Shown here: piece after piece, positions 1 to 64,000 of the stretch | Layout of the letters: the number at the start of each line of letters is the position of its first letter | Numbering within the stretch: position 1 is the first letter of the stretch | Assembly: GCF_900215335.1 (NCBI RefSeq) | Contig: NZ_OCMT01000001.1 | Coordinates: forward strand, 1,054,001 to 1,118,000 | Direction: 5' to 3' | DNA: 64,000 nucleotides | Source: Pedobacter xixiisoli | GTDB taxonomy: Bacteria > Bacteroidota > Bacteroidia > Sphingobacteriales > Sphingobacteriaceae | Notes under the pieces: generated by a model | What the model was told of the DNA's origin: nothing | Seen by the model: only the letters and a program-made list of their open reading frames with translations | Database searches by the model: none | Translations under genes and position numbers: made by a program

Positions 1-858
1 ATCGCTAAAAATGGTGATGAGATAGAAATTACAGCAGATGTAAATGATAAAAACCAACATTATACTATAGAAGGTGCGGATGATGCAACTAAACTTGCGG
101 AGTTTAACGACCTGAAAATAAAACATCAACAGAAAATATTTGAAGTTAGCCAACAATTTGAGCAGAAAGTTGCTGATGCTCCGGATAAACGCGACCAATT
201 ATTGCAAGAACTTTCTCCAGTTTATAATAATGCCTTAAACGAGCTTAATCAAGCTATCATCAAGTTTGCTTTAGATAACAACAAATCATTGGTAAGCTTT
301 TATGCCATTAGTTTGGTTAATCCGCAAGGCAACGAAAAAGCAATGGTAGATTATGCAGAGAAAGTGGATGCAAGCTTGAAGCAACACTCGGCGGTAAAGA
401 ATTTTGTAGAGAAAGTTTCGAGGTTAAAAGCGGTACAAGTAGGCCAGATAGCTCCTGATTTCACTATTCCTAGCATTGATGGTAAAGAGGTGAAGTTGAC
501 CGATTACCGTGGTAAATATGTATTGCTAGATTTTTGGGCATCGTGGTGTGGACCTTGCAGAACTGAAAACCCGAACGTAGTTAAAGCTTATCAAACCTTT
601 AGAAACAGAAATTTTACAGTGCTGGGCATATCCTTAGATAAAGACAAGAATGCTTGGATGCAGGCTATAAAACAAGATAATTTAACTTGGGACCAGGTAG
701 GTGAATTGAAGGCTTTTGAAGGTGCTACGGTGAAGTTATATCAGGTTGAGGCTATTCCTAGCTCATTTTTGCTAGACCCACAAGGTAAAATCATAGCTAG
801 AGACCTGCGAGGCGAGGAGTTAGAAGCTTTCTTAAACAAAACCTTAGCTAAACTCTAA
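1..858 (+). CDS. TlpA/ResA-like thioredoxin-fold protein, 5' truncated by window edge
   Basis: The reading frame is open from base 1, so the start lies outside the window; any start inside, such as the TTG at 202, is not convincing. The C-terminal ~140 residues are a thioredoxin/AhpC-like domain opening with a typical GQIAPDF motif and carrying the redox motif WCGPC (bases ~544-558) and a cis-proline segment (EAIPSSF). The upstream helical, lysine-rich part resembles the spacer of Bacteroidota thiol:disulfide interchange proteins that begin with a DUF4369-like domain, but that part is cut off. Such proteins are usually exported and reduce or isomerise disulfides in the periplasm. No partner gene is visible because the neighbourhood is truncated. 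Confidence 0.9.
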   Translation: MAKNGDEIEITADVNDKNQHYTIEGADDATKLAEFNDLKIKHQQKIFEVSQQFEQKVADAPDKRDQLLQELSPVYNNALNELNQAIIKFALDNNKSLVSFYAISLVNPQGNEKAMVDYAEKVDASLKQHSAVKNFVEKVSRLKAVQVGQIAPDFTIPSIDGKEVKLTDYRGKYVLLDFWASWCGPCRTENPNVVKAYQTFRNRNFTVLGISLDKDKNAWMQAIKQDNLTWDQVGELKAFEGATVKLYQVEAIPSSFLLDPQGKIIARDLRGEELEAFLNKTLAKL

Positions 859-957
859 TTCTATGTTAACACATGGTGTAGTCTTAACAATTTGTTAACT
901 TAGGTTTAACTAAATGTTGCAATTGTATACTTACTTTCGTAACAAATTAAAACTATA

Positions 958-1647
958 ATGAGTACAGCTAAACAGAAGATTTTAATTGTTGATGACGAAC
1001 CAGATATTCTTGAATTGATTGAATACAATTTGAAGAAGGAAGGTTACCAAGTTTATTTGGCAAGCAATGGTCAAGACGGAATTAATGTAGCTAAAAAGGT
1101 TCAGCCTGATTTAATCATCTTAGATATTATGATGCCTAAGATGGATGGTATTGAAGCTTGTCGCTTAATGAGAGCTATTCCGGAGTTTAAAAATACGTTT
1201 ATGGTGTTTTTAACTGCTAGAAGTGAAGAATATTCTGAAATTGCTGGTTTCAACGTGGGTGCTGATGATTATATCGCGAAACCAATTAAGCCAAGAGCAT
1301 TAGTAAGCCGTATCAATGCAATTCTACGTCGTAATGTGAGCAGTGATGATGTTTCTGAAAATAAATTAGAAATTGGTGATTTGGTGATAGACCGCGAGTC
1401 TTACCTAGTTTATCAAGGTGGTGAGAAAGTCGTTTTAGCGAAAAAAGAGTTCGAATTACTTTATTTGCTAGCCTCTAAGCCTGGTAAAGTTTATACCCGC
1501 GAAGCGATATTGAAAAACATTTGGGAAGACTCGGTAGTGGTTACCAATAGAACTATTGATGTACACATCAGAAAACTGAGAGAAAAGTTAGGAGAAACTT
1601 ACGTGTCAACCGTAAAAGGAGTAGGTTATAAGTTTGAACTTTCTTAA
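958..1647 (+). CDS. OmpR/PhoB-family response regulator
   Basis: The protein has 229 residues, a normal length for the family. An N-terminal receiver domain (about 6-122) has the acidic pair D12/D13, phosphoacceptor D56 in the LDIMMP motif, T86 and K108. A C-terminal winged helix (about 135-228) ends with the typical VSTVKGVGYKF hairpin. It is a DNA-binding transcription factor activated by phosphorylation. A histidine kinase gene often sits next to such regulators, but here a terminator follows directly, so the regulator is orphan in this window. The kinase at 62295 is 60 kb away and cannot be assigned to it. The target genes are unknown. Confidence 0.95.
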   Translation: MSTAKQKILIVDDEPDILELIEYNLKKEGYQVYLASNGQDGINVAKKVQPDLIILDIMMPKMDGIEACRLMRAIPEFKNTFMVFLTARSEEYSEIAGFNVGADDYIAKPIKPRALVSRINAILRRNVSSDDVSENKLEIGDLVIDRESYLVYQGGEKVVLAKKEFELLYLLASKPGKVYTREAILKNIWEDSVVVTNRTIDVHIRKLREKLGETYVSTVKGVGYKFELS

Positions 1648-1654
1648 AATATTG

Positions 1655-1686
1655 AAAGCCTCGATGTAAATCGAGGCTTTTGTTTT
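1655..1686 (+). terminator. rho-independent terminator of the response regulator
   Basis: The 10-bp stem AAAGCCTCGA / TCGAGGCTTT closes a 6-nt loop and is followed by TGTTTTT. It starts 7 bases after the stop codon. Confidence 0.88.
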
Positions 1687-1696
1687 TAACCTTGCC

Positions 1697-2057
1697 GTCA
1701 TTTCGACTGAAGCGCAGTGAAATGGAGAAATCTTTCGAAATGCCTTTGTGAAATACGTCATGCCCAACTTGATTGGGTATCGTAATGCGTTAGAAAAATA
1801 TATAGCAGAAGTACAATAGCTTTAAGATTAGCTTTGCTGAGCACTTCGTGGTTCCGTATTCTTGTATCGTGTGGATACAATTTCATTTGTCGTCATTCCC
1901 GCTTAGGCGGGAATCTTAAAGCGTTAATTTGGATACGCTATTGCATTACGATACCCGCTTTCACAGCCTGCTCCGATATTATCGGAAGGTATGACGGCAT
2001 TTTTAAGGGAAGTGCACAAGTTGTGTCACACGATACGTATTCGTGGGAATGACGACC
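1697..2057. repeat. Cluster of GTCAT-type palindromic intergenic repeats
   Basis: This gene-free stretch is built from modules that start with GTCAT and end in ATC, or the reverse complement. Examples are GTCATTTCGACTGAAGCG at 1697, GTCATGCCC...GGGTATC near 1759, GTCATTCCCGC...GCGGGAATC near 1893 and GGTATGACGGC near 1989, with GGGAATGACGAC closing the block near 2046. Inner parts are short palindromes whose sequence differs between modules while the flanks stay constant, as in REP/REPIN-type elements. The short open frames across this block are not genes. Confidence 0.7.
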
Positions 2058-2065
2058 GGCAAAAT

Positions 2066-3181
2066 TTACAGTTCCAACTTCCATTGTTGTTGCACCTTTT
2101 CTTTTTCCTTTTTTTCAAGAGGGACAGTGATTTGAGGTGTTGTCTTTTCTTTTTTGTCTTCTTCTTGTTCGTCGTAATAAAGATGTTGAGCTCCCTTTAA
2201 CCTACGTTTAATTCGTTGAGCCAATATCTTTGGTCCTAAAACCTTTACACACTCCCCAAAACCAAGTATTTCTCGCTCCAATTCATAATTCAGTACCACA
2301 TCAATTCTGAAAATGGTAGTTTTTTCTTTTTCTGCAACAAGTTCCTGCGTGTGATGCAATGGTTTGGTGATTACATAAGGAGCATTTCTGTTGTCGAATT
2401 CTAAAATTACTTTGTGTGCTCTGTCGTTGCTGCTTTTGGTTACGCCAATTAAATCACTATAATAACGTTCAAAGTCAATCCCCTCATGAGCTTTAAAGGG
2501 CTCATTTGGTAATTCCTGAAATTCGATAATCCTATCCAATGCCAGATTTAAAAGCATTCCACCTTTTTTAGCTTTAACGATCACAAACCAACGGTTTCTA
2601 TATTCCTTCAATAAATATGGATAATAGATTAAATGCTGAGATTGCTGTGCCTTAAAAGATTTATACTCTATTAGTAAAGCTGATTTTTTCAAGATAGCCT
2701 GATACAGTTTCGGGATGTAATCCATCCCTTTCAACTGATTATTGCTTTCTAATTGGATATAATTACCACCTTCATGGGTTGATTTATGAAGATTGTTTTC
2801 TAAGCGGGTAATCATGTCGCTCATTTCGTCGAAGTAGTTGAAGGCATTGAACTGCTTTAAAACCCCAACAATTTCTTTCATTTTATCTACATCGGCGTTG
2901 TTTATTGGAGCTTTGGTGATACTGAAACTATCATCTTCATAAGTGTAAAATCTTTTGTCTTTTACGATAATAGGTGCGTTGTAGCCTAATTTATCGCTGC
3001 GCATCAATTGAATGTCTGCCTGTATAGTGCGTTTACTCACGCCAGAAGTAATTCCTTCTAGCTCGTAAAGTGTTTCAGAAACCTTTTCGATCAAACTTTC
3101 TAAGGTCCATTTTTTATAACGGTTTCTTAAACAATCGTCGATGGTTTTATATCTAATTAATGCGAGCTTATTTGCAGCCAT
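2066..3181 (-). CDS. WYL-domain transcriptional regulator of the RNA-repair locus
   Basis: The 371-residue protein begins with a helix-turn-helix-like segment (about 1-95, including SKRTIQADIQLMR, the recognition-helix region typical of HTH/WYL proteins). The middle carries a WYL-type Sm-like fold (about 160-245) with the YYPYLLKEYRNRWFVIVKA segment, in which YRNRWF corresponds to the ligand-binding arginine strand of the family. A WYL C-terminal extension follows, then a lysine/glutamate-rich tail (about 340-371). WYL domains sense nucleic-acid or nucleotide ligands. The gene is transcribed away from the tRNA-like/SPFH/RtcB unit and shares a 966-bp divergent region with it, so it is the obvious local regulator. 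Two copies of a likely operator (3256 and 3367) lie in that region. Whether it activates or represses is not proven. Confidence 0.9.
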   Translation of the reverse strand: MAANKLALIRYKTIDDCLRNRYKKWTLESLIEKVSETLYELEGITSGVSKRTIQADIQLMRSDKLGYNAPIIVKDKRFYTYEDDSFSITKAPINNADVDKMKEIVGVLKQFNAFNYFDEMSDMITRLENNLHKSTHEGGNYIQLESNNQLKGMDYIPKLYQAILKKSALLIEYKSFKAQQSQHLIYYPYLLKEYRNRWFVIVKAKKGGMLLNLALDRIIEFQELPNEPFKAHEGIDFERYYSDLIGVTKSSNDRAHKVILEFDNRNAPYVITKPLHHTQELVAEKEKTTIFRIDVVLNYELEREILGFGECVKVLGPKILAQRIKRRLKGAQHLYYDEQEEDKKEKTTPQITVPLEKKEKEKVQQQWKLEL

Positions 3182-3255
3182 TTCGCTATGGTTTTATTGT
3201 TATTCAGAAATATAGGCATAAAGCTAAAATAATTTTGTTAAAACTCTATTTTAAC

Positions 3256-3275
3256 TGCGCATTATATCTGCGTAT
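3256..3275. promoter_or_regulatory. Candidate WYL operator, copy 1
   Basis: The arrangement is TGCGCA, 6 nt, C, TGCGTAT, giving two TGCGyA half-sites as direct repeats 13 bp apart. The same arrangement recurs at 3367 and I saw it nowhere else in the window. It lies 75 bp upstream of the WYL start codon, in a position to control that gene. Confidence 0.5.
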
Positions 3276-3366
3276 TAAAGCTATTTATTAGCTGTTTTGA
3301 GTTTTATTTTTAATTTATTTTATTGTAAATCAATTAATTGACTTTTTATTCTGAAAAATATTTTAT

Positions 3367-3386
3367 TGCGCAAATATACTGCGTAT
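3367..3386. promoter_or_regulatory. Candidate WYL operator, copy 2
   Basis: This is the second copy of TGCGCA-N6-C-TGCGTAT. Its right edge lies 9 nt before a -7-like CATCTTTG (3396-3403), and no TTG is found at the expected -33 position. An activator binding here could substitute for the missing -33 contact. This is an inference from spacing only. Confidence 0.5.
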
Positions 3387-3395
3387 AGGTGCTTG

Positions 3396-3403
3396 CATCT
3401 TTG
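3396..3403 (+). promoter_or_regulatory. Possible -7 element of the RNA-repair unit
   Basis: CATCTTTG differs at one position from the Bacteroidota -7 consensus TAnnTTTG. If used, transcription would start near 3409, so the tRNA-like RNAs would sit in a ~740-nt leader ahead of the SPFH gene. Confidence 0.35.
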
Positions 3404-3528
3404 TAATGTCGCTGGTCGATAACAGTTCTTTGATTAAATATAAAATAGATATAAAGAAATTCCGATGTAAAAATCGGGATGGCAAATTAAAGTTTAAACC
3501 TATCCTTAGTTGAGGGTTTCAAAAGGCC

Positions 3529-3561
3529 CCAAAGTATGAGTTGCATTGCATCATCATATGC
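3529..3561 (+). other. Leader segment complementary to the second tRNA-like unit
   Basis: CCAAAGTATG (3529-3538) is perfectly complementary to 3685-3694, the acceptor loop and 5' acceptor strand of unit 2. CATTGCATCA (3544-3553) is perfectly complementary to 3709-3718, and TATGC (3557-3561) to 3699-3703, covering the D arm of unit 2. The first duplex is not nested with the other two, so both sets cannot form as one simple hairpin. The segment could be an anti-tRNA strand that competes with folding, or the relic of an inverted copy. Confidence 0.45.
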
Positions 3562-3586
3562 TGATAGGAGAATGATTTTTGTCCAA

Positions 3587-3652
3587 TTTGTGTGTCGTGG
3601 GTTCGAATCCCACTTCCGAGCAATCGGAGTAACTCAGGGGTAGAGTAACAAA
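3587..3652 (+). ncRNA. Circularly permuted tRNA-like RNA, unit 1 (break at anticodon)
   Basis: Read 5' to 3': TTTGT (anticodon 3' strand, 3587-3591), GTGTC (5-nt variable loop), GTGGG-TTCGAAT-CCCAC (T arm, 3597-3613), TTCCGA (acceptor 3' strand, 3614-3619), GCAA (3620-3623), TCGGAG (acceptor 5' strand, 3624-3629), TA (positions 8-9), ACTC-AGGGGTA-GAGT (D arm, 3632-3646), A26, ACAAA (anticodon 5' strand, 3648-3652). Acceptor, D, T and anticodon stems all pair, with one G-U in the acceptor. U8, A14, the GG of the D loop, A21 and TTCGAAT are conserved. The acceptor is capped by a GNRA tetraloop in place of a CCA end, and the RNA ends lie at the anticodon loop. It precedes the SPFH and RtcB genes on the same strand. 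A degraded tRNA array is the alternative, but the cross-half pairing argues against it. Confidence 0.72.
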
Positions 3653-3658
3653 CCAAAT

Positions 3659-3732
3659 GCAGGTTCGAATCCTGCTTCCAAAACCATACTTTGGAATAGC
3701 ATAATGGTTGATGCAATGGATTAGGGTTCCAT
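3659..3732 (+). ncRNA. Circularly permuted tRNA-like RNA, unit 2 (break at variable loop)
   Basis: Read 5' to 3': GCAGG-TTCGAAT-CCTGC (T arm, 3659-3675), TTCCAAA (acceptor 3' strand, 3676-3682), ACCA (3683-3686), TAC, TTTGGAA (acceptor 5' strand, 3690-3696), TA, GCAT-AATGGTTG-ATGC (D arm, 3699-3714), A26, ATGGA-TTAGGGT-TCCAT (anticodon arm, 3716-3732). All four stems are perfect, including a 7-bp acceptor. The acceptor 3' strand is followed by discriminator A plus CCA, as in a mature tRNA end. The anticodon loop has T33 and reads AGG (proline codon CCT) if it is an anticodon at all. The unit starts 6 nt after unit 1. The break lies between anticodon arm and T arm, unlike unit 1. No normal tRNA can be folded here in linear order. 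Confidence 0.7.
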
Positions 3733-4028
3733 CTAAAAAGAAGAGATACTTTAAATTTCTCAAACCAAAAGCATTGCAAAAGCAATCGGCTTGTAGAGCT
3801 TGCAAAACCTCGAAGAGCAAATTTGCCTTTTGCTTTGTAAGTAAAAACGAAAAAGGTGCTGATTTAACAATCAAATCATCGTGCAGTAGAAAGCCATATC
3901 CAACGGATGTCGCCGAAGCTAAAATTTGATTTCATTCTTAAAAACAACCCAACACAATTTACTTCCGCAGAAAACAGATGAATGTTTTTGCAATGCTTTT
4001 TTAAAATGTAAAAATAGCTTGTAAAACA
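3733..4028 (+). other. Gene-free leader downstream of the tRNA-like units
   Basis: No convincing reading frame is present; open frames here are antisense or in-frame artefacts of tRNA-like sequence. Short hairpins are visible: ATTGC-AAAA-GCAAT (about 3772-3785) and the palindrome GCAAATTTGC (about 3818-3827). I could not assign a third tRNA-like unit. Confidence 0.5.
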
Positions 4029-4094
4029 GATGCTGAACTAAATTCAGCATGACGGATTTTCGAAGGTTCGTCACCCTGAATTTAGTTCAGGGTC
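4029..4094. repeat. REPIN-like pair of GTCA repeats
   Basis: Two inverted modules face each other: GATGCTGAA...TTCAGCATGACG (4029-4054) and CGTCACCCTGAA...TTCAGGGTC (4069-4094). Each is itself a hairpin with a variable inner stem and GTCA at the outer edge. Confidence 0.65.
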
Positions 4095-4147
4095 AGTTAA
4101 GCGGGCCGGAATATAAAAAGTAAAACAAATTTTAAACATCAAAAAAC

Positions 4148-5245
4148 ATGAAAAGAATTACAATTAACACCAATTATGTTGGATTGGTGTTTAAAAACGG
4201 AGAATTTAAAAGAGTATTAACAACAGGTACTTACTGGTTGGGTTTCGGTGAAAATGTGACTTTGTACGATAAAAGCAAAGATTACGATTTCTCGACCGCA
4301 GAGTTAGATGTGTTATTGTTAAATGCTGAGTTTGTGAACTTAATTTACTTGGTAAGTGTAGCCGATAACGAATTGACCTTAGTTTACCAAAACAAGAACT
4401 TTAAAAACGTTTTAAAAGCTGGCAGATATGTGATTTGGAAAGGTTTATCGACTTATGAGTTTTTAACTGTGGATATCAGCAAAATAGAAATTGAAAACAC
4501 CATCGATAAATACTTATTTGAGAAAGGTGCGTTGTTCAACTTTATCAGAATGTATAAAATTGAAGCTTATGAAAAGGGCATCATGTTAATTGATGCAAAA
4601 TTCGATAGGATTTTAGAAGCTGGAACTTATTTGTACTGGAAAAACAATATCACAATTGACGTTTTGAAAGCTGATTTGAGGCAATTGAACATGGAAATTG
4701 TTGGTCAAGAGATTTTAACGAAAGATAAAGCGCAATTGAGGATGAATTTTACCATCCAATACAAAGTGGAAGATGTGGTTAAAGCCTTGTTGATGAACAA
4801 AGATTTCGAAAAGCAATTATATGTTACAATGCAATTGGCTTTAAGGGCGGCTGTAGGTTTAATGACTTTTGATGAGTTAATGGAGAGCAAAGAAAAAATT
4901 GGCACATCAGTTTTGGAAGCTACCGTTAACAAAGCCGAAGAGTTGGGTGTAAAATTAGCTGATGCTGGTGTGAAAGACATCATTTTGTCTGGCGAGATTA
5001 AAGACATCATGAACCAAGTGTTGGTTGCCGAAAAAAGAGCACAAGCTAATATGATTACGAGGAGAGAGGAGACGGCATCGACCAGAAGTTTGTTGAATAC
5101 CGCAAAATTGATGGAAGATAACACTATGTTGTACAAATTGAAAGAGATGGAATACGTGGAGAAGATTGCAGAGAAAATCAATACCATCAGTTTATCTGGC
5201 AGCGGACAAATTGTAGATCAGTTGAAACAGATTTTTGTAAAGTAA
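4148..5245 (+). CDS. SPFH/Band-7 (slipin-like) protein of the RNA-repair locus
   Basis: The 365-residue protein contains an SPFH/Band-7 domain (about 115-310) with the LTKDKAQLRMNFTIQYKV strand pair and the following helical region (VLVAEKRAQANMITRREETASTRSL) typical of slipin/prohibitin proteins. The first 100 residues look like a related beta-rich repeat (VGLVFKNGEFKRVL... / LTLVYQNKNFKNVL... / EKGIMLIDAKFDRIL...). There is no N-terminal membrane hairpin, unlike classic slipins, so the protein is probably soluble or associates with membranes indirectly. SPFH proteins form large ring assemblies. In RtcB operons they have been proposed to scaffold repair together with a tRNA-like RNA. It lies directly downstream of the two tRNA-like units and upstream of the nucleotidyltransferases on the same strand. 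Confidence 0.88.
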   Translation: MKRITINTNYVGLVFKNGEFKRVLTTGTYWLGFGENVTLYDKSKDYDFSTAELDVLLLNAEFVNLIYLVSVADNELTLVYQNKNFKNVLKAGRYVIWKGLSTYEFLTVDISKIEIENTIDKYLFEKGALFNFIRMYKIEAYEKGIMLIDAKFDRILEAGTYLYWKNNITIDVLKADLRQLNMEIVGQEILTKDKAQLRMNFTIQYKVEDVVKALLMNKDFEKQLYVTMQLALRAAVGLMTFDELMESKEKIGTSVLEATVNKAEELGVKLADAGVKDIILSGEIKDIMNQVLVAEKRAQANMITRREETASTRSLLNTAKLMEDNTMLYKLKEMEYVEKIAEKINTISLSGSGQIVDQLKQIFVK

Positions 5246-5262
5246 TAGGCTAAAAGTACTTA

Positions 5263-5354
5263 ATTCCTCCCTCTTTAATTCTCCCTCCAAAGGGAGACAC
5301 GTTATGCCTAAGCGATATGCTTATCCCCCTCTTTGAGGGGGCAGGGGGAGGAAA
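5263..5354. repeat. TTCCTCC...GGAGGAA inverted-repeat element, copy 1
   Basis: The ~90-bp element starts TTCCTCCCTC and ends GGGGGAGGAA, giving imperfect terminal inverted repeats. Inner palindromes are CCCTCCAAAGGGAG and CCCCCTCTTTGAGGGGG. A second copy in the opposite orientation lies at 41448-41534. No transposase is encoded. It interrupts the RNA-repair unit between the SPFH and nucleotidyltransferase genes. Confidence 0.65.
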
Positions 5355-5383
5355 TGCTCTCAAAATAAATTAAATTTAGACGC

Positions 5384-5412
5384 CCTCGACAAGTGAACGA
5401 TGCTTGTCGAGG
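5384..5412 (+). other. Stem-loop in the leader of the nucleotidyltransferase genes
   Basis: A perfect 10-bp stem CCTCGACAAG / CTTGTCGAGG encloses the 9-nt loop TGAACGATG. There is no T tract, so it is not a standard terminator. It ends 15 nt before the ATG at 5428. Confidence 0.45.
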
Positions 5413-5427
5413 TTAGATTAGGAAACA

Positions 5428-6189
5428 ATGAAAACAACGATAATAAATAAGTTAAAGGAAATAGAAATAACCAATAATATAAAAATATTATTTGCTTGTG
5501 AATCTGGTAGCAGAGGTTGGGAATTTCCTTCACCTGATAGTGATTATGATGTAAGGTTTATTTATGTTGGACCACTTAATTTCTACCTTTCAGTTTTAGA
5601 AAAAGATGACCATCTTGGTTTTCCAATAAATGATGAGCTAGATATTTATGGTTGGGATCTTAGAAAAGTATTAAAGCTTATCAAGAAATCCAATACTACA
5701 CCTTTTGAGTGGTTGCAATCGCCAATAGTTTATAGTGAACAGGAAAATTTCAAGAATGATTTGTGGCAGCTTTGTCAGTCTTATTTCTACAGAAAGACAA
5801 ATATTAACCATTATTTAGGTATTGCTCATGGCGCATTGGCAACGATCGTTAATGAAGATGAAATAAAAATAAAGAAACTATTTTATGTGCTTAGACCACT
5901 GCTTTCTGCAAAATGGTGCTTAGATAAAGAAACAATTGCTCCAATGACAATTGGTCCATTATTAACGCTAATGCCAGAAAATTTAAAAGTAATGGTTGAG
6001 GAATTAATCGCTTTAAAGGCAGAGTTGGCAGAGAGTTTTATGGTAAAAATAGATTCAAATTTGAAAATATATATTAACGAGCAGTTTGAAATATGCAGGA
6101 ATGCTGCAATGAAACTTCCAAAAGAAAGCTTTGAAGCCGAAATGCTAGATACATTCTTTAGAAACACAATAATGAGTTATGACAATTAA
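5428..6189 (+). CDS. DNA polymerase beta-type nucleotidyltransferase 1 (COG3541/YcgL-like)
   Basis: The 253-residue protein has the minimal nucleotidyltransferase signature near its N terminus: G27-S28 in ACESGSRGWE, then D39 and D41 in SDYDVRF, which bind the metal ions. The C-terminal half is helical and resembles the YcgL-type predicted nucleotidyltransferases (assignment from memory). The family is thought to add nucleotides to RNA or protein ends. Its place between an SPFH protein and RtcB suggests it prepares or tags RNA termini before ligation. It overlaps the next gene by 11 bp, which indicates coupled translation. Substrate is unknown. Confidence 0.85.
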   Translation: MKTTIINKLKEIEITNNIKILFACESGSRGWEFPSPDSDYDVRFIYVGPLNFYLSVLEKDDHLGFPINDELDIYGWDLRKVLKLIKKSNTTPFEWLQSPIVYSEQENFKNDLWQLCQSYFYRKTNINHYLGIAHGALATIVNEDEIKIKKLFYVLRPLLSAKWCLDKETIAPMTIGPLLTLMPENLKVMVEELIALKAELAESFMVKIDSNLKIYINEQFEICRNAAMKLPKESFEAEMLDTFFRNTIMSYDN

Positions 6190-7246
6190 AGAACTAAAAG
6201 ATAGAAATCTATTATTATTCGAATGTTTAAGTGGAAGCAAAGCTTATGGCTTAGATACACCTCAATCAGACACTGACATTAAAGGAGTCTACTATATGCC
6301 AAAGGATATGTTTTTTGGATTAAAATATATTCCTCAAGTGAGTAATGAAACTAACGATGAGGTTTATTATGAAATAGGTCGTTTTGTCGAGCTTTTGATA
6401 AAGAATAACCCTAACATAGTTGAAATTTTAGCTACTCCAAATGATTGCGTGATATATAAACATCCACTTATGGACAGATTACAAATTGATTTAGTTTTAT
6501 CTAAGCTATGCAAGGAAACCTTTGGCGGTTATGCACTTACTCAGATAAAAAAAGCTAAAGGGTTAAAAAAGAAAATCGTTAATCCAATGCCTAAAACTAG
6601 AAAATCAGTTTTAGATTTTTGTTTTATAACGCAAGCTTATTCGTCTGTTAAAGCAAATAAATGGCTTAAGCAACATAACCTATCAAATGCAAATTGCGGA
6701 TTGTCAAAAATCCCAAATGGAAAGAATTTGTATGCGTTGTTTTATAGTGAAGGTAATGATTTTAGCTATAGAGGAATAGTAAATAAAGAATTTGCTAATG
6801 ATGTTTCGGTATCGTCTATACCTAATGGGGAGAAAGAGATTGCTTACGTATTCTTTAATAAGGATAGTTATTCAACCTATTGTAAGGAACATAGTGAGTA
6901 TTGGGACTGGGTTGGAAAACGTAATGAAGATCGATATCGTCTTAACAAAAAGCATGGTAAAGATTATGATGCAAAAAACATGATGCATACTATTAGATTG
7001 CTACAAGTCGCATTGGAAATTGTTAGAGATGGTAAGCTAAATGTGAAGAGAGCAAATAGAGATGAATTGTTGGCAATAAAAAGAGGAGAATTTGAGTATC
7101 AAGAGGTGCTGGAAATGGCAGAAGTGCTGATGCAGCAAATTGAGAAAGAAACGGTTTATAGTAAGTTAAAGGATAATCCTGATGAAAAAGAAATGGAAAA
7201 CATACTTATCGAGATTAGAGAAGAGCTTTACAACAAAAGAGATTAA
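6179..7246 (+). CDS. DNA polymerase beta-type nucleotidyltransferase 2
   Basis: The 355-residue protein is a second member of the same superfamily, with G19-S20 (CLSGSKAYG) and D31/D33 (SDTDIKG). It is about 100 residues longer than its upstream neighbour and only distantly similar to it, so the pair is not a recent duplication. The ATG at 6179 lies inside the end of the previous gene, and the stop is 2 nt before the rtcB start, so translation is probably coupled. The role is inferred from context: end modification of RNA that RtcB will seal, or of the tRNA-like RNAs encoded upstream. The two enzymes may act on different ends or form a heteromer. Confidence 0.85.
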   Translation: MTIKELKDRNLLLFECLSGSKAYGLDTPQSDTDIKGVYYMPKDMFFGLKYIPQVSNETNDEVYYEIGRFVELLIKNNPNIVEILATPNDCVIYKHPLMDRLQIDLVLSKLCKETFGGYALTQIKKAKGLKKKIVNPMPKTRKSVLDFCFITQAYSSVKANKWLKQHNLSNANCGLSKIPNGKNLYALFYSEGNDFSYRGIVNKEFANDVSVSSIPNGEKEIAYVFFNKDSYSTYCKEHSEYWDWVGKRNEDRYRLNKKHGKDYDAKNMMHTIRLLQVALEIVRDGKLNVKRANRDELLAIKRGEFEYQEVLEMAEVLMQQIEKETVYSKLKDNPDEKEMENILIEIREELYNKRD

Positions 7247-7248
7247 AA

Positions 7249-8679
7249 ATGAAAACAAACGTAACAGGAGCTAACCTTTTAGCAATTGGTTACTCCGAAG
7301 GTAAAATAGTGGGCTTGGCTTTAGATATTTTGAAGGAAAACTTTGCAGAAGTTGATGAAGCAGAATTATTAGCCTTATTTAAAAAATTAAAAGATTATCC
7401 AGAAAGTTTTTTGGATGACCCTATATTGGCCGAATTAGCAAAAGCAATGATTGAAGACGCTTTGCCAAAAACAAAAGATACGATTGATTTGCTAGCACAA
7501 GCTGATGCGAAAGATTATAATATTTTTGGTGAAAGCTACATTGAGGAAGGCGCAAGAAACCAAATGAACATTGCTATGAAACTGCCGATTACCGAAGCAG
7601 GTGCGTTAATGCCAGATGCTCACCAAGGTTATGGTTTGCCAATTGGCGGGGTATTGGCGACTAAAAATGCTATCATTCCTTATGGTGTTGGTGTCGATAT
7701 TGGTTGTAGAATGGCTTTGAGCATTTTTGATATTCCAGAGAAACATTACTTTGGTAAAGATGACAAGTACAAAAGGGAGTTAATTGCTTTTACCAAATTT
7801 GGTGCTGGAAGAGAATTTAGAGGACTGGAAAGAGCAGATCATGAGGTGATGGAAAACGAAGCTTTTAATGGTACACCATTTTTTAAAAATTTACATGGAA
7901 AAGCTTGGGCGCAATTAGGTACTTCGGGCGGCGGAAATCACTTTGTGGAATGGGGAATTATCGAATTTGCTGAAAGAGATGAGGTTTTGAACATCGATAA
8001 AGGTAGGTACGTTGCTTTACTAACGCACTCAGGTTCTAGAGGTTTGGGAGCAACTATCGCTGGTCATTACACTAAATTGGCTAAAGAGATTTGTAAATTA
8101 CCAAAAGAGGCAGCGAACTTGGCTTACTTGGATTTAAACTCTGCAGAAGGGCAAGAATATTGGATTGCTATGAACTTGGCTGGTGATTATGCATCCGCTT
8201 GTCACGAGGTAATTCATAAAAGATTGACTAAAGCAATTGGTGCAAAGGTTTTAGCTAAGGTAGAAAACCATCATAATTTTGCTTGGAAAGAAACTTTAAA
8301 TGGCGAAGAAGTGATTGTGCATAGAAAAGGTGCAACTCCGGCAGGAAAGGGCGTAATGGGGATTATTCCGGGAAGTATGACTGCGCCTGGCTTCTTAGTT
8401 AGAGGTAAAGGGGAAGTGTCTTCGATTAATTCGGCATCGCATGGTGCGGGTAGGTTAATGAGCCGCTCTAAAGCCATCCAATCTATCACTAAATCTGATA
8501 TGAAAGCCATTTTAAAAGACCACGGTGTTACCTTAATTGGTGCGGGTTTAGACGAAGCGCCAATGGCCTACAAAGATATTCACCAAGTGATGGCTGCACA
8601 AACCGAATTGGTAGATGTAGTTGCCAAGTTTGAGCCTAAGATGGTGAGAATGGCCGATGATGGGAGTAGGGAAGATTAA
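7249..8679 (+). CDS. rtcB: RNA-splicing ligase RtcB
   Basis: RtcB joins RNA 3'-phosphate or 2',3'-cyclic phosphate ends to 5'-OH ends with GTP and Mn2+. The 476-residue protein has the full active-site set: PDAHQGYG (about 122-129), D150 and C153 in GVDIGCRM, H231 in GGGNHF, H260 in THSGSRG, H341/H342 in VENHHN, and the guanylated histidine H398 in SASHGAGR. It carries an N-terminal extension of ~80 residues compared with the ~408-residue E. coli enzyme. It is the last gene of the unit and is followed by a terminator. Cleaved tRNAs with the ends left by anticodon nucleases are classic substrates, which fits the anticodon-ended tRNA-like RNA at 3587. No RtcA cyclase or archease gene is nearby. 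Confidence 0.97.
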   Translation: MKTNVTGANLLAIGYSEGKIVGLALDILKENFAEVDEAELLALFKKLKDYPESFLDDPILAELAKAMIEDALPKTKDTIDLLAQADAKDYNIFGESYIEEGARNQMNIAMKLPITEAGALMPDAHQGYGLPIGGVLATKNAIIPYGVGVDIGCRMALSIFDIPEKHYFGKDDKYKRELIAFTKFGAGREFRGLERADHEVMENEAFNGTPFFKNLHGKAWAQLGTSGGGNHFVEWGIIEFAERDEVLNIDKGRYVALLTHSGSRGLGATIAGHYTKLAKEICKLPKEAANLAYLDLNSAEGQEYWIAMNLAGDYASACHEVIHKRLTKAIGAKVLAKVENHHNFAWKETLNGEEVIVHRKGATPAGKGVMGIIPGSMTAPGFLVRGKGEVSSINSASHGAGRLMSRSKAIQSITKSDMKAILKDHGVTLIGAGLDEAPMAYKDIHQVMAAQTELVDVVAKFEPKMVRMADDGSRED

Positions 8680-8691
8680 CTTATGTACAAA

Positions 8692-8724
8692 CAAAGACTC
8701 GATGATTATCGGGGCTTTGTTTTT
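8692..8724 (+). terminator. Terminator of the RNA-repair unit
   Basis: CAAAGACTCGAT pairs with ATCGGGGCTTTG (11 of 12 positions) around a GATT loop, followed by TTTTT. It closes the transcription unit 12 nt after the rtcB stop. Confidence 0.85.
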
Positions 8725-8822
8725 AGCAGTTTTATTTCTTTTTCGTCTATATTTATACATTGTTATCGCAGAAAATTATTAGAAACAATTCGTGCTGGAA
8801 CAAATTTTGAAATATACGTACC

Positions 8823-10007
8823 ATGAACAATCCTAGCCGTTACAAATTAAACACAACTTCATTTAAAAACTATTGGGAAAAGGGCATCGGTGTAGCATTG
8901 TTAAAGAAACTAGAAAGAAAACCCGATTTAAAAGATGCGGAAAGGTTTTTGCCTCATCTTTTCGAATTTGATGGGAAAGCTGATGAGTTAGTTCAACAAT
9001 TACACCAAAAAATGGGTTTCGTAAAAGGGCAAAAACTAGTTGATGACTATATCTCTGGAAAAAATATCTTTGATAAAGAAACTGAAAATCAATTAAAAAC
9101 ATTCTTCGATGATTTAGATACATCACCTAGTTGGCTGGATTTATCACTACTAAAATTAGGTTCCGAGTTTAGTCAGCGAAGTGGCATTTCTGGTTTAATC
9201 GTTTTACGAGATTATTGTTTGATGGGCGGTTATGAATCGGCTGCTATTAATAAGCCTTTGATTTACACTGGAGCCCTAAAGAAAGGTGCGGCAAAGCGAT
9301 TAACAGATACCACTGAATTTTGGGTAGATATTACGGGTGATGATGCACTTTTAAATAACGGTATTGGATTTAAAGCAATTATTAAAACTAGGATGATTCA
9401 TTCTTTTTCTAGAATTAACATCTTAAAATTAACCGATTGGGACAGTAGTAAACTTGGCGCTCCATTAAACCAATGGGATATGTTGGCGACTAATTTAGGT
9501 TTCTCTCTGGTTTATTTGGTTGGTTTACGCAGACTTGGATTTAAGCCTAATGAAAATGAAGTAAAGGGATTATTTCATTTTTGGAAGTACATTGGTTATT
9601 TACTGGGTATTCCACTTAATTTATTGCCTAATACTGAAGAAGAAGCTATTGAGTTGCTTTATTATTGGACAATGACACAGCCAGAAGGTGATGAAGATAC
9701 CATTGCATTGGCTAAAGCTTTATACGAAGAGCCGATTTTGGCGAATTACCCCACCACTAAATTTGGTAGACAAATGATGCAGGAATTTCACCTGTTCTAT
9801 AATTACTATTTACTAGGCGATTATTCTTGTAATCTTTTGCAGTTGCGTAAAACGTTTACCGGCAAAATTGCTTACCTGAACGTGGTGAAAAATAAGATAC
9901 AAGCTAGAAATACGCATAAAGAGCATTACCGTAAAAAGGCAATTGTAAAAGGAAGAGCCGAACATTTAGAGGTAAAGCGGATTTATCTAACGTATAATTC
10001 AAAATAG
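8823..10007 (+). CDS. MpaB/latex-clearing-protein-like oxygenase (DUF2236)
   Basis: The 394-residue protein resembles the ER-bound oxygenase MpaB/Lcp family of heme b proteins. The central region contains KRLTDTTEFW (about 158-167) and RMIHSFSR (R190, H193). In Lcp the equivalent histidine is the proximal heme ligand and nearby R/K/T residues line the active site. The repeated LGIPLNLLPNTEEEAIELLYYW region is typical of the family's C-terminal helices. There is no signal peptide, so it is probably cytoplasmic. Substrate is unknown; rubber cleavage should not be assumed. The gene is monocistronic, with the rtcB terminator upstream and a convergent gene downstream. Confidence 0.8.
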   Translation: MNNPSRYKLNTTSFKNYWEKGIGVALLKKLERKPDLKDAERFLPHLFEFDGKADELVQQLHQKMGFVKGQKLVDDYISGKNIFDKETENQLKTFFDDLDTSPSWLDLSLLKLGSEFSQRSGISGLIVLRDYCLMGGYESAAINKPLIYTGALKKGAAKRLTDTTEFWVDITGDDALLNNGIGFKAIIKTRMIHSFSRINILKLTDWDSSKLGAPLNQWDMLATNLGFSLVYLVGLRRLGFKPNENEVKGLFHFWKYIGYLLGIPLNLLPNTEEEAIELLYYWTMTQPEGDEDTIALAKALYEEPILANYPTTKFGRQMMQEFHLFYNYYLLGDYSCNLLQLRKTFTGKIAYLNVVKNKIQARNTHKEHYRKKAIVKGRAEHLEVKRIYLTYNSK

Positions 10008-10121
10008 TTTTCGTTCTTACGGTTACGCATAGCTGACCATGCAAAATAACTATGAGCCTATATTCGCTCTAAAAAAATGAACCTTAAAATAAATAGTAAC
10101 GTATTTACACGTCAATCTTTT

Positions 10122-10979
10122 TTAAACTTCGAGATTTGTGATCCTTAAATTGGTAAACAAGTTCTTCTTTTTTGCAGTAACTCTACCTTTTTTATCTACT
10201 GCATTGTCTACATTAATTACGTTGATATACTTTGCCTGTTCTCCTGGCAGTTCGAAAACCACAACTTCTGCAAAGTTCTGTTGGTCTACCAACTCTGGAT
10301 TATGTTTTAACAAATCTGTGTTTTTATTACTTAAGGCAATTAAAAAATCATCTTTGCTATGAATGTAATTGATGCGATTTATTAATTTTCTTCGCTCCAT
10401 CCACTTGTCATAAGTTTCGGAAAACGGTTGTGTTACCTGTCCGTTGCCTACTGCGAAAATTATTCCTCCCATAATGACTAAGAATTCGCCGAACCAAATA
10501 AACCAAAGCATTCCACCAGAAACTGTAGAACTGCCTTTGATACGGAAAGTGCCAATTTCGTTTAGGTATTTAATCTCGTCAAATAAAACAATTGGGTGTG
10601 TAAATAAATAGAAAGCATCTTTGAACAGATTACCAATGTCTGTACCACTTAACTTAAAAGTGAAGCCATTGGCACTATACATGAGTGCATCAAAAACTAT
10701 CCATTGAAAATAAAATGCCAACAGACCACAAAACACAGCTATGGCAATGGCAACTTTAAAGTTCCTGATTTTACCAATTTTAATACCTAGGTCTATAAAA
10801 AAACCTAAACCCATTCCCAATAGAAGCGCACAAATCCCGTTAAACCAAATATTCGGAATCAATCTCACTAAAATGATATAAATAATGGGTAAAATAAAGG
10901 AGGCGAGAATGCCGAAAAGAATCGTTTTTAAAACACCTGAAGGTGATGCAATACCAGATGGAACGTATTTGTCTGCCAT
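10122..10979 (-). CDS. Conserved membrane protein of unknown function
   Basis: I do not recognise this 285-residue protein. The N-terminal ~190 residues hold about four membrane segments (approximately 17-40, 45-65, 75-97 and 158-180) with a non-membrane stretch between the third and fourth. The C-terminal ~95 residues are soluble, rich in K/N/D, and end in a beta-strand-like VTAKKKNLFTNLRITNLEV. It stands alone, convergent with the MpaB-like gene and divergent from fabF. The 297-bp region shared with fabF contains GAACTTTG (11165-11172), a possible -7 element for fabF, without a clear -33. Confidence 0.6.
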   Translation of the reverse strand: MADKYVPSGIASPSGVLKTILFGILASFILPIIYIILVRLIPNIWFNGICALLLGMGLGFFIDLGIKIGKIRNFKVAIAIAVFCGLLAFYFQWIVFDALMYSANGFTFKLSGTDIGNLFKDAFYLFTHPIVLFDEIKYLNEIGTFRIKGSSTVSGGMLWFIWFGEFLVIMGGIIFAVGNGQVTQPFSETYDKWMERRKLINRINYIHSKDDFLIALSNKNTDLLKHNPELVDQQNFAEVVVFELPGEQAKYINVINVDNAVDKKGRVTAKKKNLFTNLRITNLEV

Positions 10980-11276
10980 AAATTTGAAGTAAATTTTTAT
11001 GAATGAATTTTTGAATATGGATGAAACAATTGGGATGCCAAGATTCTCAATTTTTAATGAAATAACCTTAGTGAGGGCTGGAGATGTATATTCGCTGGCT
11101 TTCGGTTTATATTCGTTTAATAAATAAATTAGAAAATAAAGACATTTTAATTCATATCAAATGCGAACTTTGCGCCCTTGAAACAAATAAAGCTTATTCT
11201 ATGGGGTTTCCTTTAGCATAAGCTCGTTAATACCATTGAAAAACAATGGGGATACATTAATAAAACTTAACACAAA

Positions 11277-12518
11277 ATGAAAAGAGTTGTAGTTACTGGT
11301 TTGGGAACAATTAATCCATTAGGGCATAATGTTGCCGATTTTTGGACAAATATTGTTGAGGGTAAAAGTGCATGCGAAACGGTTACAAGGTTTGATGCTT
11401 CTCGCTTCCGTTCTCAAATGGCTTGCGAAGTGAAAGGATTTAATCCTGCTGAGCATTTGGATAGAAATGAAATTAAGCGTACAGATTTATTTACGCAATA
11501 TGCTTTATATGCGGCTGCACAGGCAATGGAAGATTGCGGTATTGATTTGACTACTATTGACCCATTTGATTTTGGTGTGATTTGGGGAAGTGGACAAGGT
11601 GGTATGCAAACTTTTGAGACCGAGGTAGAAAATTATGTAAAAGGAGATTACAACCCACGTTTTAATCCTTTCTTTATTCCGAAGCTTTTGGTGAACATGG
11701 CTTCTGGTTTAATTTCGATGAAGTTTGGTTTGCAGGGTATTAACTACACGCCAGTTTCTGCTTGTGCTACTGGTAACAACGCCATTATGGATGCTTTTAA
11801 CTACATCAGAATGGGGAAGGCCAAAATGTTTGTAACAGGTGGTTCTGAAGCTGGTATTACGCCAGCATCTTTCGGTGGTTTTGCCGCATTGAAAGCCATG
11901 TCGCACAGGAACGATGACCCACAAACTGCAAGTAGACCGTTTGATAAAGATAGGGATGGCTTTGTGATGGGAGAAGGTGCGGGCGCTTTGATTTTAGAAG
12001 AGTACGAGCATGCTAAGGCAAGAGGTGCTAAAATTTATGCAGAAGTAGTTGGTGCAGCTATGACTGCGGATGCTTATCATATTACTTCACCACATCCAGA
12101 AGGAATTGGTGCAGCTAAAGCGATGAATTTGGCTTTAGAAGAAGCTAATGTAAAACCAGAAGAGTTAGATTATCTGAATCTTCATGCAACGTCTACTCCA
12201 GTAGGCGATTTAGCTGAATTAAATGCAGCTCACTTGGTTTTCGGTGCATCTGAAAATTTACACATCAGCTCTACTAAATCTATGACAGGGCATTTATTGG
12301 GTGCTGCAGCGGCGATAGAAGCAATTATTGCGATTAAGAGTATCAATGATAATGTGGTACCTCCGACAATCAATGTTTCAGAACCAGATCCAGAAATTCC
12401 TGCTGGAATGCAATTGGTATTTAATAAAGCTTTGCATAAGGAAGTTAAAACAGCAATGAGTAACGCTTTTGGTTTTGGCGGACATAATAGTACGGTTGTA
12501 TTTAAAGAGTTGGTTTAG
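11277..12518 (+). CDS. fabF: 3-oxoacyl-ACP synthase II (FabF/KAS II)
   Basis: This enzyme condenses malonyl-ACP with acyl-ACP in fatty-acid elongation in the cytoplasm. The 413-residue length is standard. The Cys-His-His triad is present: C163 in SACATGNN, H303 in NLHATSTPVGD and H339 in MTGHLLGAA; the glycine-rich FGFGGHN tail follows. The gene is alone, with no acyl carrier protein gene next to it, so it may be a second FabF copy or a condensing enzyme for a particular product. The long SGQGGMQTF and GFAALKAM regions match ordinary KAS II enzymes, and nothing suggests a chain-length-factor role. Confidence 0.95.
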   Translation: MKRVVVTGLGTINPLGHNVADFWTNIVEGKSACETVTRFDASRFRSQMACEVKGFNPAEHLDRNEIKRTDLFTQYALYAAAQAMEDCGIDLTTIDPFDFGVIWGSGQGGMQTFETEVENYVKGDYNPRFNPFFIPKLLVNMASGLISMKFGLQGINYTPVSACATGNNAIMDAFNYIRMGKAKMFVTGGSEAGITPASFGGFAALKAMSHRNDDPQTASRPFDKDRDGFVMGEGAGALILEEYEHAKARGAKIYAEVVGAAMTADAYHITSPHPEGIGAAKAMNLALEEANVKPEELDYLNLHATSTPVGDLAELNAAHLVFGASENLHISSTKSMTGHLLGAAAAIEAIIAIKSINDNVVPPTINVSEPDPEIPAGMQLVFNKALHKEVKTAMSNAFGFGGHNSTVVFKELV

Positions 12519-12574
12519 TTTCCTAAGACTTACGAAGTTTGATAAAATTGGTAAGTCTATATCTCGTATAAAAC

Positions 12575-12606
12575 AGAAAAGCCCCGAATTAATTCGGGGC
12601 TTTTCT
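12575..12606. terminator. Bidirectional terminator, perfect 32-bp palindrome
   Basis: AGAAAAGCCCCGAATT is followed directly by its exact reverse complement. It can form a stem with A/T tracts on both sides and lies between the convergent fabF and peptide transporter genes. Confidence 0.92.
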
Positions 12607-12625
12607 TGTATAGTAAGTAGTGGAA

Positions 12626-14842
12626 CTATTTCACACCGTGCATTAGTTTTTTAACTACTGGTCCTAAAACAAACGCGAATAGCGATGCACCAAGAGACAC
12701 AGCCGTCAGCATCCAGAAGAAATAGCTGTAACCTTTTTCGCCAGCTACACTTTCAGATACTTCACCAAAAATACCGGCTAATTTGTTACCGATGGCTACT
12801 GCTAAATACCAAACACCAAACATGATGGCAATCATTCTTCCTGGCACCAATTTACTCACATAAGAAAGTGCTACCGGAGATACGCAGAGCTCTGCCATAG
12901 TATGGAATAAATATACAAACACCAACCACATCATACTCACAGAAGCAGATTTAGCACCAGCTGGAATAGAAGCTGCGCCAACTGCTACAAATGCCATTCC
13001 TATTGCTAAAAACAACATGCCAATAGCATATTTATTATTAGCTGAAGGATTACGTTTGCTACTCCACCATTTCGAGAATAAAGGAGCTAATGTGATAATG
13101 AATAATGAATTTAAAATGTTGAACCAACTAGCGTTGATTTCCGTAGCGGCAACTTTAGAAACAATAGTCGCTTTAGTAGGAGAAACTTGATTGTTATCGT
13201 ATTTAATATTGTGGGTAACTAAAATCTGTTTTGCATCGCCTACTTTTAAACCATCTTTTTCACCTTTAGCAAGTCTGATTTCTCGTTTAATGCTTGCTCC
13301 AGCGGTAGTGGTAAATTCAACTTCTGCGTAACTCACCAATGTGCCAAAAGCACCAGGTTTTTCTTTATCAGCTATATTGGTAATTTTTCCGCTGAAAACA
13401 TCTCCAATGTAGTTTTTATCCGCATCAACAAGAGCGTTGTTTTCGATAGTTGCCTTTTCGCTTGGCGTGTAAAAAGAGGTGTTTTCAACATCAATAATTG
13501 CTACTTGTTCGTTATCCTTATAAGATTCTGAAGAAACTACTTTTCCCGTGTTCACAACACCATTAGCATTTTGGTACTGAACATTGTAGGAAGTAGATTT
13601 ATATTCGTTTACTACCATCCAAATTGCAATTCCCCAGATAATTAGAAAACTGAAACCTAAAATGATATTTGATAGCTTATACTTGCCGAAGGTTTGTCCG
13701 AAAAGTTTAAATAATACCCAAGTAATAATGGCTAAAGGACCAAGTGTGATTAAAGAGTTAACAAACTTAAATACTGTTCCTGCTGTGCCTTCTAAAATTC
13801 TTTGTGTATAATCTTTTGCAAACAATGTTAATGAACCTGGTGCTTGTTCGAAGATAGACCAGAAAATCATGGTAATAACCGCAAAGAACACAATAGCAAT
13901 CATTCTATCTTTAAGTACTTTATCATATCTAGAAATTCTAGATACCAACAAAATTAAAAATAATACAAGTGCCGTTAAGATGATGAAGTTACTTCCATCG
14001 ATTCCGAATAAGCTAAAGCTAAAAAGATTTGTCGTTCCTTCTGATATTTTATTAACTGGGTCGTTTAATATCCATGCTAAACCTAAAACAATACATGCTA
14101 CTATTAATACCATGTGAAAGCTTGTAAATGGATTAAGTTTACCGCCTTCTTGTGTAGTAGAAGCAGCAGCAGCTTTTTCAGCCGGAGTAGCTTTTACAGG
14201 CTTAAGGCCAATGTTTCCAAAAATATCTTGAGCAAACCAGAACTGTAATAAACCAAACAACATGAAAATACCTGCTACACCGAAGCCCCAGCTCCATCCA
14301 ATTTTCTCGCCTAAATAGCCGCAAAGCATGATTCCGAAAAATGCACCAGCATTTACGCCCATGTAGAAAATGGTATAAGCACCATCTTTCTTCTCAGGAA
14401 AATCTTTGTACATTTCTGATACGATAGAGGTCATATTTGGTTTAAAGAAACCACTACCAAACACTAAGAAAAGTAGACCAGCGTAGATAAAAAATGAAGT
14501 CTCTAGCGCCATAAAAGCGTGGCCTAAAGTCATTAGCAGGGCTCCAACAACTACCGCCCAACGTATACCAATTACTTTGTCTGCGAAATAACCACCTAAC
14601 ATGGTGGAAAGGTATACTAATGCCGTGTATGTTCCAAATATGGCAAGTGCGTGTTCTTTTGGCCATCCCCAGCCGCTGTCTAATACGGAGGCGGTAAAGA
14701 ATAATACCAATAAAGCTCTCATTCCATAGTATGAAAAGCGCTCCCACATCTCTGTAAAGAAAAGGACAAATAACCCAGATGGGTGTCCTAGTACTTTACT
14801 CTTGAAAAAATCATTTTGATTTTCTGCAGTACTTGTTTGCAT
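12626..14842 (-). CDS. POT/PTR2-family proton-dependent peptide transporter with large insertion
   Basis: This proton-coupled di/tripeptide importer sits in the inner membrane. It has the family motif E31-x-x-E-R-F-x-Y-Y (EMWERFSYYG), the GFFKPN motif (131-136) and about 14 hydrophobic segments. At 738 residues it is longer than usual (~450-600) because a polar, mostly beta-predicted insertion of ~155 residues (about 412-568) lies between two membrane segments; it contains FGTLVSYAEVEFTTTAG. Similar insertions occur in other Bacteroidota POT proteins, to my recollection. A second linker (214-235) is alanine/lysine-rich. The gene is transcribed on its own, convergent with fabF. Confidence 0.93.
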   Translation of the reverse strand: MQTSTAENQNDFFKSKVLGHPSGLFVLFFTEMWERFSYYGMRALLVLFFTASVLDSGWGWPKEHALAIFGTYTALVYLSTMLGGYFADKVIGIRWAVVVGALLMTLGHAFMALETSFFIYAGLLFLVFGSGFFKPNMTSIVSEMYKDFPEKKDGAYTIFYMGVNAGAFFGIMLCGYLGEKIGWSWGFGVAGIFMLFGLLQFWFAQDIFGNIGLKPVKATPAEKAAAASTTQEGGKLNPFTSFHMVLIVACIVLGLAWILNDPVNKISEGTTNLFSFSLFGIDGSNFIILTALVLFLILLVSRISRYDKVLKDRMIAIVFFAVITMIFWSIFEQAPGSLTLFAKDYTQRILEGTAGTVFKFVNSLITLGPLAIITWVLFKLFGQTFGKYKLSNIILGFSFLIIWGIAIWMVVNEYKSTSYNVQYQNANGVVNTGKVVSSESYKDNEQVAIIDVENTSFYTPSEKATIENNALVDADKNYIGDVFSGKITNIADKEKPGAFGTLVSYAEVEFTTTAGASIKREIRLAKGEKDGLKVGDAKQILVTHNIKYDNNQVSPTKATIVSKVAATEINASWFNILNSLFIITLAPLFSKWWSSKRNPSANNKYAIGMLFLAIGMAFVAVGAASIPAGAKSASVSMMWLVFVYLFHTMAELCVSPVALSYVSKLVPGRMIAIMFGVWYLAVAIGNKLAGIFGEVSESVAGEKGYSYFFWMLTAVSLGASLFAFVLGPVVKKLMHGVK

Positions 14843-14928
14843 AAATTATTTAATAAGTTAGTCTTAGTTTTTTTGTAAAAAAAATTGGGTGCAATATAGG
14901 CTAATACATTTGTATTTTATCAACAATA

Positions 14929-15861
14929 TTAATGTTTACGCTTCGGGAATAGCGTAGTCGCTTTTCTTGGAGTGCTATAAAGTTCATCTAAACTAGAAGC
15001 ATCATTTCTTAGTTCTACATTTTCCTTAAAGTATAATCTGGGATAACTAATTGAGTAGCCGTCGAAACTGGAATCGGAAACATAATACTCAGCTTTGCCT
15101 TCCATATTGCTTTCATAGGGTGCCAAATGGTCGAAAACAATCATGTTCGCTTGTTTGTCGAAAGTCAAGGTCATGGAGTTTTGCTTGTTATATTCGAAAA
15201 CAATTCTATTCTTGTTCGTCGGTTTTTTCTTGATTTCGAAGATGCTCTTTCCAAAAATAACTTGGTCTTTGTCGAAAGACAGCACTTCAATTACCTTTTT
15301 AGTCGTCTTTGTACTGTTGCCTTTCCATCCTAATAAGATGTAATAAGGATTTTTGCTTGGATAGGTTACAGGAATTATTTCGTAGTACCTAGCTCCGTAC
15401 CAATTCTTATGATTGGTAATTGAGTTGTCGTCTAAAATGTTCTGCGTATCGTCATTTAACGGAATTAGTTTTAATGAACCATCTTTAGTAGCCATTTGAA
15501 TGGTTCCGTAAAATTTGTAACTGCCATCAGCAAAAGGCAACGACCAAGTAATTATTCTAAATGATAAATTTGGTGACTTCAAAAACGAAACATTGTTGGC
15601 TAGCGAATCGAAATTAAATTGGAAGGAGTGAGGAGTTTTAAGTGCGCCAATTAGCTTTTTGACAAACATCGTATTGTATGCCATGCGTTCTACATCATCT
15701 TTTACGGTAATTGTAGAATCACTGTAAGTAGATAAACTATCTTGAGCTAGATTAAGCTGGCTTACGGTTTCGGGTGTAAGTAATACCTGTGCATTTAACT
15801 TTAAACACGTCGACCCAAATATCAATATCAAAAAAAGCGCCCTTAAAAATTCCTTCTGCAT
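14929..15861 (-). CDS. Secreted protein of unknown function
   Basis: The 310-residue protein starts with a signal peptide (MQKEFLRALFLILIFGSTCL, cleavage likely after LNA/Q at ~25). The mature part alternates charged and aromatic residues without a catalytic motif that I recognise, and ends in a basic tail (TTLFPKRKH). It contains a region (about 150-215) typical of beta-rich periplasmic proteins (YEIIPVTYPSKNPYYILLGWKG). It starts 9 bp after the thiolase stop, so the two are likely cotranscribed, although no functional link is obvious. Confidence 0.7.
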   Translation of the reverse strand: MQKEFLRALFLILIFGSTCLKLNAQVLLTPETVSQLNLAQDSLSTYSDSTITVKDDVERMAYNTMFVKKLIGALKTPHSFQFNFDSLANNVSFLKSPNLSFRIITWSLPFADGSYKFYGTIQMATKDGSLKLIPLNDDTQNILDDNSITNHKNWYGARYYEIIPVTYPSKNPYYILLGWKGNSTKTTKKVIEVLSFDKDQVIFGKSIFEIKKKPTNKNRIVFEYNKQNSMTLTFDKQANMIVFDHLAPYESNMEGKAEYYVSDSSFDGYSISYPRLYFKENVELRNDASSLDELYSTPRKATTLFPKRKH

Positions 15862-15870
15862 TTAAATTCG

Positions 15871-17049
15871 TTAACGAAGATTTTCTATAACTATTGCACT
15901 AGCACCACCGCCACCATTACAAATTCCGGCTACACCAATTTTACCGTTATTTTGTTGTAGCACAGATAGCAACGTAACCACTATTCTAGCACCAGAAGCG
16001 CCCAGTGGATGTCCGATGGCTACCGCTCCACCATTAATGTTTACTTTATCTCCATTTAAGCCCAGTTCTTGGTTGTTTGCTAAAGAAACCACAGAAAAAG
16101 CTTCGTTAATTTCGAAATAATCAACTTGTTCTTTGGTGATGTTGGCTCTTTGTAGAGCTAATGGGATTGCTTTGGAAGGTGCTGTGGTAAACCATTCTGG
16201 AGCTTGTTGGGCATCGGCATAAGCTAACACCTTAGCCAGAGGCTTTAAGCCTAGTTCTTTTGCTTTATCAGCGCTCATTAAAACCAAAGCCGCTGCCCCA
16301 TCATTTAATGTAGAAGCATTTGCTGCCGTAACTGTTCCGTCTTTTTTGAAAACAGGTTTTAAACTTGGTATTTTATCAAATTTAACTGCTGCAGGTTCTT
16401 CATCTTCATTAAATAAAGTGATGTTGCCTTTTCTATCCTTTATTTCTACAGCTACAATTTCATCTTTAAATTTTCCATTCGCTTGTGCATTTTGTGCTCT
16501 TTTGTAAGACTCGATAGCAAAATTGTCTTGGTCTTCACGAGTGATGTTGCAAGTCTCTGCGCAAAGCTCAGCGGCAGAACCCATGTGGTAATCGTTGTAA
16601 ACATCCCACAAGCCATCTTTCACTAAACCATCAGTAATTTGTCCATGACCTAAACGATAACCATTTCTGGCTTTGTCTAAATAATAAGGAACATTACTCA
16701 TACTTTCCATTCCGCCAGCAATAACGATGTCATTTTCTCCTAAAGCGATACTTTGGGCAGCTAGCATAATGGCCTTAGTACCAGAAGCACAAACTTTATT
16801 AATGGTGGTGGTAGGCAAATCTGGTAAATCTGCAAATTTAGCTGCTTGTGTAGCTGGTGCCTGACCTAAACCAGCAGATAATACATTGCCCATGTAGACC
16901 TCTTGCACTTGTTCTGCCTTAATACCTGTCTTTTCGATAGCGCCCTTAATAGCGATACCGCCTAACTGTGTGGCAGTAAATCCTGATAGTGAGCCGCCAA
17001 AACTACCAATAGGAGTTCTAACCGCTGATACGATAACTACTTCTTTCAT
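15871..17049 (-). CDS. Acetyl-CoA C-acetyltransferase (thiolase II)
   Basis: The enzyme catalyses reversible Claisen condensation of two acetyl-CoA, or thiolysis of acetoacetyl-CoA. Its 392 residues and motifs match biosynthetic thiolases: nucleophile C87 in NKVCASG, H347 in [10 protein letters not shown] and C377 in CNGGGGAS near the C terminus. The segment [21 protein letters not shown] carries the conserved NEAF. It is followed by a secreted protein gene in the same direction. No 3-hydroxyacyl-CoA dehydrogenase or PHB gene is adjacent, so the pathway is not fixed by context. Confidence 0.95.
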
Positions 17050-17138
17050 TTTGTATGTGATAAACTAATATTTGGTTGGCGGCAATTTAGCTAATATCTC
17101 CTAAATAAGGTATGAAAGTCAATTATTATTGCAAAAAA

Positions 17139-17318
17139 CTAAGGGGTTTCACTGTCTTTTTTGCTGGACTTTTTCTTTCGTGCTTTTATCGCTTCGTTAA
17201 GAAGATATTCTATTTGTCCATTCGTACTTCTAAATTCATCGGTAGCCCAATGCTCTACTTCTTTAAGCAATGCAGGGCTTATCCGCAATACAAATGCTTT
17301 TTTCTCTTTGTCCGACAT
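17139..17318 (-). CDS. Small Arc-like ribbon-helix-helix protein
   Basis: This 59-residue frame starts with ATG at 17318. The sequence MSDKEKKAFVLRISPALLKE forms the beta-strand and first helix of an Arc/MetJ ribbon-helix-helix fold, followed by EVEHWATDEFRSTNGQIEYLLNEAIK (described in two parts: turn, then second helix) and a lysine/serine tail. Such proteins bind DNA as dimers. It lies 50 bp downstream of the SPFH gene on the same strand, a pairing I recall from other bacteria. Its targets are unknown; autoregulation of the pair is an inference. Confidence 0.82.
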   Translation of the reverse strand: MSDKEKKAFVLRISPALLKEVEHWATDEFRSTNGQIEYLLNEAIKARKKKSSKKDSETP

Positions 17319-17368
17319 TGTGGTGATCTATCTCATTACTTTCGTGTTCAACTTCAGTTTAGAGAGGG

Positions 17369-18226
17369 TTAATTGTATAACGTCCCGGTGTTAACCACAG
17401 GTTGTGCATTTCTATCACCGCACAATACCACTAATAAGTTGCTTACCATGGCAGCTTTGCGTTCTTCATCTAGCTTAACTATCTCTTTTTCAGACAATCT
17501 TTCTAATGCCATTTCTACCATTCCTACAGCTCCTTCTACAATCAGTTTACGTGCTGCAATTACAGCTGCCGCTTGTTGGCGTTGCAGCATAGCACTAGCA
17601 ATTTCTTGCGCATAAGCCAAGTGCGATATTCTTGCTTCAATAATTTCGATACCAGCTCTAGAAAGACGCTCGTTCAATTCTTCTTCCAGTAAATTATTTA
17701 CTTTTTCTGCACCATCTTTTAAGGTGATTTGTGCATTTTCATCCTCCAAGCTATCGTAAGCAAAGCTGTTAGCTAGATGTCTTACAGCCGCTTCACTTTG
17801 GATATTTACATATTGTAGATAGTCTTCAACAGCAAAGCTCGCTTTCGCAGTTTCTTTAACCTGCCAAACAATTACAGCTGCAATTTCAATAGGATTGCCC
17901 ATTTTATCGTTTACTTTCAACTGTTGGCCATTTAAATTTCTAGCTCTTAGGGATAGCTTCTTTTTGGTAGTTAGGGGATTTACCCAAAAGAAACCTTCTG
18001 ATTTTACAGTTCCTACATATTTTCCAAATAGAGTCAATACTTTAGATTCATTTGGGTTAACGATAATTAAACCAGGCAATACAAGGATGAAATCTATGAC
18101 TAGCACAGCAGATGCCCATGCAAATTGCCTAATCGCAAAAAGGTAAATGCCCCCAATCAGTAGTAATAAAAAGATGGCTAAGGTTAGGTAACCCGAAGGT
18201 GGTTGTATAATTTTTTCCGTTTTCAT
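17369..18226 (-). CDS. SPFH/Band-7 domain membrane protein
   Basis: The 285-residue protein has two N-terminal membrane segments (about 15-35 and 38-57), then the SPFH domain (about 60-230) beginning [17 protein letters not shown] and including [14 protein letters not shown], and a C-terminal helical part with [16 protein letters not shown]. It is of the canonical membrane-anchored type and unrelated in context to the SPFH gene at 4148. The likely role is organisation of membrane microdomains or protease partners, but no protease gene is adjacent; the downstream neighbour is a ribbon-helix-helix protein. Confidence 0.9.
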
Positions 18227-18367
18227 AATGATATTATTTTGATATCAATATTAGTCAGAAAAAATGAAATTTAAAAATCCTTTTGATAAGTAATGCTATT
18301 CTATTAGCTAGTTTATAGCCTAATGAAGAAATAAATCTTAATTTTGATTTAACTAAAGGATTATATT

Positions 18368-20443
18368 TTGGCCAAGATTAAAAAGAATTCGCATAAATTA
18401 CTTTACCGTAAGTACTCTTCCAACCTCAAATATGTGATGATGGCGGTTTGTGTGCTGGTAGTTACACTTTATCTGCCCAAGCAGCCTCGTTTCCGCTACG
18501 AGTTTGAAAAAGGAAAAACTTGGTTAAACAAAGATTTAATCTCGCCTTTTAGTTTTGCAATTTTAAAAACCCCTCAACAAGCAGAAGCTGATAAAAAAGC
18601 CGTTGTGGAAAATATATTGCCAATTTATCAATTTAAGGAGGATGTTTTCAAAGATCAGAGCGAAGCTTATTTAAATGAATTTGACGTAAAATGGAAGTCG
18701 AATACCTTGGATGAGGCAGAAAAGGAAATCAATAGGCAGCGTTCGCACCAACTATTGAAAGCGATTTATAACAGGGGGGTGATTGATATCAATCCTAAAC
18801 ACCAAAAGGGCAATAAGTATTACGACTTTTCTTTATTGAAAAATAATGTTTCTACTAAAAGTAATTCTCAAGACGTTTTTACAGTAGAAACAGCTTTGGC
18901 GTTTATCAGAGATAACTTGAAATCTAATGATGAAAATGTAAGAAAGACAATTATAGACCTTTCAGAAAGTCACGTAAAGCCTAATTTGGTCTTTGATGAG
19001 GCGCTGACTGCGACAGTTCAGGCCAATGCTTTAAATAGTATTTCTACTACCAAAGGCATGGTGCAAAAGGGAGATCTGATTGTTGCTAATGAAACAGTGA
19101 TAGATGAAGAAGTTTATCAAAAGCTGGTGTCGTTTCGAGAAAACTACGATGCGCAGACAAAAAGCGTTGGCGATGATAAGCTGGTTTTTCTAGGACAGGT
19201 ACTCTTGGTTGGTTTTATTGTAACCTTGCTAATGGTATTCCTTTTCTTATTTAGAAAAGATATTTACGCAGATAACCGACAGCTTTCACTGTTATTGCTG
19301 GTTATTACTTCGATGCTTTTGGTACTTACTTGGGCAATTAAATTCAATCTATCCAATCTATATCTAATTCCATTCTGTATTGTTCCTATAATTATCAGGA
19401 TATTATTCGATACCCGATTGGCTTTAAATCTGCACTTGTTGGTCATACTGATAGCAGGTTTCTTCGTGCCTAACAGTTTTGAGTTTGTGTTTTATCAGAC
19501 TACTGCTGGTATGGTGGCTATTTATAGTATCAAAAATTTGGTAAAACGTGAGCAGTTATTGATTTCTGCATCGTTTATTTTAAGCGCTTACTTTATCTCT
19601 TTTGTTGGAATCGCTTTGTTAAGAGAAGGTTCTTTTGGTCACATAGAATGGACTAACTTTCTGCCGTTTGTATTTAGCGTACTATTGTCATTACTTGCTT
19701 ATCCTTTGATTTACGCATTTGAAAGAGTTTTTGGTATCACTTCAGACGTTGCTTTAATTGAATTGACCAACACCAATAATAAATTGCTTCGTGAGCTTGC
19801 TTTTAAAGCCCCTGGAACATTTCAGCACTCTTTACAGGTGGCTAACCTAGCAGAAGCTGCGATATTCAAAATAGGAGGGAATGCGCTATTGGTAAGAGCA
19901 GGTGCTTTATATCACGATGTGGGTAAGATGGAAAACCCCCAGTATTTCATCGAAAATCAAACTGGCACTAGTCCGCATGACAAGTTACCTTATGAGCAAA
20001 GTGCGCAAATTATCATCAGACACGTTCATAAAGGAATTGAGATCACAAGAAAGTATAAGTTGCCAGAATCGGTTATTGATTTTATACGTACACATCACGG
20101 AAATACTCGTGTAGATTATTTTTACCAATCATTCTTAAAGAATTCTCCAGAAAAATTTATTGACGAAAATATTTTCCGTTATCCAGGACCGATTCCATTT
20201 TCGAAAGAAACTGGTGTGTTAATGTTAGCAGATTCGGTAGAAGCAGCCTCAAGAAGTCTTAAAAATCCGGACGCTCAACACATAAATGACCTAGTTGAAA
20301 GGATAATTGACTACAAATTGGAGCAAAATCAATTAGATAATTGCGATTTAACGTTAAAAGATTTAGAAACTATTAAACTGATATTCAAGACGATGCTAAT
20401 GAGTATCTATCATGTTCGCGTAGATTATCCAAAAACAATGTAA
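18368..20443 (+). CDS. 7TM-HD family c-di-AMP phosphodiesterase (PgpH-like)
   Basis: The 691-residue membrane protein has the family layout: one N-terminal membrane segment (about 21-38), an extracytoplasmic 7TMR-HDED region (about 45-270), seven membrane helices (about 275-460) and a cytoplasmic HD domain (about 485-660). Metal ligands are visible in FQHSLQVA, ALYHDVGKM, IIRHVHKG, RTHHGN and MLADSVEA. PgpH-type proteins hydrolyse c-di-AMP to pApA. The start is a TTG at 18368: a stop codon lies in frame at 18350 and no ATG is available, and AAAGGA lies 7 nt upstream. Two tRNA genes follow from a separate promoter. Confidence 0.93.
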   Translation: MAKIKKNSHKLLYRKYSSNLKYVMMAVCVLVVTLYLPKQPRFRYEFEKGKTWLNKDLISPFSFAILKTPQQAEADKKAVVENILPIYQFKEDVFKDQSEAYLNEFDVKWKSNTLDEAEKEINRQRSHQLLKAIYNRGVIDINPKHQKGNKYYDFSLLKNNVSTKSNSQDVFTVETALAFIRDNLKSNDENVRKTIIDLSESHVKPNLVFDEALTATVQANALNSISTTKGMVQKGDLIVANETVIDEEVYQKLVSFRENYDAQTKSVGDDKLVFLGQVLLVGFIVTLLMVFLFLFRKDIYADNRQLSLLLLVITSMLLVLTWAIKFNLSNLYLIPFCIVPIIIRILFDTRLALNLHLLVILIAGFFVPNSFEFVFYQTTAGMVAIYSIKNLVKREQLLISASFILSAYFISFVGIALLREGSFGHIEWTNFLPFVFSVLLSLLAYPLIYAFERVFGITSDVALIELTNTNNKLLRELAFKAPGTFQHSLQVANLAEAAIFKIGGNALLVRAGALYHDVGKMENPQYFIENQTGTSPHDKLPYEQSAQIIIRHVHKGIEITRKYKLPESVIDFIRTHHGNTRVDYFYQSFLKNSPEKFIDENIFRYPGPIPFSKETGVLMLADSVEAASRSLKNPDAQHINDLVERIIDYKLEQNQLDNCDLTLKDLETIKLIFKTMLMSIYHVRVDYPKTM

Positions 20444-20450
20444 TTTTTTT

Positions 20451-20479
20451 TTGAAAATATGAACGAATAACTATATTTG
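20451..20479 (+). promoter_or_regulatory. Promoter of the tRNA-Ser/tRNA-Pro pair
   Basis: A -33 TTG (20451-20453) and a perfect -7 element TATATTTG (20472-20479) are separated by 18 nt, the Bacteroidota arrangement. It partly follows the stop codon of the HD gene and lies 31 bp before tRNA-Ser. Confidence 0.78.
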
Positions 20480-20510
20480 CAACCTCGAAACGCAGTAATG
20501 CTCATCGAAA

Positions 20511-20598
<88 letters not shown>

Positions 20599-20623
20599 AG
20601 TAACGAAGTTTGTTACCAAAGTT

Positions 20624-20697
20624 CGGGATGTAGCGTAGCCCGGTATCGCGCCACATTTGGGATGTGGAGGTCGTAGGTTCGAATCCTGCCATCCCGA
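20624..20697 (+). tRNA. tRNA-Pro(TGG)
   Basis: The 74-nt cloverleaf has acceptor CGGGATG / CATCCCG, anticodon loop TTTGGGA with anticodon TGG, and T arm GTAGG-TTCGAAT-CCTGC. It lies 26 bp after tRNA-Ser and is probably cotranscribed. CCA is not encoded. Confidence 0.97.
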
Positions 20698-20703
20698 CTT
20701 CAG

Positions 20704-20740
20704 AGGACAAATTGAATTAATTTTCGATTTGTCCTTTTTT
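20704..20740 (+). terminator. Terminator of the tRNA operon
   Basis: AGGACAAAT pairs with ATTTGTCCT and is followed by TTTTT. Confidence 0.85.
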
Positions 20741-21198
20741 ATTTCCTTTTAATTCGTTTTTAATTATCTAGATTAGATACAACACAAGTTTTTACTAGTG
20801 GTTCGATACTGTGTTCATCGAAACTCAGTTTTTCGGAATATATTTGAGTTCCATATAATTCACCTTTTTTTTAAGCTTCATTTAACTTTAATGACGTTTT
20901 TGTTAGCTTAGCTGATTTAAAAACACGTTAATGTTTTTTGTTAGTTTGGAGAGTATTGGTTGCATTTTAAACTGCTTTTTATATTCCAAGAGCAGTTTAG
21001 AAACATTTGTTATTAGAAATTAGCTTGTACGAAAAAATGGACCCAATATTATCTTTGAGACGAGTTCATAAAAGCTAAATGACACGTTCGGTGTAACGAA
21101 ATTGGATTATTCTCTTGCTTAAATCTACTTATTGTATTAATTGAAAATGCTAAATTGTTAAAAAAACAAATTTAATTGCAGTGCACAACTAATCAGCT
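20741..21198. other. Gene-free region between tRNA operon and sugar regulator
   Basis: I find no gene in these 458 bp. Visible features are a 9-bp stem TAAACTGCT / AGCAGTTTA (20968-20999) without a T tract, and a possible orphan promoter reading right at 21025-21057. Confidence 0.5.
21025..21057 (+). promoter_or_regulatory. Possible orphan promoter antisense to the GntR-type regulator
   Basis: TTG (21025-21027), 22 nt, and TATCTTTG (21050-21057) fit the Bacteroidota consensus. The predicted transcript would run towards and then antisense to the 3' end of the regulator gene at 21199. No known RNA motif was recognised. Confidence 0.3.
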
Positions 21199-22227
21199 TT
21201 ACAGTGAATTTCTTAAGATAACCTTCGCTGGATCACGCATCTTAACCACTTCCTTTTTCAATATGGCTTTGGCTGTTTCTTCACCCATTTTATTGAAATC
21301 TGTACTGATTACAGTAATTCCATCTTCTAACACCTCTTTTACCGCAGTGTCATTGTAAGAAAGTAAACCTATATCCTTACCAAGCTTCCAACCCTTTTTA
21401 CGAGCTATTTTAATGAGTGTCACATCATCCTGATCATATCGACTAAAAGTGATGTACGCATCTCCCTTTTTAGCAAATGAAGCATCTATTTCGTTTACAA
21501 TCGTGTGTCTCTTCGAATTAAGTTTCGAGAACAATTCAAAGCCAGCTATCACCTCTTTGGCATGAAAGGCTTCAAGTGGGGCAACGAGTACCAGTCTTGA
21601 ATACTTTTCTAGCTGTGGAAGCAATTCTGTAAGAGATTCCTGGATGTCTGTTCTGTAGTCCTGATAAATGCAGGTGTAGTCGCCATCTAGATTTTTTTCT
21701 TGGTAGTCAATAATTATCCTTTTTTGTGAAGGAATACGATTTAGTACTTCTGCTGTATTGCCGTGCAAAAAAGTGGTAATTACGAAGTGCGTATAATTAG
21801 GGAGGTTTTCATCAATTAATTTCTCGAAAACCTTAAAATTATGGTGATGAAAATAGACATCTACATCAGCTTTATCTTTAATGGTCTCCAGAAAAGAATG
21901 ATATATCCGGTCTCTTAAAACATTCATTTTATCAAGAATCAAACAAATGCGATAGGGGTGGTACTGTTTTTTCTTTTTTACATAATAGCCCTTTCGATAC
22001 TCAGCCTCAATAATTCCCTTTTCTAACAAATAGTTTAGACCTTTTAACGCCGTTTCCTTACTGATTTTCAGTTGCTCTGTCAATTGATTTAATGAAGGCA
22101 AGCGATCATTTATTTTCAATTTGTTGGTTTCTATCAGATGGTTGATATGCTCAGCAAGCTGAAGATATTTCATCCTGTGTGTAGAAACGTTTGGATTAGC
22201 TGCTGTTGTCTTTTTAGTTGGGCTCAC
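21199..22227 (-). CDS. GntR-type HTH regulator with LacI-like sugar-binding domain
   Basis: The 342-residue protein begins with a GntR winged helix (about 20-90; KINDRLPSLNQLTEQLKIS and the wing GIIEAEYRKGYYV), then a periplasmic-binding-protein fold (about 95-340; YRICLILDKM, HFVITTFLHGN, RLVLVAPLE, GLLSYNDTAVKEVL) as in AraR-like regulators. It is expected to bind operator DNA and release it, or change activity, with a sugar ligand. The start is GTG (22227); an internal ATG at residue 19 is an alternative. A perfect -7 TAGCTTTG lies on the minus strand at 22254-22247. It is divergent from the GH3 gene and is the natural controller of the repeated ACCAA operators in this locus. Confidence 0.88.
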   Translation of the reverse strand: MSPTKKTTAANPNVSTHRMKYLQLAEHINHLIETNKLKINDRLPSLNQLTEQLKISKETALKGLNYLLEKGIIEAEYRKGYYVKKKKQYHPYRICLILDKMNVLRDRIYHSFLETIKDKADVDVYFHHHNFKVFEKLIDENLPNYTHFVITTFLHGNTAEVLNRIPSQKRIIIDYQEKNLDGDYTCIYQDYRTDIQESLTELLPQLEKYSRLVLVAPLEAFHAKEVIAGFELFSKLNSKRHTIVNEIDASFAKKGDAYITFSRYDQDDVTLIKIARKKGWKLGKDIGLLSYNDTAVKEVLEDGITVISTDFNKMGEETAKAILKKEVVKMRDPAKVILRNSL

Positions 22228-22276
22228 TGTTTTAGGTTTTTCAATACAAAGCTAAAGGATATTTCTGAAAAAAAAA

Positions 22277-22296
22277 TCCATACCATACCAAACTAA
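22277..22296. promoter_or_regulatory. ACCAA-type tandem operator in the regulator's own promoter
   Basis: TCCATACCATACCAAACTAA matches the 4 x 5-bp repeat found before the locus genes, with two deviations. It lies about 23 bp upstream of the regulator's -7 element, overlapping the -33 region, which suggests autoregulation. Confidence 0.55.
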
Positions 22297-22362
22297 TAAT
22301 AAAAGAGATAGAACTGGTTTTGGTTGTTGAGATCTAACGATAGGAATAAAAAAATAAAATGT

Positions 22363-22424
22363 TTGATAATTGATAATATTTTATAAATTTGCTCAGCCAA
22401 TTAAACCAAACCAAACCAAACCAG
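22363..22424 (+). promoter_or_regulatory. Promoter and ACCAA operator of the GH3-SusC-SusD unit
   Basis: -33 TTG (22363-22365), 18 nt, -7 TAAATTTG (22384-22391), then four exact ACCAA/G repeats at 22405-22424. The operator sits just after the expected transcription start (~22397), a position suited to repression by blocking. The GH3 start codon is 116 bp further on. Confidence 0.7.
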
Positions 22425-22540
22425 TTTTCTAATTGGATAAACCAAATATAATGATCAATTTATCCTGCTTCCTGCTTTAATAGTTAGCGTTGTTTGAGAT
22501 TGAAGGATCTTTTGAAAAGAAAATATAAATTACTTTATCC

Positions 22541-25048
22541 ATGATAAAATCAATTTCTTTTAAGTCGGGAGTGCTATTACTTGCTGCCATTTCTTATGCA
22601 AGTTCCACGTATGCGCAGATATATGCAAACAAGAAGGCTCCTGTAGAAGATAGGGTAAAATCCTTATTGTCTAAAATGACGTTGGAAGAAAAGCTAGACT
22701 ATATTGGTGGGTACAAAGGTTTTTATCTTAGACCAATTGAGAGGTTAGGTTTGCCAGAGATTAAACTCACTGATGGTCCTGTAGGTACACATAAAGACGG
22801 AAAATCTGTAGCTTATCCAGCAAGTATTTTATCGGCAGCTACCTGGGATACCAACTTAATAAAGAGGTTGGGTAAAGAGCTAGGAAGAGATTCTAGGGCT
22901 CGAGGTGTACATATATTATTAGCTCCTGGAGTTAATATCGTTAGGGCACCTATGGGTGGTAGAAATTTCGAGTACTTTAGCGAAGATCCATTTTTGAATT
23001 CGAGGGTTGGGGTGGCTTACATTCAGGGTTTGCAAGAAGAAAGGGTAGTAGCTACCGTAAAACATTACGCTGCTAATAATCAAGAGTGGGATCGTAATAA
23101 TGTAAGTTCTGACATTGATGAACGTACTTTGCACGAAATTTATTTGCCCGCATTTAAGGCAGCAGTACAGGAAGGCAAAACGGGTTCGGTAATGAATAGT
23201 TACAACCCTGTTAACGGCGTTTATACTACCCAAAATAATTATCTTAACAACGAAATTCTTAAAGGAAAATGGGGTTTTGATGGTTTTATCATGTCAGATT
23301 GGTCATCAACTTATAACGGTATAGAAGCAGCAAAAGGAGGTTTAGATCTAGAAATGTCTCGAGCGGTTCATATGAATAAAAAAGATATGGGCCTGGCTAT
23401 AAAAAATGGAACATTAAAAGAGGAAGTGATTGACGATAAAGTTCGCAGGATTTTGCGTGTCATTTTCCGTTTCGGTTTTTACGATAACGAGCAGCTAGAT
23501 ACTACTATACCAAAAGATAATCCAGATGGTGCCAAAGTATCACTCGACCTTGCTAGAGGCGGGGTAGTTTTATTAAAGAATGAAGGTAATATATTGCCCT
23601 TATCTAAGAACATTAAAAAAATAGCGGTTATTGGTCCAAATTCAGATGTTTACATGGCGGGCGGAGGTAGTTCTTATACCTTTCCTTTTCATTCTGTAAC
23701 TACTTTGGCTGGGATAAAGAAGCACTCTGAAAATGCAGAAATTATCCATTCTGTAGGTTTACCTGTACTTTCAGATTTAGTTGCCAAGTCAGTTTTTTAT
23801 ACTGAAGAAGGCTCTGCCGTTTGTGGACTAAAAGCAGAATATTTTAACAACATAAAGTTGCAAGGCACTCCTTTTAAAACAGGAATTGACACCATAGTTA
23901 GTATTAATAACGGTTGGCATGTAGCTTCTGATCGTAGGGGATTTCCTTTCGACCATTGTTCTGTACGTTGGACCGGTATTGTAAAACCACAACAATCTGG
24001 TAAGTATAAATTTACGGTAAGAGGGTTTGATGGTTTTAGATTGTACATAGATGATAAAGAGGTAATCAATCTTTGGAGAGAACAAGGAATTACTACAAAA
24101 AGTGTAGCTCTCGACTTAGCAGCGGGTAAAGAACATAAAGTTAGGTTAGAATATTACGCCAATTCGCATCCTGTAGATATCAGCTTTGCTTGGCATTTAG
24201 ATAAGTTAGATTTTTCTGAAGCTGTTAAAGCAGCATCTAGTGCTGATGTTGCCATTGTATGTGTGGGCTTTAATGAAAGTAGTGAACGTGAGGGGAATGA
24301 TCGTTCTTTTGAGTTGTTAGATTATCAGGACAGCCTGATTAACGTAATTACCAAAATTAATCCTAAAACTATTGTGGTTTTAAATGCTGGTGGTAATGTG
24401 GCTATGGAAAAATGGCTGCCTAAAACCGCAGGATTATTGCATGCTTGGTATCCAGGACAGGAAGGTGGAGATGCTATTGGAGAAGTACTTTTTGGCGTAA
24501 CTAATCCTAGTGGTAAGCTTCCGGTAAGTTTTGAAAAAAAATGGGAAGATAATCCTGCTTTCAATAATTATTACGATCCAACAAACAGTAAACGAGTTAA
24601 ATATAACGAAGGTGTTTTTGTAGGCTATCGTTATTACGATACTAAAAATGTAAAACCAATGTTTCCCTTTGGTTTTGGCTTATCTTACACCACATTTAAA
24701 TACAGCGATCTTAAAGTGAGTGTAATCCAAAAAGGTAAATCGCCGCAGGCTACGGTAACTTTTAATGTCAGTAATACTGGAAATTACGACGGCGCCGAAG
24801 TAGCACAACTATACATTAGAGATGTGGTAAGCCCAGTGCCTAGACCATTAAAAGAACTTAAAGGCTTCTCTAAAGTTTTTTTGAAAAAGGGTGAAACAAA
24901 GACCATCACGATAGAATTGGATGAATCGGCTTTTGCCTATTATAAAACCAATCTTAAGAAATTTGGATATGATCCGGGTGCATTTGAAATCCTTGTTGGT
25001 TCATCTTCAGCGAATATTAATTTAAAGAAAGCAATAGTTTTAAAATAG
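22541..25048 (+). CDS. Glycoside hydrolase family 3 beta-glycosidase with PA14 domain
   Basis: The 835-residue exported enzyme has a signal peptide (cleavage near A25/Q26). The GH3 N-domain (about 35-320) includes KHYAANNQEWDRN and the catalytic nucleophile D253 in IMSDWSS. The GH3 C-domain is split by a PA14 insertion (about 415-560, GLKAEYFNN...), which often shapes substrate specificity in beta-glucosidases. The likely acid/base lies in FNESSEREGNDR. A C-terminal Fn3-like domain (about 715-830) follows. It probably removes non-reducing-end beta-linked sugars from imported or surface-released oligosaccharides. It is the first gene after the regulator-controlled promoter. Confidence 0.95.
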   Translation: MIKSISFKSGVLLLAAISYASSTYAQIYANKKAPVEDRVKSLLSKMTLEEKLDYIGGYKGFYLRPIERLGLPEIKLTDGPVGTHKDGKSVAYPASILSAATWDTNLIKRLGKELGRDSRARGVHILLAPGVNIVRAPMGGRNFEYFSEDPFLNSRVGVAYIQGLQEERVVATVKHYAANNQEWDRNNVSSDIDERTLHEIYLPAFKAAVQEGKTGSVMNSYNPVNGVYTTQNNYLNNEILKGKWGFDGFIMSDWSSTYNGIEAAKGGLDLEMSRAVHMNKKDMGLAIKNGTLKEEVIDDKVRRILRVIFRFGFYDNEQLDTTIPKDNPDGAKVSLDLARGGVVLLKNEGNILPLSKNIKKIAVIGPNSDVYMAGGGSSYTFPFHSVTTLAGIKKHSENAEIIHSVGLPVLSDLVAKSVFYTEEGSAVCGLKAEYFNNIKLQGTPFKTGIDTIVSINNGWHVASDRRGFPFDHCSVRWTGIVKPQQSGKYKFTVRGFDGFRLYIDDKEVINLWREQGITTKSVALDLAAGKEHKVRLEYYANSHPVDISFAWHLDKLDFSEAVKAASSADVAIVCVGFNESSEREGNDRSFELLDYQDSLINVITKINPKTIVVLNAGGNVAMEKWLPKTAGLLHAWYPGQEGGDAIGEVLFGVTNPSGKLPVSFEKKWEDNPAFNNYYDPTNSKRVKYNEGVFVGYRYYDTKNVKPMFPFGFGLSYTTFKYSDLKVSVIQKGKSPQATVTFNVSNTGNYDGAEVAQLYIRDVVSPVPRPLKELKGFSKVFLKKGETKTITIELDESAFAYYKTNLKKFGYDPGAFEILVGSSSANINLKKAIVLK

Positions 25049-25075
25049 ACTGCCTTAGTAAATAGGCAAAGTTTT

Positions 25076-25106
25076 TAACCAAATATGTTTTACTAACCAA
25101 ATATGT
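25076..25106 (+). repeat. Two 13-bp direct repeats upstream of susC
   Basis: TAACCAAATATGT occurs at 25076-25088 and 25094-25106, 18 bp apart, ending immediately before the ATG at 25108. Its AACCA core resembles the locus operator, so it may be a weak regulator site or part of the translation initiation region. Confidence 0.5.
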
Positions 25107-25107
25107 A

Positions 25108-28100
25108 ATGAAATTTTATGTTGTTTTAATCTGTGCTGTCTTGGGTTTTAAGAACGCAAACGCACTAAAGCACCTCAAAGCTAATGTTGCACCCGCACCA
25201 GTTTATGTTACGGGTACTGTAACCGACGATCAAGGTGAAATATTACCGGGAGTGAACGTTAGATTGAAAGGAACGAACAGTACAACGCAAACCAATAGCG
25301 ACGGGACTTTTAAGTTTTCCATTCCTGAGCTAAAAGGTACGTTAGTATTCTCTTATACTGGCTTCGCAACTAAAGAAGTTGCCATTACAGCTGCTACTGT
25401 TTATCGGGTAAAGCTTGTCAAAGACTTAAAAGTTTTAGAGGAGATTGTAGTGATTGGCTACGGTACTTCTACCAAAAGAGATTTAACAGGTGCTGTAAGT
25501 CAGGTTAGCATGGAAGATTTACAAAAAGCACCAGTGGCCTCGCTAGAAGATGCGTTAGCTGGTAGGGTTGCAGGTGTTCAGGTTACTGCATCTGATGGTC
25601 AACCTGGGGCACCCATGCAAATTTCCATCAGAGGAAATAACTCTATTACACAGAGCAATTCGCCTTTATACGTCATTGACGGATTTCCAATCGAAGACCC
25701 AACCAATAATATCATTAATCCTGCTGAGGTAGAATCTATTGATATCTTAAAAGATGCTTCGGCAACAGCAATATATGGTGCAAGAGGAGCTAACGGCGTG
25801 ATCATCATCACTACTAAAAAAGGAAAAATCGGGGATCCTACCATTTCCTATCAGAATTATTTTGGATTTCAGCAAAACCTTAAGCAACAGGAGTTGCTGA
25901 GCCCTTATGAGTTTGTTAAATATCAGCTAGAATTTAATTCGACAGTTTACACGCCTATATATTTAAAAGATGGAAGGGATTTGGAGTATTACAGAGGTGT
26001 GCAAGGTATCAACTGGCAAGATAAAATATTTAGAACAGCTCCTATGCAAAACCATTTTTTGTCTATTAATGGAGGTACAGATAAAACTAGGTATTCTATT
26101 TCTGGTTCTGTTTTAAATCAAGATGGAATTATTGTCAATAGTGGTTTTAACAGATATCAAGGTCGAGTGATATTAGACCAAACCATTAACCCTAAACTTA
26201 AAGTAGGTATCAATCTTAACTATTCGAGCACAAAAACGTATGGTACCATTGCTACAGAGCAGAACGGCAGTGCAACAGCTAGCTTAATGTATAGCGTTTG
26301 GGGGTATAGACCTATTACTGGCGATGGCTTAACCGATGAACAATTGGTAGATCAACCCTTCGATCCAGATGTAAATCCTACTGCCGAATATCGTATCAAT
26401 CCGGCCATATCTACTAGAAATGAATACAACCCCTCTTTTGTAAATGCAATACTTGCTAATGGGTATGCGGAATATAAATTCATGAAATATTTCACTTTTA
26501 GGGCATCGGGTGGGGTGACTAAAAGAGACACTAGAAAAGAAATATTTAACAATTCAAATACGAGGTCGGGCAACCCGCTTTCGAGTAGTAACGGTATAAA
26601 TGGTTCTGTTATTAATTATGATGTCAATAATTATTTGAATGAAAATACTTTGAATTTTAAACGAAATATCAATAAAGTACACAACATTAATGCACTTGCT
26701 GGTTTTACGCTTCAACAGATATCTAGTTTCAGCTCTGGCTTTGCAGCTACGCAAGTACCTAATGAATCGTTGGGTATTAGCGGGATAGAAGAGGGAATTC
26801 CCAGCCGTGTTTATTCTACCAGTTCTAAATCGGCATTAATGTCGTTTTTAACAAGGTTGAATTATAGTTACAAGTCTAGGTACTTGTTTACGGCTTCATT
26901 TAGAGCAGATGGTTCTTCGAAGTTTGCTACTGGAAACAAATGGGCGTATTTCCCTTCGGGCTCTTTTGCATGGGTAATGAGCGACGAATCTTTTATGAAA
27001 AAGATTAAACCTGTTTCGAGTGCTAAAATTAGAGCCAGCTACGGTTTAACTGGAAATAATAGAGTGACTGATTTTGCGTATTTGTCATCTTATCAAATTA
27101 TTTCTAACTCAGGTTATAACTTTAACAATGGGCCTTTAAATGGATCTATTCCAAATCTTTTAGGAAACAAAAATTTAAAATGGGAAACTACCGCTCAGGC
27201 CGACATTGGTGTAGATGTAAGTTTGTTTAAAAACAGGATTTCTGTAACGGCCGACTATTACGATAAAAGAACCTACGATTTGCTGATCAATTCTTCATTA
27301 GCTCCTTCTCAGGGTTTTCTAAATGGTGTAAGGAATATTGGCAAAGTAGGTAACAAGGGCTTTGAATTTACCTTGAATACTATTAATGTGAAAAATAAGA
27401 ATTTCTCTTGGAACAGCAGTTTTAATATCTCATTCAACCGCAATAAGGTTTTGGAATTAACTGAAGAAGATCCATCTATATTATCTAGGATCAACTGGGG
27501 GAATTTCAATAATGCCTATCCGTATATTGCCATTCCAGGACGTCCGATAGGACAGTTTTATGGTTATGTTTGGGATGGTGTTTATCAGTATAGTGATTTT
27601 AACCAGTTGGCCAACGGAAGTTATGTGTTAAAAGATAATGTGCCTAATAATGGCCAGTCTAGAGCAACCGTGCAGCCTGGTTTTATAAAATATAAGGATA
27701 TTAACGGCGATGGGCAGGTAAACGGTTACGATCAAACAATTATTGGAGATCCTAATCCGATTCACACTGGTGGTTTTTCTAATAATTTCAATTACAAAGG
27801 ATTTGACCTTAATATTTTCTTGCAGTGGTCTTATGGTGGTGAACTACTTAATGCCAATCGCATAGAATTTGAAGGTGGTGAAAATAGAAATTCTCTAAAT
27901 ATGTTTGCTTCTTATGCCAATCGTTGGACACCAGAAAACCAAACTAACGAACTTTATAAAGTATACGGACAAGGACCACTGGTTTATTCTTCTAGAACGA
28001 TTGAGGATGGTTCGTATTTGAGATTAAAAACTGTTTCATTAGGTTATTCTCTTAACCCATCTCTACTTAAAAAGATAAAAATTAAAAACTTTAGGGTTTA

Positions 28101-28251
28101 TGCTTCTGGTCAGAATTTACTTACATGGACCAACTATTCGGGGCTAGATCCAGAGGTTTCAACGTATGCTTCGGCGCTTACTCCAGGTTTCGATTGGTCG
28201 GCCTATCCGAAAGCAAGAACAATCATTTTTGGAATTAACCTTACACTATAA
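25108..28251 (+). CDS. SusC/RagA-type TonB-linked outer-membrane transporter
   Basis: The 1047-residue protein imports oligosaccharides through the outer membrane with energy from TonB. After a signal peptide (to about residue 20) come a carboxypeptidase-D regulatory-like domain (about 30-110; GTVTDDQGEILPGVNV), a TonB-box-like segment (EEIVVIGYGT), the plug (about 125-240; IRGNNSITQSNSPLYVIDGFPIEDP) and a 22-strand barrel ending ARTIIFGINLTL. There is no N-terminal STN signalling domain, so an anti-sigma relay is not expected. It pairs with the SusD gene 25 bp downstream. Confidence 0.97.
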   Translation: MKFYVVLICAVLGFKNANALKHLKANVAPAPVYVTGTVTDDQGEILPGVNVRLKGTNSTTQTNSDGTFKFSIPELKGTLVFSYTGFATKEVAITAATVYRVKLVKDLKVLEEIVVIGYGTSTKRDLTGAVSQVSMEDLQKAPVASLEDALAGRVAGVQVTASDGQPGAPMQISIRGNNSITQSNSPLYVIDGFPIEDPTNNIINPAEVESIDILKDASATAIYGARGANGVIIITTKKGKIGDPTISYQNYFGFQQNLKQQELLSPYEFVKYQLEFNSTVYTPIYLKDGRDLEYYRGVQGINWQDKIFRTAPMQNHFLSINGGTDKTRYSISGSVLNQDGIIVNSGFNRYQGRVILDQTINPKLKVGINLNYSSTKTYGTIATEQNGSATASLMYSVWGYRPITGDGLTDEQLVDQPFDPDVNPTAEYRINPAISTRNEYNPSFVNAILANGYAEYKFMKYFTFRASGGVTKRDTRKEIFNNSNTRSGNPLSSSNGINGSVINYDVNNYLNENTLNFKRNINKVHNINALAGFTLQQISSFSSGFAATQVPNESLGISGIEEGIPSRVYSTSSKSALMSFLTRLNYSYKSRYLFTASFRADGSSKFATGNKWAYFPSGSFAWVMSDESFMKKIKPVSSAKIRASYGLTGNNRVTDFAYLSSYQIISNSGYNFNNGPLNGSIPNLLGNKNLKWETTAQADIGVDVSLFKNRISVTADYYDKRTYDLLINSSLAPSQGFLNGVRNIGKVGNKGFEFTLNTINVKNKNFSWNSSFNISFNRNKVLELTEEDPSILSRINWGNFNNAYPYIAIPGRPIGQFYGYVWDGVYQYSDFNQLANGSYVLKDNVPNNGQSRATVQPGFIKYKDINGDGQVNGYDQTIIGDPNPIHTGGFSNNFNYKGFDLNIFLQWSYGGELLNANRIEFEGGENRNSLNMFASYANRWTPENQTNELYKVYGQGPLVYSSRTIEDGSYLRLKTVSLGYSLNPSLLKKIKIKNFRVYASGQNLLTWTNYSGLDPEVSTYASALTPGFDWSAYPKARTIIFGINLTL

Positions 28252-28276
28252 ATCATAATCACTTAAAAAATTGAAC

Positions 28277-29884
28277 ATGAAAAGGATTATTTATTTGATG
28301 TGCATCTTACTGATCTTGCCATTCACTTCCTGCAAGAAATTTTTGGAAACAGAACCTTCTGATTTTAAAACGCCAGAAAATCATTTTAATACCGAAAGCG
28401 AACTAAATACTGCCTTGGTTGGAGTGTATAATAAGCTAGCTGATGAAAGAACTTACCGCAGAGGTTTGTTTACCTACTTGGCTATTAGCGATGAGTTTTT
28501 TTATCGTAATGTTTCTACGGCTTCTATCTATGTGTTAGATTTTGATGCGGCACACGTTGATATTGGCAGATTTTGGGAAGCGCTTTATCAAGGTATAGAT
28601 CGTGCTAATACATTGCTAGAGAATATAAATAAGCCCGTAATGGATGAGCAGAAACGAAACAATATACGTGGTGAAGCATTATTTTTAAGAGCGTACTACT
28701 ATTTTTTATTGGCTGATAATTTTGGAGGAGTTCCGTTGAAATTGACTTCTACCAAAATTCCAACAGAAACGCCATTGCCTAGAGCACAACTTAAAGATGT
28801 GTATACACAGATTTTAAAAGATATGACGGAAGCCTATCCTTTAGTGCTCGATATTAAAAAAGATCCGCTAGATAAAACAGATACGGGTATCGAATATAGT
28901 GAGAGAATAACGAAATCTGCAGTTGCAGGCATACTCGCAAAAGTTTGTTTAACTATGGCAGGTCAGCCACTAAATGATCAATCTAAATATAGCGAAGCTT
29001 TGAAATGGTCTGAATTGGTAATCAACTCTGGTAGACACGTATTAAATTCGGATTATAAGCAAATTTTTATCAATGCCGCAAAAGATCAACAAGATACAAA
29101 AGAATGTATTTGGGAGATTGGTTTTTATGGCAACAATACAGGTAATTTTATGCAAGGTGGTACTTTGGGAATTAGTAATGGCATTACCAGTACAGATTTG
29201 GTTGATCCAGGCTATTCAACAGGAAGCATTAATACCACGGCACGTTTATACAATTTGTACGATGCTACAGATGTGCGACGCGATTGGTGCATAGCTCCAT
29301 TTAGATACACTACCACTAATAACGTAACCACTCAAACTGCTTGGACAAGTGCCCAGATTTACGATCGTAACATAGGTAAGTGGCGAAGAACTTACGAAAG
29401 TGTAACGCCAAAAGTAAAAGATTTTAATTCGGTTAATTTCCCTGTGTTACGCTATTCGGATGTGTTATTAATGTATGCAGAAGCTGCCAATGCTATCAAT
29501 AATGGTCCTAACGCTTTGGCAGAAACCTACCTGAATCAAGTAAGAAGAAGAGGGCATAATAAACCAGTAACAGTATCAGATCCTACGATAGATGTATCAG
29601 TTGGCCTATCTTCAGTTAGATTTTTGGAAGAAATTCAAAATGAAAGAGCTAGAGAGTTTGCTTTTGAGGGGATGAGACAGCATGACTTAAAACGCTGGGG
29701 CATTTATGTAACCAAAATGAACACTTTAGCTACGGAGATTACCGCAGGTGCGCCAACTAACTGGAGATATGCAGCTTCAGCAGGTAAGAATACTTCGGCC
29801 AGAAATCTTCTATTCCCAATTCCAAACTCAGAAGTGGTACTTAACCCTGGTATTGGCATTAATGATCAAAATCCTGGTTGGTAA
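28277..29884 (+). CDS. SusD/RagB-type glycan-binding lipoprotein
   Basis: The 535-residue surface lipoprotein forms the lid over its SusC partner. The signal peptide ends in a lipobox before a cysteine (LPFTSCKK). The SusD-like N-terminal region (FLETEPSDFKTPENHF...), the TPR-like helices (GEALFLRAYYYFLLADNFGGVPL) and the RagB C-terminal part (RFLEEIQNERAREFAFEGMRQHDLKRWG) are all present and of normal length. The ATG at 28277 is preferred over the TTG at 28271. Confidence 0.96.
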   Translation: MKRIIYLMCILLILPFTSCKKFLETEPSDFKTPENHFNTESELNTALVGVYNKLADERTYRRGLFTYLAISDEFFYRNVSTASIYVLDFDAAHVDIGRFWEALYQGIDRANTLLENINKPVMDEQKRNNIRGEALFLRAYYYFLLADNFGGVPLKLTSTKIPTETPLPRAQLKDVYTQILKDMTEAYPLVLDIKKDPLDKTDTGIEYSERITKSAVAGILAKVCLTMAGQPLNDQSKYSEALKWSELVINSGRHVLNSDYKQIFINAAKDQQDTKECIWEIGFYGNNTGNFMQGGTLGISNGITSTDLVDPGYSTGSINTTARLYNLYDATDVRRDWCIAPFRYTTTNNVTTQTAWTSAQIYDRNIGKWRRTYESVTPKVKDFNSVNFPVLRYSDVLLMYAEAANAINNGPNALAETYLNQVRRRGHNKPVTVSDPTIDVSVGLSSVRFLEEIQNERAREFAFEGMRQHDLKRWGIYVTKMNTLATEITAGAPTNWRYAASAGKNTSARNLLFPIPNSEVVLNPGIGINDQNPGW

Positions 29885-29889
29885 AATTG

Positions 29890-30789
29890 ATGAATACAAA
29901 TATTAGAAAAATGAAACATTTGATTTTTACTATAAGCGCTTTGCTGTTTTTGCTATCGGGATGTGCTAAAGATAAGGTAGAACAACCTAGATTCGAAGTG
30001 CGCACTGCTGCCTTAACTTTTAAAGTTGGCGAAGAAATAACATTTAACTTTTCAGGAAACCCAGATAACATTACCTTTTATTCTGGGGAAGATGGAAAAA
30101 AATACGAACACCGTAACCGTACTTCGTTGCCTGGTAAATTACAACTTCAGTTTACGTCTTTGTTAGATAGAGGTTTGAGACAAAACCTTTCGTTAATGGT
30201 TACGTCAGACATTACTGGCGCCATTAATGCAACTACTGTTAGCGCCGCAAAATGGACTGACGTTTCTAGCCGTGCTGTGTTTTCTACAGGTGCAGATAAT
30301 ACACCATCGGGTGCAATTGATTTATCCGATTTTTCTGATCTTGGAAAACCCATCTCCGTTGCATTTAAATACACGGATGTGAAAACCACTGCACAACAAA
30401 ACCGTTGGGTAATCCGTACTTTTAACGCCAATTCTGTTCGTGGTACTTCAGTTACTCCATTAGCTGTAATGGCTGATGCAGGTTGGGTGGGCATCAACTA
30501 TAAAAATCCAGCGGCAGTATGGACCATTACAAGTGCTCAACTGCTAATGTACGGCGGAGCAGCTAACTCAGATGATAATGAAGATTGGGTAGTTTCTAAA
30601 CAGCTAGATCCTAATTTCATCAAATCGGATGTAGGGTTTGTAGTTAAAAATATCAGTACACAAACATCAGATTTTACTTATAAATTTAATAGCGCAGGCA
30701 TATATAAAGTTACTTTCTTAGCGTCAAATAGATTAGGCGAATCTGCCAAAGAAACAGTTAAAGAAATCACACTTAATATTGTTCAATAA
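29890..30789 (+). CDS. Surface lipoprotein, likely glycan-binding (DUF5017-like)
   Basis: The 299-residue protein has a lipoprotein signal (MKHLIFTISALLFLLSGC) and a beta-sandwich N-terminal part (VGEEITFNFSGNPDNITFYSGEDG, like PKD/DUF5017 modules), followed by a jelly-roll-like middle with RWVIRTFNANS and a C-terminal beta domain. The position directly after SusD is that of surface glycan-binding proteins. The start may be ATG 29890 or ATG 29911. No catalytic residues are recognisable. The DUF assignment is from memory. Confidence 0.75.
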   Translation: MNTNIRKMKHLIFTISALLFLLSGCAKDKVEQPRFEVRTAALTFKVGEEITFNFSGNPDNITFYSGEDGKKYEHRNRTSLPGKLQLQFTSLLDRGLRQNLSLMVTSDITGAINATTVSAAKWTDVSSRAVFSTGADNTPSGAIDLSDFSDLGKPISVAFKYTDVKTTAQQNRWVIRTFNANSVRGTSVTPLAVMADAGWVGINYKNPAAVWTITSAQLLMYGGAANSDDNEDWVVSKQLDPNFIKSDVGFVVKNISTQTSDFTYKFNSAGIYKVTFLASNRLGESAKETVKEITLNIVQ

Positions 30790-30804
30790 GATCCACTTCT
30801 CGTT

Positions 30805-33429
30805 ATGACTTTCAAGAAAAAATATGCTTTTTATATAGGTCTGTTTAGCTTTCTTTCCATTATAACTATCGGTAATATTGCTTGGCAAAGCGATAACGAT
30901 ATGGTGTTGAAAGGATCGAAACTAGATCTCCGTTGGAAAAAAGATGACAAAGGATGGCGCATTGTAAATATTGCAGTTAAAGGTCAACAGAATTGGGTAC
31001 CGTTACCCAATCCGGATGGAAAATATACATTGCTCTATACGGCAGTTAAACCAGATACGGTAGAAGCTCCGTTGTTTGATAAGGATGGCAAAAAGTCTAA
31101 TTTTCCAGAACCTATTTACAAGTACATCACTTCTCACTGGAGTCAGGTAACGCAATCGGTGCAGCTAAATACTGCCGGAGAAGCGCTTCATTTCTATCCA
31201 GATCGGGTAGCAAAAAATAAGGACCAGTCTTTGAGTTTTGCTAAAGAAACGGGAACCGCAAACATCAATGCCTCATGGCAAATCGATCCAAAATTTCCTA
31301 CAGATATTACAGTTAAAATAACACTAAAAGCCAATAAAGACGGGTACTATTCTATCGCAAGTCCAACTGTGGCTACGGTTTCAAATGACCAACTGTCTTG
31401 GGGTTTAATGCCAGGATATTTTCAGGGCGCAACCGTAGAAAAAGACTTGGTGAAAGCTTATGCCTACGGACAAGGAATACCAGATAGACCAATTGTACTG
31501 AGAGAACGTACCGCTAGTACACTTTCGCCATTAATCAGTTCTAAAAATGGGGTGACCATGGCTGTTATTCCAGAACCGGGCACAGGCAGAAACCCTTGGA
31601 GCAAAGATAAAAACACACACAATGAATGGCGGCTTGGTCTTTCGTTGATGAATAGAGAGGCCAAGCTTTCGCCAACGGCTTATCATCCCGTATTGGGCCA
31701 AAAAGGATCATTCCTTAAAAAAGGAGAGACAACAAACTTTACTTTTAGATACTCGCTTCAAGCTGCAGACTGGTATACTGTATTTAAACATGCCGTTTAT
31801 GATATTTATCGCTTTAAAGACTTTTTAGACTTGAAGCAAACTTCTCAATCGCTAACAGATCGCATTTTGGCCATGCATAAATACGTGGTTGATGATAATA
31901 CCTCGATGTGGCGTACTGAACAGTATAAAAACCTAACGATTGGTGCACAGGCTTATCTTGGCGGGGTATTGGGTTCGGATAAAGATGCAATGAAAAACTC
32001 AGATTACGGCGCCATGTGGATGCTTTCTAATATCATGAAAGACTCTGTTTTACAAAAGCAACGTTTACCCTTTGCCCGTAATTTTAAACTGCTTCAACAA
32101 GAAGAAAAAACAGGTTTTTTTGAAGGATCTGCTTCAGGGCAGTATTATTTATCCAAAAGCAAAAAGTTTACCGAAGAGTGGGGACCATACGTAGAACCTA
32201 TTGGCTTAACTTACTACACCATGATGGATATCGGCAATATCTTATTGTTTGAACCTAACGATGCCGAATTAAAAGATAAATTAAGAAAAGGCGCAGAGCG
32301 ATTGCTGGCTTGGCAAGGCCAGCAAGGCGAATGGGCGGTAGCTTACGATCATGCATCAGAAAAACAACTCTTTACAGAACTTCAGGATTTACGCCCAACT
32401 TTTTACGGATTGTTGATTGCCTATCGAGTTTTGGGTGATCAGAAATATTTAACAGCTGCCTGTAAAGGTGCTGATTGGTATATTAAACAAGCGGTTGATA
32501 GCGGCCATTTCTTAGGCGTTTGTGGTGATACTAGATTTGTTCAAGATTTTGCTACAGGACAGAGCATTCAGGCATTGTTAGATTTGTATGAGCTCACCAA
32601 AAAAGACCTTTATCTAAAATCGGCAATTAAAGCTGCGAAATTTTATACTACTTCTATTTATACGCATCCAATTCCTACAAAAGAAGTGAAAACGGTAAAA
32701 GGCATCAGTCGCCAAGATTGGGAAATAAGCCAAGTTGGTTTAAGCTTTGAACATGGTGGAAGTATTGGCTCTGCAAATTCTCTTGGACCGATTTTACTGG
32801 CCAGTCACGCTGGTTTATTTGTGCGTATTCATGAGCTTACGAAAGACCCTATTTATTTAGATATGGCTAGAGCTGCTGCATGGGGCCGCGATGCTTTTGT
32901 AGACAAAAAAACAAGTGTAGCTTCTTATTACTGGACCGCTATGAATGCTGGGCCAGGTTCTTTTCCTCATCATGCTTGGTGGCAAATTGGATGGATTACC
33001 GATTACCTTTTGTCGGAAGCAAAGTTTCGTTCTAATGGTGAAGTTTCCTTTCCAAGAGGATTTATTACCCCAAAAGTAGGGCCGCACCAAAGTTATGGCT
33101 TTGCAAAAGGGAAAATATATAGCACGCCTGTTTCATTAATGCTTAGTGATGGTTTGCTTAAAGCAGACAGTCCTTACTTGGATTATATCGAAGCCATCAA
33201 TACAGATCAGAAGAAATGCTTTTTGGTTTTGCTCAATAACAGCAACAAGCCGTTAACTACAAAAATCCATATCAATCCCGAGAAAATTCAGGGGGCTTCG
33301 GTAAACAAAATTAAAAGTGCTGTATTTCTTAATGCTGATTCGAAAAAGCAAAAATTAGCCGCTGCCGATCAAACTTGGAATATCGAAATTGAAGCTTATG
33401 GTTTAAAAGTGATTGCCTTAAATTATTGA
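30805..33429 (+). CDS. Large exported protein with alpha/alpha-toroid-like domain, candidate glycan-degrading enzyme
   Basis: I do not recognise the family of this 874-residue protein. An N-terminal hydrophobic segment (about 8-27) is a signal peptide or anchor. A beta-rich region (about 35-330) precedes a helical domain (about 340-720) with repeated helix pairs and aromatic/acidic motifs at helix ends (GAQAYLGG, LRPTFYGLLIAYRVLGD, FPHHAWWQIGWITDYLL), as in (alpha/alpha)6 glycoside hydrolases and polysaccharide lyases. A short beta domain closes the protein. The C-terminal half resembles the two longer proteins at 33429 and 46627 (RGFITP/RISFPWG followed by a YGxAKGKIY / NRIYGGGKG motif). It overlaps the next gene by 1 bp (TGATG), so translation is coupled. 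Confidence 0.65.
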   Translation: MTFKKKYAFYIGLFSFLSIITIGNIAWQSDNDMVLKGSKLDLRWKKDDKGWRIVNIAVKGQQNWVPLPNPDGKYTLLYTAVKPDTVEAPLFDKDGKKSNFPEPIYKYITSHWSQVTQSVQLNTAGEALHFYPDRVAKNKDQSLSFAKETGTANINASWQIDPKFPTDITVKITLKANKDGYYSIASPTVATVSNDQLSWGLMPGYFQGATVEKDLVKAYAYGQGIPDRPIVLRERTASTLSPLISSKNGVTMAVIPEPGTGRNPWSKDKNTHNEWRLGLSLMNREAKLSPTAYHPVLGQKGSFLKKGETTNFTFRYSLQAADWYTVFKHAVYDIYRFKDFLDLKQTSQSLTDRILAMHKYVVDDNTSMWRTEQYKNLTIGAQAYLGGVLGSDKDAMKNSDYGAMWMLSNIMKDSVLQKQRLPFARNFKLLQQEEKTGFFEGSASGQYYLSKSKKFTEEWGPYVEPIGLTYYTMMDIGNILLFEPNDAELKDKLRKGAERLLAWQGQQGEWAVAYDHASEKQLFTELQDLRPTFYGLLIAYRVLGDQKYLTAACKGADWYIKQAVDSGHFLGVCGDTRFVQDFATGQSIQALLDLYELTKKDLYLKSAIKAAKFYTTSIYTHPIPTKEVKTVKGISRQDWEISQVGLSFEHGGSIGSANSLGPILLASHAGLFVRIHELTKDPIYLDMARAAAWGRDAFVDKKTSVASYYWTAMNAGPGSFPHHAWWQIGWITDYLLSEAKFRSNGEVSFPRGFITPKVGPHQSYGFAKGKIYSTPVSLMLSDGLLKADSPYLDYIEAINTDQKKCFLVLLNNSNKPLTTKIHINPEKIQGASVNKIKSAVFLNADSKKQKLAAADQTWNIEIEAYGLKVIALNY

Positions 33430-36400
33430 TGATGAAACAAATGGTTAATGTTGATAGAAAGTGCTTTAAAATAAGTTTTACCATATTGTTGGCTTGCTTT
33501 TTCGCTGTAAATACTTATGGGCAAGCACCGACAAACTATCTGATAGAAGCCGAAGATTTTCAATTCCTGGGCGGATGGGCTTTTGGTAAAGAAGCAGGAA
33601 CAAATGTTTCTGGAAAAGGAGCGCTCATTGGATCTGCTGCTGCTGAGCCTGCGGCTGATGCATTCACGGTGATTAAAGTAGCCAGCAAAGGCAATTATTT
33701 TGCGTGGACCAAATCAAGAGATTACGCTGAAAATAAACCAGGAACAAGAAAATATCTTTTGATCTGCAACGATGAACCATTGACTACAGAATCTGGTGCT
33801 CATTTAAAAGAAGGTTATCGTTGGGAGAAAGTAGGCAAAGTGACGTTAAATGCAGGCGAAAATCTGCTAAGGTTAAAAAACACGAAGTTAAGTTTTGCCC
33901 GCTGCGATGCTATTTTTTTTACCACCGATGAATCTTTTGATCCCAATCAAAAAGAACAATCGCTCAGTAGCTATTATTTAAAACCTGTTCAGGTTGCCCA
34001 AAGCCAGGCCCAAGTAAATATCGCTACACCAATTCGCTTCACTAAAAAAGAAAAAGTACTTGGCACCTTAACCAACGGCAAGCTAAAACTGACCCTACAA
34101 GAAGTCTTTGACGCTAAGACAAACAAAAAACAGATCGTTATACTCTCTCAAGTTTTTCAGGATAACAAATGGGTGAGCCTTAGCCAAAATGTAGAAGAAA
34201 ATAGGATTTTCCTGTTAAGGGCTAAGAAACCTAAAATTGAATTTGGACCCTATTATGCCTCGTGGAAAAATGCATCGAGCATCACCACCTTTTCTGCAAA
34301 TGGAAAATCTTATCAGGTAATGGATCCAAATGGTGCTAAAAATCCATTTTTCTCAGGCGATTTGCTTTTATGCAAACCAACATCCTTTACACAGGTTTCG
34401 TCCGAAGAAATTAAAATCACCTATTTAGCCGAAGATGGAAATGAGATAAAAGGCACTTGGAAACTAAAACCCGAGTCGGCCAATTACGAATTGAGTTTGG
34501 AGTATACAGCTAAAGAAGAAGGTTTTTACAGCTTTGTGGTTTCGGCGTTTCAAGGTGTTTCGGCCAATAGCGTAAAAAATGTGCAGTTACCTCCCATGTT
34601 CAATTATACTCGTATTCCTCAGGAACCGCTGTTGGTGCCTAGCGCCATGACTCCCCAACCTTTGGCAATTGTAGAAGTAGCTAGCACAGGCAAACCTTTA
34701 AGTTTATTTGTGTCGGGCGTAGCCGATGAGTTTCCCTTAGATTGGGCAAAAGACGTGAGCTCACGCATGGGCTTTTCAATAAAAAATGAGTTAAACGAAG
34801 TACAGCCTGTGGCTTTTGCGCCAGTGTTGGGCTTAAGCGATTCGAAATTGCTGAAAGGCGCAACTTTAAAAAGAAAATTTAATATTGGTGCTGTTTCCGG
34901 TAATTGGAACGAAGCTTTGGTCTATATCTCTACCCATATTTATCAGGTAAAGGATTATCGTTTACAAGATTCTACCTCCTTAACCAATGCCGCCTTTAAC
35001 ATCATCGATCTGATCAAAAATGAGGATGCTTCGGGATGGAACCCAAAGCTGAAAGGTTTTTATGACATAGAAGCCGATCCTAAAATTGCGCCAACCGTAG
35101 CACAATCATCGCCTTTGGCCATTATTTCAGCTTCGGTAATTGGTAAAGATGAAGATTTATACTTAACCAGAGCGCTACCAACTATAGAGTACACGTTGTC
35201 GCGTAGTGCATTCAGATGGGCAACTGGTGTAGGCGCACCATATAATGCTACAAAGCAGTCGCTCGAATTAAATCCTTACAAAAACGTACAATTTAACACG
35301 GCTTATTTCGAATCACTTAATCAATTGCTAGGACACAAAAACCCTTGGTTGTTACAAGTTGCCATGCCAGATCAGTTACCCCGCAAACTTTCGGGCTACT
35401 CGGTCAACCTACCCGCATGGACACAAGAATTAGCCGCCTATCGCCTTACAAAAGATAAAAAATGGCTTAATGAAGCTGTTTCACATGCCAAAGACTTTGT
35501 ACAAAATGAAGTGTATGGTGCCAAAAGCAATTTGCTTACTGCTCAACCGTTTTATAACACCTCGTTTTATCCGTACTGGTGGGATTTGATGGACCTTTAT
35601 GAAGTAACTAAAGATGCTTCGTTTGCACAGGCAGCAGAGTACGCATCTTTTTTTACCATTGCGGGAATACGTTCCTATCCAACGGTTGAAGAAAAACCGC
35701 AATTGATCCACGAGGGAAACCAATATGAAGGCAATACCAATTTATGGTGGAAAAATGGCGATAAATTTCGTTTAGGATTTCCTCGCCGTACTGGCGATGT
35801 GAAAGAAAAAGAAGTCCCGCAGTCATTAATTTCTCCTGTGGGGCTTGGCTTGGAGCAACCTAGTACCTTCTTTTTGCCGAATAAAAATGTTCGCCATATT
35901 TTTATGTCAACCTGGGCGCCGCATTTATTAAGAATGGCAGAATATAATAAGCGTGATATTTTTGAAATATATGCTAGAAACTCAATTATCGGACGTTTTT
36001 CTGGCTATCCAGGTTATTACGCCACAGGTTTTACTGATCTTACTTATCGGGCCGAATATCCCTACAAAGGCCCAGATATCAATTCAATTTACTACCATCA
36101 TATTGCTCCGCATTTGGCTTTTACCTTAGATTTTTTAGTGACCGAAGCGGTACAAAGATCACGGGGGCGAATCAGTTTTCCTTGGGGCAAGCAAGAAGGT
36201 TTTGTTTGGTTTAACAACCGAATTTATGGTGGTGGAAAAGGAACCATTTACGACGATAGCAATGCCAGTATTTGGCTAAAAAAAGGCTTGGTGAGCATTG
36301 ATATTCCCGAAATCAATTACCTTACTGCGAAGTCTAAAGATCGTTTTTGGGTCATCTTATTAAACGAATCTAGCAAACAGCAGCAGTTTAATCTCACGCT

Positions 36401-36890
36401 CAATGCCAACGAAATAGGGATTGAAAATACAGAGATTAAGCTTTATCAGTCACAAAATCCTGAACAGGCAGGTATAATGTCTGTTGACAATAAAATAAAA
36501 GCAACTATTGCTGGAAAAGGTTTAGCAGCCTATTCTTTCCAGCTTAAAACGAATACGGCAGAAAAGGAGCTTTTACCGGTAAAGGAGGGGATGAAAGAAA
36601 TCAATCTTGGCGCTCCTTGGGGTACTTTGTATGCTTTCAGAATTCGTTCACCATTTGGTTGGGATTCTATTTATACCTATTTGAGTACTTCGCCATTAAC
36701 GGGTGCAGAGGCAGAATTAATCATTAATGATGACGCATCTACTGCGGTTAAATGTTTGGCTTATCCTTACGAATGGTCCTTTAATAAAATCGATCCACAT
36801 CAGCCTGTGAGCGTCAGTGTGAACTTGAAAAGCAAAGATAAGAATGAAGTACGTCAGGTTCATTTGATTTTAGAAGGTGTAAAACAATGA
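33429..36890 (+). CDS. Large secreted toroid-like protein A with N-terminal carbohydrate-binding-like domain
   Basis: The 1153-residue protein has a signal peptide (cleavage near YGQA). An N-terminal beta domain (about 35-155) starting LIEAEDFQF has the EAE motif of CBM6/35-like modules. A beta-sandwich (about 190-500) and a large helical toroid (about 510-990) follow, with SFYPYWWDLMDLYEVTKD and NSIIGRFSGYPGYY; a beta-rich end (about 1000-1153) closes it. It is a clear paralogue of the protein at 46627 along its full length. Family and activity are unknown to me; a lyase or hydrolase acting on the target glycan is the natural guess. Start ATG 33429 overlaps the previous stop. Confidence 0.68.
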   Translation: MMKQMVNVDRKCFKISFTILLACFFAVNTYGQAPTNYLIEAEDFQFLGGWAFGKEAGTNVSGKGALIGSAAAEPAADAFTVIKVASKGNYFAWTKSRDYAENKPGTRKYLLICNDEPLTTESGAHLKEGYRWEKVGKVTLNAGENLLRLKNTKLSFARCDAIFFTTDESFDPNQKEQSLSSYYLKPVQVAQSQAQVNIATPIRFTKKEKVLGTLTNGKLKLTLQEVFDAKTNKKQIVILSQVFQDNKWVSLSQNVEENRIFLLRAKKPKIEFGPYYASWKNASSITTFSANGKSYQVMDPNGAKNPFFSGDLLLCKPTSFTQVSSEEIKITYLAEDGNEIKGTWKLKPESANYELSLEYTAKEEGFYSFVVSAFQGVSANSVKNVQLPPMFNYTRIPQEPLLVPSAMTPQPLAIVEVASTGKPLSLFVSGVADEFPLDWAKDVSSRMGFSIKNELNEVQPVAFAPVLGLSDSKLLKGATLKRKFNIGAVSGNWNEALVYISTHIYQVKDYRLQDSTSLTNAAFNIIDLIKNEDASGWNPKLKGFYDIEADPKIAPTVAQSSPLAIISASVIGKDEDLYLTRALPTIEYTLSRSAFRWATGVGAPYNATKQSLELNPYKNVQFNTAYFESLNQLLGHKNPWLLQVAMPDQLPRKLSGYSVNLPAWTQELAAYRLTKDKKWLNEAVSHAKDFVQNEVYGAKSNLLTAQPFYNTSFYPYWWDLMDLYEVTKDASFAQAAEYASFFTIAGIRSYPTVEEKPQLIHEGNQYEGNTNLWWKNGDKFRLGFPRRTGDVKEKEVPQSLISPVGLGLEQPSTFFLPNKNVRHIFMSTWAPHLLRMAEYNKRDIFEIYARNSIIGRFSGYPGYYATGFTDLTYRAEYPYKGPDINSIYYHHIAPHLAFTLDFLVTEAVQRSRGRISFPWGKQEGFVWFNNRIYGGGKGTIYDDSNASIWLKKGLVSIDIPEINYLTAKSKDRFWVILLNESSKQQQFNLTLNANEIGIENTEIKLYQSQNPEQAGIMSVDNKIKATIAGKGLAAYSFQLKTNTAEKELLPVKEGMKEINLGAPWGTLYAFRIRSPFGWDSIYTYLSTSPLTGAEAELIINDDASTAVKCLAYPYEWSFNKIDPHQPVSVSVNLKSKDKNEVRQVHLILEGVKQ

Positions 36891-38341
36891 AATCACAGAT
36901 GAAATTTGCAATGTTTTGTAAAAGCGCTTGCTTGCTAGTGGGATTGGTGCTCTCCCTAGCTTGTAAAGCGCAAAAAAACACACAGATGAGTAAAGAAACT
37001 CAAGAACGGGAACGCCTTATTGCCGCCAGTCAGGCGGGGGCATTGCCCTTATTTTTTGACCCTTTAGTACCCGCAACACCTACAGTTACGCCTGGTACTT
37101 TTAGTAATGCCAACGATTTCTTGGTAAGAAAAGGACTGCCTAATTTTTTTAACAAGGCGAAAAAGAAACAACCGCTAGTGATAGGATATATAGGTGGAAG
37201 CATTACCCGTGGCATTAATTTGTATCGCATGCAATCGGCCAAGTTTATACAAGAAATGTATCCTAATACCAAAATGCAGTTTATTAATGCAGGGATATCA
37301 GGTACGGGAACTGATTTGGGTGCCTGTAGAATTCAGGAGCAAGTATTGCAGTACAAACCCGATTTGATTTTTGTAGAGTTTGCCGTTAACAATGCTTTTG
37401 CAGAAGGAATGGAAGGTATCATCCGCCAGATATGGAAAGCCAACCCCCAAACGGATATTTGTTTACTGTACACCATTTACAGCGGCCAGACCAAGACTTA
37501 CGCCAGCGGAAAAATTCCTCCAAATATTCTCGGCCTCGAAAAATTAGCCGACTACTATCAAATACCTTCGGTACACATGGGCCTTGAAGCCAGTATGCTC
37601 GAAAAAGAAGATAAGCTCCTTTGGAAAGCACCTGCAGAAACCCAAACAGATAAGATCATTTTCTCTAACGATGGTACACATCCCGTGGAAGCAGGAGGGA
37701 ATTTATATGCACAGGCAATTGCACGATCGTTCGTTAAAATGCAAGACTATGCCGAAAATAAAAATCACGAATTACCAAAGCCATTATTGGCAGATAATTG
37801 GGAAGAGGCGAAAATGCTTGCCCCATTTGTTGCTCAGTTTAGCAAGGGCTGGACTAAGTTTGATCCCAATGGGTTGGCAGATTTTAAGCAGTTTGCAGGT
37901 TGGTTCCCTTATGTAATGAAAGCCGAAAAACCTGGAGAATATTTCACGTTTAAATTTAAGGGCAACATGATCGGCTTTTTTGATATTGGTGGCCCAGAAG
38001 TGGGGCAGCTCACTTTAGAAATTGATGGGATGAAAGCCACTATCCAAAAACAGGCAGGAACATTGGTATTAAAAACCCAAACAGAAAATAATACCGAAGA
38101 CCTGATCAACAGGTTTAATTTCTATTGCAATAATAGGTATAGGGGACAGGCAGAGTTTTTTGAATTGGCGGACGGAATACATACGGTGAAGTTTACGGTA
38201 TCTGATATTATACCCGACAAAAAGCAGATTTTGGGAGAAAGCCAATCAGCTGATATTACCGCTAATCCAGCTAAGTACAATAAAACGGTGGCTTACATTG
38301 GTAAAATATTGATCAAAGGTGAGATACTTCCTATGAATTGA
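36887..38341 (+). CDS. SGNH/GDSL-type hydrolase, candidate carbohydrate esterase
   Basis: The 484-residue exported protein has a signal peptide (LVLSLACKAQ; the cysteine fits a lipobox only weakly). The SGNH domain (about 95-290) carries the block I serine in YIGGSITRG, a glycine in NAGISGTGTD, the asparagine in FAVNNAF and the Asp/His pair in NDGTHP. The C-terminal ~180 residues are a beta-sandwich. Enzymes of this type remove acetyl or other ester groups from polysaccharides. The ATG overlaps the previous stop (ATGA), so it is translationally coupled to protein A and is the last gene of the first unit. Confidence 0.85.
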   Translation: MKSQMKFAMFCKSACLLVGLVLSLACKAQKNTQMSKETQERERLIAASQAGALPLFFDPLVPATPTVTPGTFSNANDFLVRKGLPNFFNKAKKKQPLVIGYIGGSITRGINLYRMQSAKFIQEMYPNTKMQFINAGISGTGTDLGACRIQEQVLQYKPDLIFVEFAVNNAFAEGMEGIIRQIWKANPQTDICLLYTIYSGQTKTYASGKIPPNILGLEKLADYYQIPSVHMGLEASMLEKEDKLLWKAPAETQTDKIIFSNDGTHPVEAGGNLYAQAIARSFVKMQDYAENKNHELPKPLLADNWEEAKMLAPFVAQFSKGWTKFDPNGLADFKQFAGWFPYVMKAEKPGEYFTFKFKGNMIGFFDIGGPEVGQLTLEIDGMKATIQKQAGTLVLKTQTENNTEDLINRFNFYCNNRYRGQAEFFELADGIHTVKFTVSDIIPDKKQILGESQSADITANPAKYNKTVAYIGKILIKGEILPMN

Positions 38342-38343
38342 TT

Positions 38344-38399
38344 TTGAAAATTAGAAATAATTCATAAATTTGATTTTTAACCATACCAGACCAAACCAG
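38344..38399 (+). promoter_or_regulatory. Promoter and ACCAA operator of the DUF4886-symporter unit
   Basis: -33 TTG (38344-38346), 18 nt, -7 TAAATTTG (38365-38372), then ACCATACCAGACCAAACCAG (38380-38399). The -7 octamer is identical to that at 22384. Confidence 0.68.
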
Positions 38400-38462
38400 T
38401 TTGCTATTCATTGATGCCTTCAATAGACAAGCTACGTATTGAACTCGAAAATTATTACATAA

Positions 38463-39413
38463 ATGAACTACACTAAAATGATCGCACAAAAGATTGAGCG
38501 TGCCAAAAAGATTTTATTTTCGGTAATCGCCCTCATGCTGTTAAGCAATGTCTCATACGGCCAAACCAAAAGCGACACCCTCCGCATATTTCTGATTGGC
38601 AATAGCTTTTCTCAAAATGCATCAGCTTACTTGCCTCAAATCGTTAAAGAAAAAGGAAAGCATTTGGTCATTGGTAGGGCCGAATTAGGCGGTCATTCAT
38701 TGGAGCAACACTGGAAATACGTGGAGGCGGCAGAATCCAATCCTGAAAGTGTGGAAGGCAAACCATATAAAGGAAAATCTTTACGTACGCTCCTGTCAGA
38801 AGGGAAGTGGGATATTGTAACCTTACAACAAGCTTCTTACCTTTCGGCAGATAAAGAAAGTTACAATCCCTATGCCCAAAAGCTTTACGACTTTGTTAAG
38901 TCTATTCAGCCAAAAGCAGAGGTGGTATTACATCAAACTTGGGCCTATCGTGCTGATGCAAAAACTTTTGGTAGGGTAGCTGCTGGACAGTTGGCGCAAA
39001 ATCAGGCAGAGATGTGGCAAAAATCTAGAGAGGCCTATCACGCAGCAGCCAAGCAATTGAAAGTAAGATTAATCCCAGTAGGAGATGCTTTTGAGGAGGT
39101 TGCTACGGGTAAGGGGTATGCTTATCAAAAAGATACCGCATTCGACTTTAGCAATCCAACGTATCCTAATCTTCCAAATCAAATCAACTCGTTGAACATG
39201 GGGTATTCTTGGAAAAACAATAAGGAATTTACTTTTGATGCCAACCATGCTAATGAAGCTGGACGATATTTAGGTGGATTGATTTGGTATGCTTTTCTAT
39301 TTAAAGATTCTCCTGAAAATATCCAATTTGTACCGAATAAAGTTCCTGCAGATTTTGCAAAGTATTTGAGGAAAGTGGCTGCACAAACCATTAAGAACTC
39401 AAATAAGAAATAG
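38463..39413 (+). CDS. DUF4886 SGNH-like exported hydrolase
   Basis: The 316-residue protein has a signal peptide (MLLSNVSYGQ). The serine block is FLIGNSFSQNA, and the C-terminal Asp-x-x-His appears in FDANHANEAGRYLGG, giving an SGNH-like catalytic layout. The WDIVTLQQASYLS segment is typical of DUF4886. It probably deacylates the locus glycan, with specificity different from the SGNH enzyme at 36887. It heads its own operator-controlled unit with the symporter behind it. Confidence 0.82.
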   Translation: MNYTKMIAQKIERAKKILFSVIALMLLSNVSYGQTKSDTLRIFLIGNSFSQNASAYLPQIVKEKGKHLVIGRAELGGHSLEQHWKYVEAAESNPESVEGKPYKGKSLRTLLSEGKWDIVTLQQASYLSADKESYNPYAQKLYDFVKSIQPKAEVVLHQTWAYRADAKTFGRVAAGQLAQNQAEMWQKSREAYHAAAKQLKVRLIPVGDAFEEVATGKGYAYQKDTAFDFSNPTYPNLPNQINSLNMGYSWKNNKEFTFDANHANEAGRYLGGLIWYAFLFKDSPENIQFVPNKVPADFAKYLRKVAAQTIKNSNKK

Positions 39414-39456
39414 TTTACGAGAATTGTGGATGTGATAGAGATAACTTTTTGTAAAT

Positions 39457-39565
39457 CCCGTCATTGAAGGGAAAAGTCTGTCCCGATTTTTCGGGATGCA
39501 ATCTTAAAGAGGTTGTTTTATTACCTAGCGATTGTTGTAGGATTGCTTCGTACCTCGCAATGACG
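39457..39565. repeat. GTCAT-type palindromic intergenic repeat
   Basis: Starts CCCGTCATTG, contains TCCCGATTTTTCGGGATGCAA and ATCTTAAAGAGG, and ends GATTGCTTCG...CTCGCAATGACG, a module common in Bacteroidota. It lies between DUF4886 and symporter genes. Confidence 0.6.
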
Positions 39566-39605
39566 TTATAACGCCTAACTTTTAAATATCAATACTTAAT
39601 TAAGA

Positions 39606-41291
39606 ATGAACTCGCTAATAGATACCTCCGTAATAGTTGTTTTTTCAATATTTATCCTCATCATCGGTTTGTTATTTTCACGAACTGGACGCAATCTAAA
39701 ATCATTTTTTGCAGGTGGTGAAGCAGTGCCCTGGTTCATCGGTGGTTTATCACTGTTTATGAGTTTTTTTTCAGCGGGTACTTTCGTTGCATGGGGTTCA
39801 ATTGCTTACAATCATGGTTGGGTTGCTGTTACTATTCAGTGGACTATGTGTATTGGAGGCTTGGTAACAGGTATTTATCTCGCTCCAAAATGGAAAGCAA
39901 CTGGAAGCTTAACAGCGGCAGAATTTATAAAAGATAGACTTGGAGAGAGTGTTCAAAAGAGCTTTATCTATATTTTTATGCTGGTATCCCTGTTAATTAA
40001 AGGTTCTGTATTGTATTCAGTATCTAAATTAGTTGGTTCTTCTCTTGAGTTTCCATTAGTACCTGTAACTGTTGTGCTTGGCATATTGATGATTGCTTAC
40101 ACAGCCGTAGGAGGCTTATGGGCGGTAATGGTAACTGATATTTTGCAGTTTGTTATTTTAACGGCAGCGGTTCTGCTAATCATTCCTTTGGCATTTACAG
40201 AAGCCGGCGGCGTACAGAATTTCTTAACTAAAGTTCCCGATGATTTTTTTCAGCCCGTTAACGGTGAATACACTTGGGGATTTATTGGTGCTTTTGCCCT
40301 ATATCATATTTTTTATATTGGCGGAAATTGGACTTTTGTTCAACGTTATACCAGTGTGGATACGCCAAAATCTGCTTCTAAAGTAGCCTTTCTTTTTGCT
40401 GGCTTGTATATCCTGAGCCCAGTGTTGTGGATGTTGCCGCCAATGATATATAAAACTATTAATCCTGGTTTATCTGGTATAGAAACCGAAAATGCTTATT
40501 TAATGGTTTGTAAGCAAGTACTGCCAGCAGGCCTAATGGGTTTGATCTTAACTGGCATGTATTTTTCTACTTCGGCCTCTGCAAATACTGCGTTAAATGT
40601 GGTTTCTGCAGTGTTTACCAACGACATCTATAAAGGCAATATTAACCCTAAAGCAAGTGATGAACAGTTAATGAAAGTGGCTCGTACTTCTTCTTGGTGC
40701 TTCGGCTTTGGGATGATCGCTATTGCCTTAATTGTACCTTATATTGGTGGAATTGTGGAGTTTACTTTAAGCGTTGGCGCCATCACTGGTGGTCCGTTGT
40801 TAGCGCCTCCAATTTGGGCTTTGTTCTCTAAACGAATCACGGGAAAGGTAACTATTTTGGTAACCATGATCAGTTTGGTTATAAACCTAGTATTTAAAAT
40901 CGTACTACCGCTAGTGTTTGATTATAAATTAAGCCGTGCAAGTGAAATGTTGCTAGGTGTATTATTGCCATTTGCCTTATTGGTGATTTACGAAGTCTAT
41001 GCCGCCTCAAAAGGGCTGATTAGTAAAGAATACTTGCAATTACAGGAGCGTAAAGCCGTACGTAAAGCAACGGTGGTGCAAGTAGATGAAGCGGAACTTG
41101 CTGAAACTAGAAAGCAGAATAAATTTGGATTACAGGTGATTTCGTTTTCATTAGCATTCATTGCTTTGTTGCTATATGTATTGTGTGCTTTTACTACAAA
41201 AGCGACCGATATGGTTGCGATAATTGCTACAATTATTCTATTGAGTGCATTGATTCCTTTTAGAGCTTCTAGAAAAGCAGTGGTAAGCTAA
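39606..41291 (+). CDS. Sodium:solute symporter (SSS family)
   Basis: The 561-residue inner-membrane protein has about 14 membrane segments in the LeuT-like SSS pattern, with an AGGEAVPWFIGGLSLFMSFFSAGTF region (first part typical of SSS helix 2), the YTAVGGLWAVMVTDILQF motif in helix 5 and the TGMYFSTSASANTALNVVSAVFTND motif in the middle of the protein. A charged cytoplasmic loop (about 475-505) precedes the last two helices. In Bacteroidota polysaccharide loci such symporters take up the monosaccharide or uronate released in the periplasm. The sugar cannot be named. Confidence 0.93.
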   Translation: MNSLIDTSVIVVFSIFILIIGLLFSRTGRNLKSFFAGGEAVPWFIGGLSLFMSFFSAGTFVAWGSIAYNHGWVAVTIQWTMCIGGLVTGIYLAPKWKATGSLTAAEFIKDRLGESVQKSFIYIFMLVSLLIKGSVLYSVSKLVGSSLEFPLVPVTVVLGILMIAYTAVGGLWAVMVTDILQFVILTAAVLLIIPLAFTEAGGVQNFLTKVPDDFFQPVNGEYTWGFIGAFALYHIFYIGGNWTFVQRYTSVDTPKSASKVAFLFAGLYILSPVLWMLPPMIYKTINPGLSGIETENAYLMVCKQVLPAGLMGLILTGMYFSTSASANTALNVVSAVFTNDIYKGNINPKASDEQLMKVARTSSWCFGFGMIAIALIVPYIGGIVEFTLSVGAITGGPLLAPPIWALFSKRITGKVTILVTMISLVINLVFKIVLPLVFDYKLSRASEMLLGVLLPFALLVIYEVYAASKGLISKEYLQLQERKAVRKATVVQVDEAELAETRKQNKFGLQVISFSLAFIALLLYVLCAFTTKATDMVAIIATIILLSALIPFRASRKAVVS

Positions 41292-41316
41292 TAATAAGTC
41301 GTTATTGAAATACTTC

Positions 41317-41348
41317 AAAGCCTGGTTATTTGTAAATAGCCAGGCTTT
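41317..41348 (+). terminator. Likely terminator after the symporter
   Basis: AAAGCCTGG-T-TATTT pairs with AAATA-G-CCAGGCTTT across a short loop. The only T run is the end of the stem, so it is weaker than the others. Confidence 0.6.
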
Positions 41349-41447
41349 AAAGCATCAATAGATATGTTTGGGCATAGCACCTACCATTCATCAGAGCGTC
41401 ATCCCGATTAGGCCTACGTGTGGACACAAAATTTGTTGTCAGTGTTT

Positions 41448-41534
41448 TCTTCCCCCTGCCCCCTCAAAGAGGGAATATGCAAAATGCTTAGTGCTATGTG
41501 TCTCCCATCGGAGGCGGATTTAAGGGGGAGGAAT
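41448..41534. repeat. TTCCTCC...GGAGGAA inverted-repeat element, copy 2
   Basis: Reverse-complement relative to 5263-5354. It shares CCCCTGCCCCCTCAAAGAGGG, written here as CCCCTGCC and CTCAAAGAGGG, the centre GCTTAGTGC...TGTCTCCC, and the end AGGGGGAGGAAT. It lies in an 807-bp gene-free region (41292-42098). Confidence 0.65.
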
Positions 41535-41634
41535 GAGATATGTCCATACAATAGGCGTAGGCTGGAATCTTAAAGCAATTTACATGTTAGCGCCTCTTCT
41601 TGCCTTAGTATATTGCATAAAGCCATTCATCAGA

Positions 41635-41818
41635 GCGTCATCCTGAATTTATTTCAGGATCTTAAAGGGTTATAAAACCTGCTATTGTTTTACGATCCCG
41701 AAAATTCGGGATGACGGCACATTCTCGCGTAAGCGGGAACCACGAAGTGTTCATCGTAGATAATCTTAAAAAGTTATAAAACCTGGCTCTACGATCCTGA
41801 AATAAATTCAGGATGACG
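41635..41818. repeat. Composite GTCAT repeat with inverted ends
   Basis: Begins GCGTCATCCTGAATTTATTT and ends AAATAAATTCAGGATGACG, so the outer 25 bases are inverted copies. Inside are two ATCTTAAA...GTTATAAAACCTG direct repeats (near 41659 and 41763) and CCCGAAAATTCGGGATGACGG and TCTCGCGTAAGCGGGA hairpins. It looks like nested insertion of several modules. Confidence 0.65.
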
Positions 41819-41899
41819 ACCGATCGAAGTTAGCAATGATGAAAAACAGTACCGCTTCCCCTCACCATCTCGTCAAACAAAAAGTTTTTTCAAAAAAAA

Positions 41900-41961
41900 T
41901 TGCTTTTTCAAAAATAACTGATACTTTTGATTAAAATAAAAACCAAACCAAACCAAACCAA
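41900..41961 (+). promoter_or_regulatory. Promoter and ACCAA operator of the tandem secreted-protein unit
   Basis: -33 TTG (41900-41902), 19 nt, -7 TACTTTTG (41922-41929), then four exact ACCAA repeats (41942-41961). The first gene starts at 42099. Confidence 0.7.
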
Positions 41962-42098
41962 TATAAATCTTTTAATTAAACTCACTTACGGGTTTTGCAC
42001 AAGCTAATCATCGAATGTTTCCTCGTATAATAAGTATGGTTTCATTCATCAAAGTTTTAGATGCTTCTTAACCAACTCGTATTATTTAAAATCCTGAT

Positions 42099-43160
42099 AT
42101 GAATAAAAAACTTTTACTAACCAGTTTATTTGCAATTGTTGTAGGTAACGCTTTTTCTCAAACTGCATTTACTTCAGGCAGCCTGTCGGTATTAAGGGTT
42201 GGAGATGGAACAACTTTGGGAACATCCGCTCTTCCTGTATTTATCGACGAGTATTCGACCAGTGGAAAGCTGATTAGAAGCATTGCATTACCAACTGCAT
42301 CGACGGGAAAAAACAAACGACTGACCTTAGATGGAAATACCCCTGGTGTTTCTTCCTACGAAGGACTTTTATCGCTTTCTCAAGATGCTAAGAAACTTTC
42401 GTTAGCAGGTTACGATGCTGCTGTGGGTACAGACGCTGTAGTTGCTTCAGAAAGTGATCAAACTAACAGGGTAATTGGTGTAATAGACGGTGCGGGTAAT
42501 GTAAATACTAGCACCTCGTTAAATATTTATTCTAAGGTTTATATCAGTTCGGCAGTAACCGATGGAAATAAGGTTTGGGTTGCTGGTGGAAGCGCAAATA
42601 TTTACACAACTACGATTGGTTCAACCGATGCAACTTCCATTATTGGTCGTTCTGGAAGGTCTATTCGCATCTTTAAAAATCAATTATATGTTTCTCAGTC
42701 ATCTGGCTTGGTAGGTCCTTTGGTTACTATTGGAAATGGCCTGCCGGTAACAGGTAAACAAATTGCAGCCGCTATACCTGGCATTACCATAAATGGAACT
42801 AGTCCAACTGGTAGAGAATTTTTCTTTGCAGACCTAAATCCAAATATCCCAGGTGATGATGTACTATACATTGCAAATACAGGAATCACTGACGGGATTA
42901 CGAAATACTCTCTAGTAGATGGTTCTTGGGTTTCAAATGGAACGGTAAAAGGGCAATACACTGGTCTTACTGCTACGGTATCTGGTAACGAAGTAACCGT
43001 TTACGGAATTAAATATGGAGCTACTTCATCAGAACTATTTAAAATTACCGACAATACAGGTCACGATGGGTCTATTTCAGCACTAAGCCGCTCGATATTG
43101 GCTAAAACTGGTGCCAATACAGTATTTCGTGGACTTTCATTATCGCCTCAAAAACCCTAA
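42099..43160 (+). CDS. Secreted beta-propeller-like protein, C-terminally truncated paralogue
   Basis: The 353-residue protein has a signal peptide (GNAFSQ) and a body of repeated short beta motifs (VLRVGDG, VFIDEYSTSGKLIRSIALP, GLLSLSQDAKKL, GREFFFADLNPNIPGDDVLYIANTG), consistent with a beta-propeller-like fold. It is closely similar to the next gene over its whole length but stops at FRGLSLSPQKP, exactly where the neighbour continues into its linker and type IX sorting domain. It therefore lacks the export signal for the type IX system and may remain periplasmic, or is a decaying copy. Function is unknown. Confidence 0.8.
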   Translation: MNKKLLLTSLFAIVVGNAFSQTAFTSGSLSVLRVGDGTTLGTSALPVFIDEYSTSGKLIRSIALPTASTGKNKRLTLDGNTPGVSSYEGLLSLSQDAKKLSLAGYDAAVGTDAVVASESDQTNRVIGVIDGAGNVNTSTSLNIYSKVYISSAVTDGNKVWVAGGSANIYTTTIGSTDATSIIGRSGRSIRIFKNQLYVSQSSGLVGPLVTIGNGLPVTGKQIAAAIPGITINGTSPTGREFFFADLNPNIPGDDVLYIANTGITDGITKYSLVDGSWVSNGTVKGQYTGLTATVSGNEVTVYGIKYGATSSELFKITDNTGHDGSISALSRSILAKTGANTVFRGLSLSPQKP

Positions 43161-43176
43161 CCTTTTAAACCAAACT

Positions 43177-44760
43177 ATGATGAAAAGAAAACTACTATTA
43201 AGTTGTTTGTTTGCAGTGGCTGCCCACACAGGGTTTTCACAAGTTGCATTCACCGCAGGCAGTTTATCAGTGCTGCGGATTGGCGACGGTTCAGCAACCT
43301 TAGGAGCAAATGCTACACCCGTATTTATTGATGAATATTCTACCAGCGGTATTTTGCTTCGAAGTATTGCTTTGCCTACTGCGGTGGTGGGTGCTAACCG
43401 AAAATTAACCTTATCCGGTAATTCGTCATCGGAAGGACTTTTATCACTTTCGCAAGATGGTAAAAAGCTCACCTTAACAGGTTATGATGCACCTGTAGGC
43501 ACAGCTTCGATAGCAGCATCGGCTAGTGCAACCTATAACAGGGTGGTAGGGGTAATAGATGGAACGGGTAATGTAAACACAAGTACTGCACTAGATATTT
43601 TTAATACACAATTCATATCCTCAGCTGTTGTAGATGGAAATAACGTATGGATGGGTGGTGGTACAATCAATATTTATCATGCTACCATTGGGGCGACTAC
43701 GGCAACTTCAATAATTGCTCGTACTGGAAGGTCTATGCGAATTTTCAATAACCAACTTTATGCCTCGCAAGTATCAGGTACAAATGGTCCCGTAGTTTCT
43801 ATTGGCGCAGGCTTACCCACAACCACTGGACAGACCGCTGCAGGATTGCCTGGTATGCCAACCGCTACACCATCTGGCAGGGAGTTTTTCTTTGCGGATG
43901 TTGATGCTACGATACCTGGCTATGATGTTTTATATGTTGTTAATACAGCAATAACTGATGGTATTGCCAAGTACTCACTGGTAAATAACAATTGGGTATT
44001 AAATGGTAACATTTCGGGACAGTATACAGGTTTAACAGGAGTAGTTTCTGGAAATGAAGTGACGCTTTACGGGGTGAGATTTGGCACATCAGCTAATAAA
44101 TTATTTAAAATTACAGATGCAACTGGTCACAATGTTGCAATGACTGCTACTGCTACAGATATTGCTACGGCAGCAGCCAATACTGTATTTCGTGGTTTAT
44201 CCTTTTCTCCAACCGTAACCACTACGCCAGTAAAGCTACTTTCTTTTACAGGCAAAGAAGCTGCCAATGGTGTACGCTTAAGTTGGTCTACGGCTTCCGA
44301 GCAAAATAACTCACATTATGAGATTTACAGATCGACCGATGTACAGAATTTTACCAAAATTGGTACCGTTAAAGGAAACGGAACCACCAATGAGGTCCTG
44401 AACTATTCGTTCACAGATTTATCACCATTATCGGGAACGGTTTACTACAAATTACGTCAAGTAGATTTCGATAGTCGTTTTGAAGACTATGGTCCAATTC
44501 CAGTAAAATCGAGCCTTCAGAAAAACGACTTAAAAGTTCAGGTGAAAGATAACAGCTTACAGGTTTCTGTATTTGCGTCAACCAATTCAACTTCAGAAAT
44601 TAAGGTCTATAACATTTCGGGAAATGCCTTGGCAAAAGTAAGCGCAAACCTAACCAGCGGTTGGAATACCGTTGAGGTACCATTTACTGCTAGCAGAGGT
44701 GTATATATCGTAGCTTCTAAAATTGGTAGTGAAATCACCAAAACAAAAATTGCAAAATAA
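43177..44760 (+). CDS. Secreted beta-propeller-like protein with type IX sorting domain, paralogue 2
   Basis: The 527-residue protein starts at ATG 43177 (signal peptide ending HTGFSQ); the frame extends upstream to 43111 but that part lies inside the previous gene. Residues ~22-345 repeat the propeller-like body of the first paralogue. An Fn3-like module (about 350-440; GVRLSWSTASEQNNSHYEI) and a type IX secretion C-terminal domain (about 450-527; IKVYNISGN...GVYIVASKIG) follow. It is expected at the cell surface or in the medium. It is 16 bp from the first paralogue. Confidence 0.85.
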   Translation: MMKRKLLLSCLFAVAAHTGFSQVAFTAGSLSVLRIGDGSATLGANATPVFIDEYSTSGILLRSIALPTAVVGANRKLTLSGNSSSEGLLSLSQDGKKLTLTGYDAPVGTASIAASASATYNRVVGVIDGTGNVNTSTALDIFNTQFISSAVVDGNNVWMGGGTINIYHATIGATTATSIIARTGRSMRIFNNQLYASQVSGTNGPVVSIGAGLPTTTGQTAAGLPGMPTATPSGREFFFADVDATIPGYDVLYVVNTAITDGIAKYSLVNNNWVLNGNISGQYTGLTGVVSGNEVTLYGVRFGTSANKLFKITDATGHNVAMTATATDIATAAANTVFRGLSFSPTVTTTPVKLLSFTGKEAANGVRLSWSTASEQNNSHYEIYRSTDVQNFTKIGTVKGNGTTNEVLNYSFTDLSPLSGTVYYKLRQVDFDSRFEDYGPIPVKSSLQKNDLKVQVKDNSLQVSVFASTNSTSEIKVYNISGNALAKVSANLTSGWNTVEVPFTASRGVYIVASKIGSEITKTKIAK

Positions 44761-44795
44761 ATAGGGAAGAGGTTGCCCGAAATTGACCTTTGTCT

Positions 44796-44884
44796 TCATT
44801 TCGACGACGATAGGAGGAGAAATCTAGCATAATGCTATTTGAACGCTAGATTTCACTCCACTTTGTTCCGTTTTGAAATAACAG
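44796..44884. repeat. TTCGACG-type long palindromic intergenic repeat
   Basis: TTCATTTCGACGACGATAGG opens and CTCCACTTTGTTCCG then TTTTGAAATAACA closes the element. The core is a perfect 10-bp stem GAAATCTAGC / GCTAGATTTC (44819-44828, 44845-44854). A half-copy lies at 1697. It interrupts the paralogue array. Confidence 0.65.
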
Positions 44885-44999
44885 ACTATTTTTTTGAGAA
44901 CCCTTTTCACTTTATAAAAAGAACTGCTGTTATCAATTATTACAGCGGTATCCAATAACTGTTGCTATTACAATAAGTTAAACTAACCAAAGCTGTGGT

Positions 45000-46616
45000 A
45001 TGAAACGATATGGCTATTTACTACTGCTGCTCATCTGCTGCATAGTACTGGAGCTGCATGCTCAAAATTTATCCAACAGAAACATTTTCGTAGTAAGAAT
45101 TGGCGATGGCAGTGCCTCGCTCACTACTGCTGCAACTCCCGTTTATTTGGATGAATACAATACTTCTGGAACTTTAATCAGAACGATTGCGATGCCCATT
45201 GTCAACTCAGGAACTCATAAAAAGTTGACGCTGTCAGGTAAATATGCTTATGAAGGTTATCCGGTGCTATCTCCCGATGGGCAATCCGTTTGTTTATTTG
45301 GTTATGATGCCGCCCTTGGAACAGCTTCCGTTGGTACTTCCGTAAGCGGTACCATCAACAGAACTGCGGGTATTATTTACGCCAATCATACCATCAATAC
45401 TTCGACCAGTGTTACCGATGCCTTTTCGGCCGTAAATGCCCGTTGTGCTGTTTTTGATGGAAATAAAGGTATTTGGATGACAGGTGGAACTACTGGAGTT
45501 CGTTATGCGCAAGTTGGTACTACTACTTCTACGGCATTAACCACGGTTACGGGGCGGGCCATTAATGTTTTCGATGGGCAATTGTACATGTCTTCTACCA
45601 GTGGTGATACTAGAATTGCTATCGTTGGACCAGGTGTATTACCTATTACAGGGCAAGCAGTAGCCAATTTGCCTGGTTATCCTTCAACAGGTAGTCCTTG
45701 TCAGTTTTTTTTGGCTGATGTATGCAATACGGTACCTGGTCCAGATGTACTTTATGTAGCTGATAATACCGCTGGAGTTTTTAAATACTCCTTGGTTAAT
45801 GGAACATGGGTAAGTAATGGGAAAATAGGAGTAGCCAATGATCAATATGTGGGAATAACAGGTAATGCCACTAATGGAAGTGTGGTGATGTACGCCACTC
45901 GTAAAAGTGGTACTAGCGATGCAGGCGGTGGAGAGTTGGTGAGCATTACAGATAATAGCGGTTTAAATGGAACTTTTTCGGCTACACCAGTAGTTTTGGC
46001 AACCGCCGCCGCAAACACCGTTTTCAGAGGTGTGTGTTATTCATTTACTGCCGTTCCTCAAAATGACGTGCTGCCTATTTCATTGCAGGCATTTTCATTG
46101 CAAAAAAGCAACCTTACTACTACACTTAACTGGTCTTCATCTTCAGAAAAAGAAAGTGCCTACTTTGAAATACAGCGGGCACAAGACGATGGATTATTTA
46201 AGGAAATAGGGAAGGTTTTAGCCAACGGTTATTCCGATAAGCCCATTCATTATAGATATGTAGATGCCAGTCCGTTCAAAGGGTTAAACTATTATCGCTT
46301 GAAATCGGTAGACACTAATGGGCAATTCAGCTTATCTGATGTTCGCTTTATGCAATTCACCAATACCACGAAAGCTACTATCCAAGCCATTTATCCCAAT
46401 GATAAAGTGTTGGAAATGCTCATTAACATGCCCGAAGTCGCTTTAACCACCTTAAGGATTATTGATATGAGCGGAAAAGTAATGAGCACCGAGCAACTCA
46501 AGCTAGAGGTAGGCTTTACCAAGATAAAACCACGGGTTAACCTAATTCCAGGAACCTATATAGCGAGCATAAGCACTATACAAGGAGAGATAACTACAAA
46601 ATTTATTAAACAATAA
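45000..46616 (+). CDS. Secreted beta-propeller-like protein with type IX sorting domain, paralogue 3
   Basis: The 538-residue protein has a signal peptide (ELHAQ) and the same body plan as the two upstream paralogues (VVRIGDGSASLTTAATPVYL, GYPVLSPDGQSV, CQFFLADVCNTVPGPDVLYVA), but is more divergent. Cysteines absent from the others appear (ARCAVFD, SPCQFFLADVC). An Fn3-like module (about 360-450) and a type IX sorting domain (about 460-538; LRIIDMSGKVMST...PGTYIASI) follow. It starts 10 bp before the large toroid protein B and probably shares its transcript. Function unknown; a surface binding role for the glycan is possible. Confidence 0.83.
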   Translation: MKRYGYLLLLLICCIVLELHAQNLSNRNIFVVRIGDGSASLTTAATPVYLDEYNTSGTLIRTIAMPIVNSGTHKKLTLSGKYAYEGYPVLSPDGQSVCLFGYDAALGTASVGTSVSGTINRTAGIIYANHTINTSTSVTDAFSAVNARCAVFDGNKGIWMTGGTTGVRYAQVGTTTSTALTTVTGRAINVFDGQLYMSSTSGDTRIAIVGPGVLPITGQAVANLPGYPSTGSPCQFFLADVCNTVPGPDVLYVADNTAGVFKYSLVNGTWVSNGKIGVANDQYVGITGNATNGSVVMYATRKSGTSDAGGGELVSITDNSGLNGTFSATPVVLATAAANTVFRGVCYSFTAVPQNDVLPISLQAFSLQKSNLTTTLNWSSSSEKESAYFEIQRAQDDGLFKEIGKVLANGYSDKPIHYRYVDASPFKGLNYYRLKSVDTNGQFSLSDVRFMQFTNTTKATIQAIYPNDKVLEMLINMPEVALTTLRIIDMSGKVMSTEQLKLEVGFTKIKPRVNLIPGTYIASISTIQGEITTKFIKQ

Positions 46617-46626
46617 TGTTTGAGGT

Positions 46627-49600
46627 ATGAAACAACCTAAAGTATTGCTCACAGGCTTTCTTTTTTTCATCAGTTGTCTGATTCAAATTAAAGCACAAAC
46701 CACCTCCAACACCTTTTTGGTAGAAGCCGAAGAATTTCAGTTTCCCGATCGGTGGATGGCTAGTAATGAAATTGGTGTATCAAGCGGTGCCATTTTAAGT
46801 GTGGGGCAAACCGCTACGCCAAACGCCAATGCCTACACTGCTATCAACGTTAAAACCGCTGGCACTTACGATATTTGGACCCGCTCTAGGGATTATCCCG
46901 ATAATAGGCCTGGTACACGGCGATTCTTGATTTACGTAAATGAGGTTGCCATGAGTCAGGAATCTGGCATACACGGACAGGATGGCTATTACTGGGAAAA
47001 AGTAGGCACCGCTACGCTTGATACAGCAGAAACGCTTTTACGTATCAAAGACACCAGAGGTTATTTTGGACGTTGCGATGCCTTGCTGTTAACTACGGTT
47101 ACTTCGTTTAACCCTAATCTGCAAAGTTTAACGGCATTGCAGGCTTTCAAAATAAGTCCTAAAAAACTGGAATCAATTCCGCCCTCAGCTTTAGTGGCAG
47201 CGCCGTATCTACCCATAACCAGCTCCGCAACAACAAATGCCGAAATGAACAACGGTAAGTTAAAACTGCAGTTTGTTACGGTATTAGATGCGGCCACTAA
47301 TTTACCGCGTATCGTGAGCACTACTAGTTTGTATAATGGTGGCCAATGGACTGCCGTGAATACGGGAGTGGAATCCAACAGGATTTTTTTACTACATGAA
47401 GCTACGCCTGACGTCAATTATATTGGCGTTAACCCTGCTTGGGAAAATGCTGCAGGAATGAGTACGTTCCAAAGCATGGGACAAACCTTTTCAGTATTTG
47501 ACCAAGCCAACGGTAAAAATCCATTTAGTGCTGGCCAATTATTATTGTGCAGGGCTACTTCTGTTATCAAAATATCCGACGAGCAAATAAATGTGACCTA
47601 TGCGAGCGATAGTGGATATACCTTAACAGGAATATGGAAATTGGCAGCAGGAGTAAATCATTTGAGTTTAACGCTTAATTACCAAGCAACCGCAACAGGC
47701 TATTACAGTTTTGCCGTGGCCGCTTTACAGCCCATTGCTGCAAGTGCGGTAAAAAATGTGCAGTTACCTCCTATGTTTCAATATCAGCGTTTGCCCAGCC
47801 AACCACTAATGGTTCCAAGTGCGCTTACGCCACAACCTGTAAGTATTGTTGAAACTACGGTGAACAATACGCCGTACAGTTATTTTGTAGCAGGTGCATT
47901 ATCAAACTTTCCTTTAGAATGGGCCACTGGCGAAACTTCTCCGATGGGATTTTCGCTTAAAAACGAAAGTAACCAGGTACAACCTTTAGCTTTCGGACCC
48001 ATTTTAGGTTTTGCCGACTCAAAGCTGAATACAGGTCAGTCCACTACTCGCGAATTTATGATAGGTGCCCTGCCAAGTACTTGGGATGGAGCTTTAGAAT
48101 ACCTATCCAACAAAGTTTACGATGTTAAAGATTATCGCAAGCAAGGCACCACATCCTTAACCAATGCGGCCTTAAATATGGTAGACCTGATTAAAAATGA
48201 CAATGCATCAGGTTGGGATACCAACATGAAAGGATTTTATGACATTGAACAAGACCCTGTCATTGCTCCAGTAGTGGTGAATACTTCGCCCTTGATGTTA
48301 CTGTCGGCAGCGGTACTTGGACAAGATGAAGATATGTACCTTAAAAGAGCCCTTCCTGCTATCGAATATACCCTGTCACGACGTGGCTACAGATGGTCTA
48401 ACAAGCAAGGAACTTTGTATACACCTACCGAAAGCTCGCTCAAATTAAGTCCATACAGTAAGGAGTTTAATGTAGCCTATTTTGAAGGTTTGGATAAGCT
48501 GACCAAAGGGGCTAACCCTTGGTTGGTTGATTTGGCATTGCCCAATGGGGAACTGAGAACCACCACCAATAGTTGGACGGAAAAACTAGCGGCCTACCGA
48601 ATGACCCAAATCGCATCTTGGTTAAGCGATGCCATTCGGGGTGCTGATTTGTTTTTGACCAACGACGTATATGCTACCAAGACCACTGCACTGGATGAAC
48701 ACGGTTTTTACAATACTTCATTTTATCCTAATTGGTGGGATTTGATGGATATTTATGAGCTCACAAAGTATAGTCGCTACTTAACGGCGGCAGAGAAATC
48801 AGCCTTTTATACCATTGCGGGCATCAGGTCTTATCCTAAAGTAACCACCAATCAGCAAACCATTCACCCAGGAAATAACTACAGTGGAACTACCACCATT
48901 TGGTGGAAAGGCACGCAGCAATATCGTTTGGGCTATCCTCGTGTGGCTGGTGATGTGCAGGAAAAGCAAGTTGCTCAAGACCTTGTTTCGCCTGTAGGTT
49001 TAGGTTTTGAACAACCTGTGACGCTTTTCTTTCCCAAAGCTCAAATTTTGCATGTTTACATGTCCAATTGGGCACCCAACTTGTTGCGTATATTCCAATA
49101 CAATAATCGAGAAATTTTCCAGACTTATGCACGTAACTCCATTATTGGACGTTTCGCCAACTATCCAGGTTATTATGCAAGAGGTTTTACTGATGTACCG
49201 CTAAAGGTAGATTATCCGTACGTAGGGCCTGATGTAAGTTCTATCTACTACCATCATATTCCTTCTCAACTTGCTTTTTCGGTTGATTTTTTAGTCACCG
49301 AAGCCATGCAACGTTCGCAAGGAAATATCAATTTTCCATACAGTAGGCAAGAAGGGTTCGTTTGGTTCAACAATCGGATTTTTGGGGGAGGAAAGGGGAA
49401 AATCTATACGGATAAAGAGGCCACACTAGTGTTAAAGAAAGATTTGGTTCAATCGAGTAATCCCGATGTAAATTATCTTACGGCTGTTTCTGAGAACAAA
49501 TTTTGGGTTATCGCTTTAAATGAATCTGCTAACCCCGCTGCGGTAAGTTTAACGCTTACAGATAGCGTAAAAGTGGCCTCTAACTCATCAAGTGAGCTTT

Positions 49601-50037
49601 ACACCAACGATAATTGCACACCAACTACTACGTTGATGAATGGTCGTACCACACAGCTTACCTTAGGTGCAAAAAGCGTTTCGGCACTTTCATTTCCATT
49701 AATCACCCCATTTACGGAAGCCAAGCCTCCTAAATTGCCACAAGGAATGTACACCACTACGATAGATAGTCATTGGGGCACTTTTTATGCGTTCAGGATC
49801 AGGTCTCCATTTGGTTGGGATTCTATTTACGCCTATTTGGATACACCGCCATTGGAAAATGCAGAAGCTAATTTGACCACTAATCTTGATGCAAATGCCC
49901 AGCAACGAGTGGCTTATCCCTATGAGTGGTCTTTGAAAAAAATCCCTTACGACAAGCAGGTGGTACTCAACTTACAATTAACACTTAATGGTGTGGATAA
50001 GAACCTATCCGTAACGGTAAATGGTACCAATAACTGA
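46627..50037 (+). CDS. Large secreted toroid-like protein B, paralogue of protein A
   Basis: The 1136-residue protein repeats the layout of the protein at 33429: signal peptide (IQIKAQ), EAE-type beta domain (about 30-150; LVEAEEFQFPDRW), beta-sandwich, helical toroid with SFYPNWWDLMDIYELTKY and NSIIGRFANYPGYY, the shared SIYYHHIPSQLAFSVDFLVTEAMQRS segment, and a beta-rich end (SHWGTFYAFRIRSPFGWDS). Conservation of these blocks between A and B points to the active-site region, but no known catalytic signature is recognisable. It belongs to the unit starting at 42099. Having two diverged copies under the same operator suggests different linkages or chain lengths. Confidence 0.68.
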   Translation: MKQPKVLLTGFLFFISCLIQIKAQTTSNTFLVEAEEFQFPDRWMASNEIGVSSGAILSVGQTATPNANAYTAINVKTAGTYDIWTRSRDYPDNRPGTRRFLIYVNEVAMSQESGIHGQDGYYWEKVGTATLDTAETLLRIKDTRGYFGRCDALLLTTVTSFNPNLQSLTALQAFKISPKKLESIPPSALVAAPYLPITSSATTNAEMNNGKLKLQFVTVLDAATNLPRIVSTTSLYNGGQWTAVNTGVESNRIFLLHEATPDVNYIGVNPAWENAAGMSTFQSMGQTFSVFDQANGKNPFSAGQLLLCRATSVIKISDEQINVTYASDSGYTLTGIWKLAAGVNHLSLTLNYQATATGYYSFAVAALQPIAASAVKNVQLPPMFQYQRLPSQPLMVPSALTPQPVSIVETTVNNTPYSYFVAGALSNFPLEWATGETSPMGFSLKNESNQVQPLAFGPILGFADSKLNTGQSTTREFMIGALPSTWDGALEYLSNKVYDVKDYRKQGTTSLTNAALNMVDLIKNDNASGWDTNMKGFYDIEQDPVIAPVVVNTSPLMLLSAAVLGQDEDMYLKRALPAIEYTLSRRGYRWSNKQGTLYTPTESSLKLSPYSKEFNVAYFEGLDKLTKGANPWLVDLALPNGELRTTTNSWTEKLAAYRMTQIASWLSDAIRGADLFLTNDVYATKTTALDEHGFYNTSFYPNWWDLMDIYELTKYSRYLTAAEKSAFYTIAGIRSYPKVTTNQQTIHPGNNYSGTTTIWWKGTQQYRLGYPRVAGDVQEKQVAQDLVSPVGLGFEQPVTLFFPKAQILHVYMSNWAPNLLRIFQYNNREIFQTYARNSIIGRFANYPGYYARGFTDVPLKVDYPYVGPDVSSIYYHHIPSQLAFSVDFLVTEAMQRSQGNINFPYSRQEGFVWFNNRIFGGGKGKIYTDKEATLVLKKDLVQSSNPDVNYLTAVSENKFWVIALNESANPAAVSLTLTDSVKVASNSSSELYTNDNCTPTTTLMNGRTTQLTLGAKSVSALSFPLITPFTEAKPPKLPQGMYTTTIDSHWGTFYAFRIRSPFGWDSIYAYLDTPPLENAEANLTTNLDANAQQRVAYPYEWSLKKIPYDKQVVLNLQLTLNGVDKNLSVTVNGTNN

Positions 50038-50075
50038 TAATTTTCGGTTGAATGGAAATTTATAAGATTTATTAA

Positions 50076-50106
50076 TATATTTGTAGACCAAACCAAACCA
50101 TACCAA
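50076..50106 (+). promoter_or_regulatory. -7 element and ACCAA operator of the FAD oxidoreductase
   Basis: TATATTTG (50076-50083) is followed closely by ACCAAACCAAACCATACCAA (50087-50106). A good -33 TTG at 17-23 nt is missing; the nearest is at 50048, 25 nt away. Confidence 0.6.
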
Positions 50107-50138
50107 ATTTATAATAACCAAGATAACGAGTATTTAAT

Positions 50139-52415
50139 ATGATCATATCAGAGGCAACACATTCCCGTAATTTAAAATCTAATCAATTAACCACAGATTT
50201 TGCAGTTATTGGCGGTGGACTGGCAGGCGTTTGTACTGCCATTACGGCTGCACGTAAAGGTGTAAAAGTAGTTTTAGTACAAGATAGACCCGTTTTAGGA
50301 GGTAACTCATCCAGTGAAGTTCGTTTATGGATTTTAGGGGCAACCTCTCACATGGGTAACAATAACCGTTGGAGTAGAGAAGGTGGTGTTATCGACGAAG
50401 TTTTGGTAGAAAATACCTATAAAAACAAAGAAGGAAATGCTTTAATATTTGATACCATCCTATTGGATAAAGTATTGTCTGAGCCTAATATTACACTTTT
50501 GCTAAACACAGCAGTTCACGAAGTACATAAATCTGACTCAGAAAAAATTTCATCAGTAAAGGCTTTTTGTAGTCAAAACTCTACCGAATACCATATTCAT
50601 GCTCCTTTGTTTTGTGATGCCTCTGGTGATGGAATTGTAGGCTTTTTAGCAGGTGCCGCTTTTAGAATGGGCGCCGAGAGTACAGAAGAGTTTGGTGAAA
50701 AATTTGCACCATCCAAAGAGTATGGCGAACTGCTTGGTCACAGTTTGTATTTCTACACTAAAGATACTGGCAAACCAGTAAAATTTACGGCACCAAATTT
50801 TGCCCTGCAAGACATTGCTACAGAAATTCCACGTTTTAGAAACTTTAACACCAAAGAGTACGGTTGTAAACTGTGGTGGTTGGAATATGGTGGAAGATTA
50901 GATACAGTACACGACACCGAAAAGATTAAAATGGAACTGTGGAAAGTAGTTTATGGCGCTTGGAATTACATTAAAAATTCGGGCAACTTCCCAGAAGCAG
51001 CAACCATGACCTTAGAATGGGTAGGTACCATTCCTGGTAAAAGAGAAAGCCGTCGTTTTGAAGGCGATTATATATTGCGCCAACAAGATATCATCGAACA
51101 AAATACACATGATGATGCTGTAGCATTTGGTGGATGGTCGATAGATCTTCACCCGGCAGATGGCGTATTTAGTGAGAAACCTGGCTGTAACCAATGGCAT
51201 AGTAAAGGGATTTACCAAATTCCTTACCGTTGTTTATACAGCAAAAACATCAAAAACCTTTTCCTTACTGGACGAATTATTAGTGCTACACACGTAGCGT
51301 TTGCTTCTACAAGGGTAATGGCAACAGCAGCACACGTGGGCCAAGCGGTGGGTATGGCTGCTTTTGTAGCGAAGGAGAACGGTGTAAACCCAGCAGAAAT
51401 TATTCATCAAAATCTGATTGGTCAATTGCAGGATGAATTGCTCAAAAGTGGTCAACATATTCCGGGATATGAATTAAACGATAGAGCAGATTTGGTACAA
51501 ACAGCCAAGCTATCCGCATCAAGTGAATATGTGTTAGATGAACTGCCATCAGAATTATTGAAAAGCCTAGAAATTGCTACTGCACAAATGCTGCCTTTAA
51601 GCGAAGGAAAAGTGCCTCAGGTAATTTTTCATGCCGAGGCTGATGAAGTTACAGCACTAGAAGTCGAACTTCGAATCAGCGGAAAATTGGCAAATTATAC
51701 ACCTGATGTTATTCTTGAAAAGCAAACTTTGGCCATACAACCAGGTCGCAACTGTTTGCACGTAGATTTTTCTGCCCAGCTTACAGAAACAGCTTATGCA
51801 TTTATCGTTTTCCATAAAAATCCTAAAGTAAAACTACATCTTACCCAACAACGTGTTACAGGAGTAATTTCTGTATTCAATTCTGTGAATAAGGCCGTAT
51901 CCAATTTTGGAAAGCAAATTCCCACAGAAGATATTGGCGTAGACGAATTTGAATTTTGGTGCCCTCAACGTAGGCCAGAAGGACATAATATAGCTTTCAA
52001 ATTGAATCCATCCTTAATAAAATTTGGTAAGGAGAATATTAAAACTGGTGTGTATAGGCCTGTTAACGAACCAAATGCATGGGTGGCCGCAAAAGAAGAC
52101 AAAGCGCCTAGCCTTAAGATAGCATGGGAAGAAGCCCAAACTATTCAAAAGATAGAACTATTCTTTGATACCGATTACGACCATCCTATGGAAAGTGTTT
52201 TAATGGGGCACCCAGAAGACGTGATGCCTTTCTGTGTGCGTAATTATACTGTTAAAGATGATTTAGGCAATGTTGTTTTTGAAAAGACAGCCAATTATCA
52301 AACAATCAATTCCATTTTTTTAGATCAACCGATTACAACAAAATACTTAACCATAACATTAGAGCATCCTTCGGAAAATGTGCCTGCAGCTTTATTTGGA
52401 GTAAGATGTTATTGA
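50139..52415 (+). CDS. FAD-dependent oxidoreductase (PF12831-like) with C-terminal beta domains
   Basis: The 758-residue protein has the dinucleotide-binding motif GGGLAGVCTAITAARKG (about 25-41) and the LVQDRPVLGGNSSSEVR continuation typical of the FAD oxidoreductases found in many Bacteroidota polysaccharide loci. The catalytic part runs to about residue 445 (LTGRIISATHVAFASTRVM closes the FAD fold). The rest (about 460-758) is beta-rich and ends in a discoidin-like segment (VAAKEDKAPSLKIAWEEAQ...). There is no signal peptide, so it acts in the cytoplasm. It probably oxidises a sugar or sugar acid from the locus glycan. It is the last gene under the ACCAA operator. Confidence 0.85.
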   Translation: MIISEATHSRNLKSNQLTTDFAVIGGGLAGVCTAITAARKGVKVVLVQDRPVLGGNSSSEVRLWILGATSHMGNNNRWSREGGVIDEVLVENTYKNKEGNALIFDTILLDKVLSEPNITLLLNTAVHEVHKSDSEKISSVKAFCSQNSTEYHIHAPLFCDASGDGIVGFLAGAAFRMGAESTEEFGEKFAPSKEYGELLGHSLYFYTKDTGKPVKFTAPNFALQDIATEIPRFRNFNTKEYGCKLWWLEYGGRLDTVHDTEKIKMELWKVVYGAWNYIKNSGNFPEAATMTLEWVGTIPGKRESRRFEGDYILRQQDIIEQNTHDDAVAFGGWSIDLHPADGVFSEKPGCNQWHSKGIYQIPYRCLYSKNIKNLFLTGRIISATHVAFASTRVMATAAHVGQAVGMAAFVAKENGVNPAEIIHQNLIGQLQDELLKSGQHIPGYELNDRADLVQTAKLSASSEYVLDELPSELLKSLEIATAQMLPLSEGKVPQVIFHAEADEVTALEVELRISGKLANYTPDVILEKQTLAIQPGRNCLHVDFSAQLTETAYAFIVFHKNPKVKLHLTQQRVTGVISVFNSVNKAVSNFGKQIPTEDIGVDEFEFWCPQRRPEGHNIAFKLNPSLIKFGKENIKTGVYRPVNEPNAWVAAKEDKAPSLKIAWEEAQTIQKIELFFDTDYDHPMESVLMGHPEDVMPFCVRNYTVKDDLGNVVFEKTANYQTINSIFLDQPITTKYLTITLEHPSENVPAALFGVRCY

Positions 52416-52501
52416 TGCGATGAAATAAATTTGATAACAAAAGTTGATTATAAAGGTCTGGTATAAATCATGAAATTTTCCAACTTAATTAAGGGTAGAC
52501 G

Positions 52502-53617
52502 CTAAATTTTTATAAATTTTATGGATTTAGTAGCTACTTCTTGATTTAACTTTATGAAATAGATACCTGCTGGCAATTTGGCTACATTAAAGTTATGGAA
52601 AGTTGCACTCGAATCAATCTTGCTTGTTTCTATCAAACGACCATTCAAGTCAACTAAGTCAATTCTGCTTGTTTGCTGAGAGAATTTTACTTTGACGGAT
52701 GTAGTTGCTGGATTTGGAAACAGTGTGATTAGATTTTCTGCATCCAAGCCAAATTCCGCAGCTTTAATTCCTATTTGTTTAGAATCGCCGTTATAGTCGG
52801 TTTGTACGAGTTGATAGTAGTTTGTACCTGCCGATGGCAATCGGTCATTAAAAGTATACTCCGTTTTGGTTTGTTTGTTTCCTTGTCCGTTTATGGTAGC
52901 AATAGGGTTGAAGTTTATTTTATTATCGGAACGTAATAAGGTAAATGATTTATTGTTGTTTTCCGATTGGGTAGTCCAGTCCAATCTTATCGAATTATTT
53001 TCGGTTTTAGCCGTGAAAGATATCAAATCTACAGGAAGTACGGTATTTGGGCTTGTAGTGAAATTGTCGATAGCAAAATAGTCATAATTTGCACTCAATT
53101 GAATTTCTAGCTGGTCGATAAGGGTGTTACTGTTATCCATTCCTTCTAGGTTAGAAAAATTAACGAAAGTAAAGCCATTTCCAGGCGAAGCATATCCAAT
53201 ATTGCTGCTAACATTGCTTTTTGTAACTGTAAATTTGGTTGATCCAGCAAGTTTACCTATAAAGGTAACTGAGCCTGGAGCGCCATCATTTGTTACATTA
53301 GGCTCTTGTAGGGCGTTGCCGGCAAGATAAATCCATAAATTGTTAACCTTAAATCCAGAAGGAGAAGAAATAATTCCTTTTTGTTCATAGCTGTCATCTG
53401 CATGGATGAATTTTTTGGAGTTGGAATAGCCTTGGTTCGCTGATCCAGAATCATAAACGTAAAAATTTATGCCGTTGGTACTTAAACTAAAGGTTTTACC
53501 ATTGCTGACAAAAGATTTTGCATTAGCTGGAACCGTTTCGAAGGTTTCCGTAGTTTGTGCCGAAAGCCCCGTTATACTAAAGATGGAAAGTAATAGAATT
53601 AAGTAATTTTTGATCAT
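52502..53617 (-). CDS. Secreted protein with type IX sorting domain
   Basis: The 371-residue protein has a signal peptide (FSITGLSAQ), a jelly-roll-like N-terminal domain (about 20-195; FETVPANAKSFVSNG, DYFAIDNFT), an Fn3-like module (about 200-285; NSIRLDWTTQSENNNKSFTLL) and a type IX secretion C-terminal domain (about 290-371; FPNPATTSVKVKF, KLPAGIYFIKL). The sorting domain resembles those of the propeller-like proteins at 43177 and 45000, but the body does not. It is convergent with the FAD oxidoreductase gene and has no ACCAA operator upstream, so it need not belong to the same regulon. Confidence 0.85.
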   Translation of the reverse strand: MIKNYLILLLSIFSITGLSAQTTETFETVPANAKSFVSNGKTFSLSTNGINFYVYDSGSANQGYSNSKKFIHADDSYEQKGIISSPSGFKVNNLWIYLAGNALQEPNVTNDGAPGSVTFIGKLAGSTKFTVTKSNVSSNIGYASPGNGFTFVNFSNLEGMDNSNTLIDQLEIQLSANYDYFAIDNFTTSPNTVLPVDLISFTAKTENNSIRLDWTTQSENNNKSFTLLRSDNKINFNPIATINGQGNKQTKTEYTFNDRLPSAGTNYYQLVQTDYNGDSKQIGIKAAEFGLDAENLITLFPNPATTSVKVKFSQQTSRIDLVDLNGRLIETSKIDSSATFHNFNVAKLPAGIYFIKLNQEVATKSIKFIKI

Positions 53618-53790
53618 ATGAGTGAATTAAATTTGTGAAATGTGTAAAGCGACCACCTAGAAAATTTATAGCTTATATCTCATAAATAGAGGCAATGGTA
53701 ATAATGCGCTGCTCATTTATAAAAGTTAGATTTTAATAATGGCAAATATCTATCTTGGTGCCAGGCCTATCACTCCAATTCGATAGAACC

Positions 53791-53818
53791 GGAGTTCTAT
53801 TTTATAAACTAGAACTCC
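53791..53818. other. Inverted repeat in the 53618-54135 gene-free region
   Basis: A perfect 9-bp stem GGAGTTCTA / TAGAACTCC surrounds a 10-nt loop. It has no T tract and lies 174 bp upstream of the type IX-secreted protein gene; a binding site or RNA hairpin is possible. Apart from this and the 53997 palindrome I see nothing in the region. Confidence 0.35.
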
Positions 53819-53996
53819 TCTAAAATGTATTTAGGGACTTTTGATGAGTTGAAGAAGTTAGAATGCGATTTGGGTTTTATGGAGACTATTTCTTTTTTCA
53901 ACATTTAAACGTGTTTTGCTCTTATTGAATATATCATGTTTAGCTTGCTGAATATTATTACTTCATGGCAAAATAAACTCTACGTGCTTCGCTAAA

Positions 53997-54011
53997 AAAT
54001 GATAATCATTT
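53997..54011. promoter_or_regulatory. 7-1-7 palindrome resembling a Fur/Zur-type box
   Basis: AAATGAT-A-ATCATTT is a perfect 7-1-7 inverted repeat containing the GATAATC core of Fur-family boxes. It lies just ahead of a -7-like TACTTTTG (54022-54029), where a metal-responsive repressor could block the efflux genes. Confidence 0.5.
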
Positions 54012-54135
54012 GCTGAGTTTTTACTTTTGTACAACTGCCTTGTGCTTCACAAGATTATATCATCAATGCATTTTTAATTGTAACATTTGGCTATCAATAA
54101 TTGCATTTTTACCTCATTTGGCTAATTTTGGAGCG

Positions 54136-54528
54136 TTGAAAAGAACGTTGCACATATCGTTACTTAGCTTTTATCTGCTTTCTTGTACTGGTTTGCAAGA
54201 GTTTACAAGGGTGCCTGTGCTTTTTCAACATTATTTTGAACACAAAAGTCTTGATAACAACATCACTTTCTTCAGTTATGTAGAAAATCATTACAACGAT
54301 GTGCCACATACAGATAATGATGAGGAAAGAGACAATCAGCTCCCTTTTAAAACACATGAGTTTTTTGCAGGTAGCGTGACTAGTCCAGCTTTACCACCTT
54401 CTTTTGAGGTGATTCCTAAAAAAGTTTATCAAATTCTGCCTAAGCAAAAGATCTTAATCAATAACGATTATATCCCTAATTCGGCATTTTCCGGAAAAAT
54501 CTGGCAACCGCCAAAATTTGTTTCTTAA
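54136..54528 (+). CDS. Small histidine-rich protein preceding CzcA/CusA
   Basis: The 130-residue product (TTG start at 54136, proposed) has a hydrophobic leader (LHISLLSFYLLSCTG), then HYFEH, a VENHYNDVPHTDNDEERDNQLPFK segment and a conserved-looking IWQPPKFVS end. I recall similar small proteins upstream of CzcA-type pumps in Bacteroidota. The histidines and acidic residues could bind metal, and the leader suggests export or membrane anchoring. The frame is open further upstream to 54010, but those residues look like non-coding leader. It is 102 bp upstream of the pump gene on the same strand. Function is inferred only. Confidence 0.65.
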   Translation: MKRTLHISLLSFYLLSCTGLQEFTRVPVLFQHYFEHKSLDNNITFFSYVENHYNDVPHTDNDEERDNQLPFKTHEFFAGSVTSPALPPSFEVIPKKVYQILPKQKILINNDYIPNSAFSGKIWQPPKFVS

Positions 54529-54630
54529 TCACACATAGTTGAACTATTTGTCGGCTTTGCGGTGGGTATGCTAAAATAATTTTAGTGTAGCGTGTGCGAG
54601 CTATTTAGAAACGATTATCCCCATTTTTTC

Positions 54631-57600
54631 ATGCTGAATAAAATTATTGAGTTTGCCATTAGGAACAAACTCATTATCGGGCTATTTACCATTGCCCTAA
54701 TCATATATGGCAGTTTTGAGCTGACCAAATTACCCATAGATGCTGTGCCTGACATCACCAATAATCAGGTGCAAATTATTACCACAGCTCCTTCATATGG
54801 TGCCACGGATATTGAGCGATTGGTTACTTTTCCAGTGGAACAGGCCAATAGCAATATCGCTGGTATCAAAGAAATTAGAAGCTACAGTCGATTCGGTTTA
54901 TCGCTAGTTACGCTGGTTTTTAATGACGATGTAGACGTTTACTGGGCCCGACAACAGGTGGCCGAACGGTTGCTTGTGGTACAGGAACAAATCCCGAAAG
55001 GTATTGGTAAGCCCGAAATGGGGCCTATTTCTACAGGATTGGGAGAGATTTACCAATACGCAGTAAAACCGAAAAAAGGCTACGAAAAGCGTTATGACAT
55101 TACCGAATTACGTACCATTCAGGATTGGGTGGTTAGACGGCAGCTACTTGGTGTTAAAGGTGTAGCCGAGGTGAGTAGTTTTGGTGGTAAGCTGAAACAA
55201 TATCAAGTGACTATTGACCCCAATAAATTGGTAGCGCACAAGGTGACCATTAGCGAAATTTTTGATGCCTTAGAGAACAATAACCAAAACACGGGTGGTG
55301 CTTATATCGAAAAGCAAGCAACGGTTCAATATATCAGAACTGAAGGATTGATTGGCACTAAAGAAGACATCGAAAACGTAGTAGTTAGAACTAATGAAGG
55401 TGCTACGCCATTACTCATTAGAAATGTGGCTAATGTGGAAATCGGCTTTGCTACCAGATACGGAGCCTTAACCTTTAACGATGAAGGTGAAGTTTCTGGC
55501 GCTATTGTGATGATGTTGAAAGGCGCCAATAGCAATGTGGTGATCGATAACATCAAAGCGAAGATTGAGCAGATTTCAGAAACCTTACCCGAAGGCGTAG
55601 AAATTGTGCCATTCCTAGACAGAACTAGTATGGTGAACAACGCCATTAAAACGGTAGAAACCAACTTACTTGAAGGTGCTTTAATTGTCGTATTTGTACT
55701 CGTAATTTTCTTAGGGAATTTAAGAGCTGGCTTCATTGTAGCTTCAGTTATTCCGCTTTCTATGCTGTTCGCCATTATCATGATGAACATTTTTGGCGTA
55801 AGTGGTAACCTGATGAGCTTAGGAGCGCTAGATTTCGGTTTAATTGTAGACGGAGCTGTCATTATTGTGGAAGCGGTGATGCACCAACTTGGACATAGTA
55901 AAAAGTTTGCGGGAATTTCCTTCCTCAAACAAGACCAAATGGATTTGGAAGTGAAGAGCGCCTCATCCAAAATGATGAACAGTGCAGTGTTTGGTCAAAT
56001 CATTATCCTGATTGTTTATCTGCCAATTTTCAGTTTGCAGGGCATTGAAGGAAAGATGTTTAAGCCCATGGCGCAGACTGTTGCCTTTGCCTTGTTGGGT
56101 GCCTTCATCCTTTCTTTAACCTATATTCCCATGATGTCGAGCTTATTTTTAAGCAAGAAGATCAAAACCGAACCCAATATTTCGGACAAGGCGATGGCGA
56201 AAGTAGAAAATCATTACGAGAAGCTATTACAAAAAGTATTAGGTTTCCCAAAAACAGTGATTGCAGTTGTATTGGGCTTGTTTGTAACTGCCGTTGTCAT
56301 TTTAGCCAATCTGGGTGGCGAGTTTATTCCGTCTATTGAAGAAGCTGACTTTGCAGTAGAAACTAGAGTGCTTTCGGGCAGTAACCTGAATACTTCTATC
56401 GAGAATATACAAAAGGTAGCTGGCATCCTAAAGGCAAGATTTCCAGAGGTAAAAAATATAGTAACCAAAATAGGAAGTAGCGAAGTGCCAACAGAACCTT
56501 TGCCAATGGATATGGGCGATATGATCATCAATCTTAAACCTAAAAGCGAGTGGACTTCTGCTAAAACCTTTGATGATTTGTCTGAAAAAATGGGCGAAGC
56601 TGCCAATGAAGTTCCAGGAGTAACTACCAGTTTTCAATTTCCAGTGCAAATGCGCTTTAATGAGTTGATGACGGGTGCTAGACAGGACGTAGTATTGAAG
56701 ATTTTCGGTGAGGATTTCGACACGCTGGCGGTATATTCAAAAAAGCTGGGCAATTTGGTTAGAACGGTAAAGGGAGCTACAGAATTATACGTAGAACAAA
56801 TATCGGGAACACCACAAATTGTCGTTCAATACAATAGGGCTGATATTGCGCAGTACGGTTTAAATGTTGCCGATATTAACAGAAATGTAAATACCGCATT
56901 TGCTGGACAAAGTACAGGTTTGGTATTTGAAGGCGAGAAACGCTTTGATTTGGTAGTTCGCTTACATAACGATAAACGAATGGACATTAAGGATGTACAA
57001 AATTTGCTGATTCCAACTCCAAACGGTAATCAAATCCCATTGTCGCAGGTGGCGAATGTTTCTTTGGTAAACAGCCCTAGCCAAATCCAAAGGGAAGATA
57101 CCAAACGTAGAATTTTGGTAGGTTTTAACGTTAATGGGAGAGATGTGGAAAGCATCGTTAACGAACTGCAAGAGAAAGTAAAAGCAGAAATTAAATTGCC
57201 AACGGGCTATACCGTTACTTATGGTGGTTCTTTTGAAAACCTAAACGAAGCAAAATCTAGGTTGATGGTTGCTGTTCCAGTCTCGCTAATCCTTATTTTA
57301 TTGTTGTTGTATTTCGCTTTTGGTTCTATCAAATACGGCTTGCTGATTTACACAGCTATTCCATTATCTGCTATTGGTGGTATATTCTTGTTGGCACTCC
57401 GTGGATTGCCCTTCAGTATCAGTGCTGGAGTAGGTTTTATTGCATTGTTTGGCATTGCGGTACTCAACGGGATTGTGTTAGTAGCCGAGTTCAATAACAT
57501 TAAAAAAACAGGAGAACAGGACATGAAGAAAGTAGTATTAAAAGGCACCAAAACTCGTTTAAGGCCAGTATTAATGACGGCTTTTGTAGCATCTCTGGGT

Positions 57601-58968
57601 TTCTTGCCAATGGCGATCAGCAACGGTGCAGGAGCTTCGGTACAACGCCCCTTGGCCACTGTGGTGATTGGAGGTTTAATGATTGCTACTTTACTAACAC
57701 TGTTTGTGCTGCCAATTTTATATGTAAGCTTCGAAAAAGGTTTGCTTCGTAAAAAGAAAATGCCAAAAGTGGCTACTATGATTTTGGTATTGATTGGGTT
57801 TTCTGTTTCATCGGCTAATGCCCAACAGCCAATTACTTTAAATGCGGCTTTAGATAGTTTGTACAAGAACAATATCAGTTTAAAAAGCAGTCAATTGAAA
57901 GCTGATTATAGCCAACAGTTAAGCAAGACTGCTACTACCATTGCTCCGCTAAACGTAAATGGCGAGTATGGTAAATTCAATAGTAATTTGGTGGATAATA
58001 AATTTAGTGTAAACCAGAGTTTTAGTTTACCAAATGTATATGCAAGGCAGAAGGACAAGTTTTTGGAAGAATGGAAAACTTCGTTAATGCAAAAGGAGCT
58101 AAGCAAAGCCGAACTCACTAAAGCAACTACACAAATATTCTACGATTTGGTAGTGTTGGAAAAACTTCAGCAGCTTTATTTACAGGCCGATAGTTCTTAC
58201 AAAAAATTAAAGCAATTGGCAGAACTGAGGTTGAAAAGTGGAGAAAGCAGTTTGTTGGAAAAAGCCAGTGCCGACAATCAGTTGTTGCAGGTAAACACGA
58301 AGTTGAGGAATCTTAAAATTCAAGAACTGGTTTTACAACAACAACTGGCATTTTTGCTGAACACTAATTTACCATTGAAACCGAAAGCGGAAAGTTTAAA
58401 GGTGAAATCTACCTTCGCTGATACCTTGCAATGGGCAAATCATCCATTCATTAAACTGCAACAACAGGAAGAAAAAGCAGCATTGGCAACTACAAAAATG
58501 GAGCAATCTAAATTGTTGCCAGAGTTTAACGTGGGCTATAACAATACCACGCTGAGAGATGGTGTAAACTTTGACCAAAGCGACCGTTTTCAGTCGTTCC
58601 AATTAGGATTGAGCATTCCTTTGTTTGGTGGTTCGCAACGTAATAAAGTTAAATCTGCCAAAACTTACCAAGAGTTTAGAAAATCGGAAACTGCAAATGC
58701 GAACAAGCAAATCAGTACAAATTTGAAGGCTGCTTATACCCAATATCAACAACAATTGCTATTGGTAGAAAGCTTAGAAAAAGACGGTTTAAAAACTGCT
58801 CTAGAAATTACCTCGACCTTAAATAAACAGTTGAAAAGCGGAGAAATCAATTATTTGGAATGGACCACGTTGAACAATCAGGCCATCAGCATGAGAGAAA
58901 GTTATTTTGAAGCCATCCAACAATTGAACCGAAACATTACAGAATTGAATTACCTTTTACCGCAATAA
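54631..58968 (+). CDS. CzcA/CusA-family heavy-metal RND pump fused to a TolC-like outer-membrane factor
   Basis: The 1445-residue protein is two proteins in one. Residues ~1-1035 form a heavy-metal-efflux RND pump (IEFAIRNKLIIGLF start, proton-relay motif DFGLIVDGAVIIVE in helix 4, GRDVE and NGIVLVAEF regions). After KKKMPKVATMILVLIGFSV comes a stretch ending SSANAQQ, which looks like a former signal peptide, then ~400 residues of TolC/CusC type with long coiled coils (about 1060-1445). The ATG at 54631 fits the usual RND start; the frame opens 39 bp earlier with a GTG. Metal specificity cannot be read safely. The adaptor gene follows after 5 bp. Confidence 0.94.
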   Translation: MLNKIIEFAIRNKLIIGLFTIALIIYGSFELTKLPIDAVPDITNNQVQIITTAPSYGATDIERLVTFPVEQANSNIAGIKEIRSYSRFGLSLVTLVFNDDVDVYWARQQVAERLLVVQEQIPKGIGKPEMGPISTGLGEIYQYAVKPKKGYEKRYDITELRTIQDWVVRRQLLGVKGVAEVSSFGGKLKQYQVTIDPNKLVAHKVTISEIFDALENNNQNTGGAYIEKQATVQYIRTEGLIGTKEDIENVVVRTNEGATPLLIRNVANVEIGFATRYGALTFNDEGEVSGAIVMMLKGANSNVVIDNIKAKIEQISETLPEGVEIVPFLDRTSMVNNAIKTVETNLLEGALIVVFVLVIFLGNLRAGFIVASVIPLSMLFAIIMMNIFGVSGNLMSLGALDFGLIVDGAVIIVEAVMHQLGHSKKFAGISFLKQDQMDLEVKSASSKMMNSAVFGQIIILIVYLPIFSLQGIEGKMFKPMAQTVAFALLGAFILSLTYIPMMSSLFLSKKIKTEPNISDKAMAKVENHYEKLLQKVLGFPKTVIAVVLGLFVTAVVILANLGGEFIPSIEEADFAVETRVLSGSNLNTSIENIQKVAGILKARFPEVKNIVTKIGSSEVPTEPLPMDMGDMIINLKPKSEWTSAKTFDDLSEKMGEAANEVPGVTTSFQFPVQMRFNELMTGARQDVVLKIFGEDFDTLAVYSKKLGNLVRTVKGATELYVEQISGTPQIVVQYNRADIAQYGLNVADINRNVNTAFAGQSTGLVFEGEKRFDLVVRLHNDKRMDIKDVQNLLIPTPNGNQIPLSQVANVSLVNSPSQIQREDTKRRILVGFNVNGRDVESIVNELQEKVKAEIKLPTGYTVTYGGSFENLNEAKSRLMVAVPVSLILILLLLYFAFGSIKYGLLIYTAIPLSAIGGIFLLALRGLPFSISAGVGFIALFGIAVLNGIVLVAEFNNIKKTGEQDMKKVVLKGTKTRLRPVLMTAFVASLGFLPMAISNGAGASVQRPLATVVIGGLMIATLLTLFVLPILYVSFEKGLLRKKKMPKVATMILVLIGFSVSSANAQQPITLNAALDSLYKNNISLKSSQLKADYSQQLSKTATTIAPLNVNGEYGKFNSNLVDNKFSVNQSFSLPNVYARQKDKFLEEWKTSLMQKELSKAELTKATTQIFYDLVVLEKLQQLYLQADSSYKKLKQLAELRLKSGESSLLEKASADNQLLQVNTKLRNLKIQELVLQQQLAFLLNTNLPLKPKAESLKVKSTFADTLQWANHPFIKLQQQEEKAALATTKMEQSKLLPEFNVGYNNTTLRDGVNFDQSDRFQSFQLGLSIPLFGGSQRNKVKSAKTYQEFRKSETANANKQISTNLKAAYTQYQQQLLLVESLEKDGLKTALEITSTLNKQLKSGEINYLEWTTLNNQAISMRESYFEAIQQLNRNITELNYLLPQ

Positions 58969-58973
58969 TACAA

Positions 58974-60098
58974 ATGAAGTACTATTTATATTTAGGAGCT
59001 TTAGCCCTAACCATGACATTCGCATGTAGCAGCAACGAAACGAAAGAGGAAAAAGCTGTTCCCATCAACGAAAATGAAGTGAGCCTAACTGTTGAGCAGG
59101 CAAAAAATATCGATTTACAAATAGGAGAAGTAGGTTTTGGAGAAGTTAATGAGACTTTAAAGCTGCAGGGTAAAATTGACGTGCCGCCTCAAAACTTGGT
59201 TTCGGTAAGTATCCCTTTGGGTGGCTATCTAAAAACTACCAAAATGCTGCCAGGTACACAGGTTCGTAAAGGGCAACTTATTGCCGTAATGGAAGACCCG
59301 CAATACATTCAATTGCAACAGGATTATCTGAGCATTCACAACAAACTGAACTATGCTAGCAAAGAACTTGCCCGTCAAAAAGAACTGAATTTAAGCAAAG
59401 CCAATAGCGATAAGACTTTGCAACAAGCAGAAATAGAATATCAAAACCTGAAAGTAGAGCATACTGCATTGATAGAAAAACTGAAGTTGATCAACATTCG
59501 TACTGCTCAATTGGAAGAAGGTAAGATTTCGAAAGCAGTAAATGTGTACTCGCCAATTAATGGTTATGTGAGCAAGGTAAACGTGAATATTGGTAAATAC
59601 GTTACCCCGTCTGATGTAATTTTTGAACTGATTAACCCAAGTGATATCCATTTGAACTTAACTATTTTCGAGAAAGATTTGCATCAAATTGGTATTGGTC
59701 AGCGAGTTTTAGCCTATACCAACGTACAACCCGATAAGAAATACGAAACGGAAGTGATTTTAGTTAGTCATAACGTGGAAGGTGGCAGAAGTGAAGTGCA
59801 TTGCCATTTCGAAAAGTACGATAAAAGCTTGGTTCCTGGTATGTACATGAATGCTGAACTACAGTTCAAAAACCAAAAAGTACAGTTCTTACCAGAAGAT
59901 GCGATTGTCAGTTTCGAGAATAAAGATTATGTTTTTGTAGAAACCAGTCCGCGTAAATTCGTTATGATGGCAGTACAAACAGGCGAAACTTCGGAAGGGA
60001 AAACAGCCATTACGAACGATTTGAAAGGTAAAAAGGTTGCCGTTAAAGGTGCTTATTCTTTACTGATGAAGTTGAAGAACACTACGGACGAAGAGTAA
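58974..60098 (+). CDS. RND periplasmic adaptor (CusB/HlyD-like) lipoprotein
   Basis: The 374-residue membrane-fusion protein has a lipoprotein signal (ALTMTFAC), a barrel-sandwich domain split around a coiled-coil hairpin (about 75-185; GGYLKTTKMLPGTQVRKGQL, then YSPINGYVSKVNVNIGKYV) and a beta-barrel domain (about 205-290; LNLTIFEKDLHQIGIGQRV). It bridges the pump and outer-membrane parts of the fused upstream protein. No metal-binding methionine- or histidine-rich extension is visible at the N terminus. Confidence 0.93.
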   Translation: MKYYLYLGALALTMTFACSSNETKEEKAVPINENEVSLTVEQAKNIDLQIGEVGFGEVNETLKLQGKIDVPPQNLVSVSIPLGGYLKTTKMLPGTQVRKGQLIAVMEDPQYIQLQQDYLSIHNKLNYASKELARQKELNLSKANSDKTLQQAEIEYQNLKVEHTALIEKLKLINIRTAQLEEGKISKAVNVYSPINGYVSKVNVNIGKYVTPSDVIFELINPSDIHLNLTIFEKDLHQIGIGQRVLAYTNVQPDKKYETEVILVSHNVEGGRSEVHCHFEKYDKSLVPGMYMNAELQFKNQKVQFLPEDAIVSFENKDYVFVETSPRKFVMMAVQTGETSEGKTAITNDLKGKKVAVKGAYSLLMKLKNTTDEE

Positions 60099-60134
60099 AT
60101 AACACTACTGTAAATAGCAATCTTATCAGCCAAA

Positions 60135-60162
60135 ATGTCCATCGATTAATTTCGGTGGACAT
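60135..60162 (+). terminator. Possible terminator hairpin after the efflux genes
   Basis: ATGTCCATCGA pairs with TCGGTGGACAT (11 bp, one G-U) around TTAATT. No T run follows, so termination is uncertain. Confidence 0.4.
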
Positions 60163-60333
60163 CATATCACAAATTTGAATACGTACTTAATTGATAGTGG
60201 TAAAATCTGCATGGTTTTTAATTAAATCAACAATGTTGAAACCATATCAATAAACCTATGTTAAATTTCATTAACACACTTGCAGGATGCTGTCCGATTT
60301 TCTATTTTGCGCACTTATTTTAATTAGATTTAT

Positions 60334-61197
60334 ATGGCCTCTGGTATTTTTGCAGTTTTAGATGATATTGCAGCTTTAATGGACGATGTAGCGGTAGCTG
60401 CAAAGGTAGCGACCAAAAAAACTGCCGGAATTTTGGGAGATGACTTGGCCGTAAATGCAGAAAAAGCGACTGGTTTCCTTTCTTCACGAGAAATACCTGT
60501 ATTATGGGCTATTACCAAAGGTTCGTTCTTGAATAAGCTGATCATTGTACCTTTAGCATTGCTACTCAACGCATTTTTTCCGGTTGCAATTATCGTGATA
60601 TTAGTGTTGGGAGGAGCTTTTTTGGCTTACGAAGGGATGGAGAAGATTGTAGAGTACTTTTTTCATAAAAAGGAAACTCATGAAACTGCGGTAGAAGTTA
60701 TCGAAGATGCGGCAGTAGCAGAAAAAGCAAAAGTGAAGTCTGCAATAACCACTGATTTTATCCTATCTGTTGAAATTGTGATTATAGCTTTAGGTTCTGT
60801 ATTGGCCGAATCATTAACCATCCAGATCCTTACCGTTTCTGTTGTAGCCATTGTAGCTACAGTTGGGGTCTACGGAATTGTAGCGTTAATTGTTAGAATG
60901 GATGATGCTGGTTATCGTTTGATCAAGCACTCAGGAGAGAAGGGCTTTTTATTCTTTTTTGGTACTTTTTTAGTGAAGGCATTACCGATTATAATTAAAG
61001 GGTTAAGCATTGTAGGTACCATCGCCCTGATATTGGTAGCTGGTGGTATTTTTGTACACAACGTTGGTTTTCTACATGGCCTATTTCCATCTGTGCCATC
61101 AATTATCACTGAATTTGGTGTTGGTATAGTTGCTGGCTTAATTGTGGTAGCTTTGGTAACTGTAGTTAAAAAAATTATTTCTGCAGTTCGTAAGTAA
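60334..61197 (+). CDS. DUF808 (YedI-like) inner-membrane protein
   Basis: The 287-residue protein starts ASGIFAVLDDIAALMDDVA, the signature of the DUF808 family, and continues with VATKKTAGILGDDLAVNAEK. About six to seven membrane segments follow (first near 67-95, last near 255-280), with a charged loop at ~107-125. The family is common in bacteria and its function is not known; transport has been suggested from topology. It lies 9 bp upstream of the EEP-family gene in the same direction, so the two are probably cotranscribed. Confidence 0.9.
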   Translation: MASGIFAVLDDIAALMDDVAVAAKVATKKTAGILGDDLAVNAEKATGFLSSREIPVLWAITKGSFLNKLIIVPLALLLNAFFPVAIIVILVLGGAFLAYEGMEKIVEYFFHKKETHETAVEVIEDAAVAEKAKVKSAITTDFILSVEIVIIALGSVLAESLTIQILTVSVVAIVATVGVYGIVALIVRMDDAGYRLIKHSGEKGFLFFFGTFLVKALPIIIKGLSIVGTIALILVAGGIFVHNVGFLHGLFPSVPSIITEFGVGIVAGLIVVALVTVVKKIISAVRK

Positions 61198-61206
61198 TTC
61201 ATCCAT

Positions 61207-62259
61207 ATGCAGCAAGCCCTTTTCTATATCTCACTGATCGTTATCTTGTTTACATTAGTGCCTTTGGTACGTCACGATTTCTGGATTTTCAGGGTGTTTG
61301 AATATCCTCGACTCCAGAAGCTGGTATTAAATGTGGTGCTTTTGATCCTGCATTTAGTTTATCTTCCTATAGAAGTAATTGAAAAAGTGGTTTTCGCAGC
61401 GCTGATACTCAACTTCTTCTACCTCGTTTATCAGGTTTTTCCTTTTACAATTTTCGGTAAAAAGCAAATTGTTTCTGCTGCATCACCTGCTGACGACAGA
61501 AATATTTCTTTGCTGATTGCAAACGTATATCAAGATAATCGTGAGAGTGATAGCTATTTGAAGCTCATTAAAAAATGTAACCCAGATGTGGTGTTAATGG
61601 TAGAAACCAATGTTTGGTGGCAACAACAAATAGATGTTATTGGAGCTGATTATCCACATCAATTAAAAATCCCGTTGGAAAACACGTACGGGATGATATT
61701 TTATTCGCGGTTAGCGTTAAGAAATGGGAGTGTAAATTACTTGGTTAAGGAAGACATTCCTTCTATAGAAGCAGAAGTGAAACTCAAAAATGGACAGTGG
61801 GTTAAACTTCATTGTCTGCACCCAGAGCCACCGGTTCCGCAAGAAAACCCAAGGTCTACCGAAAGAGATAAAGAAATTTTGATGGTAGGTAAAAGTGCCA
61901 AAGATTGTGAATTGCCAGTTATTGTAATGGGCGATTTGAATGATGTGGCTTGGAGCTACACTACCGAATTATTTGGTAAAATTAGTGGTTTACTAGATCC
62001 GAGGAGAGGTCGCGGTTTCTTCAATAGTTTTAATGCCAAGTACTTTTTCTTACGTTTTCCGCTAGACCATATTTTCTGTTCGCCAGATTTTGCACTTTCT
62101 GGAATTAAAAGGATGGAAAGCTGTGGCTCAGATCACTTTCCAATGTGTGTAAATCTACAGTTTAATCCAAAGGTAGAGCAGCTTAACGAAGAGCCAGTAG
62201 CCGATCAGGATGACTTAGCGCTTGCTCAAGAAAAGTTAACTGCCGATACTGAAAGCTAG
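61207..62259 (+). CDS. Membrane-anchored endonuclease/exonuclease/phosphatase-family protein
   Basis: The 350-residue protein begins with two or three membrane helices (about 4-20, 36-55, 60-80), then an EEP domain (about 95-320): N in LLIANVYQDN, E in VLMVETNVWW, GDLND, LDHIFCS and the terminal SDHF motif are all present. EEP members cleave phosphodiesters in nucleic acids or lipids; the active site faces the periplasm or outside if the usual topology holds. The C-terminal ~30 residues are acidic. Gene order with DUF808 and a histidine kinase gives no clear pathway. Confidence 0.88.
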   Translation: MQQALFYISLIVILFTLVPLVRHDFWIFRVFEYPRLQKLVLNVVLLILHLVYLPIEVIEKVVFAALILNFFYLVYQVFPFTIFGKKQIVSAASPADDRNISLLIANVYQDNRESDSYLKLIKKCNPDVVLMVETNVWWQQQIDVIGADYPHQLKIPLENTYGMIFYSRLALRNGSVNYLVKEDIPSIEAEVKLKNGQWVKLHCLHPEPPVPQENPRSTERDKEILMVGKSAKDCELPVIVMGDLNDVAWSYTTELFGKISGLLDPRRGRGFFNSFNAKYFFLRFPLDHIFCSPDFALSGIKRMESCGSDHFPMCVNLQFNPKVEQLNEEPVADQDDLALAQEKLTADTES

Positions 62260-62294
62260 TTTGCAGCAGCTGTTTTTAGCGCTATTTAATTACT

Positions 62295-63602
62295 TTGCTT
62301 ATATTGCAATTTATTAAATTAACGATTTTGCTTTTAGGAAATTTCTGGGAATGGCTTAGAGGACCACGAGATAAGTTTAACCTCGAAGAAAGGTTAATCA
62401 ACGCTGTTGGTTTATTATCTGTTTGCACGCTATTTATTTTTGTAGTCTACAATATGTTCGTGGTAGTTTTACCAGAACTGGCGCTAGTTACCGCACTTAC
62501 GGTAGTTTTACAATTTGTTTTTTTCTACGCATCGAGATTTCGTAGAAATTTTAATGTAGCTAGGTTCGGATTTACCTTCTGTAGCTATATTTTTTTAGCT
62601 GTCAATTACTACTACAGTTCGGGAATAGACGGACCCGTTTTATTTAGTTTTTTCGTAACGCTCATTATCATTCTAGTGATTAATGAAAAGCAACACTATC
62701 TGTATTGGCTACTACATTGTGGCGTGGTGGTAAGTTTGTTGTTTTACGAATACCGTTATGGTGTTGTAAATACTTATAATAGCGCTGCTGAACGCTCTTT
62801 CGATATTGCTTGTATCTTCTGCATTATGCTGTCGTTAGCTTTTGTATTGATAAAACTAGTATTGAAGAGCTACAATAGGGAAAGATTTCTTGCCAATCAA
62901 AGAGCCGAAGAACTTGCCATCGTACATCAGGAAAACACCAGGTTATTCTCTATCATTTCACATGATTTACGTACACCGCTTAATAACATTAAAGGTTACT
63001 TGGAGTTGTTAAATAGTCAATTATTAACTGAGAGCGATAGGAGCATGTTAGAAGTGCAGTTGTTGGAGCTTACCAATGGCACTTCAGATTTCCTTACCAA
63101 TCTTTTATCTTGGTCTAAATCGCAATTAGATGGTACAAAAGTTCAACTAGTAAATGCTAATTTAGATCAACTGTTGGATGCCGTCCTAGCTACTATAAAT
63201 CCCTTAGCCATTAAAAAGAATTTAGTCATTAAAAAGGAGCTTAAGGTCAATCAATTTGTTGCCGATACAGAAATGACCAAAATGGTATTAAGAAACCTAC
63301 TATCTAATGCAGTTAAATACAGTAAAATGGGCGGCGAAATTATGATTAAATCCGAAGAACTGAATGGAAGGTTGATTCTTTCTGTTAGAGATTTTGGTGT
63401 CGGTATAGCTACAGAAAAGGAAATATCTATATTCACATCGCAAGTAAGCAGTTCTTTAGGCACCATGGAAGAACCTGGTGTAGGGCTAGGTTTAGTGCTC
63501 TGCGCTGATTTTGTGAAGCTTCAAAAGGGTAAAATCTGGTTCAATAGTGAAATAAATCAAGGCACTACGTTTTACCTATCTTTCCCAACTGTAATCTCAT
63601 AA
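62295..63602 (+). CDS. Membrane sensor histidine kinase
   Basis: The 435-residue protein has a membrane region of about six segments (about 33-190), no extracytoplasmic domain of note, a short coiled linker, a HisKA domain with phosphoacceptor H223 in ISHDLRTPLNNIKGYL, and a HATPase domain (N box LRNLLSNAVKYS, G1 DFGVGIA, G2 GVGLGLVL). The start is a TTG at 62295; the first ATG lies at codon 53, inside the second membrane segment, so a non-ATG start is required. No receiver domain or response regulator gene is adjacent. The ligand may be membrane-derived, given the 7TM-like sensor region. Confidence 0.88.
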   Translation: MLILQFIKLTILLLGNFWEWLRGPRDKFNLEERLINAVGLLSVCTLFIFVVYNMFVVVLPELALVTALTVVLQFVFFYASRFRRNFNVARFGFTFCSYIFLAVNYYYSSGIDGPVLFSFFVTLIIILVINEKQHYLYWLLHCGVVVSLLFYEYRYGVVNTYNSAAERSFDIACIFCIMLSLAFVLIKLVLKSYNRERFLANQRAEELAIVHQENTRLFSIISHDLRTPLNNIKGYLELLNSQLLTESDRSMLEVQLLELTNGTSDFLTNLLSWSKSQLDGTKVQLVNANLDQLLDAVLATINPLAIKKNLVIKKELKVNQFVADTEMTKMVLRNLLSNAVKYSKMGGEIMIKSEELNGRLILSVRDFGVGIATEKEISIFTSQVSSSLGTMEEPGVGLGLVLCADFVKLQKGKIWFNSEINQGTTFYLSFPTVIS

Positions 63603-63636
63603 GCTATTTTCTGTTATTTCATTTTACGCTAAAAAA

Positions 63637-63668
63637 CAAAAAGCTATGGCATCCACCAGAGCTTTTTG
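63637..63668 (+). terminator. Terminator of the histidine kinase gene
   Basis: CAAAAAGCT pairs with AGCTTTTTG across a 14-nt loop; the T run is the 3' arm of the stem. Confidence 0.65.
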
Positions 63669-63849
63669 TATCAACTAACCTAAACTGTATGATAAATACT
63701 AACCAAATATTTAACACTGCAAAGGTAATCTTGCCATGTTAAGTAGGTATTAAGTTTCAATCAAAAATGATGATATTTTGTTAATGCAAAATGTATGCTC
63801 ACTTAAACATTTTGCTTTTGTTTTGTGTTCATATTGTACACTAGAAAAT

Positions 63850-64000
63850 ATGAAAGAAATGAATACAGATTTGCAACGCTTTATCGAAAAATTCCAGCCA
63901 AATAAATTTAAGCTAATGGCCCAAGGTGTAGAAATTAGAGGTGCCGTAGATTTACATAATGCCATGAAAGAAGCTCGTATGCTCATAGAACGTTTTCAGC
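63850..64000 (+). CDS. Start of an unrecognised gene, 3' truncated by window edge
   Basis: An ATG at 63850 opens a frame that stays open to the end of the window (50 codons). The visible peptide (MKEMNTDLQRFIEKFQPNK, then FKLMAQGVEIRGAVDLHNAMK and EARMLIERFQ) is polar and helical with no signal peptide. I cannot assign a family. The reverse frame over the same bases is less gene-like. Confidence 0.5.
   Translation, partial: MKEMNTDLQRFIEKFQPNKFKLMAQGVEIRGAVDLHNAMKEARMLIERFQ

Follow-up and report, generated by a model that had tools for sequence, protein, structure and literature searches.

Gene set and tRNA-like element

The window analysed here, a stretch of 64,000 nucleotides from Pedobacter xixiisoli, contains a gene set in which an SPFH/Band-7 gene is followed by two RlaP genes and an RtcB gene, with a WYL/WCX regulator gene oriented divergently upstream. 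Between the regulator and the SPFH gene lies an element (3587-3732) composed of two tRNA-like units, each ordered T arm, acceptor hairpin, D arm, and separated from the SPFH gene by 415 nt. The features are listed below; arms and loops were assigned from the sequence, and helix numbers are those of the alignment described in the next section.

2066-3181, minus strand: WYL/WCX regulator gene (Pfam WYL and WCX), divergent, likely regulator of the gene set; minus-strand homologue in 49 of 80 loci
3534-3559, no strand assigned: dyad GTATGA...TCATAT, putatively operator-like or a short hairpin; matched changes among Pedobacter-type leaders
3587-3591, plus strand: unit 1, 3' strand of the anticodon-type stem, pairing with 3648-3652; helix 1, both-side changes in 5 of 5 pairs
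3592-3596, plus strand: unit 1, variable loop, 5 nt
3597-3613, plus strand: unit 1, T arm with loop TTCGAAT; conserved in the seed alignment
3614-3629, plus strand: unit 1, closed hairpin of the acceptor, beginning with its 3' strand (3614-3619 with 3624-3629, 6 pairs including one G-U; loop GCAA, 3620-3623); helix 3, both-side changes in 6 of 6 pairs
3630-3646, plus strand: unit 1, positions 8-9 (U8-A9; TA, 3630-3631) and D arm (3632-3646); helix 4, covariation
3648-3652, plus strand: unit 1, 5' strand of the anticodon-type stem, 5 pairs with 3587-3591; helix 1
3653-3658, plus strand: link from unit 1 to unit 2, in place of a unit 2 variable loop
3659-3675, plus strand: unit 2, T arm; conserved
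3676-3696, plus strand: unit 2, closed acceptor hairpin, 7 Watson-Crick pairs (3676-3682 with 3690-3696; loop ACCATAC, 3683-3689); helix 6, both-side changes in 6 of 6 modelled pairs
3697-3714, plus strand: unit 2, positions 8-9 (U8-A9) and D arm (3699-3714); helix 7, covariation
3716-3732, plus strand: unit 2, anticodon arm, 5 pairs, loop TTAGGGT; helix 8, both-side changes in 5 of 5 pairs; loops canonical across loci
3723-3725, plus strand: unit 2, anticodon position, AGG
3769-3781, plus strand: long-range stem, 5' strand, 13 Watson-Crick pairs with 3986-3998
3986-3998, plus strand: long-range stem, 3' strand, pairing with 3769-3781
4148-5245, plus strand: SPFH/Band-7 (slipin-type) protein (Pfam Band_7)
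5428-6189, plus strand: RlaP nucleotidyltransferase 1 (Pfam RlaP, E 1.9e-67)
6179-7246, plus strand: RlaP nucleotidyltransferase 2 (Pfam RlaP, E 5.2e-22)
7249-8679, plus strand: RtcB RNA ligase (Pfam RtcB, E 1.8e-81)

Much of what the initial annotation had described at this locus is borne out. In both units the T arm and acceptor 3' strand precede the acceptor 5' strand and D arm, the core positions (U8, A14, GG, A21 and TTCGAAT) lie where they had been placed, the acceptor of unit 2 (TTCCAAA with TTTGGAA, across ACCA-TAC) is a perfect helix of seven base pairs, and that of unit 1 (TTCCGA with TCGGAG, closed by GCAA) is present with a single G-U among its six pairs. The predicted SPFH-RtcB operon does lie downstream, with the two RlaP genes in addition between SPFH and RtcB. 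Two claims stand only in part: the permuted units are indeed adjacent, but as one continuous structure rather than separate RNAs, and the full complement of tRNA arms attributed to both is found in unit 2 but not in unit 1. The latter lacks an anticodon loop; instead, the two ends of the unit pair with each other to make an anticodon-type stem, whose 3' strand (in linear order) runs directly into unit 2. An ordinary linear tRNA reading was rejected because the linear acceptor strands are unpaired, despite a score of 31.4 bits with the Rfam tRNA model (RF00005), which spans both units with the acceptor pairs broken. No tRNA was called at the element by ARAGORN. Against the fold, 3565-3745 folded freely by itself stands out only mildly from shuffled sequence (z -1.79; 9 of 200 shuffles equal or better).

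The structural model of the SPFH protein (AlphaFold2, pLDDT 78, pTM 0.56) contains three similar five-strand beta repeats, the SPFH core and a long C-terminal helix. Three tandem five-strand beta repeats are unusual for slipins. As the SPFH profile matches stomatin chains in the PDB, including several entries with 16 or more chains, the protein is likely, by analogy, to form a ring or cage. No match to phage relatives of the SPFH gene was found, nor any to defence-system models for the SPFH protein, both RlaP proteins or RtcB; the WYL regulator matches two WYL defence-system models and, more weakly, a Cas3c model. Targets of TrcR repression in Anabaena include rtcB, a gene of the slipin family and an operon of spare tRNAs (PMC10272220), and the rtc locus of Pseudomonas aeruginosa holds a slipin gene (PMC13086221).

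Conservation of the permuted fold

Pairing in the permuted order was assessed over 94 loci, comprising 14 close SPFH copies from 296 genomes of the phylum, that of the window included, and 80 named contigs. T arms were picked by sequence alone, not by pairing, between 250 and 900 nt upstream of the SPFH gene and outside the tRNAs called by ARAGORN. An acceptor hairpin of at least five perfect pairs follows 151 of the 204 T arms at these loci, compared with 24.2 on average and 36 at most when the downstream parts were exchanged among loci (300 runs); a permuted-type hairpin of this kind follows 11 of the 70 T arms of ordinary tRNAs nearby. Among 65 pairs of neighbouring units, preselected for an acceptor hairpin in a way that favours the permuted figure, six of seven acceptor pairs are reached in 53 in the permuted order and in four in the linear order, and the original assertion that the acceptors do not pair linearly is therefore mostly correct. 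For the anticodon-type stem of unit 1 the excess is modest: with the geometry not fixed, five of five pairs form in 61 of 75 cases, against a swap mean of 45.1 (maximum 57). Seven of the 94 loci have no permuted acceptor of at least five perfect pairs, two of these being without a T arm in range, and a further two of the seven (L060 and L101) still match the covariance model described below. Under a looser rule, the number of units per locus is none in 3 of the 94, one in 24, two in 57, three in 9 and four in 1.

The seed alignment consists of 36 sequences chosen for paired helices from 39 parsed loci (L052, L053 and L099 were left out); 31 of the 80 named loci contributed seeds. It contains 39 pairs in eight helices, with 98.2% of cells paired and both-side changes in 35 of the 39 pairs, including six of six modelled pairs in each of the two acceptor helices; in total 360 cells are changed on both sides, against 100.6 in shuffles. 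A covariance model was built from these seeds, the means by which the initial annotation had proposed to look for compensatory changes in the acceptors, and such changes are indeed found. The model matches upstream of SPFH in 73 of the 80 Bacteroidota loci with an E value of 1e-11 or better, reaching at least 82.5 bits in 65, while seven loci have no match at this E value. In the model-fitted alignment, whose 74 rows are biased by the fitting toward the model structure, 96.9% of cells pair, compared with 69.8% when shuffled and 40.5-47.6% in slid controls; there are 799 both-side changes against 214.4 in the shuffled rows, and the score is 0.746, against at most 0.151 when slid. These rows represent the 73 loci and a second match in L107 that lies inside its tRNA array, and the rows of L052 and L053 are identical. 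Since the seeds were picked for pairing, the fairer tests are the T-arm swap described above and the 41 non-seed rows (one of the two identical rows dropped), in which 96.8% of pairs are kept, against 68.5% after row swaps, and 454 both-side changes are observed, against a mean of 121 and a maximum of 177 in the swaps. Given the size of the effect and the seed-free T-arm test, there is little doubt about the fold: covariation establishes the permuted acceptor and the T and D arms in each unit, as well as the anticodon-type stem that joins the ends of unit 1 and the anticodon arm carried by unit 2.

Distribution and association with SPFH genes

In a scan of the 296 phylum genomes with the model, which may miss weak matches as filters were stricter and ten candidates were scored per genome, ten matches of at least 109 bits were found, all within about 0.55 kb upstream of a close SPFH copy. 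Of the remaining four of the 14 SPFH genomes, two have weaker matches by the gene (51.4 and 58.5 bits) and two have none among the matches listed. The best matches elsewhere, again among those listed, do not exceed 79.1 bits and include ordinary tRNA arrays; this value is the best match in a genome without an SPFH match, and is surpassed at the 65 of 80 SPFH loci that reach 82.5 bits or more. The seven non-SPFH match sites that were checked (L122-L128) hold between 4 and 13 tRNAs each. Two of them, L122 and L123, are large tRNA clusters from genomes in which the SPFH protein has no match, and downstream in L123 an open frame resembles a YkuK-type RNase H-like protein.

The gene neighbours at the 80 loci include RtcB in 61, RlaP in 14 and a WYL gene in 49; RtcB was not found in the other 19, two of which have cut flanks. 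In the Taibaiella locus (L050), genes for an RNase T-type exonuclease (7492-8037) and for two RlaP proteins follow SPFH, and the flank analysed yielded no RtcB. Where a match to RtcB lies upstream of SPFH, the element is in every case (11 of 11) between the two and adjoining SPFH. The position of the element is thus tied to SPFH and not to RtcB.

Same-strand ordinary tRNA genes occur within 4 kb upstream of SPFH in 32 of the 80 loci (among L055-L110), although two of these, L090 and L094, rest on one tRNA call inside the permuted RNA; 12 loci have at least four such genes. Within 4 kb downstream of SPFH, tRNAs are present in only 2 of the 80 loci. The 130 tRNAs include none for Ala, Gly, Val, Thr or Met, a composition that may be the mark of a spare-tRNA bank of a particular kind.

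The ordinary tRNA genes upstream in 32 of 80 loci, and scores of up to 79.1 bits that neighbouring ordinary tRNAs attain with the model, could be taken to mean that the element is the decaying remnant of a tandem tRNA array. Such an explanation is hardly credible, because the covariation in all eight helices and the canonical anticodon loops show selection and the non-seed rows contradict decay. Furthermore, the loci L032-L054 have no same-strand ARAGORN tRNA within 4 kb upstream, yet the model matches in 23 of 23.

The SPFH family was also found over at least 80% of its length in nine records of a plasmid collection, the leaders of all of which were inspected. In Photobacterium the leader has two linear tRNA-like units, scoring 54.1 and 46.4 bits with the Rfam tRNA model; read in linear order, the acceptor of unit 1 forms seven of seven pairs and that of unit 2 pairs poorly. 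In Burkholderia, two T arms are present in each of the four leaders; the second lies in a linear unit with six or seven of seven acceptor pairs, and among the leaders read these second units have a short closed anticodon end. The anticodon stem of the second unit is capped by a short GAAA- or AAA-type loop in L143, L148 and L150. In Citrobacter, two E. coli records and one filed as Subdoligranulum, a T arm leads into a hairpin of the permuted type with 6-7 pairs; single cases of this sort are weak, given that swaps yield such hairpins about one time in ten. The Citrobacter locus has a divergent rtcR and a downstream nucleotidyltransferase, and the E. coli genomes searched with its leader and slipin gene gave no match at a setting of about 85% identity. 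Judged from these sequences, tRNA-like elements beside this SPFH family are distributed more broadly than Bacteroidota, and a linear topology occurs too. The linear units of Photobacterium and Burkholderia hence imply that the permuted order is not essential to the link with SPFH.

Anticodon loops and acceptor loops

Anticodon hairpins were sought after a D arm by a stem of five pairs and a loop length of 7 nt, not by the letters of the loop. The 53 hairpins obtained in this way have U33 in 51, R37 in 50 and Y32 in 51, and bear 19 triplets, of which Lys UUU (12), Leu UAG (9) and Arg UCG (5) are the commonest. Three of the 53 are likely not to be anticodon arms (L057 at -587, L104 at -772 and L103 at -646); without them the figures become 49, 47 and 48 of 50, respectively, with 16 triplets. 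Within Pedobacter the triplet drifts (AGG, AAG, UAG) while U33 is constant. Triplets with A34 other than ACG, which are unusual for working bacterial tRNAs, make up 6 of the 50.

The acceptors are closed by loops that are often short. Of the 91 first-unit acceptor loops, 43 are 4 nt long and 18 of those are GNRA; CCA is present in two of these 91 and in 10 of the 71 later-unit loops. These features bear on the suggestion that the units are permuted tRNA genes, the precursor of which would be cut and circularised by RtcB, a working tRNA then arising, as it does in algae, once the circle is opened in the acceptor loop. The placement of the 3' half before the 5' half would fit such a scheme, as would the presence of RtcB nearby and the one acceptor loop that reads ACCATAC. 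Nevertheless, it is rendered very improbable by the short, frequently GNRA-type first-unit loops and the rarity of CCA in them, by the missing anticodon loop of unit 1 and by the A34 triplets. Because the loops are canonical while the triplets shift and the acceptors are closed by a short loop, it seems instead that the anticodon loop itself may be recognised, rather than used for decoding; the retention of canonical anticodon loops on RNAs that would not readily be charged points in this direction.

Proposed role of the element

The reading preferred here, with a probability of roughly 0.45, is that the element gives a predicted, trans-acting RNA that would partner the SPFH ring within a complex for RNA repair, with the anticodon loop serving as scaffold or bait. 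The element would be transcribed, and its closed acceptors would keep the RNA out of aminoacylation and translation. Unit 1, which is shaped like a Y RNA core, may act as a protein-docking module, while the anticodon loop of unit 2, as bait or guide, would be met by anticodon nucleases, the cut ends of which might be sealed by RtcB. The SPFH protein, for its part, could form a stomatin-like ring or cage that gathers RNA and enzymes.

The main rival to the trans-acting partner is a cis-acting leader, in which the tRNA-like fold within the mRNA, bound by SPFH, RlaP or RtcB or competing with damaged tRNAs, would set SPFH expression, as do tRNA-like operators elsewhere. Several properties of the leader are consistent with this. 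The element lies upstream of the SPFH gene, with a median distance of 431 nt between the last permuted T arm and the start codon, and in the window no terminator-like site was found on the plus strand between the two. The long-range stem downstream of the element is likewise conserved, showing matched changes, with some pairs broken, among 13 Pedobacter-type leaders, from which it follows that the structured leader likely reaches to about 4000. On the other hand, the distances to SPFH vary widely (253-878 nt; n = 91 of 94 loci), no switch structure was found near the start codon in the window, and a single genus carries different triplets, which is incompatible with the sensing of one particular tRNA. 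A Y RNA of comparable shape is, moreover, described as acting in trans in PMC8394870. Regulation in cis is accordingly regarded as doubtful.

Upstream of the element, the dyad at 3534-3559 shows matched changes (GTATTC...GAATAT), again with some broken pairs, among the 13 Pedobacter-type leaders. In several leaders (L003, L004, L013 and others) unit 1 is directly preceded by a short hairpin, the loop of which is CCAAA-like, and by a GGAGGTTT-like stretch. A scan for sigma-70 promoters gave 4 sites, compared with 4.6 in shuffles, and thus no excess. A Bacteroidota -7 type promoter (TAnnTTTG) just before unit 1 was considered and rejected, because the motif has no consistent position across 39 leaders; a start site is therefore not proposed.

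A more elaborate form of the trans-acting partner can also be envisaged, in which a chain of permuted, acceptor-closed mimics with interchangeable anticodon loops would serve as bait. Anticodon nucleases would cut the mimic held in the SPFH cage and RtcB and RlaP would reseal it, such that an attack could be both sensed and soaked up while charged tRNAs are spared; the chain might have originated from tandem tRNA genes by a switching of acceptor partners. As a complete scenario this is considered unlikely.

Comparison with known systems

The closest parallel to unit 1 is the bacterial Y RNA YrlA (RF02553; PDB 6CU1). Both have the permuted succession of T arm, closed acceptor and D arm, the module being present in the element by covariation of the permuted helices, and YrlA is linked to rtcB operons in some bacteria. 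The permuted order is therefore not new for tRNA mimics, as bacterial Y RNA already has it; in PMC11472068 it is described as superposing on tRNA with circular permutation. The element differs in its second unit, which bears a full anticodon arm, and in the presence of SPFH instead of Ro60.

It could be proposed that the element is a Y RNA proper, in which unit 1, as a YrlA, would tether PNPase or some other effector and SPFH would replace Ro60. The YrlA core does match unit 1 in 10 of 10 strong loci (31.8-47.4 bits), and the permuted order is the same as in PDB 6CU1. However, all of these scores are below the Rfam gathering score of 69, including the 41.4 bits of unit 1 in the window, and 7 of the 10 matches do not extend beyond the core, lying inside model positions 17-92; the match in the window is full length, but with the basal-stem pairs broken. 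Low scores with this model are unspecific, as 33.6 bits are reached in L118 by a pair of adjacent ordinary tRNAs. The long basal stem that binds Ro60/Rsr is absent, the ends of unit 1 pairing only through the 5-bp anticodon-type stem, and a search for Ro60/Rsr (TROVE, PF05731) found no match in the genome of the window, the control search being positive in 1 of 14 named genomes. Membership of the Y RNAs was rejected on the basis of the score below gathering, the broken basal stem and the lack of a TROVE protein, and a YrlA-like tethering role of this kind is considered improbable.

A tRNA-like RNA adjoining the SPFH gene of an RNA-repair gene set, as seen here, is a feature shared with an RNA linked to SPFH/Band-7 and RNA-repair ligase genes that was reportedly described by Burroughs and Aravind in 2016. 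Among the papers listed, judged by title and in part by the opening of the abstract, the literature search found none on a permuted SPFH-linked element, within a coverage that leaves out most subscription journals and leaves novelty unproven.

The permuted tRNA genes of algae and archaea resemble the element in that the 3' half comes first and an intervening sequence joins the acceptor (PMC3978253). Compared with what is described there, the element has no sign of maturation, its acceptors are closed by short loops and its unit 1 is without an anticodon loop; the 3'-half-first order is present, whereas a complete anticodon arm with a CCA or processable acceptor is absent. Tandem tRNA genes (RF00005) have arm sequences and core positions in common with the element, in which the acceptor partners have by contrast been switched to the neighbouring strand.

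The linear units near SPFH in other lineages (L144, L143, L148, L149 and L150) share with the element the SPFH family, the position and the two T arms, and differ in the linear acceptor pairing of Photobacterium unit 1 and of the second Burkholderia unit. A single SPFH gene family thus goes together with permuted tRNA-like units in Bacteroidota and with linear ones in some other lineages. For SPFH-RtcB gene sets, the element provides a well-supported and testable candidate RNA partner, and tRNA mimicry in the style of Y RNA would thereby be extended to a gene set without Ro60.
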